From Cokeromyces recurvatus (taxonomy: Eukaryota > Mucoromycota > Mucoromycetes > Mucorales > Mucoraceae), in the NCBI RefSeq assembly GCF_025118155.1, contig NW_026251398.1, positions 620,001-684,000 of the forward strand: a stretch of DNA of 64,000 nt, read 5' to 3'. Position 1 is the first letter of the stretch. Every line of letters begins with the position of its first letter. Below, piece after piece: positions 1-64,000 of the stretch. A model generated the notes under the pieces. That model was not told the origin of the DNA. It searched no databases and saw only the letters and a list, made by a program, of their open reading frames with translations. Made by a program: the position numbers and the translations under genes.

Positions 1-760
1 CAAAACTGCTCAAAGAATAATTTATTAATACTGTAAATATAGACCTGTCATGCATGTCTTCAAACATGCTTAACTGATGCTTACATTGGGTTGCACAGTG
101 TTCAAACTTGCCAAAGTTGCGGAATAATGTGGCAACGCGACGTTAACGCGTCAAAAAATATATTCAATATCTCAAGACAAGTGATTGGTGGTCATGGGCG
201 TCCACGGGAGTTCACGAGAGAACAATAGGTCTTGTTTTTTTTTATATTGCCGTCTCGTACACGATTTCTCTTGTTAAAGAGATTTAGATATTTACAAGTA
301 TGCTGTATCTATTTTTTTTTTTTTTTTTCGTCTAGAAAAAATCTAACATTTTGTCTCAATTTAACTTATTCTCCTCTGTCCCATTTTTACATCTGTGTGT
401 CTCATTTTCATTTGGGTGTCCTATTTTCGTATTTCTATCCCAATTTTCCTGCTATTGTCCTAATGCTACATCCGTATCCCAATTTAATTTTTGAATGACC
501 CAATTATTTTTTTATTGGCCCAACCTAGTTTCCTAGACTGTAGCCATATTCAATAATACCTTTAGTCTTATGTTTTATATCCAGCTTTAAATAAGTTGGT
601 GCAAATCAGCCAATGACATTTTGACATGAGAAATTATGGAAATAATAATAATAATTATAATAATAATAATAATTTTTTTTTGTTACTTTTGTTTTCTCCT
701 TTTTTTTTTTCATTGTTTTCTGTCCAAGTTGTATATACATTAAGGCATTTATAAAGTTAA
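1..760. other. Intergenic, left edge of window
   Basis: No supported coding region. The stretch is AT-rich with T-runs near 310-330 and 673-710 and a short AAT-type microsatellite around 643-672, just upstream of the SEC63 start. It probably contains the SEC63 promoter. No RNA gene or mobile element was recognised here. Confidence 0.6.
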
Positions 761-1284
761 ATGGCTCAATATACATACGACGAACAGGGATTTAATTTTT
801 ATTATTTCCTCATTTCAGTTTTATCACTGGTCCTAGTGCCAGTAACAATTCAATCTGTTCACTCCTTATTCAAATCAAAAAGTATGTATTCTGTTTCATT
901 TCTTACTTTTTACCCTTTTTTTTTTTTCTCATCTTGTTATTAGATAAAAAGAATAAAAATATTTGTCAATGTCGCACTTGTCAAAAAGAAAGAAAGAATG
1001 CGAAAAAGGCTAAGCCCAGTGTCATCAAGAAGCTCATGACAAGTCCCAAGTAAGTTTATTTTTGACTGTGCTATTCATCTTTTTCCTTTTTTTTGTCATT
1101 TATTTATTTGTTTATTTTTTTTCAGATTTATCTTCTTACTTATTGGTTGGATTGGTGTTGTTCTTTTAACTTTACAAGTTGCTAATGCTGAAGTAAAAAA
1201 TGTTACTTGGGACCCTTATGAAATTCTGGGTCTTTCGGAGGTAACAAGCTTAACAAAAATGAATATGTATACACAAGTTCTCAA

Positions 1285-1316
<32 letters not shown>

Positions 1317-3255
1317 GGGTGCTACGGTTGCTGAAATTAAGAAAACCTATAAAAAACTATCGCTTGTTTATCATCCTGATAAAGCAAAACCTGGAGAAGA
1401 AGAAAAGAATGAAGAACGTTTTATTGATATTACCAAAGCTTATAAAGTGTATTGTGAAATTTTAAAATGCAAGAAAAAAAAAAAAGCTCGAGTAAATTAA
1501 CTCTATTATTATAGATTAACTGATGAAGATACTCGTAAAAATTATGAAGAATTTGGTCATCCTGATGGTAAGCAATCCTTTACCATGGGCGTCGCTCTTC
1601 CAAAGGGCCTCGTTGAAGGTAATGGCATGCTTGTCTTGGGATTCTATGCTCTCGCTTTTGGTTTAGGTTTACCTTATTTTATTGTAATTTAATTATAGAT
1701 GAAATTAAGAGAAATATGGATTATTTATAGTTTTATTCTTAATAGGCTCGATGGTGGTATAGATCGCGTCGTCTTACTAAAGACAAGATTTTGAGTAAAA
1801 CAATGGGCATTTTTGTTAAGGGCTTGAAGGAAAATGATAGCTTTAAAGGTAAAAGAAGAAGATACATTATATACAGAATAATTATTAAAATAGAAACCTA
1901 TTTTATATATAGAAATCATCAATGTATTATCTGGTGCTTTTGAATTCAAGGAAGGTGCTGATATGCGTCAAGGGGAAGAAAAAACATTGGATAAAATAAA
2001 TGGTGCTATTGCCGAGGAATTGATAAACAGATTTGGAGAAAAGTTTAATCGTCAAAATGATGAAAATATCCCTGCTTATCGTCGTAAAGCACGCACTCTT
2101 CTTTATGCTTATCTTCTTCGTATCAATATTGTATCAAAAGCAGAAGCTAGTAAGCAGCTCATAAAAGATCAACAGTTCATTGTAGAAAAGTCACTTCATC
2201 TTCTTCAAGGCCTTTTACAAATTTCTACTGTCAAACAATGGTTAAGCGTTACTTGTCTTATTATGGAATTACAACAACATATCTTACAGGCTACTTATTT
2301 CTGTGAATCTAATTTAATGCAATTACCTCACATCACAAATACACTTGTAAATCGTTATAATCATCGCCATCCTAAGAACAAGATGAATACAGTACAACAA
2401 TTATATGCTATGTCTGAGAATGAGCGTAAAGAATTTTTGAAGCCTCTTTCTAATAATGATGAATATCTTGATGTTATGGAAGTTGTTCATCGTATTCCTC
2501 AATTGAGTGTTAAAAAGGCTGCTTTTAAAGTAATTGGTGATAAAATCATTACTACAGGTGCCATCATTACTTTTATTTTGAAACTGAAGAATGGTCAGGT
2601 GAGTGAAGTTGAAGTAGAGAATAAAGAAAAAGAAACGGATGTAGTAGTCAAAGAAGAAGAAGATGAAGAAGATGAAGAAGATGAAGAAGATGAAGCTATT
2701 ATCCTTTCCCCTGAAGAAGAAGAAAAGAAGAAGAAGAAGAAAGATAAAAAGGTACTTCCTTTAGCTCATACACCTTACTATCCTGGTGAAAAGAAGCCTT
2801 GTTGGTGGATCTTCTTGGGTGATCCCAAAGTAAATCGAATCTTAGTTCCTCATAAAAAGGTGACTGACATCGTTGATGAAGAGACAATCAAGATCGCCTT
2901 CCCTGGTCCTCCTAAGCCTGGTGTCTATACATTCTCTCTTTTTGTTAAATCAGATACCTATGTCGGTACAGATATTCTTCAAGATATTAAATTAAACGTA
3001 CATGATCCTTCTGATCTTCCTGAAGAGGAAGAAGTGGATGATACTATTTCTGAGCCTGAAGAAGATTCTATTGCTGGACAAATGAAGTTGATGAGAGAAC
3101 AAGGTCTTGCTCAAGCTTTGGCTGGTGGTAGTAAAGATAAGAAGAAGGATGATTCTGACTCTGACTCTGACTCTGACTCCGATTCTTCTTCTTCTAATGA
3201 GGATGAAGATGAAGATGATGATGCTAACTATGTTACTGAATCTGATGAAGAATAA
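761..3255 (+). CDS. SEC63: SEC63, ER protein-translocation J-domain subunit
   Basis: Membrane subunit of the Sec61/Sec62/Sec63 translocon; its lumenal J domain recruits the Hsp70 BiP. I join seven exons: 761-881, 944-1049, 1126-1240, 1318-1448, 1515-1683, 1746-1848 and 1913-3255. All junctions are GT-AG and phase-consistent, giving 695 aa, close to the usual size. The N-terminal exon is hydrophobic (residues about 13-35), a second membrane segment follows around residue 80, and the J domain has the HPD triad (YHPDKAKPGEE). A third hydrophobic stretch precedes ARWWYRSRR, and the Brl/Sec63 domain fills most of the last exon. The domain is interrupted by E/D- and K-rich runs and ends in an acidic tail with SD repeats that look like casein kinase 2 sites. 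The gene converges on ESS2, whose stop lies 90 bp downstream. Intron 3 holds a T-run of about 24 nt just before the acceptor. Confidence 0.95.
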
Positions 3256-3344
3256 TAACAATAATAATACTAATATGTATATGTATACATATATGCATAC
3301 AAAAATCAAACTTCCATTATATAAACAAATAAATAGTCACTTTA

Positions 3345-4798
3345 TTAGTTCTTTTCTTTTTTTTGTGGAGTTGCGCCAGCACGAAATAATGCGATTGGAG
3401 TAGGTGTAGCACCAGGACGTTTTAGGATAGATCGAGGTGTTTTAAAAGAAGGCGACCCACTATTATAAGTACTTCTTAATGCCTCCCCAAAGCCTGATTG
3501 AATCCTTGGTGTGAATCCTTGAGTACTTTTCCTTAATAAATGTTGTGCAGCAGGTGACATTAAACCAGCCCTTGATTATTATTATTTAGATTAGATACAG
3601 AAACATTGTATTATTATATACACATATATGGATTCCTTTATTATTACCCTACTCTTGGTGTCCCTTGTATTCTTCGTTGTTGTCTTTCTATTGTCTTTTT
3701 CCTATACGCTTTAGAAGCTTTTTCAGATAATTTCATACCTAATTGTTCTCTTTTTGATATTTTTGGTAAAGAGAACTGAGGTTCTGGAGTGTCTGAACCA
3801 TTTGAGATCAATAAGGGAGTCCCCTCAATTGAACCCCAAGTCATTTGTGGTGTTCCTATACGTGATGGACTTAATGTAGGTGTGGCATCAACAAGATTAT
3901 ATCCTCTAATATTAGGTGTTGAATCGTCTGCTTCTGTTGATGATAGACCATTCCATTGCTTCCAAGGTGTAAGCGACCCATCTTTATTAGCTATATCTGA
4001 TGGTGCTACTGTTTTATGTGTTGGTAAGGATGTATCATTTATCATAATATGGGTATTTTTATATTCAATCGATTTAGGCTGTCCTCTTCCTTCATTAGGA
4101 TTCACCCAAGACTCACTTTTCCCTTCTGGGTAATACATGAGGGCATTTCTTGTTTTATATTTCCAACCCAATGGTGCCTTTTCGTTTGTTTCAATAGCTA
4201 ATGTTCCTTTCTCACCATTGGTTATTCGTAAAGATTCGCGATCAAAGAACCATTTGTTCTTTTCTTTCACTTTTAAATTTGCTTTTTCTAATAAATCTGC
4301 AAACGATGCATTATCTTCACTGTTAACAAGAACAATTAATAAAAGGAAGAAAGAAAGAAAAAAAAAAATTCCAACTCTTTTTTTTTTTTTTTTTTTTTTT
4401 AGAGGAGAGATAAAACCATCACCTGGTATAAAGAGATTGAAACTGATCTAGAGATAAATTAAGATTGACTCTCTTTTCGATATCTGGCTCATCTTCGAAA
4501 TAGTAGTTGACACTTTGATTTGAATCTCGTGGTTGAGCTAATAATACAAATGTAATTATTAAAAATAACTTGCAAATCTTTTTTTTTTTTTTTTTTTCTT
4601 TTTACATTTTTTTAATGTGGTAGCATTATGTAATGCTCTTCCTGCTTCCTGTAATTCAGCTAATGAACCGTTTTTTTGTACTTCCCAGTATTTCTGCTCA
4701 GCTTTCATTTTTGCTAAATTGGGAAAGAAATCCCGTTCGATGATAAGGCTAATGGCTTCGGTATAAGTATCTTCATCTAATACAACTGGTGTAGTCAT
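3345..4798 (-). CDS. ESS2: ESS2 (DGCR14 family) spliceosome-associated protein
   Basis: Nuclear protein found in late spliceosomal complexes (Bis1 in fission yeast, DGCR14/ESS2 in animals). Four exons on the minus strand: 4606-4798, 4423-4537, about 3646-4319, and a last exon ending at 3345; the phases fit. The N-terminus begins MTTPVVLDEDTYTEAISLI, the family signature VLDEDTYTEAL-x-IIxRDFFP. The middle carries YTSEDNASFADLL and KNKWFFDRESLRI. NALMYYPEG is the conserved Tyr-Tyr-Pro block, and the C-terminal exon starts with the conserved LMSPAAQHLL. A weak spot is the first donor, which lies in an A-rich stretch (near 4605). The start is the only ATG that gives the family N-terminus. The gene converges on SEC63 and is divergent from the unknown gene at 5400. 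Confidence 0.93.
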
Positions 4799-5399
4799 GG
4801 TTAAAAAAAATAAAATAAAATAAAATAAAATAAAATAAAATAAAATAAAAAATAAAAAATAAAAAAAAACAAAGTAATATGGAAGCAATAGTGTTAAATT
4901 AAATTCAAATCACGTGACTGACCGTACACTAATGATGTGTGATGAAGAAAACATTGACTAACAAGCAGTATGCCTCTCACTTCACTTAAATAAAAAAAAA
5001 ATGAATTATAAAATATTTTTTTTTCCTTTAGAGCAGAAGTAAAAATGATAAAGATATATTGCTATTAACTATGACTTTATTTTTATTTCATGTACAAGAG
5101 AAAGATTAAATTTGACAAGTTTAAGGTAGTACAACATACTTGATTATTGATTGATTAAAGTGAATAGTGGTGTATGAATACATGACACATATATCAAATG
5201 TAAATATACCTAAAATATCCTTTTTTTTTTCTCTACTTTTTTTTTTCCTTTTTTCCCCTTTTTTATCTATTATATTTATACATATTTTTTTTTTTGAAAC
5301 TTCTTCCTTTACAAATATATACATATATTTATACATATATATAAATATATGTAAGCCTTTTTTTTTTTGTGTGTGTGTGTATATGTATATTTATTAAAC
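4799..5399. other. Divergent intergenic region with TAAAA repeat
   Basis: Holds the shared upstream region of ESS2 (minus) and the unknown gene at 5400 (plus). Immediately upstream of the ESS2 start is a run of about ten TAAAA pentamers (roughly 4808-4860). T-runs and a short GT run occur at 5221-5380. Small open frames here are low-complexity products of these runs. No gene seen. Confidence 0.6.
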
Positions 5400-6808
5400 A
5401 TGACATCTGTTGCCCCTACCACTCAATGTGACTTTACTTCTTCTGTTAATAAGGAGTATAAAAAATCTCATATACATAAAAAGAAAACAGGAGCCAAAAG
5501 GATAAGATCCCTAAAAGTTAGACAGCAATTATTAGAGTATTGTAACTTTTCTCCTAACAAGATTCAGCCACGTTCATCAGCGAAGAGAACAGTCATCACT
5601 ACTATTGAAAACAAACAAGAAGCCGATGAAGAAAACACTACAAGTCAATATGTCTTAACAGAAACTCAAGCTAGTAACATCTTGATTGATTTAGCAAATA
5701 GTCAGCAACAGAAGAAGGTAATAAAACTAAACAATATGAGATATGCATGTTCTATGTTTATATATTTGTGTGTGTGTGTGTAGAAATCAAAAAAAAAAAG
5801 ATTAGTTTTTGATAACGGAACGTTGATGTCGTTGTGTTACAAATATTAAGGAGTAAAAAAGATGGGGGAGAAGGGAAGGATCAATAAATTATCTTTGAAA
5901 GTCAGAATAATAACTAATATTTCATGATACAGACAATGACAGTAGTGTCTGAAAAAGACAAACAAAAGGTAAATAGAGCATTATTAAATAAAGAAAAAGA
6001 AAAGACTAATATATGTAAATATGTACTTATAAATATTTATAGGAAAAAGAAGTAATAGAAAAGAAAAAAGGTAAGAAAAAGGGAAAAAAAAAACTATCAA
6101 CTATACTTACATTGCATATAAAAGAGGTCAACTTTAGAAAGCCGGCAAGAATGATTGCAATCCCTAAAAGATCTATTAAAAAGCCCTCTTCTTCAAATAT
6201 TCATGATCCTCTTGGCCTTCTTTTAGCAGCAGCAGAAGCTATTCATAATGAGGATAAACTGACTAAGAATAGTAAAATATAGAAACCATGTATATGTGTT
6301 TCATGTTTATATTAAATAGAGTCTTCGTATAGTAATAACTGTAAACAATCAACAAGAAAGAAAGAGAAGACATAATGATATAGATCCTCTTAAGACTGAT
6401 GATAATAACACAAAGCATCCCGTTAATAAGAAACGTCAAAAAAGAACAGCATCTAACGTCAAAAATAATAGCAAAACAAAGGTAAATATTGCTTTTATCT
6501 ATCTTATTTGCTTGGATATGTTTGTTTATTTGTTTTGTTTTGTTTTTTTTCAAAACATGTATAGCCAGCTAAAAAAGAAAATAACAAGGACGCCACTACA
6601 AAGCAACAAAATCAATCCATAGTATGTTTACTACAGATATATATCGATAGCTATTTACTAATAAACACTATAATATATATAGGAATATAGTCTTAAGATA
6701 AAGCGAAATGCTTTACATGCATATATATCATACATGATATATAATAGTAGTATAGCACAAAATAATACACCAAATATAAACAGTCATAAGGTAAGCATAA
6801 GTACATGA
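5400..6808 (+). CDS. Unrecognised lysine-rich protein, six exons
   Basis: I do not recognise this protein. Phase-consistent joins are 5400-5717, 5933-5968, 6043-6271, 6333-6481, 6565-6621 and 6683-6808, giving about 304 aa. That six exons keep frame with GT-AG borders and no internal stops supports a real gene. The protein is basic, with KKK/GKKKGKKK clusters in the third exon that look like nuclear localisation signals. Better-ordered patches are SLKVRQQLLEYCNFSPNKI near residue 40, ASNILIDLA near residue 95 and NALHAYISYMIY in the last exon. No catalytic motif is visible. The 3' end is uncertain: reading through the last GTAAGC gives a stop at 6808, while splicing onward meets stops in the expected phase. 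A serine/arginine-rich frame at 6876-7154 might be an extra exon but could not be joined in phase. Confidence 0.6.
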
Positions 6809-7752
6809 ATGTATTCATATACTAACCTATTCTATATATATACTTCAAGTAAAACAGTAGTAGCAACATCAATAACCACGAGTTTTATCCTCTCTCCTCC
6901 CCCTCCAACTTTTCCCTACCATTATGACTATAATTCTTCTCCTCTATTATGGTTTTCACTATGACTACCATCATCATCGCAGTAGTACCAGAAGCGAGAG
7001 TCGCAGTAGTAGTAGTAGTAGACATTCTTCCTTCATAAAACGAAAAAAAAACGAAACAAAACAAAAAAACAAAAACAACAACTGGGCCACTCCTTTAGCA
7101 GAAAAGGAAAAAGAACCAACTTTTCTTATAAAAGAAGTATCTACGGTAGAATAATTACAATTATTTAATTGACAAATTTCCTTCAATTTGGAACCGAATC
7201 TTAAATATATTTGTTAGCTGACAGTTTTCCTTTCAACTTTAAATATATTTGTTAATAAATTAAGTTTTCATACTTGTATATACATTGATTCATAATAAAC
7301 AGTGGGTAGAGTAAACAAAAGAAAAAAGGAAAAAAAAAAAAAAAAAAAAAAAAAAAAGAAATTAAAAAGTTTATACTTCCTATACACTTACTTCTAAAGG
7401 TATTATCAAGATAATATGAATGAATATTATGTTCAACTTGAACTTTCAATACTTTTGGCTCGGTAAATGTTAACAAGGGAACACAATGTGTCTATAGTAA
7501 CTATGTATTTATTAATAGGACTCATAGTAAGCGGCAATCTGTACTTTGTTTTGAATAGAACTAAGAATATGAAAAGCCTTGAAGAGAAACAAAGATGAAT
7601 GCAGATATATTACAAAACGCTGCTCTATAGAATTCTTTTTGATAGGGGAATAATGTCTAATATTTAAAAAAAAGTATGCTTAGTTTTATATTGTTACTCT
7701 AGGAATAAATCCATTATGTAGAGGATCGATAATAGCTGTCAAACAGGATTTA

Positions 7753-7791
<39 letters not shown>

Positions 7792-7935
7792 CATGAAGCT
7801 TGTTAATTATTTTTGATACAATAAAAATAAACGTGTTTAGGCAGATATATAATGTTTATTTTTTGTTTTTACAAAAAAATAAAATAATGAATCTTTCTTA
7901 AAGAGAAAAAAGAAATAAAACTTGAAGCTTTAAAT
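6809..7935. other. Intergenic, low-complexity
   Basis: Between the unknown gene and eS19, whose 3' ends face each other. It contains a 230-base open frame (6924-7154) built from AGT repeats that encodes a Ser/Arg-rich stretch followed by Lys/Asn-rich sequence; I cannot decide whether it is a terminal exon or chance. A-run at 7330-7357 and T-run at about 7756-7791. No other gene seen. Confidence 0.5.
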
Positions 7936-8840
7936 TTACTCTTCATCAGATTCTTCAGCAAGAGTCATGGCAATACGATCCAAATCTCTTTGACCATCTT
8001 GAGTAATCTTACGGCCACTATTAAATAGTTATATACATTAGTTAAAGTAAAATAAAATACTACGGTCAATCTTACCCCTTCTTATCCTTTTCCAAGACAC
8101 CAATCTTTTCCAAAGATTGGAGAACCTTACGGTTGACGGAACCAGAAGCATTGACGTGGTGAGAGGGACGAGAACCACGGTTGACAGTACCACCGTGAAC
8201 CTTGTTCAAAGCACCAACACCAACAGACTTACGGATGTAGATGTGACGAGCAACAGAGGCTATTTAAAAGGGGCATTAATATACTTTATCTATTATACAA
8301 ACAAATGATAATACGTTACCAGCACGAATGTAATACCAGTCAGGGTCATAAGGAGCAAGTTCCTTGAAAGTACCAGTCTTGACAAGGTCAACCCACTTAG
8401 GGACTTCGAGCTTACCAGTACGCTTGAGATAGGCAGCATAGGCCTTGATGAAGGCTATAAATAAATGTGAGTATTAATATACTTGACTTTATACATCAGT
8501 ATTTTTTTTTTAAGAAAAAAAAAGACATGAGCCAAGCCACAATTCCCCTCATTGATGAATTATTCAATTCTTTCTACAACAATTCCAAAATGTGTCTACT
8601 AGTTACTTTGTATTATACTTTTTGTTTTGTATTATCCATGTAAAAAATATGTTTTCTTTCCTTGAAATTCGATACATGTACAAATTTCACATTTAAGATT
8701 TTTTTTTTTTTTTTTTGTAAAAAAAAAAAATGGATGAAAATTATGGCTTTTGACTCATCGTCTTTCTTTTCTTTAAAGTTCTAATATTTTGAAGATATCG
8801 TACCATGAGGGTTAACGTCCTTAACAGTGATACCAGCCAT
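7936..8840 (-). CDS. RPS19: 40S ribosomal protein S19 (eS19)
   Basis: Component of the small ribosomal subunit head, needed for 18S rRNA maturation. Four exons on the minus strand. The first (8804-8840) encodes [12 protein letters not shown] plus one base, and the next continues [19 protein letters not shown]. Then come [51 protein letters not shown] and [19 protein letters not shown]; the protein ends LAEESDEE. Total about 145 aa, the usual eS19 length. Intron 1 (8459-8803) is 345 nt, far longer than the other two (about 60 nt each), and carries a long T/A run. The promoter side (8841 onward) faces a 2.1-kb gene-poor region. Confidence 0.97.
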
Positions 8841-10963
8841 AGTTATATAAGTTAATGCACTGAATTCGAGAAGCAAAAAAAAGAGAAGGCTTTCAAAAAA
8901 AAACTTTGGTTCTCTGACTTTTTCAAAAATTCAAAAAAAATTTTCCCTCACCCTAAGCGGTCGCTGCATTCGAATCACGTCACTTTTTGTAGTCACAAAG
9001 TTTTTTTAATTGCCGTTTTTTTTTTTTTTTTTTTTTTTTGTTATAATCTTTGTGAGCGCATAGTACCTAAATGATACTGGATTGCCCAGATCAGTTCAAC
9101 AAAATAAGAATAAAAAAAAAAAAAAAAATAAAAATAAAAATCTCCCTTTTAAGAGACACAAGATAAAAAGGAAAGAGATGAAGAGAATGTATAGTATTCT
9201 CAGTTCAGATAGAAATCCTTTTTGTAAGCTTATTAAAAGGAAACTTTGAGATTAGTATTCTATTTTTTTTTCTTTAGATAAGGTGAAATGATAAATATTA
9301 AGATGACCTCTTTGTATAATTATATATAATAATTAATTCTAGCTACTATTTTTTTTTTTTTTTTTACAGCTAGTCTCAATTTTATTCGAATACGCTGTAA
9401 TAAAGCAAATATGTATATAAATATATATCACAAGTACAGAATACTATTTGAAGGCATTATTATGCAAAGTATATAATGCTAAGATAAAAAAACACTTTCA
9501 GGGACAAGCGTAGAGAATAAATTACTATTGTAAGAGAGAAACAGGAGCTTATTAAACGTTACCCAAATAAAAAGATAGGAGGTGAATACTACTGATCATA
9601 TACTGGAGAGCAAATGTCCTTATATGCTAAACTATACAACAAATCAGTATGACTATTGATAGAGAAACATAATCGAAGGAACTTGGTATTTTTTTTTTTT
9701 TTTTTTTTTGAATGCTTCTTTTATAATTATCAATAAAAAAAACACTATAAAACAATTAAATGTAATATTATTTACTAGATTTGATGGCATTTAGTATTGA
9801 CTGATTAAGTCTATTCCTATCACTACTTTTCTCGTATATTTCCAAAATATAAACAAGTCATTTCTTTTAGGCAGCATCAATACTCGCTGCTTGATATACA
9901 TATAAATATATATATATATATATTCATATATTTGTCCACTTGATGTAGTTGATTTGAAAATTAATAAGGAGACAACTGATTTACATATGCAAAAAAAAAA
10001 GGAATCAATCACTCAGCCACTTGTATATCATGAATTATTCGTTTTAATATCATAACAGAAATATTAAAGAAATACTAATCGTTTTATATAATCTGTTACA
10101 GAAGGAATTGTATATTAAGCAATAGAATTTGCTTTTTTTACAGACAAGATAGCAATAATTATACGGCTCTTTTTATTTCTTATTTGTTTTCATGATAAAG
10201 TACTGAGATCATCAAATTGATTCTAACTTGGAATAAACTCGTGTTATTTATATAATAGATAAATAGAACAAAATAATTGAATTAGAGGCATAAGAAAGGA
10301 TTTAATTTTGCAAAAGAATGCTATTTATCTTGTAAGATGGTTTAATTCGCAAAAGTATATACAAAATAGAATCTATTGCATACATCTATAAAATAGGATA
10401 AATACTTCTTTTACTTAAAGCATATAAATAGTAACAGAATAATCATTCTAATTTGACGTAAAGATAAATGCATCTCTTATTCATATATACCGATTGGATG
10501 TATTATGTAATATAGGAAAAATAAATTGACCGATCCAATAACAGCGAGAAGAAAGCTAACTCAAATTTATTTTATTTTAATAGAATTCATTCTGTTTCTT
10601 TTTCTGCTTCTTCTTTTTTTTGTTCACACATACTTCAAAGTAACTTATTTTTTCTATTGTGTAAATTTTGAAAAGATATTTTTATATATACGCCTCCTTT
10701 TCAAATACATACATTTTACTCCCTTTTAATTTATCAAGTTAACTTTTTTTTTCCCTGTATATAAAACCTTATATAATATACACATTTGTGTTAATGGTTA
10801 CTCTAATAGACTAAAAAAAAAAAAAAAAATCGACTTGTGAGTGTAGGCATATTCTATTTTTTGAGCCCTCTTTTTATATATACAAATATATCTTTATACA
10901 TATCATTATTGCAATCATTAAACTTTATTTATTTATACGAAAAATAATAAAAAAAAAAAAAAA
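8841..10963. other. Large intergenic region between divergent genes
   Basis: About 2.1 kb with no supported gene. It holds the promoters of eS19 (minus) and the RING gene (plus). Contents are homopolymer runs (T near 9019-9039, A near 9113-9128, T near 9351-9365 and 9690-9709, A near 10815-10830), AT dinucleotide arrays near 9900-9925, and short random open frames with no recognisable motif. I saw no tRNA-like structure, though I could not fold it. Confidence 0.6.
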
Positions 10964-11998
10964 ATGCCATCAACAACGAGATTAAGTCATCGACATCAGT
11001 CTTCTAATCTATCTTTCTCTTCGGCATCTTCATCTTCATCTTCTACTAGACCAGCATTACCACAAATTTTATCTAATTCTGCTACAAATGCGGTTAACTT
11101 TACGAGAAGTGCTGCTCCTACATCACGACGAGTACGATCACATTGGTTTACACATTTTGTATTGAACTGGCGTCGAAGTTCAAGATCATCTAAACTATGG
11201 ATGGGATTTTCCATGACTTTTGTTATTATACAAATTATTACAAGTATTATTGTTCTTTTGATCTCTTGGGAAATGTATTGTGATAAACCTCTACGTGTCT
11301 TTGTTACTGTATATATTCTTCGTCAAATATTAATAACACCTATTCATATTTATCAACATTTAGCACCTCGTCGCAGGCCGACAAGCTCAATGATTTCCCC
11401 TCGTTCTAGTGCTCGAACTGAACTGAGTGAAGCTTATGCTCTTAATGAACGAAATATTATAAATAATGATCGACCCGTATCTTTTCCACCTCCAGTTAGG
11501 CCGACAAGTACAAATCGGTATCATCAGGCATTTGCTACGCCTCATCAACAACTTCATTTACCTTCTCAGTATCCAACTTCTTCTTTATCTTCTGCACAGA
11601 TTACGCAGGAAGATATCATTAGAGCATGGATAGATAGGTAATAGCAGAAGAATTATATATATACATATACATATATATATATATATATACACTTTACTAT
11701 AAAGAATTTTCCTATTAATGATCATGTTGGTAACATATATATATATATATATATATAGAGCTAAATCAGCTCTAGATTTATTTGCAGTTTTATGGTTTAT
11801 TATTGGCAATTACATGTTATTCTCTTCGACTACATGTTCAGATACAGCAAAACCTCTTTATTATCTATCATTAGGATTAATTGCATACGGATATCTTATT
11901 TTATCAGTTCCTATCTTCTTATGCACCTCAGTTATCTTTTGTTTACCATGTGTATTAGGTATTCTTTCTTTCTTCCTTAATCAACATAGATTCAAATG

Positions 11999-12042
<44 letters not shown>

Positions 12043-12702
12043 CATATATTCTTATTACTATTAGTGGGTATGAGGTTACTTCATGTTGATGATGGTGTCT
12101 ATATGGGAGGCGCAACAAATGAAGAAATAGCAATGATACCCGTTTACCAATTTAAATCTACTAGTAATAATAATACATCTGAGACAGCTAATCAAATCAA
12201 ACTGCTTTATCCCAATAATAACTCAAAGTTAAATGATTCAACTACAGTATATACAACTGGATCTACATTAAATGAAAATGATACTATAATTGATCTTAAT
12301 GATATTAAACAAAAAGAAGAAGAAAAGAAGGGACAAAAATCAATACAAAAGAAGCTAGGACGATTGGATAAATTATGGCTTTACTTGGGCTTAATAGACT
12401 CACCTCCTACTGATATAAACGAGGAATATGAAATATTAGAGATTCCTGATGTCCAAGATCAATTATGTGTTATTTGCTTATCAAACTATGAAGATAATGA
12501 TATTTTATGCAAATTATGGTAAACTTGGAAGAAAGTAAATGATATTTTTTTTTAATCAACCTTATATATTTATATATAAATATATAATAGGTGTGGACAT
12601 CATTTTCATAAGGCTTGTGTTCATGAATGGCTTGCTTTAAACTTTAGATGTCCTATGTGTAAACAGGATTCAAGAGGAAAGGATATTATGATTGACGTTT
12701 AA
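10964..12702 (+). CDS. Membrane RING-H2 E3 ubiquitin ligase
   Basis: Predicted membrane-anchored E3 ligase. Four exons, 10964-11637, 11759-11958, 12065-12518 and 12591-12702, are phase-consistent and give 479 aa. A Ser-rich N-terminus is followed by two hydrophobic segments around residues 83-130. After a Ser/Pro linker, exon 2 supplies two further hydrophobic segments (LFAVLWFIIGNYML; a Leu/Ile/Cys-rich segment ending CLPCVLGIL). The C-terminus carries the RING-H2: CVICLSNYEDND, then C-x-W-CGHHFHKACVHEWL and CPMC. The last intron lies inside the RING, just before CGHHFH. The layout resembles a four-TM RING-H2 family known from plants (At1g12760-like), which is why I call it an E3 rather than a zinc protein of unknown role. 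The substrate is unknown. Introns 1 and 2 contain long AT dinucleotide arrays. Confidence 0.88.
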
Positions 12703-12773
12703 TATGTAAGACTTATATTACATAATATGATATTTATTATTGTATATTATTTATTATATACCACTATGTATAT

Positions 12774-12842
12774 GTGCATGTGCATATGCATGTGTACGTG
12801 TACATGTACGTGTACGTATATGTATATGTGTACGTGTACGTG

Positions 12843-12917
<75 letters not shown>

Positions 12918-12955
12918 ATATACGCACGCACACACACACACATACATATACATAT
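12774..12955. repeat. TATATG-type microsatellite with CA tail
   Basis: Directly 3' of the RING gene is about 180 bp of simple sequence. GTGCAT/GTACGT-type units grade into roughly a dozen perfect TATATG hexamers (about 12845-12920) and end in a short CA run (12926-12942). Because the unit is 6 bp and lacks stops in most phases, several frames on both strands stay open here; none is a gene. Confidence 0.9.
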
Positions 12956-13364
12956 TCTTATTTTATTCTACTTTAAATAATGTATACAATGTCTCAATAT
13001 CCATGCCATACCTTTCAAAACACTACTGCTGCAATATTATCTACTAAAATAAAATTTATCACATGAAAATCAAATAGGGTCGTAGTGTTAATAGTCAAGA
13101 CGTGTTGTGGAATGTTAATTCTCAAAAAAAAAAAAATAAAGCTTATTTAAAGACCAAAGGAAGGTTATCTTCTTTGCTTATTTTGACATGAACGTTAGAT
13201 TGTTTATATCAATTTTAATAGCGTCTCCTAGAATTCATATAATTCACTGAATTGATCATCAAACAAAATTTTATACTCATGCCTTTCAAATATAGAAGAT
13301 TTTATTTAAAGATGCTCAAATTTATTCATTAATGACTATATACACGCAAAGTACTATGCTAAAT

Positions 13365-14684
13365 TTACGTTAAACAATTCCAATTGATTTCACTTTTACC
13401 ATGTTCTATCAAGTACTCGTTTGCTTTCTTAAAATGTTTACATTCAAAGAAGCCTTTATGAGCAGAAAGTGGCGAAGGATGGACACCTTTTAGAATAAGA
13501 TGTTTCTATTATCATCAAGTAGATTAAAAATCATTACGTAAAAAAAAAAAAATCATTTTCTTGTATTAAAACTTACATTTTTATTAATCTTGGCACCCTT
13601 TTTTTGTGCATGTGATCCCCATAGAATAAACACTAAGTTTGTCTTTCTTTCATTTAAATAATTGATAATGGCATCTGTAAAATGTATAGAAATAAATAAA
13701 TATAACCATGTATTTTTTTTTTCAAACATGTATCTTCAATAGTTTATTTTACCTGTAAACTGCTCCCAACCTTGATTTGCATGACTTCCTGCCTTATGTG
13801 CTTCAACACTTAGACTGGTATTTAACAGTAAAACGCCTTGTTTAGCCCAATTCTCCAAGAAACTAGGAACAAAGAGTGAATATAGAGTTGACTTTGTTCA
13901 TCTATTTATTTTACCCGTGATCTGGAATGTTGAAATCAGGATAATCATTCTTTATTGCTTTGTAAATATTGACTAGAGAAGGTGGCACTTTAACGCCTTT
14001 AACAACAGAGAAGCAAAGACCATGTGCCTGATTATAATTGTGATATGGATCTAATCATGACTTTTAAATATCAAAAGTTGACATCCGACTTTAAATTTTT
14101 ATCTTACCTTGACCCAAAATCACTACTTCAACTTTTGAAGGTGGTGTGTAATTAGACCAACTATAAATTTGATGCGCTTAAAAACATAAAAATTATTATT
14201 TGGGTTACTATGTGTATATGAATGTCAAATAAAATAAAATAAAATAAAAAGACTTACAGGGAGGAAATACAACTTTTTTAGCCGCCAATTCTGCATTTAA
14301 AAATCGTTTCAACTATTCATACATCACATGTAATAAAAGATCAAAATTGATGAACGAAAAAAAAAAAAAAAAAAAAAATACCTTTAGAAAGTAAGGCTTA
14401 ACAAGCTCAGGCGACAATACTTTCAACCACTCATAATTCATAGTTTTAATTTCAAGATCTAACAATTCTAGGGTTTCTTCATTAACATTTTTAAACAATG
14501 CTTTTGGATCTTTAGGTTTAGTATTAGGTACATCAACATCATTAGCATCATTCTCGGTTGATTTTTTAGTGGTATTTGTTGCTGCAGGTACAGGCTTAAA
14601 CATAGAAAGAAGCGTTACTTGCTTTTTACTAGACGTCTTTTCTAGGTTATCTTCAGTTTTTCTTTTATTGCTACCTTTATTCAT
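13365..14684 (-). CDS. UNG1: Uracil-DNA glycosylase, family 1
   Basis: Removes uracil from DNA, starting base excision repair. It is split by several short introns on the minus strand. The N-terminus ([13 protein letters not shown]) is basic and disordered. QVTLLSMF near residue 22 resembles the PCNA-interacting box of UNG proteins. The catalytic core follows: [12 protein letters not shown], then VVILGQ joined across an intron to [16 protein letters not shown], which contains the water-activating motif GQDPYH. Next are [45 protein letters not shown] and the DNA-intercalation motif [12 protein letters not shown]. The last residues are EINWNCLT. All key family residues are visible. It lies 173 bp downstream of SMC2 on the same strand and converges on the RING gene. 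Confidence 0.95.
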
Positions 14685-14857
14685 TTTATTTTAAAAAAAT
14701 AATAATAAAAAAAAAGGGGAAAGAAGAAACGCGACTTGAAAAATAAATATTCATTTTTTTTTTTTTTTTACATTGCGCTAATAATAGTAGTGACTGAAGC
14801 CTTATACATTATTATTAAAACAATAACATGAAGGCATTTTATTTTATTTTATTATAT

Positions 14858-17800
14858 TTATGAATGTGTTGTATTTCTAGTGTCTTTATCAGCACGTCCA
14901 CGCTTTCGTGATGTAGCTTCTTCTCTTTCTTTTCTATAAGGTGTAGTTCTCTATAAATTAAAAATAGAGTATTAGTGACTGAAAAAAATAAAAATAATAA
15001 AATAAAATAAAATGGCTATTATATTTATTTTCTTTTTACCTCTACTACTGATGTGCCATCCTTGAAACGTGTCTTAAATAATACATTAGCATTATTAAAC
15101 ATACCATCTTTCAAAGACACAACTAAAAATTGTGATCCTTTAAATCTTGTACGTAACAATGAACCAATGTTTTGGGTATGTGACAAGTCAAGTGCAGCAT
15201 CTACTTCATCAAGAATATACATGGGCGCTGGTTTGAATTGAAGTAGGGATAAAATCAAAGATAATGCAATTAATGATCTAGTAAATTATATAAGTTAGGT
15301 ACAGTACATTTCAAGTAAATAGAGTTTGCTTGTTGGTTTTTTTTCTTTTCCCTTTTTACCTTTGCCCACCACTTAATTCTGTTAAGCTTTGCTTCCATAC
15401 ACCTCCAAGACATACTTTAACTTCTAGACCATCTGCTATTGACTTTCCTTCTGGTGCTTGTAGTTTACATGTATTTCCTTCTAATAAATCACCAAAGATT
15501 TCTGCAAAGTCTTTATTAACTTTACGATATGTCTTTTCAAGAGCTTCCATTTTATAATTTTCTAATGTTTGAATGGTATCTTCAATCTTCTGTTTATCTT
15601 TTTGAACTGTAGCTAGCATTTCTTTTAAAGCTGCCTCTTTCTTTTCCACACTAAGATTATCAAAAATAGATGAATTACATTCTATATATAAATAGATGAA
15701 TTATGATAATTATAACTTACTTATCAATCATATTCATAACTCGTACATTAATCTTTTTACGTAATGAATCATGATTAACGCTTAATTGTTCGAGTTGTTT
15801 TCTTATATCAGCTAAACTAATATTTGTATAATCATACGCTGAACCAGCTTGACCAAATAATCTAAATTGAAGGTGATAAGTACATATTTATAAAAATAAA
15901 AACCATGCATTTTTATATCTTGTTTTACTGTTTTTCATCAGCTATCCATTCATATTGACTTTCTAATTCTTGTATTGTCTGTTCAGAGTGTTGTCTTTCT
16001 TTAATAAATCTTTCATTGTCATGTGTCAATTTCTGTATTCTTAAATTTAATTCAACAAGTTCATTGGATTTACGATCATGAATAGTACATAAATCATTAA
16101 ATTCCTCGTTATGTGCATTCAAAATTCTATTTTCGCTTTCAAGTTCCTCTTTAGCGACAATTTCATCGGTCTGAATCTTCTCTATTTCCTCTTTCATAGC
16201 AGCTATAGATGCTTTATATTCAGCAATAGATTCATGTACCTTTTTCATCTCATTATCACATGCCACAATATCGGTCTCAATTTGTTCTATTTCAAGTTCA
16301 AATGTTTGTACTGCTCGTTGCATGTCTTTTAACTTGATGGCACTTTTCTTTAATTGACTCTTTAGTTTTTCTACTCGTTCAGTCATCTGATCTATTTTGG
16401 TGTCTTTGTTATTGTTAAATTCTGCCATTTCATTTTCAATACGCTTGCAATCTTCAAGTGCCTTTTCTTTTGCAATTATCGATTGTTGCATAATTTCCTC
16501 TTGTTGAGCAATTTGTGACTTTATTGCTTCAACCCGCATAGCCAACTATTAAAAAAAAAAAGGGGAAAGAGAGGGAGAGAGATAGAAGCAGTAATATGTT
16601 AGCCTGTTATTTATATCGCTACTACTATATACCTTACCTGAGTGTGTGTACTCTTACTCATACGTTGTTCAAGTAATTTCAATTCATGTGTTTGAAGATC
16701 TAAACATTGCTTATATTTGTTGTATTGTGTAATAGATTGTTGACAAGCTTCTATCTCTCTATCTAAATCCTCTAACAGTTGAGAATGGTGTTTTATCTCT
16801 GCGTGTATTTCATTTAATTCTTGTATCTTTACTAAAATACCCGCTGAATTGGGTTTAGATCCACCTGATAAAGTGCCATGAGGGTCATAGATATCACCAT
16901 CTAATGTGACTGATTTGATACGTAAATGCTTATTAAATGTCACTTCCTTAGCTGTCTTGGCATCTTCACAAATAAACGTACTACCAAAGATCCATTCCAT
17001 TGCTTCATATACCTCTTCATCAAATCCAATTAAACTTAATGCAAGGTGAACTTTTCCTGGAGCAATCTTCTCAGCAATAGATATTTTTTTTTCTGATACT
17101 TTTTGTCCTTGGATTTTATTTAATGGAATAAGTGTCCATCGACGTTTAAGTTTCCCATGATCTAAGATTTGTGCACCCACTTTTTCATTCTCGACAACTA
17201 CATTATAAAGTCTACCACCAGCACAAATTTCAAGGGCAGTAGATGCATCATAATGGTCTTTATCAAGCGTAATTAATTCTGCAACTAGACCTTTTACTTG
17301 AGATTTATCAAAATTTGGTGAAGGTGATGTATATTCAAAATTAAGATTAGATAGTTTTCGAGATAAGGATTCTTGCTTTTCATATAAATCGTTTAACATA
17401 TCTTGTTCTTCTCTCTTTCTACGTAGAAGATGATGTTCAGTTTCTGGATCCCAATTCAATGCACTCAATTTTTGCTAGTGTAAAATTATGAATGTTATTT
17501 ATGTTGATTTACCCTACAGATCCCTATTATGGATAGTATTTATCATTTACCTCAGTTTCACTCATTTCTATTTTCTTTTTTTCTAATGCAGCAAGTGATC
17601 CTTGACTTTCTGCAAGCGCTTTAGCAGCTTGAGGTTCCTTTTCAGCAAGCTCCTTATGTAAATGTTTCATCTTTAAAGAAGCTTGTTCTTCAGCAGTAGA
17701 TGCTTGATTAGCAGCATTTTTTGATTGTTGTAGTTGTTCCATATAGCCATTTTCATGGCCTTCTTCAGCTGAAATACCAGTTGTTAATGTTTGAATTAAT

Positions 17801-19244
17801 TCATCTGTGCTCTTCATTTCTTTTGATTTTTCATCATATTTTTTTTTGTAAAGCTCGTATTCATCCTTGATTCTTCCATATGCCTCCCTTTTCTCATTTA
17901 AGCTTTCCTCCAGCTGGTTGAATTAGAAGGATATCAGTAACTATTTACGCATATCTGTTTTCTTTAAAAAAAAATCGTGTTCTAATTTTACCTCCCCTTT
18001 TTGAGTTGCTAACAATGATAACGTCTTTTGCTCATCTGTTGTAGAAGATTCTAATAATACTTTCTTTGCATTTAATCGAACGGACTGAGTAGAGCATTCT
18101 TTTATTTTCTTTTCCAAGGATTTGATCTTATTCCCACTCTCAGAATTCTCTTTCATCTTTGCAGAGATGGCCATTTTCTGTTCCTCAATTAATTTTATTT
18201 CGTTCCCTAAGACTTGAGCATTTTCTTTTAATTCATTAATTTTATGAGTCCTTGCATCATTGTCTGCTCCTGATTTATTCAATCTATCTTCATGTTTTTT
18301 ATATTCATATGAAATTACGAGACGATTCAAACGCTCCATTTCAACTTCTGTCTTTTGGAAATCCAAATAGACTCTCTTTTCTGCACGAAGTCTGTCTAGT
18401 TTCGGTATAATATCTTCTAATAACAATGTATTAATTTCTTCTACTTTGCGTTCCTTTTTAGCCATCGTAGCCAATGCTTTATTTTTACGATCTTCAAACA
18501 TCTTTGTGCCTGCAGCTTCTTCAACCATACTCAAGATCTCCGTTGGCTTCATATTGAGTACTTTAGTAATTCGACCTTGCATAATTAGAAAATGAGGATT
18601 GTTAATATTTAATTGAACTGACTGAAAAAGGTTTTGTACTGTTTGTTGTTGCGCATTATGACCATTAACAATATATTTTGTTCTTCCACCCATAAGCACC
18701 TATTTTATGAACTCGTTTAGAATGTTACAAAAAAGAACGAAAGAAAACTTATCAAGAGAAAAGTGCTTTTAATACCTGTCGAGTTACCGTAATTTGTTTG
18801 TATGCTTCAAATCCAACAGGGCTACGATCTCTATCCTCATTATTAAATACAACCGTTACTGATGCTTTTGTTACGCCTGCTTGCCCACGTTTATAGATCA
18901 GATCTTGTAAATTACTTGCTCGTACCTTAAAAAAAAAAAAAAAAAAAAAAGTAAATCAATATAAAATGTTTTGTACAGGAATTTAAAGTTTTAAAATCAC
19001 CACTCTCTCTTTTTCTCTTTTTTGTTATTATTGTCATTATTCATTTTCTATACATGTATATTTTTTTTTACTTTACTTGTGAAAGGTTAGTAATACCAAG
19101 TACAAAACAAATGGCATCTAAAATGTTTGATTTGCCAGTACCATTGAGACCCGTAATGGCATTGAATTCAGGATCCCAACCTGTAATATGAGTTCTTGAA
19201 ACATATGACTTAAAGCCTTCGATAAGTAATTCTTCAAGATACAT
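14858..19244 (-). CDS. SMC2: Condensin subunit SMC2
   Basis: ATPase core of condensin, which compacts mitotic chromosomes with SMC4. It has about ten or more exons on the minus strand. The start [14 protein letters not shown] is the SMC2 N-terminus. The Walker A motif is [34 protein letters not shown] and [18 protein letters not shown] are SMC2-specific. Long coiled coils (about 18500-17530) lead to the hinge ([29 protein letters not shown]), followed by a second coiled coil. The C-terminal head has the signature ELSGGQR, Walker [10 protein letters not shown], and [20 protein letters not shown]. The last exon encodes a short basic tail after [12 protein letters not shown]. The 3' end (14858) is set by a small terminal exon across an intron near 14950-15020. 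It shares a divergent upstream region with the kinase gene at 20329. Confidence 0.95.
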
Positions 19245-19635
19245 TTCTCTATTTTTTTTTTTTTTCTTAAAAAAAAAATCAAATTGACTAAATAAGGATA
19301 AAGTGATGAATTTATTTTATTCACTTGAGAACAAAATTCAGACAGTTTGGTCGCGGTCACGTATTTTTTTTTCGTGTCTTAAAACGCCGCCAATGTTGTC
19401 AAAAGCAGCAGCAGCAGCAGTGACATGTTTGATCACAATGAAAAAAAAAAAAAAATGGGAGGGAGTAGGGAAAGGCTAATAGGGATAGCGCATATCTTTA
19501 ACTTTGGACGTAATTTTAATAAAAAGAAATGGTCACAAACAAACAATAGTATTTTTTTCTGGGCTTATTGTTAAAAAAAATTAAACTTTATATTCAATAA
19601 AAAAAAACAAAGAAGTGTATACAAAAGTTTAAATT

Positions 19636-19671
<36 letters not shown>

Positions 19672-20328
19672 CATATTTGATAAATTTACAATGAGTAGAA
19701 ATAATGGCTTTAAGTAATTATGTAATAGATACTTTTTTGTGTGTATTTTATATTTTACTCTTTGTATTGAACATTTTATCAGAAATAAAAGAAAAATGAC
19801 ATCCATGAGTTTATAATTATCTTTTATTTATTTGAATTGAATCCTTAAATGTATTAGAATTTGAACCTCATATTTCAAAATAGGTTAAAGTTCACTAAAG
19901 AAATATACAAAAACGACAAGTCAAATGGTGTAATAATATCATATTATAGGTCTTTATTGTTACCTTATTATTTTTACTTGAAAAAAAAAAGAACCAGTAA
20001 AGTCATTTTTCCTTTGTTAAATTCCTATTTAAATAGACATGAAAAAGATTATGCTTAATTTTTTTTTTTTTTTATAAATATTCTTCATACATAACAAATA
20101 ACTTACATTCCTTCCAGTTAACTTCTTTATATCTATTTTTTGGTCTTTTCTTCTCTTAACATAGTTTACTTTTTCTTTTAATATAATTCCATTTTAATTG
20201 CCTTTTTATAAGGTATTTGTCTTTTAATCATCTTCCCATAGTTTGTAATATATTTATATATATATATTACTTTCATTACAATCTTACTAATCTATATACA
20301 TATATACATATATATATATTTACATAGC
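19245..20328. other. Divergent intergenic region (SMC2 / kinase)
   Basis: About 1.1 kb. It has long A-runs (about 19441-19454 and 19639-19670), a GCA repeat near 19408-19418, and TA-rich TATATA blocks at 20250-20320 just before the kinase start. No coding region supported. Confidence 0.6.
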
Positions 20329-23086
20329 ATGATTTATATACCAGGATTTAGATGCCTTGTAGAAATCATCAAGGGCTTTAAACGTCGCAAATTAACACTG
20401 TTCTCAAAATTTAGCTTCCTCAACTTGGTTGTAGTCGAAGTTAAATTTGTTTATTCAATTGACCCTGCTTCATTTGTACCCAATGTATATCAACAACAGT
20501 CTGCTCAGGTTCAAATGGAGCCATATAAGGAACAGCAACAGCAACAGCAGCAAATGCCACATTCTTCCTCTTCTGCTTTGTCAAACTGTGTTGTATTCAT
20601 GCTAAACACAGTTGTTAAAACTTTAGATTGTATTGGATTGGCAGGACAACTTGAATGGTTCTATCAACAACAAATTGAGGAAATACACAATCTAGATTTG
20701 TTGAAAAATCAAATAGCAACTAAAGGCTCCTCTGGTAGTAGTACTTTTGCTGATGTTACCACCTCTCAAGGTGCCTTTGTAAATGTTCCTGATGATTTGA
20801 ATAGGAAAGATGCTATAGTACAAACAGACATGCTAGCATCAACGAATATAAATAACCAGAGTGTCGTTAGTTCTCTTCCTCTTCCAACGCTAATTGAAGA
20901 TACAGATACCTCTGTAAATGATGATTCCTCTGGTAGTAGCATGATCACTTACTCTGAAAATAGGACCCAAGATGGAGGTATTCCTGTAGTTGTTGAAGGC
21001 TTAAATGATAATGCTATCTCAATTATGCCTCGTGTCAGCTTAGATATGGATAGGCTCTTTAATTCCAGGATAGCTCCAGAGCATAGTTCGGAATTGCTAC
21101 ATGTACTACTTGAATCTGAAGTTGCTAAAGAACTAAATAGTAGTACACAGCAACCCATTGTAGACTTACAGCTACCTACTACTACTACTACTACTACTAC
21201 ATTTAATCAGCCGCCTTCATATCCTCAACGATCCACCAACACTAGCCATCCTCTCATTGTTCAACGTTCTACTAATCTTTCGCAAGAAGAAATCATTTAT
21301 ATTAAATTAACCTCCTCATTTGTATCAGAACCCGAACAAGATGATGATGATTGCGTGGACCTTGAACGAATGGGTCATGAAATATTCAATATGATTCAAA
21401 ATGAAGCCTCTTCTGGGCCGTTCACGAGAACACCACAGACAAGGGTAGAGTCTGCAGTACCCTATGATAGACAAAATGAAATAATTGATCTTGAAGCTCA
21501 ACAAGTAGTTGTATTGCTTCAATCACAGGAACAACAACAACAACAGCAATCCTATTTAAATCCTTTAGGTCAACCACCTTCAGCAAATTATATCGTCATA
21601 CCAATGGCTCCTGTTTTAACAGCTCCTCCTGGTCTACTAGTACCACAAGCCTATTATCAGGGATATCCAGACTATTGTCAGCAGCTTACTCATATATATC
21701 CTATAAATATCAATCCTTATTATAGTAATCTCAATCAAAATGCTTTTAATTATATGCCCAATGGTGCAAACAATTTATTCAACAATTCATCTTATCACTC
21801 TACTCTAGATAATTTTACACTAGCGCTTGTAAGATACATTAAATTAATGCTACAAGGTTATAGAGCAGAGACGTGTGTCCACATGCTTTGTCCAAAGCAA
21901 CATTATACATTTGGTAAAAATCCTATTGCATCTGGTCTTAATGGTGGCATTTATCCTGTCGCAAGCCTTCAAGACCCGAATTACTTTAATTTCGTTATAA
22001 AACGAATGCTCTATCGTAAACAGAATAGAGTAAACGGTGATATCGACAATATCGGTTCATATGGTTTAAACATGATCTATAACGAAATTTGCATTCTTGG
22101 TACTTCTAACCATCCTAACTTGCTTCAGTTGGTTGATATCTACATTTATAATAATTCTATTCAAATTGTTATGCCTCGTATGTTATGTGATTTGAATGAT
22201 ATGCTCACGGGTGGTGATGTAGACGATTTAATGAATGAAGATTTGGTTATTTTTATTGTTCTCAAAGTAACGCATATATAATTTAAGGTTAATTTAATAG
22301 CTAACCTTTTCTTTTTTTTTTTCCTCTCTCTCTCTTTCTTTTTTTTTTTTTCTTTTTTTTTTACCTTAGGTAATCAAGGGCTTGTGTTATATTTATGATT
22401 TATATGGGTCTTTTCACGGTGATCTTAAAACTGAAAATATTTTTATTTCCAGATGGGGTGAAATCAAAGTTGCTGATTTTGGTTTTGTAACTCGAGTAGG
22501 AAATGAGATTCAAGGACATTTCGGTACTATGAAAGTAATAACAAAAAAAAAAGAAAAGAAAAGAAAGAAAGATAGATAGATTTATTTTACATTATTAGGC
22601 AATGGCTCCTGAAGTTGCTGATCCACATAAAACATTTAATGAAAGTGCTGATATCTGGGCTATTGGTATTCTTATCATTGAGCTCCTTGATCGTGGTCAT
22701 CCTACAGCTGAAATTGAAACTAGAACCATGCTGGCTAATTCAGGTAATGCTTTTGAGTTACTAGCTTGTAGAACATCATCACCCAAATCAGAAAGAGATG
22801 AGTTAATAGATCCTGAATTCAGAGATATAATAAGATCTACTTTGGATTTAGATCCCAATAGACGACCTAAAATTCATGAATTAGAAGAGGTATAGAAATA
22901 TATAAATATATTATATCTTAAACCCATATTTCTCAGACTCTCTTTTCTTTTTTCTTTTTTTTTCTTTTTTTTTTTTTGTTTTTCCTCGCTTAGTCTATGA
23001 CCAGGCTTTTTGAGAGAAAAGCTACAATGAACGATGCTGATTATCAGAAATCTCTATACACATACGCTAGACGCCATACAGAATAA
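20329..23086 (+). CDS. STE20/PAK-like protein kinase with long Q/N/S-rich N-terminus
   Basis: Predicted Ser/Thr kinase of 828 aa. Four exons, 20329-22266, 22370-22534, 22599-22889 and 22994-23086, keep phase. The first 500 residues are low-complexity: polyglutamine near residues 65-72 and 400-410, poly-Thr near 285, and Ser/Asn-rich stretches. The kinase domain starts around residue 520. A degenerate glycine loop (GLNGGIYPVA) is followed by the lysine in FVIKRM, the alpha-C Glu in YNEICILG, and NHPNLLQLVDIYI. The catalytic loop is FHGDLKTENIF, then ADFGFV, MAPEV and ADIWAIGILIIELLDRGHP. The DxKxxN and DFG motifs are intact, but the HRD arginine is replaced by glycine (HGD), a non-RD type. No CRIB/p21-binding motif is evident, so PAK membership is only by domain resemblance. 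The true start could be a downstream ATG, since the first 45 residues are unusual. Confidence 0.82.
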
Positions 23087-23722
23087 TCCTTTTATTATCT
23101 TAATTTGTAATATTTTAAATGTATATTAATTAAATGTATAAAAATATATAGATATCTTTCTCATTATAGATATACATGCATTTATATTGTTTGGCTTTTT
23201 AAATCAATCCTGCTCTGAGTATGACTATGAAAGAATTGATCCAACAAAAACTAAGCTTCTTCTAACTAGTGTGTATGACTCAAAACACTCCTACCGAAAA
23301 TAAAAAAAAAAAAAAAAGTTATTTCAAAGCCTAAACCATGAAATATACAATTAAGTCGAACCTAAACTTATTCAAAACTAAAAGTAATTTTTCCCAAATA
23401 CAAGATAGAACATCACAGATTAGCCAACAGGTATAAATAGGATGAATTTTAAAGAATTAAATCACATTGTAATAGAATGAATTATATTTCTATTCAGTTG
23501 AACTTTTACCTATTTAGTTGGCAAGAGTAAAATATGTATATATTTATATAAATATTTATATTTATAAAAATATAAAGTACTCATTTATGATTAAGAAATA
23601 TAAATTATCTCGAGCAGTTAATGAAGTTTATTTAGATGCTTTTGAAGAAACTACAAAAAGTTTCCTTTCTTTATTCTGGACTGAAATGATTACAAAGTTC
23701 TATCTTTATTTGTAAAGCAATG

Positions 23723-23776
<54 letters not shown>

Positions 23777-23919
23777 GAAATAAAATAATAAACAAATAAA
23801 TAAAAATGAAAGGGCGACACGAAATTTAAAAAACAGATTTAAACAAATAAATATATATGGAAGTAAACCAAAGTGTCCACTTCATTTTCGTCTTCATTTT
23901 TCAAGATAATCATAGAATA
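23087..23919. other. Intergenic with long poly-T tract
   Basis: Between the kinase and AIP1, both on the plus strand. It contains an uninterrupted T tract of about 47 nt at 23727-23773. A short open frame (23518-23715) is AT-biased and matches nothing I recognise. It presumably includes the AIP1 promoter. Confidence 0.6.
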
Positions 23920-26167
23920 ATGCCATTTACTAAAAGTAAAAAGAAAAAAAAAGAAAACAATTTTAAAATTAATTAAATATATAACAAAATTTTAGAATAT
24001 ACTTTTGCTCCCCTTCCTTATACCAATCAGGGCGACTCCATTAAGCTTGAAGCAGATCCTAAAGGAAAGACATTCGCTTATACAAATGGAACATCAGTAT
24101 TTATGAGAGATTTGGAGGTAAAAGAAAGAAAGAAATAAAAAGTTAAAAAAAAATGACATTAAACGGAACAAAAAAATAGAACCCCTCTTTAGCTACAGAA
24201 TATGTTGGACACAAGTTCCAAACAACAGTTGCTCGTTATAGTCCAAGTGGCTATTATATGACTTCTGGAGGTAATTAGAAAATGTATTTACACGATTAAG
24301 AATGAAGAAAAACTAAATATATATATACATGCATGTAGATGCTCAAGGTAATGTTCGCATTTGGGACACTGTTAATGAAGAGCACGTCCTTAAAACTGAA
24401 TGTCGCCCTGTCACCGACAAAGTTACTGATATTGCTTGGGATTGTGAAAGTAAACGTTTGATTGCAGTTGGACAAGGCAAAGAACGTTTTGGTCATGCTT
24501 TTAGCTTGGACACTCTTTCCTCTGTAGGAGAAATTACGGGCCATAGTAAAGTAATTAATGCCGTCAGTATTCGTCAACAAAGACCATTCCGTGCCGTTAC
24601 TTGCTCTGATGATATGACAGTTTCCTTTTTTACGGGTGTCCCTTTTAAACATGTAAAGACAATTCGCGATCATACTAGATTTGTTCACTCTGTTCAGTTT
24701 AGTCCTAATGGTGACTTCTTTGTAAGTGGTGGTGCAGATGGTAAAATATTTTTGTATGATGGTAAGACGGGTGATAAGTTGGATGAACTCGTTTCCGAGG
24801 ATAATGCACATAAGGGTAGTGTCTTTGCTCTTGCTTGGTCTCCTGATAGTACTCAACTTTTATCCTCTTCTGCTGATTACACTGCAAAGATTTGGGATAT
24901 AAACACTAAATCAGTTGTGAAGTAAAGTATAAATTCGATGAGTTTTATATATCAATAGATATTTATTTATTTATTATTTTTTTTTAATACTATAGTACTT
25001 TTGAAATTAATTCAGCCCTTAACAAAGTCGACAACCAACAAGTGGGTAATTTGTGGAAGAATGATTATTTAATCACAGCTTCTTTGTCTGGTGAACTTAG
25101 CTACTTGGATAAAAACTCTGGTAAAGTTTCTCGTCGTATTGACGGACATAGTAAAGCTATTACTGCACTTACTGTTAATCAAGAAAATGATACATTCTTT
25201 ACCGGCTCTTATGATGGCCGTGCCTATGGTTGGAAGTATGGTGAAGAGGGCGATCATACACTTGCTAAACGTATTGAAGGCGAAGGACATGGAAATCAAG
25301 TAACTGCTTTGTCCTTAAAGCAAGATGAACTTTTATCTATTGCCATGGATGATACTATTCGACTTGGTTCGAGCAAAGAATTCAAATACAGGTAATCTAA
25401 TAGTATATATATATATATAGATGCATGTATTTATATATGATGTTAATATATATATATATATATATGTAATATAGTGGTAAGGCTGCTTCTACCGGATCTC
25501 TTCCTACTTCACTTTCTATTTCAGATAATAAAACAGCTGTTATTGCAACAAATGAAAGTATTGTAGTCTATAATGATGAGCTCAAAAAAATAGGTGAACT
25601 CAAAAACCCTGACTTTACACCTTATGTTACTGCTATTAGTCCTGATAGTAAAACTGTATTTGTTGGAAGCACTCAGGTAAATTAAAATGCTAACACGCAG
25701 CAACATATTTACTCATGTATAATTATTTATAGGATAATAAAGTTCGTATCTATGAATTAAATGATGGAAATTTAAGCCTTATTGGTGAACTTGTCAACAA
25801 TCTTGGAAATATTACATCTTTAGCAGTACATCCTAAATTAACTAATCTTATTGCAGTTGGTGATAGTGTAGGTAAAATCTTTATCTATGATCTAGAAACC
25901 AAAGAGCCCATCATTCAGAATTGGGTCTTCCATTCAAGTCGTATTACATCTATGGATTGGTCTTCATGTGGTAATTATTTGGTTAGTGGCAGTATTGACA
26001 CGAATATTTATGTCTGGAATCGTGAAAAGCCTTTCAAAAAAGTGGCTATTAAAAACGCTCATGTACATGCAGTTAATCAAGTACGTTTCTTGCATAAAGC
26101 AGAAGGCTTGACCATAATTTCAGTTGGTCAAGATTCTGCTGTTCGTGTTTGGGAAGTTGCTTTTTAA
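23920..26167 (+). CDS. AIP1: Actin-interacting protein 1 (AIP1/WDR1), WD40 propeller
   Basis: Works with cofilin to disassemble actin filaments. The first exon is tiny (MPFTK plus one base, from 23920) and joins KYTFAPLPYTNQGDSIKL. This matches the family N-terminus (FAPLPxTxRGxxxKL) and fixes the start. Next are DPKGKTFAYTNG, EYVGHKFQTTVARYSPSG, NVRIWDT, GHSKVINAVSIRQ and FRAVTCSDDMTVSFFTGVPF. Then come FVHSVQFSPNGDFFVSGGAD, GSVFALAWSPDSTQLLSSSA and a second propeller. The protein ends ISVGQDSAVRVWEVAF. The repeated WD/WDxN units and the order of conserved blocks match the two seven-bladed propellers of AIP1; length about 600 aa, as expected. It has about seven exons with short AT-rich introns. 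The stop lies about 650 bp before repeat copy A. Confidence 0.94.
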
Positions 26168-26806
26168 GTAAACCATTCTTTTTTTTTTTTATGTAATTTA
26201 AACAATAAAGCGAATAAGTTATTTATACATGGCATAAAATAATTAAGACAATATATTTTAATAAGACGAAAAAAAAAAAAAAGTTTTAAAATCAAATGTT
26301 GTTACTAATGGAGTAAGCTTCAATATACATATTGGAAGAAACTTTGGCAGGTAAGGAAAAAAAATCTAACTAATACATAGGCCACTATTTCTACTGTCAA
26401 TACCATTAATAGTAGAAAAAAAAAGAGAATTACTATAACAATGCTTAGATTTAATATAAAAATTCAACAAAATCAAAATTAATAGTAGCATTACAGGAAA
26501 TCAGCAGAGGCAAGCTGGTTTTACTCTACAAGGCTATAAAATGATGAGACTATTGAAGGAAGAAAAAAAAAGTCTAATTGTTACGAACGACATAAATGAT
26601 ATAACTTAACTATGTTCAAGTGTTGTTAATAAAAATGGAATATAAATTTAAATCGTTACTTTTTAGATATATTGTATTGATTCGTGATGTATGAAATAAA
26701 GCAGAAATAATCCTTTGGTTTTTGACTGGATGATTATCAAAGAGACTTCATAAGAATAATTATGTGTCATATTACTCTAATGATACTGTTATTATTACAT
26801 TTAAAC

Positions 26807-26813
<7 letters not shown>
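26168..26813. other. Intergenic
   Basis: AIP1 3' flank leading to repeat copy A. A-run near 26268-26282. No coding region or repeat recognised. Confidence 0.6.
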
Positions 26814-26873
<60 letters not shown>

Positions 26874-29507
26874 ACGATGTCATTTTACTACTCCATTTGG
26901 AAATAAACAATATAACAATATTAAATACTAACTCTTTTGGCTTATATAGATCGTTTGTTACCTCTCTCCTTTTTTTTCTAGATTATTATTACATCACATT
27001 ATATATTTATATAGTAATAATGATAATTAGGTGTATTATATCTTTATATGTTGACTATGCAATGAAGGACATGAACATGTATAATAGTGAATTGCTACTA
27101 CACACATATTATTGTTCTTTAGTCATTTATCCTTTCAAAGAAGTTTGAATATAAAGCATATATTATACAAATATACATGGATTGATTTAACTGAATTTAA
27201 ATTATATAAAAAAAAGGCTTGTTGCTGCATTAAAAAAAAAAAAGGTACACAAATCTGCTGCTTAAGTATAATACTATTAAGCTAATATTCTATTCTCTAT
27301 TCCCTATTCTATTTAACAAGAAGAAGGCTTAGTTCAGCGTAGATAATAGTGAGTATATGATATTCCTTTTACTTTTATTATAAAGCAATTAGCAACGTAA
27401 ATAAAATCTATAACGACGCCAAGTGTAAGACAACAACAAAAAAAGTTTGTAAACGAATTTTACTCCTTACTTTTGATTAATGTGGGAACAATAAAAAAAA
27501 ATATAGACTCTTACCCTTGGTTCTTGGCCCTTTTTTTTTGTATATTGTCTATTTTCCTTTTCCCCCTGTTACTCTGTCTGTCTGTTACTACTACTGTAAA
27601 TAATATATAAAGACTAACATGGCTGCACTGTTAAATGGCGTATATAGTTATTTAAACACTACAAATTTACACTTGTTGCGCTAATAATAATAATAATAAT
27701 AAAAAGTAAGGAGAGAAATTAACTAAATAAAAGATAACATCTTCATGTGCTTTATCTAGCTTTATTTGGCTTTTTTTTTTTTGACGCCAAAGCACTGTGC
27801 AACACATATGATTTTTGACGTTTATTGTTCTCATTAACCATAAAAACACTATAAAACTATCCCTTGCTCTTCCGTTTCCACCCTCCTCTTTCCTTTTTCT
27901 TTTTTTTATCATTATATTTTTTTATTATTATTATAAAAATTATTATTAAAAAAATGACCTTCTCTTGTAAGTATCTTTATCTTTTATATGTGTTTAAATA
28001 CTTTTTTTTTATTATAAAATAACGTGTATAACTAACAAATATCGTTATTTTTTTTTATATAAACATTCTTTTATCTTCTTGCGTTGGCTTCCTCTCTCTT
28101 TCTGTGTGTATATACAACTATATTCTACGATAATAGCTATTTCTTCTGCTGCTTCTCTCTCTGTTCCCCCCATTGCCCCCAAGGCAGATATGCCTCCTCC
28201 TCTTTTCCTCCCAGCCCGTTTCGGGAATAACGTTTTGGCTGCGTTGGCTACCTCTGTCCCTGTTGGTCAGTTGCCTCCAGGTTCCATGGAGATGGAGATC
28301 GAAGATGATCTCATGGACCTGGTTGATGAGGTAGAAGAACTCGAGGTTCTTCTATCTCAGATTGACCTGAACGATGATCCAATGGAGGGTGTTGTCTTCG
28401 GACACATCTGGTGAAGTTGGGTTGTTTAGGGGTTCAGGGGTAGTCCCCCTAAGGTGATTTGTGTTGGCTTTGGCCTGTTTCTGCTTGCTGGTGCTGGTGC
28501 TGGTGCTGCTTTTGCAGATTCGTTTTCCTCTGTTGATTTCTGTGGGTTTTTATTTTCGCGCTTTTTTTTTTCCGTTTTTCTATAAAAACAAAAAGTTGCC
28601 TCAAATTAAAAATTTGTTTTAAATAATAAAAATAATAAAAAAAAAAATAAAAAAAATAAAAGTATAAAATACTTTTGTAAAAAAAAAAACCTACTCTTCT
28701 CGCATGTCCAAAGAATTAAAATGTATTGAAAATGTGTTGCTTTTGCTTTTTTTTTTATTTTTCTTAAAAAAAAATGACTTTTTCACAGTATAAATTTTAT
28801 GAGATTTTAATATAAATAAACAAAAGATGGATTATATGAAAAAATAAAAATAATAAAGTGTTTGTTAGTTTATAAATAAAGAAGATTTAGTTAGTTGATG
28901 TGTAATGGTGAAAAGGGGAAAGGCAGATTAATCGCTAACATCGTTAGAGGAATCACAATAAAATAAATAAAGTATATAGAATATTACACAAAGAAGAAGT
29001 GGTGTATGGTTTCTTGAGTGTGCATACAATTGAAAGACACAACATGAGACTAGAAACTAGATTTTATCGCCCCTTCTTTTTTTTTTATAGATACTTTCTC
29101 AGTTTACTTTTACAGTAAAATAATTAATTAATGATAAAGACCAAGTTGAAACTCACTCATTAGTGATGGAAGAAGAAAATTGATTCATGAAACTACTGAA
29201 ATTCACTTCTATATTTCTTATTCAAACTTGTTGCAATAGTGATGTTAATGCCAGAATTTAGTGACGACTAAACATCTGTCAAGATTGTAAGTTCAACAAA
29301 GAACATAAAATATTAGAGAAGGGGCTTTAAAGCATGAAATTCTTATGTTAGCTCCTAGTTAGAAAATGCTGCGATAAAAGCTTTAACAAAAATAGATGTG
29401 CGCTATTAAATTGCATAACTGAAGATTAGTTTTCTATTTTGTTTATTCATGAAGGCTCATTCTACAAATTAGCGGAAAAAGCTAGTAACAACAACATCGT
29501 TAAAATG
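26814..29507 (+). repeat. Inverted-repeat copy A (2.7 kb), partner of 58434-61120
   Basis: The segment starts in a 58-nt poly-A tract (26814-26871) followed by ACTACGATGTCATTTTACTA. It ends near CATCGTTAAAATGA at 29507. The reverse complement of 58434-61120 matches it over the full length: the same poly-A boundary, the same upstream 1.1 kb with only scattered differences, the same 3' kilobase, and the same end within CATCATTAAAATGA. The middle (about 28090-28640), covering exon 2 of the small gene and its near 3' UTR, is clearly more diverged than either flank. No transposase lies inside. The ends share only an 8-bp TCATTTTA/TAAAATGA match, so I do not call it a classical TIR element. It may be a multicopy repeat or an inverted segmental duplication. 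Confidence 0.9.
27954..28414 (+). CDS. Small acidic protein ending GHIW (copy A), unknown function
   Basis: Not recognised. Exon 1 is 13 nt (27954-27966, MTFS plus one base) with donor GTAAGT. Exon 2 runs 28137-28414, in phase, giving 96 aa. The protein has a Ser/Ala-rich start, then DMPPPLFLPARFGNNVLAAL, a Pro/Gly linker with PPGSMEMEIEDDLMDL, and an acidic amphipathic stretch DEVEELEVLLSQIDLNDD. It ends GVVFGHIW. There is no signal peptide or membrane segment. The same two-exon layout, the same exon-1 peptide and the same C-terminus occur in the inverted copy at 59538-59996, which argues that this is a real gene. The conserved parts are PPP-x-FLPARFG-x-NVLAA and the C-terminal block. A shared upstream region of more than 1 kb suggests both copies have the same promoter. 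Confidence 0.7.
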
Positions 29508-30122
29508 AATGTTTTTTATTTTTCTTATATAAGGCATACAACATTGACCGAATATTTGATAAAACACGATATCCACAAGAAATACCACAAGCTATTCAAT
29601 CAGGTCAATTTCTAACTTAGACAACAAGCCATAATAATCTACCAACAACAGCAAATGGAGTGACGAAAATTAACAATTGATAGTATATATCTATTGAATT
29701 ATTATGAATCCTTTCCTTAATCTATCAAATATATGGTAATAACTGTATAAAATATAGTAGAAAATTATCAGATCTGATAATTGCATGCGAAGAATATTTT
29801 TAACAGCCCGCCTACTAGAGATGACTATAGCACAACTTAAAGCAAACAATGAAATAGCCTCTTTTATAACAATACAAACTAATCATGTGAATTCAACTAT
29901 GTTAAATCATTGATGTAAACAAAGTCATGTATACTTGAGTTAAACAATCAAATCACACATTCACATATTAAAAATACATGCATAGTCTTTATAAACTGGT
30001 TTACATGGTTTAAGTATTTGCTTTTTTTTTTTATTCATAAATAAAGATAACTTATGACACACTCATTATTTAATTATAAGAGCTACAATAATGGGTAATA
30101 ACAAAATTATATCATATGAATT
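29508..30122. other. Intergenic, with a weak coding-like stretch
   Basis: Between repeat copy A and the stefin-like gene. Around 29533-29620 one plus-strand frame reads DRIFDKTRYPQEIPQAIQ before a stop, more protein-like than its AT-rich surroundings. I recognise no family, and it may be a gene remnant or chance. Nothing else seen. Confidence 0.4.
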
Positions 30123-30770
30123 TTAATCAATGAAATATTTTAAAGGCTCGTCTCGGGACCAAATAGCAGTTCCATCAGTCAATATAGAATAAAAGTCAAC
30201 ATCTCCATCATTTGATTTATGGGCTCTGATATATAAAGTTATTAACAAATTTATATATATTTTTGTATGTGTTATATTTACCGAACATGGATATATTTCT
30301 CATTGCCTAAATGAATTTTTCCGAAATAATTGATACCATAAGCGACATCTTCGGTAGCATATTCGACTAGAATATAGCATTCAATTCGCTTTAAATCATC
30401 CATTTCATGAAGACCATGAACATTATCTAAATGGTTAAGCTTTTGTATACATTTGTATTGCAATATATACATGTATTCATTTGCTTAGCATGAATTGTAT
30501 GGGATGTCTGTCCTTTTTTTCTTATTTAACTCACCTCGTGAAGCTATATAGTATTACAGTATCAGAATTATATTCATTAAACTGTTACAATTCATTTAAG
30601 AAGAACTACAAACCTTTTTAATAACTTCTTCTTTCACTTCATGGAAAACCTACAACATATTCATTATGCACAAATTTCCTCATTTTTATTTGTTCTATCA
30701 TACTTACCGCTTTTCCTTCTTCGTCAGCAGGACGAACTGGACCCATATTGTTATGATTAACGTCAGACAT
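30123..30770 (-). CDS. Stefin-like (cystatin family I25A) protein
   Basis: Stefins are cytosolic inhibitors of papain-type cysteine proteases. Four exons on the minus strand. The first encodes MSDVNHNNMGPVRPADEEGK, the second VFHEVKEEVIKK. The third starts near LNHLDNVHGLHEMDD and includes VEYATEDVAYGINYFGKIHL and GNEKYIHVR. The last encodes AHKSNDGDVDFYSILTDG and ends PLKYFID. The Y-x-T-x-x-V-A-x-G-x-NY-x-x-K-x-x-x-G-x-x-KY-x-H pattern matches stefin A/B. The inhibitory first hairpin QVVAG is altered (EDVAYG, one residue longer), so inhibition is uncertain. Length is about 118 aa against about 98 for animal stefins. The acceptor of exon 3 is my choice among several. Stefins are uncommon in fungi as far as I know. 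Confidence 0.7.
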
Positions 30771-31240
30771 TTCTTTTTATTGATTTATATAAAAAGAAAA
30801 AAAAGGGAAAAAAGAAGGATATGAATTACTGATGCATATATGTAATATTTGCAATTTTTTGTGCCACCCTAGTTCGGGCGAACTTACAATTTTGTTACAA
30901 ACAGTCCTTCAACCTAAAATTAATATTTTGTAAGACCTTAAAACTTTGAAAGATTCCATTACAGCAATACAGTAGATGTATTATACACTGCCGATGAACT
31001 AACACTTTGGATTAATATTCTTTTCTTTTTTTTTCTTTCTTTCTTGGAATACCTACTTGAAATATTTAAAAGATATACAGAAACCACTTCATTAACGTGA
31101 TACTAACAAAGGTGAATTATAGTTGTTGCTGTGATAATTGTAGAAAATACATCCTTTCTAATAATACAATGAAATAACTCCTTCTCACCATTGTCCGACT
31201 GAATAATATAGAAAATTCCGTTGAAATTGAGACAGGTCCT

Positions 31241-31282
<42 letters not shown>

Positions 31283-32401
31283 GCTTGCTTAAACGCGATT
31301 AATTTTAAGTGTGTATCGTCCATACTTTAAACTATTCTAGGACAATTACCTTAACAAAGGAATTTTTAAGCTATAACTGGTATTTATGTTATACAAATGG
31401 GAAAATGCTTTTATTCTTCGTCTTTGAAGCAGGCAACCAACTGTACTAGGAACGATTGAATTATGCTTCAAGAAACAGTAAGTCAATGGATCTTTGAAGA
31501 TAATTTTAAATGATGCCACAAAAATATTAAATCAAAATACTTTATTTTCTTAAACTTATCGTAGTCATAGGCTATATCAAAATTTCATATGATTATTTGT
31601 GCTATAGTTTAATTCACTTACTGCATCTGTAAGTAACATAAAATAAACTTTACTTAAGCATTATCTTGGCTTGGTTCTTGTATTGATCGCTTATATATTT
31701 TTATATACTTTATCAAATAATGACAGGATTCACAGTGAATCTTTTTATTTTTCTACCACTCAACCTCGGATATCAACTCTTTTTATAATTAATAACTCAA
31801 CTTAATCAACTTGACTTGTACTTTCACTCTTATTACACGATGTCCTAAACAAAGCTAACTCCATTTAAAATAGGATAAGCTTGTTTGAATAAACTTTGAT
31901 TTCTTTTATATGTTCTGTAACAACTATATACGATATGCTTATCAAAAACATGAATCGATATAAAAAAGATTCAGCTTAATTTATATAAATATGTATTTGT
32001 ATATAGATTTAATATGCACGTGTTATGTATTCCTTTTTGATACACTCGGTGATTGAACAGTAATGTTATATATAAAAGATGTATATAATAGTAAAATTCA
32101 ATATAGTCTATATTACACATACTGAAAAGATTAAAATATACATGCTAATAGTGTTATATATTTCCCTTTTCATTTCCCTTTGTATATGTGTGTATCTTCT
32201 ATTAAACTTCTTTTCATAATAGTTACACAGAATTGTAGCTGTCCTGGACTTCCAATTTTTCTTCCTTATTGTTCATTTATAACTCTTTTCTTCTTCTATT
32301 CGTTCCCTTTTTTCATTGCTGTTATAAATACATATATATATATATATTATACACACACACATATATATATACATATATAAATATATTTTTGAAGAAAAGA
32401 A
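30771..32401. other. Large divergent intergenic region
   Basis: About 1.6 kb between the stefin-like gene (minus) and the Rho GEF (plus). It includes a T tract of about 38 nt at 31243-31280. TA-rich blocks and a CA run (32350-32360) lie close to the Rho GEF start. No gene, tRNA-like or transposon sequence recognised. Confidence 0.6.
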
Positions 32402-35333
32402 ATGGATTCACCACTACAGTCATCAACGCCTCTATCAGAATATATGAGATCACCTACATTAGAAGCTTTATATCATGACTTGGATATGTTTATTAACGAA
32501 TTAAGTGCAAATAATGATGATAATGATAATAATAATAGTATTCTTGATACGAAAAACATACAAAGATTTTCTAATGAAATAACTCCACTTGAATTAAAAC
32601 AATCCTTGGTAAGTTATTATTTTCTTTTCCTTCCTGTGTTAAACTTGTATTATAGGAAAAACGAGAATATACTTTTACTACTACAAATGATAAATTTGTA
32701 AGCCCAGACTATTCTCATGTACCTGACCATTCTTCTCGTTTGAATTATGAAAATAACAATACTATTGAAAAAGGAGAAAAGACAATTGCATCCCTATCTA
32801 TTAACAGTAATAAATCTAACTCACTCATGTTGACATCATCTTCATCACCACTATTATTTCCTTCTAATTCCTCTTCACCTAGACTTACGCCTACTTCACC
32901 GCTCTCTCCTTCTTTTATACGAACAGATAACAGTACAAACACCAATTATACCAACAATGGAAACATGAGTGATGACTATATATTTACAACCAGATCTAGT
33001 TCATTAAATCGAGCTACCTCTTCATCTGGCAAATCCATCATTGTTCAACTTTCTTCTTCTTCTTCTTCTGCCTCTTCTCCTCGACTCCTTCATCATAAAC
33101 AACCACTTCAATTCATTTCTAATCCAGCATCACCTCTTGCTTATGAAATCAAGATACCAATTTACAACAATGAAAACTTGATGGACATTCCCAATTATGC
33201 ATTCTTGTCTTATATAGCAGAACAATTCATGGATGCTGTAAAATCACTTAATGAGAGAAGGAGGATTTATTGTTCAGCAGAATATCCTTCAAGCTTTAAT
33301 GGTGAGGAAGCTATTGAGATTATCCGTTCCTTTTCTCCCCCAGAGCTCAGTGATGGCATTTATCAAGATATCGCTCAGAGTTTGATGTGTTCTAATCCAC
33401 CCCTTATTGTCCCTATTGATTCTTCAGAGAGGTCCATTAGGAAAAATAAATTTTATGCAAACTCTACAGAGGCTTATACATTAGTAGAAGCAACAACATT
33501 GAATGATATGCAAGGTATTTATACCCCCTTGACACGATGCTATTCCATGAGTTGTTTGCCAGGTCAAGCAGGTTGTTACTCTGCTTCTTGTCCAAATAAA
33601 CTCTTTTCTCTAAATGGGTCTATTTTTAAAAAGCCAAATGCTATGTCTGTTCTTTCCTCTTCCTCTTATGACACGGTAAATAGTATAAAAAAAAGAAAAC
33701 AATATCCATATGTAACATAATTTTTTATTGAATAAATAATAGACTCTTTCTCGAGCTTGGTCAGCAACAGTACCTAAAGAGGTTTTAAAGTCATTACCAG
33801 ATGATGAGATTAAAAGGCAAGAAGCAATACATGAAGTCATTTATACTGAGGATGATTATGTTCGTGATTTGAAGATTTTAGATAATGTAAACAAGTTTAT
33901 ATTAATAGAATGATATCTGAAATAGACTAACACTTCATTTTAATTTTTTTTCTTTATACAAGGACTTTGCTAAAGAACTTTTATCTTCGCAGTGTATTGA
34001 AGAATTCCGTAAAAAAGAATTTCATGATAAAGTACTCAACAATTATGAAGAATTACTTTACATTCATGACGCTCTTTATAAGGAACTTCGCGATTATCAG
34101 GCTATCTGTCAAGTCAATAATCCAAATGGTATTGTAGATAAAATTGGTGATATCTTTTTGCGTCATGTGTCTCGTTTCAAGAATGCTTATCTACGTTATG
34201 GTCCACATGTTGTTCTTGCTGAGTATTACGCTAAATTAGAAGCAGACACAAATATGGTCTTTCGTCATTTTATTAAGGCACGTGAATCATTAGCACAATG
34301 CCGTCGTTTACCCTTCCGTCATTTCATCATTCTGCCTGTCACACGTCTTCAACGATATGGACTCCTGTTAGGTGCCGTTCTTAAAAAGACCCCTGAGGAT
34401 CATCCTGATAAAATAGATCTGACAGATTGCATTGAACTCATACGACATGTAGCTGAAGCAGTGGATGAAGCCACTGTAGGAACAAAAAACACATTACGCA
34501 TTTATGAGATACAACAGCGTCTTCGCTTTAAGCCAGATGATATCAAAAGTCAACAATTACTGGACTTGAATCGACCTGGTAGACGATTAATAAAGGAAGG
34601 AGTATTAATACGTAAATCACATGTTGTAGAAGCAGTTGACATTCATCTCTTTCTTTTCGATCATGCTTTATTGATGACAAAAGTCAAGAAGTCTCCTACT
34701 AAGAAGGAGGATGTTGAATACGCCATCTCAAAGAACCCTATCCCTCTCCATTTATTACATGTTCAAGACGCAACAGAAGGATTTTCAATTGGCATAAGAA
34801 CACTAAGCAATGCAAATTATACCACCTCAACCATGACATCTACAACAAATACGCTTACACATGTCAATAGTTCAACCTTTGGTGTTAGTTATCCCATTCT
34901 ATTACATCACCTTGGACGACATGGTGGAGAGTATATATTATATGCAGATAATGCAGCGAGTCGGTTAGATTGGAAAGAGAAAATTATACAGGCTAAATCT
35001 ATGAAGGAAATGGCAGAGATTGAAAAACGAGTGTTTGAAATACGTACATTAAGTGATAATACATTTGCGAACAATAATTCTTCTTCAAGTAGTCAGAATC
35101 ATGGTAAAGTGACTTGTACAGTACCTTTTATTGGACCAACAGGTATTCGAATGATAGCTATTGGAACACAGCAAGGCATTTGGATGGGTATTGAAGGAGA
35201 CACAAATACGATACGACTTGCTTTAACACTCTCTGATGTGCAACAAATTGCAGTATTAGAAGATCATCATATTTTTCTAATTTTAGCAGGTATTTTCAGA
35301 GCACTTTATATGTATCTATCATATTCATATCGA

Positions 35334-35364
<31 letters not shown>

Positions 35365-36298
35365 TAAAACACTATATGCATATGCACTAGATCCGTTGAT
35401 TCCTAGGGAATACTTTAGGCCTCAAAGCACCAAATCAACACATGTTGATAAACCTCATCAGAAAATTGCACAACATATCTCATTTTTTCATTCTGGTATA
35501 TGTAATGGACGAACGATTATAATTGCCATGAAAAAACGAGGGGTTGACAGTAACTTTAAAGTCTTTGAGCCTCTTTGTGGTGATTTACGCAATCCAGTCA
35601 ACAGCCATAAATTCCTTAGCAAAAAATCTGGATTTTTTCAAAACAAGATACCCTCCTGGTTCAAGATTTGTATGGAATTTTATATTGGCACAGAATCTTA
35701 TGCGATTCAATTCCTTAAAGCACGTATAGTCGTTATTTGTTCACGTGGATTTGAAATCATTAACTTGGAAGCTCTCAACATGAATCGTAATTTACCTGAT
35801 ATGGCCCATCCTGACTTTGCATTTATAGCACAGCACTCAGAGATACGACCCTTGGGCATGTATCGTTGTCGAGAATATTACCTGTTATGTTATGATATGT
35901 TTGCATTTATGGTAGATGTTCATGGTACTTTAGTCAAGGATGCTCACATCATTGAATGGGAAGGTGTGCCTCAATCAGTAGCCTTTTATTATCCTTATGT
36001 GATTGGCTTTGATTCAAGATTTATTGAAGTTCGACATATTGAAACAGTAAGTCATAATATAGTATTTATTTTCATTTTTTTTTTTTTTAATATGAGAGAT
36101 ATTATTCTTTCAAATTTCCTTGTATTTTACAAGGGAGAATTAGTGCAAATCTTGGCTGGTACAAATATACGGTGTCTTCAATTTATTCAGCATTCTATTG
36201 CACCTGTTATCCATGGCTCTATGGGACATCCATTTAAACCTGATTTTCAATATATTTTCCAATTAGCAGGTCTATTTGAACCTCCCCTTTTAACATAA
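32402..36298 (+). CDS. ROM2: Rho1 guanine nucleotide exchange factor (DEP-DH-PH-CNH)
   Basis: Activates Rho1-type GTPase in cell-wall integrity signalling. Six exons, 32402-32608, 32656-33675, 33743-33886, 33963-35289, 35364-36046 and 36134-36298, keep phase and give 1181 aa. A Ser/Asn-rich N-terminus is followed by a DEP-like domain (about residues 230-340; FNGEEAIEIIRSF, RSIRKNKFYAN). A DH domain spans about 410-600 (IKRQEAIHEVIYTEDDYVRD; FRHFIILPVTRLQRYGLLL). The PH domain is LIKEGVLIRKSHVVE, with LFLFDHALLMTK. The C-terminal CNH domain covers about 860-1180 (CTVPFIGPTGIRMIAIGTQQ; ESYAIQFLKARIVVICSRGF; near the end FQYIFQLAGLF). This order is that of fungal Rom1/Rom2 and Rgf proteins; I cannot tell which paralogue. 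The intron before exon 5 has a T-run of about 22 nt at its acceptor. Confidence 0.93.
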
Positions 36299-36532
36299 TG
36301 CATTATTATAGAAAAAAAAAAAAAAAATGAAAAATGAAAAATAAATTGAGTTTAAATCAAAGTCCGGACCAAAAAAAAAAAATGAAAAAAAAAAAATGAA
36401 AAAATAAAGGCAAAATAATGTGGAGTGAATTGTACATAGTGTAAAGAGAGCGAAACCAAAAAAAAAAAAAAAAAAAAGGACAAAAATGACACAGTTTATA
36501 ACTTTCTCTTTCACTTGATCAGAATACAGAAA

Positions 36533-36920
36533 ATGGTAAAAATGTCGTTTACTTTTATATATCCAATAAATGAATAAATAAATGGATGGATGGATGGATA
36601 GATAGATGGATAGAATCGAGAAATTAACACATTTAATTTTAGCCTTCTCAAAAGTCATTCATCACTAAGGTTAAGCTTGGAAAGGCTAAGAAGCAAAATC
36701 GTCCTTTGCCTCACTGGTTCCGTATGAAGTCTGACACCAAGATTCGGTAAGAGAATTACTAAACAAAGAGAAGAGAGAGAGAGAGAGAGAGAGAATACAA
36801 AAAAAAAAGAAAAAAGAAAAGATGAATATTAATCTAATGCTCATCATGTATTTTTTTTTATTTTATTTTAGTTGGAATGCTAAGAGACGTAACTGGCGTC
36901 ATACCAAGTTGAACATCTAA
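36533..36920 (+). CDS. RPL39: 60S ribosomal protein L39 (eL39)
   Basis: Small basic protein at the ribosomal exit tunnel. Exon 1 is just the ATG (36533-36535), followed by a GT-AG intron. Exon 2 is 36643-36746 ([20 protein letters not shown], then [15 protein letters not shown]) and exon 3 is 36872-36920 ([15 protein letters not shown]). The total is 51 aa, exactly the family length, and phase is kept. An intron directly after the initiator codon is a common ribosomal-protein arrangement. Intron 1 holds GGAT/AGAT tetranucleotide repeats (36584-36615) and intron 2 a GA run (36773-36794). It starts 234 bp after the Rho GEF stop and converges on ATG8. Confidence 0.96.
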
Positions 36921-37223
36921 GTAATGTTCACCAACAGCATACTCAACTCCCAAAACAAAGTTACAAATATCAAATCAACTCGACTTTTTCTTTTTTATTT
37001 TTTTAATTTAATTAGATTGCAATAAAATCAAAAAGAAAAGTGAATTTGATCAACATTATTTTATGCTCTTTTCTTTTTTTCGTTTTTTTTTTTTTTACTA
37101 GATTATTGAATTCAGGGAAAAAAAATAAGGAGGGGATTATTTAGCTTTTTTTTTTGTCGACATTTATTTACTATATATTTATATGTATTCAGTTAGTTAT
37201 ATAAGTATACATAATTTACACAC
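36921..37223. other. Convergent 3' intergenic region (RPL39 / ATG8)
   Basis: 303 bp shared by the 3' ends of RPL39 (plus) and ATG8 (minus). T-runs only; no gene. AATAAA-like sequence at 37020-37027 could serve RPL39. Confidence 0.6.
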
Positions 37224-37854
<631 letters not shown>

Positions 37855-39162
37855 TCTAATTTATATTATAGCTGTAGTAAAAAATAAAATAAAATAAATA
37901 TGTGTATATATGAAAGAGAGAGAGAAAAAAAAAAAGGAAAAAAAAATATATCGCATAAAACGGATTTTATATATTCCTTTTGGGGTGTATGTGCGTGTGT
38001 GTGTGTGTGTGTACAATATGCATGTGATCACAATTAACCTGATGATATAAATTTTTGATGTTTTAATTGGTTTAAATTTATGCAAATATTTTTTATATTA
38101 AAATCCACTTTATTTTATTTATTTATTTTTTTTTTAAAAAAAAAAAGATAAGATGTCAATTGCAACAATAATTACAATATATACATGTACACATGTGTAT
38201 ACATTATTATCAACAAAATTTTTAAACTTTAACTGTTATTACATTTAATGTTATTTTCAAACTTAAAGATGTTCTTTTTTTTAAAAAAAAAATAAAAGAA
38301 AAACTAAGCATAAATATTAAAGAGAATACTTTAATCTTCAAGAAATGTCTATTACAAGTTGTCGTGAATATAAATTAGTTCAACTTGAACAGAATCAGGT
38401 TTATTTGCATTTGCTTTTTTTTTTTTCATCTTGTATAAAAACAGATGATGACAATCAGTCATGAACACACTCTTTTGCAAATTCAAAATATTTCAAAGAA
38501 AAGATAACAAACAAAAAAAAAGATAGTGTTATAATCTTAATTACATGTGTGATACTGTATACATAGATATTACGTAAGAATTGCCATATTATACACATAT
38601 ATTAGTATATTTAACAAGAATAGACAGTTGGATTACTAGTTTATGAATTTATGCTGTTAGTAAATCGTGAAAGCTTTATTTTCATTCTTTCTGTAAACGA
38701 ATGCAATAGTACATCTGTACTGATTCTTGTAAGCATAACTAGTTCATTCTATCAAAAAAAAAGGTATCTTAAATTACTGCAATTATTTTTAACAATATCC
38801 TGTTTTGATTTGTTAACTTTATGCATATCATTTATCTGTTAATACTGAAACCTATCCTTTGATCTACCTTGTGTTTATATCGTAATAAATCTGCTTTTTT
38901 CATTTCCCAACTTTTTTTTTTCTTTAAAAAAAGTAGTTCAGTTTATATCTTATTCCGACCCGAGCAAATAATTTGATTTATTTGCATAATGAGAGGTGTG
39001 TGTATGTGTGGGGGGGAAGCATTTAAAATCTTAAATAACGTAATATTATAGATTTCATCTAAATCTATCATCTTTTTGCACGCTTCTATTTTTTTTTTTT
39101 TGAGCTTTGCTTTTTTTCTTTTTTTTTTTTTTGGTCTTATTTTCTTGTCTTGACATTGCAAC
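37855..39162. other. Divergent intergenic region (ATG8 / CBS-like)
   Basis: About 1.3 kb. A GT run lies at 37991-38011 and A/T runs are common. At 38345 an ATG opens a short frame (MSITSCREYKLVQLEQNQ) ending at a GT donor. A second piece near 38444-38508 (MMTISHEHTLLQIQNISKKR, then stop) could follow an AG. Together they might form a peptide of about 38 aa, but I recognise no family and do not annotate it as a gene. Confidence 0.45.
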
Positions 39163-41007
39163 ATGCTTCCTCCATTAACTGATTCTATTATTGACAATGT
39201 TGGCTCGACACCCATGGTCAAGCTACAACTTCAACAAAATGGTATAATTGATTGATTATTATTATATAAATATGTATATTATTGACACATTCTATAAAGT
39301 GAGTATAGTCGCGAAATTGGAATATTTAAACCCTTCAGGAAGCGCTAAAGACAGACTTGCCAAATATCTGTTGGATAGTAAATACATAAATGAACCCTAA
39401 AAATATGTATATGTATCCTTATTTATATATAATAGAATATGAAAAAGAGAATCCTTTTCGTGATGCATCCAGAAATAAAACATTAATTATTCCTACTTCA
39501 GGTAATTTGGGTATCTCTTTAGCTACGCTAGCGGCTAAGCGTCATTATTATCGAATTATTGCTATATTACCTGAACGTACTTCAAGTGATCGCATTGCAG
39601 TATTAAAGGCTTTAGGGGTGGAAATCCTGAGATCACCTAATGAGGTTAGACCTGAAGCACCTGAAAGTGCTTATTCTGTTGCTGCTAAACTTGCTGAACA
39701 ATTAAAAAATGCCATCATCATGGACGAGGTATAATATATATATATATAACATTACTATTTAGATATTGATCTATGAACTAAATATGTATAATAGACAAAA
39801 CTACGTGATTTAACAGCTTATCATGAATTAGCACAAGAAATTATTGAACAAACTAAAACAATTCAAGTGGATTCTATATTTGTAGGTGCAGAATCAGGTG
39901 CCATGCTAACAGGCATTGCACACTATATCAAAGAAAAATTACCCAATATTAAGGTAAAAAAAAAAAAAGGGAGAGAGAGGTATACAATCGTTAGTCATGA
40001 ATTCAAATATAATATTGCATTTAGATTATTGGCGTTGAACCTGCTGAATCAATTTTAAGTGATACAGAACCAAATTATCCAATCCGTCCTGTAAGTTATC
40101 GAACATATGTCTTCATTTACTCGCATATATTCCCAAAAAAAAAAAGACACTAATGTAATGTAATGATGTTTAAAGGATTGGAAAATAGAGGATTTGGGTA
40201 ACAATTTTTTACCAGAAAGTTTAAATAAAAGATTAGTAGATGAATGGGTTAAAGTCTCTGATAAAGAAGCCTATTCTGTTGCACGTCGATTAATTCGGGA
40301 TGAAGGCATTCTCTGTGGACCTTCATCAGGTGCAGTGGTAGCGGCTATTCACAAAACTCATTATACCTCTCCTGTTGTCATTCTAAATGATGCAGCAAAG
40401 AATTATACATCCACTCTCTTATCAGATGATTGGTTATTTGAAAATGATTTAGCTGATGACTTGATCACGCGTGAATTGCAATACATTTCACAGGATAGAT
40501 ACCGTGCTGCTAGTGTAGAGGATCTTCAATTAGCTGCTGCTGTCACTATTAACCCTAGCAGTACCGTTTCGCATGCATTTGATTTAATGTTAGAGCGTGA
40601 ATACTCTCAATTACCTGTGATTAACAAAACGAATAAAAAGCTTGTAGGCTACGTCTCCTTGAGTGCTTTGCAAGATCAGTTGGAAAGGGGCTCAGTTCAA
40701 TTAACAGATACAGTAGAGTCCTGTATGTACACATTTAAAAAGGGAAGTGAAGGAGTGAATAAAAAATATGAAATCATTACACCTGATACTAGTTTAGCTG
40801 AACTTGGTATGTATACATGTCTATATCAAATTACATGATATAGTAGTAGCTAACAAAACTTTATATACTATATACAATATGTATATAGCTAAATTCTTTG
40901 AAAGAAACTCATTTGCAGTGATTACAGATGCACATAGAAAATGGTGCCTTGGTGTAGCCACAAAATATGATTTAATTAGTTTCTTACATCGTCGTCAATT
41001 TTTATAA
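39163..41007 (+). CDS. Divergent cystathionine beta-synthase-like protein (PLP fold + CBS domains)
   Basis: Seven exons, 39163-39241, 39300-39377, 39436-39728, 39795-39953, 40025-40090, 40176-40806 and 40889-41007, keep phase and give 474 aa. The N-terminal type II PLP-fold domain begins DNVGSTPMVKLQL. The PLP-lysine motif is NPSGSAKDRLAKYLL (Lys kept). PTSGNLGISLATLAAKRHYY corresponds to TSGNTGIG, with Leu for Thr. The phosphate-binding loop, normally GTGGT, reads FVGAESGAMLTGIAHYI. GILCGPSSGAVVAA is the Ser of the second PLP contact region. Two CBS motifs follow (VSHAFDLMLEREYSQLPVIN; NSFAVITDAHRKWCLGVATK), as in cystathionine beta-synthase. The changed loops mean catalysis is uncertain: it may be a divergent paralogue rather than the main enzyme making cystathionine from homocysteine and serine. 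The heme-binding N-terminus of animal CBS is absent, as in fungi. Confidence 0.85.
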
Positions 41008-41109
41008 AATAAATAATTATACATGTTTTTTTTATTTATTTAGTTGTGATTTCTACTTCATATATGTATTTACAATTACGTAATGAGAATGTTTCCTTTC
41101 ACTTATGCA

Positions 41110-41685
41110 TCATTCCTTCTTTTTTCTATTGTTGTATTTCGACAATTTCATTGTAGTAGAGCTGTTATTATTAGCAAATAAGCCATCAATTAAATAAGGT
41201 AACAATTCTCTTCTCCACTGATCTTTACAAGCTTTCTTTGCACGACCCACAGACTTGGAGATAGCATCCCAAGGGATAGTAGCCATATCATCTAAACTTT
41301 TCACTCTTACAATAGCTTCTAAAAGATCCTGTCTTTCATGATCCTGCCATCGTGGCTTGTTGTTATTATTCGTAGTAGAAGAAGATATTTTATTAGTTGG
41401 ATGATTCTTCATTCTCTTTTGAACTTTAGTTGTTTCGTTCACATGACGCGCATATTGAGAGGCAGTCAAGTTTAGCATCTTGAGACTACTATCTTGTTTG
41501 GATGTCTTATCTCGAGGAGGTCGACCACGACGATTTGTAATAAAACAACAAGAACCCTCTTGTCTCTGATAAGATGGTGTATCATTAAAGGAACCAGTCT
41601 CCTGCAATCTTAACAGACCTTCAATTGCCTCTACTTCTCTATGATCTTTCAAATTATTTACATTCAGTAAATGTTTAACTAACAT
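41110..41685 (-). CDS. SANT/Myb-like DNA-binding protein
   Basis: Single-exon 191-aa protein beginning MLVKHLLNVNNLKDHREVEA. A central RRGRPPRDK resembles an AT-hook. The C-terminal half carries a SANT/Myb-like helix bundle: PRWQDHERQDLLEAIVRV, IPWDAISKSVGRAKKACKDQ, WRRELLPYLIDG. The three spaced tryptophans (PRWQD, IPWDA, DQWRR) and the AKKACKDQWRR turn are typical. It ends in a Lys/Asn-rich tail (MKLSKYNNRKKKE). Probably nuclear; the target is unknown. It converges on the CBS-like gene, with its stop 102 bp away, and lies downstream of the AVT gene on the same strand. Confidence 0.75.
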   Translation of the reverse strand: MLVKHLLNVNNLKDHREVEAIEGLLRLQETGSFNDTPSYQRQEGSCCFITNRRGRPPRDKTSKQDSSLKMLNLTASQYARHVNETTKVQKRMKNHPTNKISSSTTNNNNKPRWQDHERQDLLEAIVRVKSLDDMATIPWDAISKSVGRAKKACKDQWRRELLPYLIDGLFANNNSSTTMKLSKYNNRKKKE

Positions 41686-41984
41686 GGTCTATTTTCTTTT
41701 AAAATTTAAATGGAATGGGGGAAAAAGGAAAAAAAAAAGATATACATATCAATTACGCTCTTTTTATATGCATATACGTCAAAGTATCCGTTTCCTTCCT
41801 TTTTATTTTATTTTTCTTTGTTCAATTCATTATGAATGTAATTGAACTTGGCTTCATTTTAGATAAATATTATCAGAAGCTATATAAAGTAATTGAACTA
41901 TATTATTGTATGTATTTTTTTTTCTAATCATTGTGCTATAAATAATATATTATGTTTATTATTATTATTTTTCAGTGGTAATAT

Positions 41985-43670
41985 TTATAATAAACGTTTG
42001 ATATTAAATGTTAAACAGATTGTCATCACCATAAATCCATATAGAATCAAGAATAGTGCAACCCATCTTTTCCAATTTAATATTCCATTCTCTTTATCTT
42101 TAGAAGGATACATTTTAAAATAAAATAAGCCAGGTAGAATAAAGGAAATGATGGTTGAACCTGTTGAGCCCACAAAGGATAAGATGATATCAAGCTTCGA
42201 AATACTAATTGCAACAAGATAACTAGTAATAATAATACAAGTTGTAACAATGAAATGATATCTTCTATTTATATTTTTAGGCTGAATAGAATCTAATATC
42301 TTTTCAATGGACGCTCTACAAGGATGTGCTTGAAGAGGATAACTAAAGATAACTAATATCACAATAGCTAATCTACCATAAGCAACAAAATAGGTCTGTG
42401 GATCTAATTATGAAAAAACTATCATTAGATATCAAATGTAATCTATAAAAAAAAGTAATTCTATTTACATTCAAGAATTATGTTTCCCAATACATCTTTA
42501 CCAAAACTAAGATAACCAATAATAGCTACTAGTTCATAGATACATGCAGCAGAGCCAATGGAAGTGCAAATAACCTTAACAATCGATTTTTCACTGTTAT
42601 CTCTTAATTCATTATAGACTGAAAATATCTAATATGAATATGAATAAACGTATTTGTATATACACATCTATTTATATACAATAAAATATATCATGTAATA
42701 AACTTACATTTTGATGGCAGGTAAAAGCAAAAATAAATACAGGCAATTGACCAAATATTTTTGTTGAAAAGTGAAAATATTCAATAGATTCAGGAGGAGG
42801 AGGAGGATAATTAGGAGAAATAAAATGATATAAAACAATGATAACTAAATAAGCTACTGCAAATAAAGCAATCAAACTTGTGTATTTAAGTGAATCCAAC
42901 TTTCTCAAGTAACTTAAGGGACCCACTGCAGTTATCATAGACAAGGTTATCCAAAAACGTCGGTCCATTAATAATTGAACCCTATCATCTGCATGATAGA
43001 AAAATGAACGAATTACCTTTTTTTTTTTATTTGGTTAATATATGCAAGACAATTATGTATATTTAAGAAAAGGGAATATTATTTACCTGTGGCATTAAAT
43101 CACCTATAATAATTAAATAGCTAATTGCTACACCAAAGCATTTAATAGCAATTGCCATATCAAAAAAGATACCTAATTTAGGCCAAGTTAATTTTGATAG
43201 GGAAGAAAAAGATGCATTCCTTCCTCCTACTTTATGTGCACATCTTGATAGAAAGTATAATCCAAGACCAGATGTAAATCCTGCATATAATATCAGTAAT
43301 ATACCTGGTATCAATCCCATTGATGCCACTGCAGCAGGCTACAAAGAAGAAGAAGAAAAAAAAATCATCATGTTAGATTATTATATCAAACTAAGAATTC
43401 AATTTTGTAGAATAGTACCATAGCCAGCATGCCTGTTCCAAGGATTGTGTTGGAAAGATTAATAGAAGCACTTGCAATAGTTGCATTAGGTTCTTCAAAA
43501 TCAACAAGTTGATCATTATTACATTCAAGTGATTCGTCTGTTACATTCGTTAATAAAGGGCTATGTTCATCTAATGAAGCGCCAACATCTGAAAATATAG
43601 ATAATGAAGGAGCAGAAGATATTGATGATGTAGTTGCATCTTTATCTATAATACTGGAGTAATTAGGCAT
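41985..43670 (-). CDS. Vacuolar-type amino acid transporter (AVT/SLC38 family)
   Basis: Proton-coupled amino acid transporter of the AAAP family. Five or six exons on the minus strand. I start at MPNYSSIID (43670), the first ATG of the frame. The N-terminal 60 residues are hydrophilic (SPLLTNVTDES). The family signature ASINLSNTILGTGMLAM (SxxNLxNxIxGxGxLA) opens TM1. Then come PAAVASMGLIPGILLILYAG, AIAIKCFGVAISYLIIIGDL, FWITLSMITAVGPLSYLRKL and SLIALFAVAYLVIIVLYHFI. PVFIFAFTCHQN is the conserved FxFxxHxN block. Next are CTSIGSAACIYELVAIIGYL and SYPLQAHPCRASIEKIL, and further TMs follow to the end KRLL. About 11 membrane segments fit AVT5/6/7-type proteins; I cannot pick one. The long Pro run (PPPPPES) in a loop is unusual. 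Confidence 0.88.
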
Positions 43671-45680
43671 TTCTAACAAAAAAATAAAATAAAATAAAAT
43701 AAAACAATAAAAGGATTATTAATAAAAATCATGAATACACAATAGTAGCTTTTTTTTTTTCTTTTTTTTTTCTCAACCTCCTTTCTCAACGGATCTACTA
43801 TATATAGTATAGTCAGGATACTCAGCAGCAATGAACAAAATAGTATTTCACTTTAAGCTAATAGCAATAATATCTACTATATTTAATACTGTTTCTTTTT
43901 TTTTTTTTTTTAATTTCTTGAAAATTTAATAAACCATGTACATTCAAATTGAAGTAATTTTAGATTAGTGGATGTAAAAGACCATGCTTAGATCGATGAA
44001 TATACTTTAAATATTCACAATTCTAAAGTACTTGAACAATAATATACGCATTTCATTTTATAATCAAAATTATCTCATTTAGATGATTAATCCAAGAAAA
44101 AATATTCCCCTCCCCGTATTGTAGAGAAGATGAATATAGAGAGTTATATATTTTTATAATGAAATATACACTATAATAGAATAATAACTATTATTGTTAG
44201 ATGTTATCTATTGACTTGTAATCTCCTGAATTTAATAAACCTCTTCCTTTGATCTATTGTAAATGCATATTCAAGTTTATAGTGACAGATACGAATGAAT
44301 AAGATATTCTATTTATTTTATTTACATGCAAAAGTAATTCTATTCTTGCTTCTCTTTCTTTCTTTCTTCTGCACATATTGTATTCTTTACTAGTCTATTT
44401 TTATGTCTTGATAATGTCTTCATATTAATTTTTTTCGAAATAGAGATTGCTCATTGTAGCTCAATCATTGTTTAGCAGTTGAAATATAAAAAAGTATCCA
44501 TATACTATAAGATCTTCAAAGTAGTGAGTTGAGACAATTTAATTATTAGCATAGAGTTGCTTTTTCTAATTAGTGTATAGTAGTATTTTACTTGGCAATA
44601 TCTTTTTAATTTTCAAATGAGCTCATCTTTGTTTCCCAAGATATATTCTAACTTCTTGCATTAAAAAATAGATGGAATAATCACATACTGTAATGAGTCA
44701 GGTGAATGCTAACATGATCTGTAAGAGAAATATGCCTACAATATCATCATTTTATTTTTAGGTAAGATTCATGTATACATAGGATATTCAGATATAGAAG
44801 TAGAAAGACATAGATAGAGATACATTCATTATCATCCTTTAGATGTATAAAAGGTGCTCGTTGAGGAGGAAGGGTGTAATTTATGTAGCTGCTTGTGGTA
44901 GAAAACAAGAGGAACTGCCTGCATCTGTATCATATATATTTATTTACGGGTGACTCTTGACCTTATGTATTTATTTGTCTATGCCTTCTCAACTTCCTAA
45001 GTCAGACCTAAAATTTGGAATCGTTATCATAATCGAAAGAACTAATGTTTCGCTTACTTTATAATTCTTCTTTCTTCCCGCCGTCAATCAGTTTACCTTT
45101 TTGAATGAGTTTATTCCCCTCCTCATTTATAATGTAATTATTTAGCTTGTCTTCTGTTTGTTTCTGGTATAGCAGTATAATGCTCTATAGAGCGCATGTA
45201 TTAGTATTACCTTAGTTAAAAAGATAAATTTTGCGTCAGTTACCAAAAATAATGATAATAATTTTAAATAATAGCCAGATAAATTGCTTTTTAATAAACA
45301 ATCAATATCTTTTTAACTTCAAGTGTATATTATGAAATAACTTATTTCAATCGAGTACCACGACTCTCTTCTGATTGATCTTCCAAGCTACCATCTTTCA
45401 ATAAACTTGAATCAAAGATATTAAAAAGATATACAAATATAAATGTAAGTTTGCAAATATGCTCATAAGAATTCATGAATGTCTAACATTTCCAATGCTA
45501 AAGATTTTCCTCTAATGGAACGTATTCTTAACGGTATTATATGAAGATTTTTTTTTTCTTTGGGTTAATAATCGGTATTCTCAAAGCATTTATTCTGCTT
45601 TTACCACGATTGTATTTTTTTGAAAGGAAACTATCCATTGTATTTTGTGACGTTTCAATCAAATAAAGGGTAAAAAAAAA
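43671..45680. other. Large intergenic region
   Basis: About 2 kb with no supported gene. AATAA/TAAAA repeats lie at 43682-43705 and T-runs near 43751-43770 and 43896-43911. I looked for coding or tRNA-like stretches and saw none convincing. The right part leads into a transposase relic, so some of it may be old transposon sequence too decayed to recognise. Confidence 0.5.
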
Positions 45681-45689
45681 AATAACTGG

Positions 45690-45935
45690 TGGTAGAAAGC
45701 AGCAAACAAAGGGCACAGTTAGATTATTCATCAAAGATGTCCTTATTGAGATGTACAAGTTTCCCTAAAATGAAGGATTATTATTTAATTCTGGATAATG
45801 CATTTATACAGGGAAAAAATAATAATAATTAATAGGATGATTTGAGGAGCGTGGTTACACATGTATCTTATTACACTTCAAAACTCAACCCGATTGAACA
45901 ATATTGGTTGGCTGTTGAAGAGAGAATTTAAATTA
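45690..45935 (+). pseudogene. Decayed DDE transposase relic (IS630/Tc1-like)
   Basis: Read across frame changes, the plus strand retains the order of a DDE transposase C-terminal half. Near 45770-45810 it reads KMKDYYLILDNAFIQ, matching the family's (Y)(L/I)VMDNAPIH block with the second catalytic Asp. Near 45848-45930 it reads EERGYTCILL, then in another frame YYTSKLNPIEQYWLAVEERI, matching YSPELNPIEQFW, which carries the third acidic residue. At least one frameshift and stops break it, and no N-terminal half is recognised. It differs in sequence from the element 180 bp to the right, so it is a separate, older insertion rather than a duplicate. Confidence 0.7.
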
Positions 45936-46117
45936 CTATTTAAATAGTTACATACGATTAAACAGTAATTTTTATTTTAAAATGCATGACCCTCCTCCCC
46001 CCCCCATTTGAGCACAAGATATAATTAAATACATCAAATTTCCCCGGGCTGAGTCAGTTTAAAGGAATAAGGAACGAAAAAAAACCTCTTTAAGGATCAG
46101 GAGGAAAATAATTACAT

Positions 46118-47736
46118 ACACTATTTTCTACAAATTATTCGTGTAGTTTTAAAAATATAAAAATTGATTCAGGCTCAGAAATAAACTTCGTCCATTAAAA
46201 GGAAATAGTTTCGTGCAATTAAAGAAAAATATTTCGTGCAGTATCAGGAGCCTTTCTTTCTCACTTTTATATTCCATTCAGTATGAACTCTTTTATTCAT
46301 GAAGACGGAAAAAGAAACATGTTAGACGACCAAGGAAATGAAGTCTTTACGATCGATATAGAAGTGAATGATGAAACTTATCCGCTTGAAAATGTAACGA
46401 ACTTGAACCAGTACTTCAACGTAAAGCCAGTTGAGAGAATAGAACAAAGAAAAAGAAGAGAAGCTGCCCGAGGAGTTCAATAGTAATAACCAATCATCCG
46501 GAAAGGGTAAGAGAACCTACAGACACTATAAGCCTGAAGATAAAGAGCGATTTTTTCATTATTTACGAGAAAAACATGGGCGTAAGAGAAGCAGCTAGAG
46601 CCCTTAAAATGCCAGAGATCACTGCTCAAAGTTGGTACGAAAAAAGAAAGCCAGAATCCAGAGGAAGTAATTGAAAGAAAAAAGGGTAGTGGTAGATCTG
46701 TGGGAAGACCACCTATTCTTGAGAGAAGAGCATGAACAATTCTTGAAAGAGCTTATTGATGATAAGCCAAGTTTAGTTTTGGAAGAGATGATGGACAATC
46801 TGACAAGCAAGTTTGAGGACTTATCTATTTCAAAAAAAAAAAAACTGCTCTTTACAACTTTGTAACCAAAAAGTGCAGAATTAGTTTGAAGAAAGCACAT
46901 TTCCACTCAGTAGAGCGAAACAGCCCTGAAAAAATTCAGGAGAGACATGATTGGGTAGTAAGGTGGAATGAAACAGACCTTGATTTCACGAGTAACTGCA
47001 TCTTTATTGACGCGGCAGCTTTCCATATCAACATGAAGCGCTCTGTAGTATGGTCAAAAAAAAAAAAGGAAACCATACCGTTGTGGTTGTACCCAAGACA
47101 AGAGCCAAAACAACAGCTATTTTGGGTGCTATCTCTCCTTATGGTGTAGTAAACATCAAAGTAAGAAGACCAAGAGCACCTGTTCATTTGAAGTGGAGAA
47201 AGACAGCAGGTAGTACTCAGACTGCTGGAAATATTAAAGGCGGAACTGTCACTGGGTACTACTTTAATTTCGTTGCAAGTACCCTTGATATTTTGTATCA
47301 GCATAAGCAATTTAAGGACAATTACATTGTTATGGACAATGCTCCTATTCACAAGCATGCTGATATCAGAAAATACAGTGAGCAACGCGGCTACGTCTGT
47401 ATTTATCTTCCAGATTACTCCCCTGAGCTCAATCCAATTGAACAATTTTGGTCAGTATGTAAAAGCAAGCTTAAAGGAGAAGAGCTTTTGCAGGAAGAAA
47501 CATTATCGTCTAGAATTGGGGATGCATGCAACAGAATCCTTTTGAGTGATCTTCAAGGTTTCTGCGGATACTCAGCTGCTAGATTCGAAGACTGTTTGAA
47601 CCGTAAGCCGACGTAGTTTTCTTGTTTTTTTTTCGTGCACTTCATGCAATAGTAAATCATAAATTTTTATTTTTAAACTGCACAAACTTTTTTCCTGAAG
47701 GTGCACGAAGAATTTGTATATTTGCTATACAGTGAA
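46118..47736 (+). mobile_element. IS630/Tc1-mariner-type DNA transposon, inactive
   Basis: About 1.6 kb. Imperfect terminal inverted repeats: the left end has CACTAT, then TACAAATTATTCGTGTAG (near 46131). The right end, read on the minus strand, has CACTGTATAGC, then TACAAATTCTTCGTGCAC. Subterminal copies of TTTCGTGCA lie at about 46209 and 46231 on the left and 47629 on the right, with TTGTGCAG near 47685 on the minus strand; these may be transposase binding sites. The sole gene inside is a broken transposase. I could not fix the target-site duplication; TA would be expected for this superfamily. Exact ends are approximate to a few bases. Confidence 0.78.
46283..47616 (+). pseudogene. Frameshifted DDE transposase of the element at 46118-47736
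   Basis: The first frame starts MNSFIHEDGKRNMLDDQGNE. After frame changes come HYKPEDKERFFHYLREKHG, a helix-turn-helix-like GVREAARALKMPEITAQSWY, and EEHEQFLKELIDDKPSLVLE. The catalytic part reads CIFIDAAAFHINMKRSVVW (first Asp; related proteins usually have FIDE here). The longest intact frame (47050-47616) has PKTRAKTTAILGAISPYGVV, NYIVMDNAPIHKHADIRKYS (second Asp), YSPELNPIEQFWSVCKSKLK (Glu) and ends CLNRKPT. At least five frame breaks exist. Two fall in A-runs (46832-46843 and 47056-47067), where sequencing or replication slippage is plausible; others are true-looking stops. It is therefore called non-functional. Confidence 0.85.
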
Positions 47737-48420
47737 AAAAAAAAAAAAATGAAAGAAATTGGAATTTAATTTCCGATACAATTCTATTGTTAAAATTAAA
47801 TTGTACGACATTTAAATGGCTATTAACACTAGATTCAAGTTTTAATCTTTAATTTTATTGGTTACGATGAAAGAAATATGTACGTACTCACAGTAAGATT
47901 AAAAAATTTAAATTAAGCATTTGTTTCATTATTGATTGCTTTCTTGTTTTTCTTGTTTTTCTTATTTTTCCTTTTTAATAGTCTTTTTTGTATATGTTCT
48001 GAATTGGTTAATATTTCCATTTACGTGTTTTGATAAGATTACAGAATTATGTGTATCGTTCTACTATATTGATTTTTTTTTTGATAATGTCAATTAAATT
48101 TTACACTTGGATCCTTCTTCTTCATCCTTTTACTGTTTCTTTTTTTTTTTTTCCCTAATATTACCATTCATTCATTCTTCTAAATTCCGCTCATTATAGA
48201 AGCTTCCAATTATGTTATTTGTTTATTAGCTGAAGTGACTAACAGTATGAAACTAAACTCCGCTTACCTTCTCCCCCCAATCAATTAAAAAAATAAATGA
48301 CACATAGGAATTGTCCCTTTTTTTTTTGGTACATGTGTCTACTTGTCTTTGTTTAAATAAATACATCCTCTTCTCTTTCTTTTTTGTTTTATTTATTTAT
48401 TTATTTATTTGTGTTACAAG
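47737..48420. other. Intergenic
   Basis: Right flank of the transposon and upstream region of the MINPP-like gene. T-runs and an ATTT repeat (48391-48410) lie immediately before the start codon. No gene seen. Confidence 0.6.
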
Positions 48421-49776
48421 ATGCGTATCACATTATCTACAATTGTTGCCTTAGGTCTTCTGGGCTTACAGGCTGTGTCAGCTAAAAAGAACAAGAAAAA
48501 GAATGCTTCTTCTCACTTGGATATAGATTGGATCTCAGAACATTTAGGTACACGTCGTGGTTATCCTACTCATACTGTTCCTAAACGAGATAAGATTTTA
48601 AATGAATATAATGTTGAACAATATCAACTTATTAAGCGTCATGGTACTCGTTATCCTGGTGATGGTGACATTGAAGCCATCACTGATCTCCTTGCTAAAT
48701 TAAATGGCACTTCTTCTAAGCTTACAAAATGGGTTGAAGGTTATAAAAATCAATACATTTCTGTTCGAGCCGGTCTTCTTGACACACATGGTCAAGAGGA
48801 GCATTATTCACATGGTATGCGTTTTGCAAAAAAATATCCTGATATCCTGGAAAAGTCCCTGAGTGGGGATACGGTTCAATTTGTAGCTTATTCTTCATGG
48901 TCCTCTCGTACCTCTCAATCAGGTCATGCGTTTTTAATGGGCGCCTATAAAGGACATGGAAAATTAGACAAGCAAAAAATGATGGCTATTCCTATGTTTA
49001 GTTATCCTTATAATGCTGATACCATGCTTGCCTTTCATAAACCCTGTAAACGTTGGCAAGCTACTATTGACCAGCTCACTAAATCCTATGTTGCTCCTCT
49101 AGAAAGACTTTACATGCAACCTATTGCTGATCGTTTAAGTGAAGAAATAAATATCAACATAACTACAAAGGATGTCAAGACGATGTTTAGTGCCTGTGGG
49201 TTTGAAGTGACGATGCATAATACAAAGGACACCTTTTGTAAAATGTTTACGAAGAAGGATTTATTAAAATTAGAATATTATGATGACCTTGCACATTGGA
49301 GAAAGTTATCTTATGGTGTTGAAGACCTTAATGGTGGCATGGCCTGTAACTTGGCCAAGGAGATTGTAAATAATATTGATAAGGCAGTAAACGGTAGTCG
49401 TTCTGGAACATCTTTCCCTCATCTTGATCTCAAATTTGGACATGATGAAACTCTTTTGCCTCTTCGTACTTTCTTTGGACTCTATAAGGACAACGTTACC
49501 CTTGCCTGGAACTCTTCTCAAGAGGTGATTGATCATCGTAACTTCAGATTGTCAGACTTCAGTTTCTTTGCTAATAACTTGGCTTTCGAGGTCTTATCTC
49601 CCAAGAAGAAGAACAAGAAGAATTTTAAAAAGAATTATTATGTTCGTGTCTTGGATAATGAAAGACCTATTGTCTTCCCTGGTTGTAGTCATGAAGTATG
49701 CCCTTATGAACAATTTAGAACTGCTGTAGATCCACTTTTAAATTGTAATTATGACAAAATTTGTTCACTTCAATAA
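48421..49776 (+). CDS. Secreted/ER histidine acid phosphatase, MINPP1-like
   Basis: Single exon, 451 aa. Starts at MRITLSTIVALGLLGLQAVS, a typical signal peptide cleaved near VSA-KK. Catalytic motif YQLIKRHGTRYPGDGD has the RHGxRxP of histidine phosphatases (His forms the phosphoenzyme). ISVRAGLLDTHGQEEHYSHG, VQFVAYSSWSSRTSQSGHAF and LKFGHDETLLPLRTFFGLYK follow. The last matches the C-terminal HAET-LLPL region of multiple inositol polyphosphate phosphatases, but here it reads HDE, combining the HD of phytases with the Glu of MINPP. Paired Cys near the C-terminus (FPGCSHEVCPYE; LLNCNYDKIC) fit disulfides. Likely substrates are inositol phosphates including phytate. A Lys-rich stretch after the signal (KKNKKKN) and KKKNKKNFKK near residue 400 are unusual. 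No KDEL-type signal at the end. Confidence 0.87.
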   Translation: MRITLSTIVALGLLGLQAVSAKKNKKKNASSHLDIDWISEHLGTRRGYPTHTVPKRDKILNEYNVEQYQLIKRHGTRYPGDGDIEAITDLLAKLNGTSSKLTKWVEGYKNQYISVRAGLLDTHGQEEHYSHGMRFAKKYPDILEKSLSGDTVQFVAYSSWSSRTSQSGHAFLMGAYKGHGKLDKQKMMAIPMFSYPYNADTMLAFHKPCKRWQATIDQLTKSYVAPLERLYMQPIADRLSEEININITTKDVKTMFSACGFEVTMHNTKDTFCKMFTKKDLLKLEYYDDLAHWRKLSYGVEDLNGGMACNLAKEIVNNIDKAVNGSRSGTSFPHLDLKFGHDETLLPLRTFFGLYKDNVTLAWNSSQEVIDHRNFRLSDFSFFANNLAFEVLSPKKKNKKNFKKNYYVRVLDNERPIVFPGCSHEVCPYEQFRTAVDPLLNCNYDKICSLQ

Positions 49777-49935
49777 TCTTATGATTTAGAATAAAAATAG
49801 AAGTTAATTATTATGTAAATATAAAAGAGAAATTAATACTGCATTGTTGCTGCTTGTTGTCAAATTCCGACATTTTCTATTTTTTTTTTTCTTTTTTTCC
49901 TTTGTATTCATTTATAGTGTATTATTTGATAAAAT

Positions 49936-50098
49936 ATGGTAAATTCAAAATGAAATAAATCTCAAGTTTGATTACAACTCTTTACTATAAATTATTAGGT
50001 TAATGACAAAACTATAGGAGCGATTTCTTCCTTTTCCATCGTGATTCTATTCGTCTATTATTCAACTTGGACTTTAATCATGGTATAGATTGAATGAA

Positions 50099-50143
<45 letters not shown>

Positions 50144-50417
50144 GAAATCAAATAAAAACTTAATTTTGTTATAGCCATTTGTAGATGAAGGACATCCATC
50201 TCATAATTATTTTCCAGATTGGAAATATGCTATCAAAATACCACTGTTAATCATGATAGTCGGCTTAACTATTATATTTACATTTTTATCACTCGTTATG
50301 ATTAAAAGTAAAAGGACACTAAGGAGAACAACAACAACAACAACAACAACAACGACGACGACTCCAGCAAAAGTACTTTCTACTAATGATAAAAATTTAT
50401 TTATAAACGCTTTTTAA
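49936..50417 (+). CDS. DPM2: DPM2, regulatory subunit of dolichol-phosphate mannose synthase
   Basis: Small ER membrane protein that stabilises DPM1, which makes dolichol-phosphate mannose for glycosylation and GPI anchors. Exon 1 is only the ATG (49936-49938). Exon 2 is 49999-50082 (VNDKTIGAISSFSIVILFVY, then YSTWTLIM) and exon 3 is 50175-50417 (PFVDEGHPSHNYFPDWKYAI, then KIPLLIMIVGLTIIFTFLSL). Phase is kept: 109 aa. The PF(I/V)D, H-x-YF-P and YA-(V/I)-(R/K)-IP blocks are diagnostic of DPM2, with two membrane helices. The protein carries an extra C-terminal tail with twelve consecutive threonines (ACA/ACG repeat) not seen in typical DPM2 of about 84 aa. Its last 17 coding bases overlap the end of the convergent acyltransferase gene. 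The intron before exon 3 holds an A-run of about 41 nt. Confidence 0.88.
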
Positions 50418-52049
50418 TCTTCAATAAGTCTACTTCCTGCTGCTGCTGTTGTACTATTAATCTCTTCTTTTGTATGGATAACAAAAAGGGTTTTAGGATC
50501 AAAAACAGAACACTTCCAACTGCCATTAAAATGAAATGACAATAATAAATCTGTCTCCAGACATGCATAATACGACTCACATAAAGAAGATCAAAGCAGG
50601 GAACAAGCATATTTAAAAATCCAATAGAAGCCAACCATGTACAAATATCGTAAAATGTTTTCCAGTATGGAATGGGTCTTTTTTGATCCAACATAAATAA
50701 AGGTCTAATCGTTCTACGTACTTGTCTTGCCATTAATTGTAAAATAGCTGCTATAATAAAAAAAACTATTATATATGAATATATATTTAAGGGAAAAAAA
50801 AAGGTAAATAATCAGGCTGGATAGATTTTTGTTTTATAGTATTACAATAGAAGCCTGGATGAAAGCCATGCCACATGGAAGATACAATATAGGTCTTCAT
50901 AGTTGTATACATGGAATCTTTTGGATGAATTCTTTGGAATCTCAAGTAGACATAATGACGAAGCCAATGATTTGCGCCAATATTCCAATTCTCTGAGAGT
51001 TGCTTGTACGATTGTGCAAATTCACAATCTAACACGTTTACATTATTCAAATGATCCCAGCGAGGTTTCCCCTTCAGATCTAAGCCGTTATAGCCAAATC
51101 CTGATAATATACAAGCCCCTTCAGATAAATACCAAATACAATAATATTTGCATCTTGTTAAAAATCCAGATAATTGAATAAAGAATACCCTAAAAATAAT
51201 AATAATGATTATAATTTTATGACAGACGTGTTAAAAACTATACTTGCTTTTTCCAAAAGGGTAAATAGGACCATTCAGGCTTTAATGCTTCAAAGTAATT
51301 GAATGTAGAACCAAAAGAGACAATGATGGATATAAAGATTAAACTTTTAACAAGTCTTCTTAATGCAGGCATCCAAGAGGAAGATGATCCTTGTCTTTCA
51401 GGAGTCATTTCAATAAAATGGATATAATCCATGTATTCGCAACTAGGTCCAGTTAGGAAACCACTAAAGAAGAATATCCAGCCAAAATATTGTAATAAAG
51501 TAGGTTCATGAACTATCTTCATTTTCTCTGAATGTGTCGAGATAGGATCGTTAGTAAAACCATCCATTCTACTAAAACCATACGAAGATAATTTTATAGT
51601 AATGATCATCATTGCCCCTGAATAATCGAGCTGAGTATCACCTTCAATGCCTTTTATTTGACGAACCATATGACTTATATAATAATAAATCCATCTTTCT
51701 ATCCTTTGTATACAAATATATAAACTTACCAAATACACATACTAAGCATTACACATATAAAATTAATCCATGCAATAGTTGAATAGTAGCCTTTAAGATA
51801 TTTCAAAAGTACAAAAGATAAAATAGAGATAAAAGCAATATGAATAAATCCATCATAGAGTTTTAATAGAAACAACATAATATAACTTGTAAAAATAACA
51901 GAGAAGAGATGTCTAGCAGATACTGACCGGATTTGTTTAAATAAAATAGCAGAAGGATACGTAGATAGAATTGAAAAGGCTAACTTTAAATGGTCTGGAG
52001 CCACTTGACCACCGAGTAAAGCCGATAGTTTAATGAACAAACTGTCCAT
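50401..52049 (-). CDS. ALE1: MBOAT lysophospholipid acyltransferase (ALE1/LPCAT type)
   Basis: ER enzyme that re-acylates lysophospholipids. Five or so exons on the minus strand, starting MDSLFIKLSALLGGQVAPDH at 52049. Conserved blocks: IKGIEGDTQLDYSGAMMIIT, KLSSYGFSRMDG, LLQYFGWIFFFSGFLTGPSC, YLSEGACILSGFGYNG and ENWNIGANHWLRHYVYLR (the Asn-His region of MBOATs). SSMWHGFHPGFY contains the catalytic His. Then come ARQVRRTIRPLF and more membrane helices. The C-terminus is LLKIKKRL, whose final KKRL fits the KKxx dilysine ER-retrieval signal. About 490 aa and multiple TMs, as expected. The stop is set by the frame overlapping the DPM2 end by 17 bases. Confidence 0.9.
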
Positions 52050-53109
52050 TTTATAGTCAACAAAGATGGAAGAAATAAATAGGAAAACAAAAAAGAAAAA
52101 AAAAGAAAGAGAAGAGAAGAGAGAAGGGTAGCGTCTTATATATAGAAAAATAACGTGTATACATATATTCAAGGAAAAGAGGAAAATCGATATAACCCCT
52201 AATATTAAATAACTGTAAATAATAAACTTTTCAAATCCTTCTTACCTAGATTTTCTCTTTTCTTAACAAAGGATAATAAAAGTGAAATAACAAATGCTAA
52301 ATATGTGTTCAGGATGTCTATACTTGATGTCAAGAACATCATTATTAAGCTTATATCCTGTTAATATAAAGAATAGTGTATATCTAAGCATATATAATCA
52401 TATTAATTCAGAAATGTATGCAGGTGCTATAACATGCATTTCAATGACACTAATAAGAATTGTCAAGCTTCTTTTTTCTCTTAAACTGTAATTGTAGGTT
52501 GCTGTCTTTTATTATATATGTGTTTATAAAGGTCATTAAGTTCCCAATGCTGACAAGAGTAATATACCATGTATATAAGGTTTTTATCTATAATTTTGCA
52601 CTGTTTAGGTACAAATTACCTCATTTTTCTTATATAAAAAGAACAAAAAAAAAGGAGAAGGAGGAGAAGGAAAAGACTTGTAAATAATATTAGATTTAAA
52701 CATAAATTTGTCCATCATAAATTTATCATTCAGAATGTCAAAACAAGGCAGATAAAAAGCAATTGGATCACCAGAGTACGTTTGTTGGACTTTGATTAAA
52801 TAAAATAATTGTTCAAGAAGCAGTACGCTTATTTTTCTTTGCAAGCGTTATAGTAGCAGTTCATAAGCACGAATTCACAAAGGAATTTTGTTTCTTTTGT
52901 ATACTGAATTCTCTTCATATTAGTTCTTGCTTTAAAAGTATGTTATATTTATACCAACTATTATAGTTTATTACGTCTGTTGAGGACAGTTACAAAGCAT
53001 ACATATTTAATGGGTCATTGCATTCGTTTGAATTTACATCAAATAATATTAGTTCATATTGTAATTATATATATATATGTTTTTTATATGAATCATTTAA
53101 CTTCATTTG

Positions 53110-53148
<39 letters not shown>

Positions 53149-53289
53149 CAAAGATTTGTGCCCAAAATATAAAAATTCATTCCGCAAAATAAATAATAAG
53201 CCCGCAAACTTAAAGGTATTAAAAATCATTTTTTTTTCTTTTTATATATTTTGCTTCCATCTTTCTTCAGAGTAGATTTGTCGATCAAG
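52050..53289. other. Divergent intergenic region (acyltransferase / SCAMP)
   Basis: About 1.2 kb. GA-rich sequence (52085-52125) lies just 5' of the acyltransferase start. T tract of about 32 nt at 53112-53143. No supported gene; short frames lack motifs. Confidence 0.6.
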
Positions 53290-54419
53290 ATGTCAAACAA
53301 GATAGAAACCAGTCCTTTTGATGATCCTTCTAATCCATTTCAAGACCCCTCTATCACATCTGCTTTAAATTCATCCCGAACAGTAACTAATAATGAAGAT
53401 GTAGCAGAAGAGGATGTACCTCTGAATGATTTTAATGCTACTAGTTTTCATCACATTGCCGATAATCGTGATCCATTTAGCAATACCAGTCAAACTACTT
53501 TACCTACTAGCAGCATTTTAAGTCCTGAGCTAGCTGCACGAGAAGAAGCTCTTCGACAAAAAGAACGCGAATTAGCAGACAGGGAGAGAGATTTAGAAGC
53601 AAGACAAAGAGCCGCAAATAATACAAGGCCTGTTAATAATTTTCCACCTTGTTTCCCTATCATGTATTTAGATATTGTGAGTGAGATACCTAAACAGCAT
53701 CAACGGACAGTCATGTGGCTTTATAGAGAATGGCTTTTATTTTTGATAACGTTGATAATGAATTTCTTTGCTTGTCTTTGGGTCTTATTTTCACATCCTG
53801 CTTCTGTCACAAGTGCCCCTACAGATATGGGTATTGCTCTAACTGAATTATTTACACATTCTTTAGCAAGTTTCTTTTTATGGTATCGACCTATTTATAA
53901 TGCATATATGAAAGAGAATTCATTATATTACTGTAAAATGTGATAAGTGATATAGATTACTAAATAATTGCTTCTATGTAGACTAACATCTATAAACATA
54001 GATTTTTATTTTATATTTAATGGATTTCATATCCTTTACACATTTTATATGGCAGTTGGTATACCTTCAACGTAAAGTAATTCTGTTATGTAAAACTATG
54101 AATTAGAACTTTTTTTTTTATTCTTTTTTTTTTTTTTTTTTTTTTTTGTAGTGGTGGAGCAGGTTTAATTTTGTTAGTAACATTATTTTCTGATCATTAC
54201 ATTGGACCTGGTATTTTAACATTAATATCTTCTATATGCTGGTTGTCGATGGGTATTTTGGCAGTCATTCTTTATAAAAAGACCTATAGTCATTATAAAG
54301 CTGCAGGACATACATTTAATGAAGCCAAGAATGAAGCCTATTCTCATATGGGGCGTTCTAATATGGTTAGAGATGCTGCTGTGAATGCCGCTTGGAACAC
54401 TGCTACAACAAGACGGTGA
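53290..54419 (+). CDS. Secretory carrier-associated membrane protein (SCAMP)
   Basis: Four-TM protein of post-Golgi and endosomal recycling membranes. Exons 53290-53932, 54002-54071 and 54152-54419 keep phase, giving 326 aa. The cytosolic N-terminus has SPFDDPSNPFQDPS with an NPF motif (EH-domain ligand). A coiled coil follows (ELAAREEALRQKERELADRE), then NFPPCFPIMYLDIVSEIPKQ. Four membrane segments come next: LLFLITLIMNFFACLWVLFS, LTELFTHSLASFFLWY, FYFIFNGFHILYTFYMAVGI and LTLISSICWLSMGILAVILY. RPIYNAYMKENSLYY is the conserved E-peptide region (W-x-R-P-x-Y-x-A-x), matching the family. SCAMPs are known in animals, plants and some early fungi; absence from yeasts fits a basal lineage. The last intron has a T-run of about 34 nt at its acceptor. 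Confidence 0.92.
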
Positions 54420-54625
54420 ACAAAAAAAAAAATACACATATACAAATATACATTTATGTATTTATGCATATAAATCACATGGCATAAATGATAACTGAAT
54501 TTTCACATGTAAAATGAAAAAAGAAACGAAGGCATTTTTTGGGGTTTTTTTTTTTGGTCTTATTTTAAAATTTATCTTTTTTTCTTTTGAAATTATTTTT
54601 TTCCCCACATTTTTATATATAAACT

Positions 54626-57279
54626 ATGCATACATTGTCTAAACCCATTACGACCATCTCATGGTTTAGACGACATAAGTTATTTGGGACAAGTCTATTT
54701 GCAGTTGTAATAGTTAGTTTATATCAAACTCAAAAATACTATAGAAACGAGTTTAATGGACAACGTCAAGAAACAAAAGAAAAAGAGAACTCTTTATTTT
54801 TCCCTGTTATGAATAGCAAAAATCAAAAAGTAGGCGTAAATGAAGAATTTAAAAGACAACTAAGTTTAATAGCCAAGATAATATTCCCTCATTGGCGTAC
54901 AAAAGAGGGAGGTCTTTTAGTGCTTCATTCTATCTTTCTTGTCTTAAGAACCTATCTTAGTGTGGTAGTGGCTCGATTAGATGGTCGTATTGTCAGAGAC
55001 CTTGTAAATGGACATGGGAAAAGATTTTTAATAGGTCTTGTGTATTGGTTTGCTATTGCTATCCCAGCTACTTACACAAATAGCATGGTATTTATTTTTG
55101 TAATGAAATAGACTAAACCAGACTGATAGATATGTATATACCTTGATATAGATTCGATATTTACAATCCAAGTTATCTATTGGATTTAGAACTCGATTAA
55201 CTAAGCATATTCATGATATATATCTTGATCAAGAAAAGACATTTTATAAAGTGATTAATTTGGATAACCGTATTCAGGGAGCAGATCAGTAAATATTTTA
55301 ATATGTGCATATATATATATAATGTCTTAATACTTGTTACTATAGATTTATTACCACTGATATTGCTAAATTCTGTGATACTTTGTCTTCTCTTTATTCA
55401 AATCTTGCAAAACCTATATTAGATACTATCATATTTAATTATCAACTTACAAAATCAATTGGTTTAGTAGGTATGGTAGGTTTGTCTATCAATTATATCA
55501 TCACAGCCAGACTTTTACGTGCCGTGACACCTTCTTTTGGTAAATTAGCTGCTATTGAAGCCAAGTTAGAAGTATGTATACACATATACACACACATATA
55601 TATGTATATACATATACAAGAGAAAAATACTTGATTAATTCTTTCTTTTATACATATATCTATGTATATGTTAGGGCGATTTTCGTGCTGCACATTCACG
55701 TATAATTACAAATGCAGAAGAAATTGCATTTTATAATGGTGCGGAACTCGAGCATTCAATTTTAAATAAAGCTTATCTAAAACTTATCAAACATATCAAT
55801 TCTATTTACAAGCTAAGAATTAGTTATAATATGTTTGAAGATTTCTTAATTAAATATGCATGGAGCGCATTTGGTTTAGTCATGTGTGCCATCCCTGTCT
55901 TCACACCTCAGCTAACGTCAACGTCAACGACGATAACGCAAGGAGATGAAAATATAATGGTGGGTGCTCGAACAAAAGGATTTATCACGAATAAACGGTT
56001 GATGATGTCCTTAGCAGATGCAGGTGGACGTATGATGTATTCATATAAGGAATTAGCAGAATTGGCAGGCTATACCTCTCGTGTCTATAACCTGATCTCT
56101 GTCTTGCATGCCTTGCACAATAACCAATTTGATAATGGGGATGGTGTTGAATCAAACAAGAAACCTTATTATACCTTAACCAATATCAATGGTAGAGTTG
56201 TCATTCATGATAGTATTCAATTTGAACATGTACCTATCGTTGCACCTGCTCCTGGTGGTCGAGTGGGTGAAGTACTTGTGAATGACTTGAATGTTCAAAT
56301 ACACCCTGGTGAACATTTGTTAGTAACAGGTCCTAATGGTGTAGGTAAAACTGCTGTTGCTCGCATTATTGCTTCTTTATGGCCTGTATTTGGTAATATA
56401 TAATATCACAAAAAAAAAGGGGGGGTAGGCTTATACTAAATTATATTCTTTCATTAGAGGGCACTTTAACAAAACCTTCAGATCATGATATATTTTATAT
56501 TCCACAAAGACCTTATTTAAGTCTTGGTACATTAAGAGATCAGTAAGTTAGGACTCATATTTCTCTATATGACTATAATCATTTATGCTAAGTATGTATC
56601 AATGATAGAATCATTTATCCTCATTCAAAAGAAGATATGATAAAAGCAGGTCACTCAGATATGGAATTATTAGAGATATTAGAAATTGTTCATTTAGCTT
56701 ATATTCCCGATAGAGAAGGAGGATTAGAAACCGTTAAAGAATGGAAGGATGTATTTTCTGGTGGTGAAAAACAAAGAGTAAGTAAAATGAAAAAAGGAGA
56801 GAGAAGGGTTTAGTTAAATGGACATTCTTACTATTATGACATAACGAACATTTATAAATTATATAAATATATGATAGATTGGTATGGCACGTCTCTTTTA
56901 TCATCATCCCAAATTTGCAGTCTTAGATGAATGTACTAGTGCTGTATCTACCGATGTTGAAGGCTTAATGTATTCTCATGCAAAAGATATTGGTATTAGT
57001 AAGTGTTTGTTTTGTTTTGTTTTTTTTAGCAGAAGAAAAATTAATTTTTATGCAGCACTTTTAACCATCTCCCATCGACCTGCATTATTCAAGTATCATC
57101 GATTCTTATTACGTCTTACGGGTAATAATGGAAAATGGGAATGGGAAACAATTGGTACTCGTGAACAACTACAATCCGTTGAAAAAGAGCTTTGTAGTCT
57201 ACAAGCAAAATTACAAGAAGTAAATACCCTGAAAGCTCGTTTGGCTACTATTGATCAAGAACTTTCTTTAAAATTATAA
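54626..57279 (+). CDS. Peroxisomal ABC half transporter, subfamily D (fatty acyl import)
   Basis: Imports long-chain acyl-CoA into peroxisomes for beta-oxidation (Pxa1/Pxa2, ABCD1-3). About eight exons, roughly 715 aa, normal half-transporter size. The N-terminus has [20 protein letters not shown]. The TM domain includes [33 protein letters not shown] and [17 protein letters not shown]. The EAA-like motif is [16 protein letters not shown]. The ATPase domain has Walker [41 protein letters not shown], signature FSGGEKQR, Walker [13 protein letters not shown] and the H-loop TISHRP. A C-terminal coiled coil follows ([16 protein letters not shown]). Walker A has Val-Gly-Lys-Thr where most ABCDs have Cys-Gly-Lys-Ser, a conservative change. 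I cannot assign it to Pxa1 or Pxa2 orthology. Confidence 0.93.
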
Positions 57280-58433
57280 TTACGATTATTTATTAAATAA
57301 ATTGACCCATAGGCACTTGGCTTGTAGAATTGCTTAATTGTACGAAATACTTGACAAGTTTTGATTTTAACAAATGTGCATTTTTTTTTTTTTTTTGGTG
57401 GACTGACATTGAAGTGGCTGTCATTTATATAAGTCTTCTTCCCAGTCACACGCTGTAGAAAAAAAAATTTTTTTTTCCTCATTATTATTATAAAATAACA
57501 ATTTTCTGTTCCTTTTCCAATTTTTTTTTTCTTCTTATTATTATTCTTATACAATCTTCAAGCAAAAAGAAAAAAAAAAAAAAAAGTAAGTGTAATTTCT
57601 GGTGAAGGAAGAAGAGAGAATTGTGTTGATGATAGCAAATCCCAAGTTCTATAACACTTCTTTATGGTTGACCGTTTTGGACAACCGGGTGTGATGTTAG
57701 GCTTTATTTTTATAGTCATAGTTACACTGAGCTTTTCTCTTTTTTTTTCTTCTTCTTCATCTTTTGTGTAAATGAATATCTTTGTTTACTAATCATCTTT
57801 ATGTTTATAGATTCTTTGTCACTTGCTACTTTATATTTTTTTTATGTTAAAAAAACTTAATAAATTTTTGATTTTCATTAAATTCTTCACTGTTGCTGTT
57901 ATTGTTTTATTTTATTTTATTTTATATATATATATATATATATATATCGTGAGTTTATGATTTTATCCTTCTAGTTCATAAAGTGAAGGAAATCAAAAAT
58001 CCTACTCAGGCAAAGACTAGAAAGATATTAAGGGAGGGGAGCAAATAAAGAGGCTTGAGGATAGTTATAACAGTCACATAAAGTGTTATTGACCTAGAAA
58101 GTAGTGTTATATTATGTTGGATTGTTGTCATCATTGCGAGACCAGCAATCGAGTCCTTGAAGGAGTGAGCAAAAGATGTGTCATAGATGAGCCAAAGTAA
58201 AACAGTGTTGATGGAAAAACTTTTTTCTATTTCTTTTTTTGAAATAAATAAATAAAATAAAATAAAAATAAAGTAGGATTATTAATTGAAAAAGTAGACA
58301 AGTACAAACGATAACTAACTCATTTGGTGACAGCAGCAAATAGTATAAAATTTTATAAAGAGCGTTGCAGGACACTGGGGACATGAACTAGGAATTTACA
58401 GGAGCAAATTAACTTGATAAAGAAAAAAAAGGT
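57280..58433. other. Intergenic, with a 35-codon membrane-like frame
   Basis: Between the ABCD gene and repeat copy B. A frame at 57664-57771 begins MVDRFGQPGVMLGFIFIVIV and continues hydrophobic and Ser-rich to a stop: a possible one-TM peptide, but without homology I do not call it a gene. AT dinucleotide array near 57924-57947 and TTTTA repeats before it. Nothing else recognised. Confidence 0.5.
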
Positions 58434-61076
58434 CATTTTAATGATGTTGTTGTTGCTAGCGTTTTCCGCTAATTTGTAGAATGAGCCTTCATGAATAAAT
58501 AAAATAGAAAACTAGTCTTCAGTTGTGTAATTTAATAGCGCACATCTATTTTTGTTAAAGCTTTTATCGCAACATTTTCTAACTAGGAACTAACATAAAA
58601 ATTTCATGCTTTAAAGCCCCTTCTCTAATATTTTATGTTCTTTGTTGAACTTACAATCTTGACAGATGTTTAGTCGTCACTAAATTCTGGCATTAACATC
58701 ACTATTGCAACAAGTTTGAATAAGAAATATAGAAGTGAATTTCAGTAGTTTCATGAATCAATTTTCTTCTTCCATCACTAATGAGTGAGTTTCAACTTGG
58801 TCTTTATCATTAATTAATTATTTTACTGTAAAAGTAAACTGAGAAAGTATCTATAAAAAAAAAAGAAGGGGTGATAAAATCTAGTTTCTAGTTTCATGTT
58901 GTGTCTTTCAATTGTATACATATTCAAGAAACTATACACCACTTCTTCTTTGTGTAATATTCTATATACTTTATTTATTTTAGTGTGATTCCTCTAACGA
59001 TGTTAGTGATTAATCTGCCTTTCCCCTTTTCACCATTACACATCAACTAACTAAATCTTCTTTATTTATAAACTAACAAACACTTTATTATTTTTATTTT
59101 TTCCTATAAACCATCTTTTGTTTATTTATATTAAAATCTCATAAAATTTATATTGTAAAAAAGTCATTTTTTTTTTTAAGAAAAATAAAAAAAAAGCAAA
59201 AGCAGCACATTTTCAATACATTTTAATTCTTTGGACATGCAAGAAGAGTAGGTTTTTTTTTTACAAAAGTATTTTATACTTTTATTTTATAAATAAATAA
59301 ATATAAATATATATTTTTTTTTTTAAATTTAAAGCAACTTTTTGTTTTTAAAGAGAAGAAAAAAGAAAAAAAAAAGCGCGAAAAAAAAGACAGCCACCAA
59401 ACCAAACGCAAGACGAAGCTACAAAAATAGTAGTAGTAGTAGTAGTAGCAGTAGCAGCGACAGCAGCAGCAAATGTCCAACACCAGACCAGTCATCCATC
59501 GAAGAGGACTACCTCTGAACCCCTAGACAATCCAACTTCACCAGATGTGTCCGAAGACAACATCCTCCATTGAATCATCGTTCAGATCAATCTGAGATAG
59601 AAGAACTCCAAGTTCTTCTACCTCATCCACCAGATCCATGGGATCATCCTCCATCTCCATGGAATCTGGTGGCGACTGATCAACAGGGCCAGAGGTAGCC
59701 ACGGCAGCAAGAACATTCTTCCCGAATCGGGCTGGCAGAAAACGGGGGGGAGGCATGGCAGCTCTATCAGCTGCCTCACGAGCAGCAGAGGAACGTGGTG
59801 CTGAGAAAACACCTATAGTACAGCATACACAAAGAGAAAGGAGTTTAATAGAGCCAACACAAGAAGATGGAAGAAGGAAGAATGTTTATATATAGAAAAT
59901 AAAAAATAATATTCGTTAGTTATACATGTTATTTTATCATAAAAAAAAGTATTTAAACACACATAAAAGATAAAGATACTTACAAGAGAAGGTCATTTTT
60001 TTAATAATAATTTTTATAATAATAATAAAAAAAATATAATGATAAAAAAAAGAAAAAGGAAAGAGGAGGGTGGAAACGGAAGAGCAAGGGATAGTTTTAT
60101 AGTGTTTTTATGGTTAATGAGAACAATAAACGTCAAAAATCATATGTGTTGCACAGTGCTTTGGCGTCAAAAAAAAAAAAGCCAAATAAAGCTAGATAAA
60201 GCACATGAAGATGTTATCTTTTATTTAGTTAATTTCTCTCCTTACTTTTTATTATTATTATTATTATTAGCGCAACAAGTGTAAATTTGTAGTGTTTAAA
60301 TAACTATATACGCCATTTAACAGTGCAGCCATGTTAGTCTTTATATATTATTTACAGTAGTAGTAACAGACAGACAGAGTAACAGGGGGAAAAGGAAAAT
60401 AGACAATATACAAAAAAAAAGGGCCAAGAACCAAGGGTAAGAGTCTATATTTTTTTTTATTGTTCCCACATTAATCAAAAGTAAGGAGTAAAATTCGTTT
60501 ACAAACTTTTTTTGTTGTTGTCTTACACTTGGCGTCGTTATAGATTTTATTTACGTTGCTAATTGCTTTATAATAAAAGTAAAAGGAATATCATATACTC
60601 ACTATTATCTACGCTGAACTAAGCCTTCTTCTTGTTAAATAGAATAGGGAATAGAGAATAGAATATTAGCTTAATAGTATTATACTTAAGCAGCAGATTT
60701 GTGTACCTTTTTTTTTTTAATGCAGCAACAAGCCTTTTTTTTATATAATTTAAATTCAGTTAAATCATTCCATGTATATTTGTATAATATATGCTTTATA
60801 TTCAAACTTCTTTGAAAGGATAAATGACTAAAGAACAATAATATGTGTGTAGTAGCAATTCACTATTATACATGTTCATGTCCTTCATTGCATAGTCAAC
60901 ATATAAAGATATAATACACCTAATTATCATTATTACTATATAAATATATAATGTGATGTAATAATAATCTAGAAAAAAAAGGAGAGAGGTAACAAACGAT
61001 CTATATAAGCCAAAAGAGTTAGTATTTAATATTGTTATATTGTTTATTTCCAAATGGAGTAGTAAAATGACATCGT

Positions 61077-61120
<44 letters not shown>
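58434..61120 (-). repeat. Inverted-repeat copy B (2.7 kb), partner of 26814-29507
   Basis: Read on the minus strand it begins with a 42-nt poly-A tract (61079-61120) followed by the same ACTACGATGTCATTTTACTA as copy A, and ends at CATCATTAAAATGA. The flanks outside 59300-59860 match copy A closely: the promoter-side 1.1 kb differs at only a few positions and run lengths, the 3' kilobase at a few percent by eye. The core carrying exon 2 is much more different and includes a TAG trinucleotide run (59427-59449) absent from copy A. The opposite orientation and 29-kb spacing could support homologous inversion of 29508-58433. Confidence 0.9.
59538..59996 (-). CDS. Small acidic protein ending GHIW (copy B), unknown function
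   Basis: Paralogue of the gene at 27954-28414. Exon 1 is 59984-59996 (same 13 nt as copy A) and exon 2 is 59538-59812, in phase, 95 aa. After MTFS the sequence differs (VFSAPRSSAAREAADRAA). Then MPPPRFLPARFGKNVLAAVA aligns with copy A. A Pro-rich linker with PPDSMEMEDDPMDLVDEVEE follows, then LGVLLSQIDLNDDSMEDVVF and GHIW. The region around exon 2 is diverged by many substitutions and small indels, yet the frame is intact and the acidic C-terminal block is preserved, so purifying selection on that block is likely. No signal peptide, membrane segment or known domain. Confidence 0.7.
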
Positions 61121-61121
<1 letters not shown>

Positions 61122-62786
61122 GACAATGTAGGATGTTAATCTAGGCCCAAAGAAATCCAGACAATATCATAAACATGTAAAGACAAATCGAATTAGGTGC
61201 AACAATTGTTTTTGATATGTGTAAATACTACTTTTAGCCTTTCATACTTGCATTGCTATTTTAATTCATCAATCATGTTAATTGCAATATTTACAACTTT
61301 TTTTTTTTGGCTTACTTTTTTATGATTCATTCAAGCAAGAACACTCGTACTGATGAAATTATAGATGTCAACTTTCTTCATATAATAGCATAAAAAACAA
61401 AAGAGGCTATAGTATGTTTTTGTATTTGTTGATTGTTATGGCTATCTTTTTTGCTGTACATCTTTATCTCATTTACCAGTATATTTACTATTGTTTCTGA
61501 AACATGATTTTTTTTTCTTTAAGATAGGTTAGAACAATGGTTCGCAGGTTTGTAAACCATATATTTATTTCTAAAAACTGATTTGAATGTTGAAGTAGAA
61601 ATGGTATAAAATTCTTATAGTAGACAATATATAGGATTGCTTGTCTTATAAATTATCGTAACAGGCAGATTCAAGTAACGACTTGATCCCTATTTCTTTT
61701 TACTATTATTATTTGTCGTCTAGCAAATTACCCTATTTCGTTTTGCCTGTCTTATGAAAATAATCCTTTATTAAAGAATATTGTCATATCTACTCTACTA
61801 TTTCTTACTGGAGTCGATAACAGCAGTTAAGACTGTTTCCCTCCCAGGATCAACGAAGAGAGGAATGTTTATTTATGATCACTTTTTTTTTTCATATTAA
61901 ACTCATCAACTGCAAGAGTAAATTAAGACTGTTGTTTTCTTTTATAGAATAAAATATTGATCTGATCGTATAGTGTTACGAAACAAAACGTTGTTGCTTT
62001 TATTAGAGGCTAAGGCATTACTGATACTAATCTTTTGTTGTTGGAGTACATAATCCTTTAATATGTTATATAGGCTATCTTGGCAGCAACTTACTTATTA
62101 CATTAGTAAAACAGAAGAGCGCCTTGTACATTCAGAAAATCCCACATATATGCTTTGAGCAGTATTGATTCAGACACATTCCATTTTTTTTATTTATTAA
62201 CGGGTTTACATTAAATAGATTCATATAGAACGTATAAGTTGAATAAACAGTCAAGATGAATGTGTAGTATTCATGTTTTACTATTTGATAATAGTCACTC
62301 AACAGATGACATTTAAAAATTCCAATCATATAATCTTTTATAGTTCTTTTATATATATATATATATATAAAGGTACATCATTAATCAATTGTCTGAAATA
62401 TTGAAACAATTTTTAATTTGAATTTTAATGTCTTAAAACTATCCTATCTTTATTTATCTAATATTTGACTGCCTATATCATATATAACAGACTAAAAAAA
62501 AAAAGCTATTTCATAATATAGTAAAGTAATAGTTTTATCATGTATAATCCAGTGCTGTACAATACTTTAAATTTCTTAGATAGCTTGTCACTTTAGTGTC
62601 TCAATTTTGATAGAGTAAAATACAACAAGTCCTTATTACTCCATAAAGGCTTTTTTTTTTGTATTCTATTATATTCTTGGATTAAATTCTCGAGAATTTA
62701 ATGTATTGAGCATTTAGTGTTATTGGGGGGAAGGAGGAGGAGATTATGAAGTTTACAATAATAAGCATTTGTTTATTAATCCAGTG
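61121..62786. other. Large intergenic region
   Basis: About 1.7 kb between repeat copy B and RNase H1. AT dinucleotide run at about 62349-62369. Small frames here are AT-biased with no motif. No RNA gene or transposon recognised. Confidence 0.6.
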
Positions 62787-63503
62787 TTATTGATTTCTCT
62801 GTGCACCTATGACAGCTAATTGGTCAGCACGTTCATTTCCATGTACACCACTATGGCCAGGAACATAAGAAAATTGTACTTCTCCTTTTCTCATATTCAT
62901 TAAATCCAAAGCACGTTCAAACAAATCTCTGTTTTCTACTTCCTTTCCATTTGATGATCGCCAACCGTTTTGTACCCAATTTTTTGACCATTTAGTAATT
63001 GCGTTAATAACATATTGTGAATCTGTTCTGATTTCTAACAAACCATCGTCATCTAGACTTTGCTCCAAGGCACAAATAACGGCTTGTATTTCTGCTCTTT
63101 GATTTGTTTGCCGAGGGCCTAGTAGAGGAGCACTTACATTGCGTGAATCATTCTCACCCCAATAAACACCGTAACCAGCTCGGGCATTGCCATAGCCATT
63201 ATTTGATGAAGCACCGTCAGTATAAACAACAGTTACGGATCCAAGATCGGATTGATTAGTTCCTTCATTAGAAGGTATCACTTGTGCATACGCATTAGAA
63301 GGTTTATTATTATAGTTCTGTTGTGACAATGTAGAGGATGATATGGATCCAGACGCACAAAAACTTTGTGCCTCTTCATAGGTATTGAATTTCTTATAAA
63401 CAGCACCACTAAAACCTTGAACATTAGCCTGACATTCAGTCCATGTACTATAAATGCCTGGCTGTCGACCTTGTCTAACTGCATAGAAACCTTGCTTAGC
63501 CAT
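62787..63503 (-). CDS. RNH1: Ribonuclease H1 with hybrid-binding domain
   Basis: Degrades the RNA strand of RNA-DNA hybrids. Single exon, 238 aa, starting MAKQGFYAVRQGRQPGIYST. The N-terminal hybrid-binding domain (about residues 4-50) has FYAVRQGRQPGIYSTWTEC and FSGAVYKKFNTYEEAQSF. A Ser/Asn-rich linker leads to the RNase H domain: VVYTDGASSNNG (first catalytic Asp), NQRAEIQAVICALE (Glu), LEIRTDSQYVINAITKW (Asp), VPGHSGVHGNERADQLA (His loop and last Asp). All four acidic residues are present. An upstream in-frame extension exists but lacks the family N-terminus, so I use this ATG. It is divergent from the SZRD1-like gene 212 bp away. Confidence 0.96.
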   Translation of the reverse strand: MAKQGFYAVRQGRQPGIYSTWTECQANVQGFSGAVYKKFNTYEEAQSFCASGSISSSTLSQQNYNNKPSNAYAQVIPSNEGTNQSDLGSVTVVYTDGASSNNGYGNARAGYGVYWGENDSRNVSAPLLGPRQTNQRAEIQAVICALEQSLDDDGLLEIRTDSQYVINAITKWSKNWVQNGWRSSNGKEVENRDLFERALDLMNMRKGEVQFSYVPGHSGVHGNERADQLAVIGAQRNQ

Positions 63504-63715
63504 GATTGTCGAAATAACTCTCTTTTTAATTAGACCAAAAATATTGTTTAATGATAAAAATAGGTATACTGAAAAAGAAAAAGAAAAAAAAAAAGCCTTC
63601 CCTGAATAATAAACCACCAGTGAAGCAGCTTTATTATTTACTGCTAAATTTCATTGGATATAAATCCAATATTTAATTATATTTTACGTCTTTTTTTTTT
63701 TTTCTTTTGTTTGTT

Positions 63716-64000
63716 ATGTCAGAAAACGATCCTTGGGATGATTGGGAAACTGCTGCAGATGCTGGTGTAAAAACTTTTCTTTTATTTCATTTATTTTAAC
63801 AATAAATTGCTTTTTATTTCTGATCATAAATATATATATTTTTTTTTTCTTTTCTTTTCTTTTTCTTTTTCTTTATAAATTAAACATTGACATAGTTAAT
63901 CGATTATAAAAAACCAGATCCAAAGACAATAACAACTAGAACAAATCAACAAATATGGCAAAAAGCGTAAACAGAATAGAATAGCTTAAAATCCAAATAA
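63716..64000 (+). CDS. SZRD1-like (SUZ domain) protein, 5' part only
   Basis: Begins MSENDPWDDWETAADAG, exon 1 63716-63769. It joins in phase at 63896 to LIDYKKPDPKTITTRTNQQI, then WQKA. The WE-x-AAD-x-G-x-ID pattern matches SUZ RNA-binding domain-containing protein 1 (SZRD1). The second exon probably ends at the GC|GTAAAC donor near 63966; otherwise a stop would follow at once and leave about 42 residues. The rest lies beyond the window. Role unknown beyond likely RNA binding. Confidence 0.65.

Follow-up and report, generated by a model that had tools for sequence, protein, structure and literature searches.

Probable concerted evolution with an island of divergence in a small multi-copy gene family of Cokeromyces recurvatus

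The window analysed here comprises 64,000 nt (C4:620001-684000) of the genome of Cokeromyces recurvatus, a homothallic member of the Mucorales whose 28-Mb genome is assembled in 64 contigs. It contains a repeat unit present in two inverted copies, A and B, for which BLAST returns an end-to-end alignment of 26830-29524 with 61120-58416 (91.5% overall). The first-pass annotation had proposed such an inverted pair matching over its full length, and this holds, with revised limits for copy A, where the homology begins at 26830, inside an A tract, and continues to 29524. The features of the two copies are as follows, with C and D denoting two further copies on the same contig and E an older relative on contig C25.

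26830-29524, plus strand: copy A of the repeat unit, core type 1 (BLAST, four-way alignment).
26814-26871, plus strand: A tract of 58 nt in which the A/B homology ends, absent from C and D (sequence, four-way alignment).
26872-27990, plus strand: homogenised upstream flank of A, comprising the presumed promoter region, 5' leader, exon 1 and splice donor (divergence profile).
27185-27270, plus strand: non-coding block 88% identical to E, a candidate upstream regulatory element (genome DNA searches).
27954-27966, plus strand: exon 1 of gene A, 13 nt with the ATG (splice form as in public models P0001 and P0003).
27967-28136, plus strand: intron of gene A, GTAAGT...TAG, inside which the near-identity ends (alignment, divergence profile).
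28137-28414, plus strand: exon 2 of gene A, coding to TGA, type-1 core (protein search, reading of the frame).
28137-28189, plus strand: apparently hypervariable start of exon 2 of gene A, about 18 codons (dN/dS, divergence by region).
28327-28359, plus strand: hairpin within the coding part of exon 2, with 15 pairs in A and retained in B, C and E (13 pairs) (folding, alignment).
28415-28690, plus strand: diverged 3' UTR part of the core of A (divergence by region).
28691-29524, plus strand: largely homogenised downstream flank of A (divergence by region, genome search).
58416-61120, minus strand: copy B of the repeat unit, core type 2, inverted relative to A (BLAST, four-way alignment).
61079-61120, minus strand: 42-nt tract, T on the plus strand, at the end of copy B (four-way alignment, homopolymer count).
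59997-61078, minus strand: homogenised upstream flank of B (four-way alignment, genome search).
59984-59996, minus strand: exon 1 of gene B (search, splice reading).
59538-59812, minus strand: exon 2 of gene B, coding to TGA, type-2 core (protein search, frame reading).
58416-59252, minus strand: largely homogenised downstream flank of B (substitution counts, genome search).

The poly-A/T tracts of 42-58 nt that the first-pass annotation had placed at the ends of both copies are present as described. As a special kind of repeat end they were rejected, given the eight A/T homopolymers of at least 30 nt in the window and the lack of a tract in C and D. Elsewhere in the window, an open frame with a DDE_3 transposase domain lies between the two copies (47011-47616), and 12765-12919 forms a long palindrome of TATG/GTAC-like units with a stem of up to 63, including G-U pairs; no tRNA was found in the 64 kb.

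Copies A-D each contain a two-exon gene, consisting of a 13-nt exon 1 with the ATG, an intron starting GTAAGT and an exon 2 running to TGA, and coding lengths are multiples of three in all five readings (A-E). Two public models of 95 residues share this splice form, P0001 being identical to our reading of C and P0003 to that of B and D, the proteins of which do not differ. The public model of A, P0002, skips 84 nt inside exon 2 (28346-28429, placed by hand). Because B, C and E retain this 84-nt stretch as conserved open sequence, the intron in P0002 is likely an annotation error; an alternative intron inside exon 2 of A may also be used. The C-terminal residues of P0002 match, by eye, approximately 29533-29620, outside the repeat. 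The gene product is a small acidic protein of about 95 residues without a known domain, and a Pfam search yielded no family up to an E value of 1 for either the type-1 or the type-2 protein. An AlphaFold2 model of the type-2 protein, built from a two-sequence alignment and of poor quality (mean pLDDT 54, pTM 0.20), has three helices, of which only that of residues 62-77 reaches a pLDDT of about 70; the remainder looks disordered or undetermined in this model.

Searching the genome at the DNA level recovered, in addition to A and B, copy C at C4:510962-513577 (plus strand, in pieces), copy D at C4:702256-704641 (minus strand) and, at about 289.5-291.2 kb of C25, the old relative E; the order on C4 is C(+), A(+), B(-), D(-). 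There were at least 40 matches, and those outside the family lay, judged by query position, in A/T-rich simple stretches. A protein search of the genome with exon 2 gave five candidates, all of which match, namely A, B, C, D and E. Searches with the flanks alone (at least 10 matches upstream, at least 7 downstream) returned the same loci plus a few simple stretches, and none of the matches listed for either flank joined it to an unrelated core. Where the first-pass annotation had suggested a search for further copies combining the same flanks with different cores, two more copies exist, but the cores are of only two types. In E, exon 2 is open and no ATG occupies the position of exon 1 (C25:284001-294000, about 6650-7200), so that E either uses another start or is a decaying gene; it is absent from the public proteins matched in the protein search.

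Outside C. recurvatus, protein searches of the exact-word kind returned no relatives among the candidates listed, all three hits (3/5 candidates in one search, 3/7987 among the candidates listed in another) belonging to this species, and scans of viral and prokaryote contigs produced 120 and 51 pattern matches, respectively, with no relatives. These results are weak evidence that the family is absent from other Mucorales, because a search of this kind depends on exact words, small genes are often unannotated and E itself was missed.

Comparison of 30 kb around C, 104 kb containing A, B and D, and 20 kb around E gave no larger segmental duplication among the matches listed, with the copies themselves accounting for the main matches. 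A repeat of 563 columns at 79% also links C4:500744-501265 with C4:712031-712588, which lie 10 kb from C and 7 kb from D, respectively. Its two members point in the same direction, unlike C and D, and the one at 712 kb sits between inverted repeats of about 165 bp (711684-711846 and 712803-712971); it therefore looks like a separate mobile element. The repeat unit itself does not look like a discrete mobile element, the ends of the unit differing among C, D and the A/B pair, and retroposition was rejected, since the intron and the upstream region were copied too.

The divergence between A and B is distributed very unevenly. Counting ungapped columns only, with region boundaries set after viewing the divergence profile, we found 2/1110 substitutions upstream (26880-27990), 155/675 in the core (27991-28690) and, fairly uniformly spread, 30/817 downstream (28691-29507); with these post hoc boundaries, the core differs from the upstream region at p = 9e-68 and from the downstream region at p = 9e-31 (Fisher test). 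The near-identical flanks and diverged core claimed in the first-pass annotation are therefore real, with two corrections. The core does cover exon 2 and the near 3' UTR, but it starts a few tens of bases into the intron and includes the rest of it, and only the upstream flank is nearly identical, the downstream flank being less clean at 96% alike.

With all four C4 copies aligned and columns gapped in any copy omitted, the cores fall into two types, A/C and B/D, and the upstream flank ignores this split. Pairwise identity is 96.6% over 2.26 kb for A-C and 98.5% over 2.39 kb for B-D. In the core (27991-28690), 120 informative sites group AC against BD, none AB against CD and two AD against BC, whereas only 4/1000 upstream columns (26990-27990) are polymorphic at all, two as singletons of A and two of D. 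Partner relations are mosaic along the alignment, which is what conversion predicts: the stretch 28691-29150 has five AC|BD sites, one AB|CD and two AD|BC, and the far downstream region (29151-29330) has six AB|CD sites and no AC|BD. The switch of partners between core and far downstream region gives a Fisher p of 2e-10, with the regions chosen post hoc and with 28691-29150, singletons and multi-state sites left out.

Long runs of identity cross the boundary between types. The tract 27182-27988 (about 800 bp) is free of substitutions in A-B, A-C and A-D, and in B-C the substitution-free tract extends over 26990-28037, despite the different cores. The cores of B and D have no substitution in 28086-28480. 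A and C differ by about 3-6% in the intron, in exon 2 from the residues MPPP onwards and in the 3' UTR, by 26% in a short patch before MPPP, and in only 2/1000 columns upstream. When sites were permuted, 0/5000 shuffles reached the observed sum of squared run lengths for A-B, A-C, A-D and B-D, with p values of 0.002 for B-C and 0.004 for C-D; by the longest run, A-C was not significant (p 0.053).

E provides a yardstick for the age of these regions. From A, it differs upstream by 33% (26990-27230), 45% (27290-27600), 38% (27600-27840) and 47% (27840-27970), and by 15% in the short block 27180-27290. The upstream alignment to E is secure only in part, BLAST recovering 86 bp at 88%, 395 columns at 67% and 94 columns at 83%, the last spanning exon 1 and the first part of the intron. 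Columns that are not homologous may therefore be counted in the higher figures, and one third is the safe lower reading for the long stretch. In the five corresponding upstream parts, A and B differ by 0.4, 0, 0, 0 and 0.9%, with 0/310 substitutions in 27290-27600. The core presents a different picture: in exon 2 from MPPP, E differs from A and B by 14-17% (17% for A-E) and A from B by 12%; in the 3' UTR (28460-28680), A-E divergence is 37% and A-B divergence 28%; and dS is 0.61 for A-B, 0.53 for A-E and 0.57 for B-E (our own Nei-Gojobori script with Jukes-Cantor correction, as for all dN/dS values here, dS resting on 50-69 sites). On these sequence comparisons, the core types are about as old as the split from E, and the flank has been made uniform recently. 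Flank divergence thus lies far below core divergence in old duplicates (2/1110 against a core dS of 0.6 for A-B), and the upstream flank, which over most of its length has diverged from E by a third or more, shows no intrinsic conservation.

Measured by dN/dS, each core type is under purifying selection. For A-B, dN/dS is 0.28 over the whole exon and 0.20 from MPPP on, where 15/50 synonymous and 12/166 non-synonymous sites have changed (Fisher p 9e-5), so the gene appears mainly conserved (dN/dS 0.2-0.3), and the diversifying selection that the first-pass annotation had suggested for the core finds no support over the gene as a whole. The roughly 18 codons behind the splice site, by contrast, look hypervariable. 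A-B nucleotide divergence reaches 63% in 28133-28189, and A-C differs at 11/50 columns of this stretch against 29/599 other core columns (p = 8e-5, a post hoc comparison with one hand-placed gap). Its dN/dS, computed on about 15 synonymous sites, is 1.32 for A-C, 1.06 for A-E and 1.11 for C-E, but the values for B-C (0.53) and B-E (0.30) are lower and that for A-B is undefined; with so few synonymous sites, we do not claim positive selection. In the last part of exon 2, dN/dS relative to E rises to 0.92 (B-E) as a consequence of low synonymous change there.

The hairpin in exon 2 has, in A, a z score of -4.7 (0/200 shuffles reach its value); longer pieces of A and B have z scores of -3.2 and -2.9. 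From the hairpin to the stop codon, synonymous changes in A-E number 2 in 18.8 sites against 17 in 31.8 before the hairpin (p 0.003), with 1 against 17 for B-E (p 0.0006) and 3 against 18 for C-E (p 0.007); the deficit is not significant for A-B (p 0.12), C-B (p 0.22) or A-C (p 1). A run of 31 bases across the stop codon is invariant in A, B, C and E. Together, the hairpin, the low synonymous change relative to E and the invariant run hint at an RNA or DNA element overlapping the code. The core also differs in composition: exon 2 has 51% G+C and the near 3' UTR 49%, whereas the upstream region has 26% and the window as a whole 30%. Third-position G+C is 0.43-0.51 for A-D and 0.38 for E; seven long stop-to-stop frames from the window have 0.19-0.29. 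Islands of about 50% G+C lie at 28076-28430 and 59376-59890, and the only other stretch of 150 nt in the window with at least 47% G+C is at 8066-8290. Because the islands include 3' UTR, codon choice alone is an insufficient explanation.

We consider it likely that the observed copies, core types, age contrast and partner switch result from ectopic gene conversion that stops in the first intron, homogenising the flanks and sparing the coding core. Of the first-pass proposals, this is the one that the substitution-free tracts, the comparison with E and the two core types support. Under this model, an ancient split in a family of five paralogues would have given rise to type 1 (A, C), type 2 (B, D) and E. 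Conversion among the four C4 loci, most active in the upstream half, would then have repeatedly copied the 5' flank, a stretch starting some 1 kb upstream and running past exon 1 to include the splice donor, and the 3' flank only in part; with tracts ending in the intron and at the 3' UTR, the coding core would escape and two old types persist. The agent would be homologous-recombination repair starting at or near the promoter, which would fit the sharp edge in the intron. Two factors may together spare the core, mismatch rejection acting on diverged DNA and purifying selection for both protein types. The persistence of differences between the A and C cores, which are about 95% alike, suggests that mismatch rejection alone is insufficient. 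The result would be a set of four genes that share one promoter and encode two kinds of protein. As to direction, flanks may have been overwritten, or old cores copied into young flanks.

Explanations that dispense with conversion have to meet the same contrast between flank and core. If the whole 2.7-kb unit had been duplicated recently and its core had then diversified rapidly under selection, fast-changing codons would be expected, and some 18 of them do change rapidly between A and C, with dN/dS near 1 in three comparisons; but selection on a protein does not diverge synonymous sites, intron and 3' UTR, all of which have diverged here (dS 0.61, the remaining intron, 28% in the 3' UTR), and with dN/dS at 0.2-0.3 and A-B synonymous divergence equal to that from E, old cores beside a uniform flank make this history scarcely credible. 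The opposite view, that strong purifying selection on a non-coding element or RNA keeps the flank identical, could draw on upstream blocks retained in E (88% over 86 bp). It must, however, accommodate a flank that for the most part differs from E by a third or more, the lack of any Rfam family at gathering score in the 64-kb window, and zero substitutions over 800 bp in four copies, A/T-rich runs included, which is beyond expectation; plain constraint is accordingly most improbable. Near-perfect identity over about 800 bp at four places is also what would be expected had the flanks been collapsed, or overwritten by one consensus, during assembly or polishing. Such an artefact is unlikely, as the four copies have different neighbours on one contig, the 276,459 bases examined (part of the contig, overlaps counted) contain no N, the homogenised span ends differently in C, D and the A/B pair, A and D have singletons of their own upstream, the downstream flank is partly homogenised with other partners, and polishing would hardly turn 12-28% divergence into zero.

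A different kind of alternative accepts exchange but gives it a programme. In budding yeast, MAT, HML and HMR have identical flanks around alternative cores on one chromosome, the cores being unrelated and two of the copies silent. The likeness lies in identical flanks around alternative cores on one chromosome, and a cassette of this type, whose constant flanks serve as homology for programmed replacement of the core at an expressed locus, would match the constant upstream region, exon 1 and splice donor, the two alternative cores, the four copies with inverted arrangement on one contig and the B/D cores without substitutions in 28086-28480. Here, however, only two types of core occur, which are homologous to each other and subject mainly to purifying selection; an open gene and the upstream region are present in each of the four copies, with no silent store evident; and the 3-6% difference between the A and C cores means that exchange of type-1 cores must be rare. 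None of 29 HMG-box matches in the genome lies on C4, and the two on C25, the contig of E, are at 165.7 and 214.2 kb, at least 75 kb from E. The idiomorph or antigen cassette that the first-pass annotation had in mind is thus not borne out by these ordinary homologues, and we regard programmed replacement as improbable; identity with the Mucoralean sex locus was likewise rejected, C4 having no HMG box. Finally, recurrent conversion could preserve promoter, start codon and splice donor as an exchangeable module of a gene set, with two matched protein types (e.g., recognition or poison-antidote partners) held apart and A and B flipping the 29 kb between them, a speculative scheme to which we assign little probability.

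Ectopic conversion that spares the core belongs to a known class, in which concerted evolution leaves an island of divergence, and the present case is real and well supported. Divergence peaks between duplicates under gene conversion are described, in the parts of the reports drawn on here, for exon 5 of the human red and green opsins (PMC3924837) and for the GOT1 paralogues of the copepod Tigriopus (PMC3728101). The likeness lies in low flanking or intronic divergence through conversion and a sharp coding peak, which those sections explain by selection keeping the difference (PMC3924837, PMC3728101). Unlike these pairs, the family described here has four dispersed copies of two types (PMC3924837, PMC3728101), and its peak comprises a whole short gene with 3' UTR, mostly under purifying selection and without a known functional site. 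The flip/flop inverted repeats of Saccharomyces, 4.2 kb long, 24 kb apart and associated with Centroid sporulation genes, are likewise homogenised few-kb inverted repeats with small genes, compared with 2.7 kb and 29 kb here; the account, as far as it is used here, proposes conversion as the mechanism and notes that crossovers would invert the segment between the repeats (PMC9731477). In that account, the repeats are homogenised with their genes included and inversion is shown across strains (PMC9731477), whereas in C. recurvatus the coding core is left unhomogenised, copies C and D add to the pair, and inversion is only a prediction. That prediction, derived from the flip/flop case (PMC9731477), concerns the unique segment of about 29 kb between A and B, which is enclosed by inverted copies with about 800 substitution-free columns and which the pair would occasionally invert.

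All comparisons here are between paralogues within one C. recurvatus assembly. By titles and the starts of abstracts, the literature on Cokeromyces genomes, gene conversion in Mucorales and homogenised promoters of fungal paralogues yielded no earlier report, and, as far as these searches show, the gene family is new to the literature and has more copies than the cited pairs. It represents an unusually clean multi-copy case, from an order of early-diverging fungi, in which upstream regions are homogenised and coding exons spared. That the homogenised region ends so sharply at exon 1 raises the question of what stops conversion, mismatch rejection or selection, and the inverted A/B pair predicts a 29-kb inversion polymorphism.
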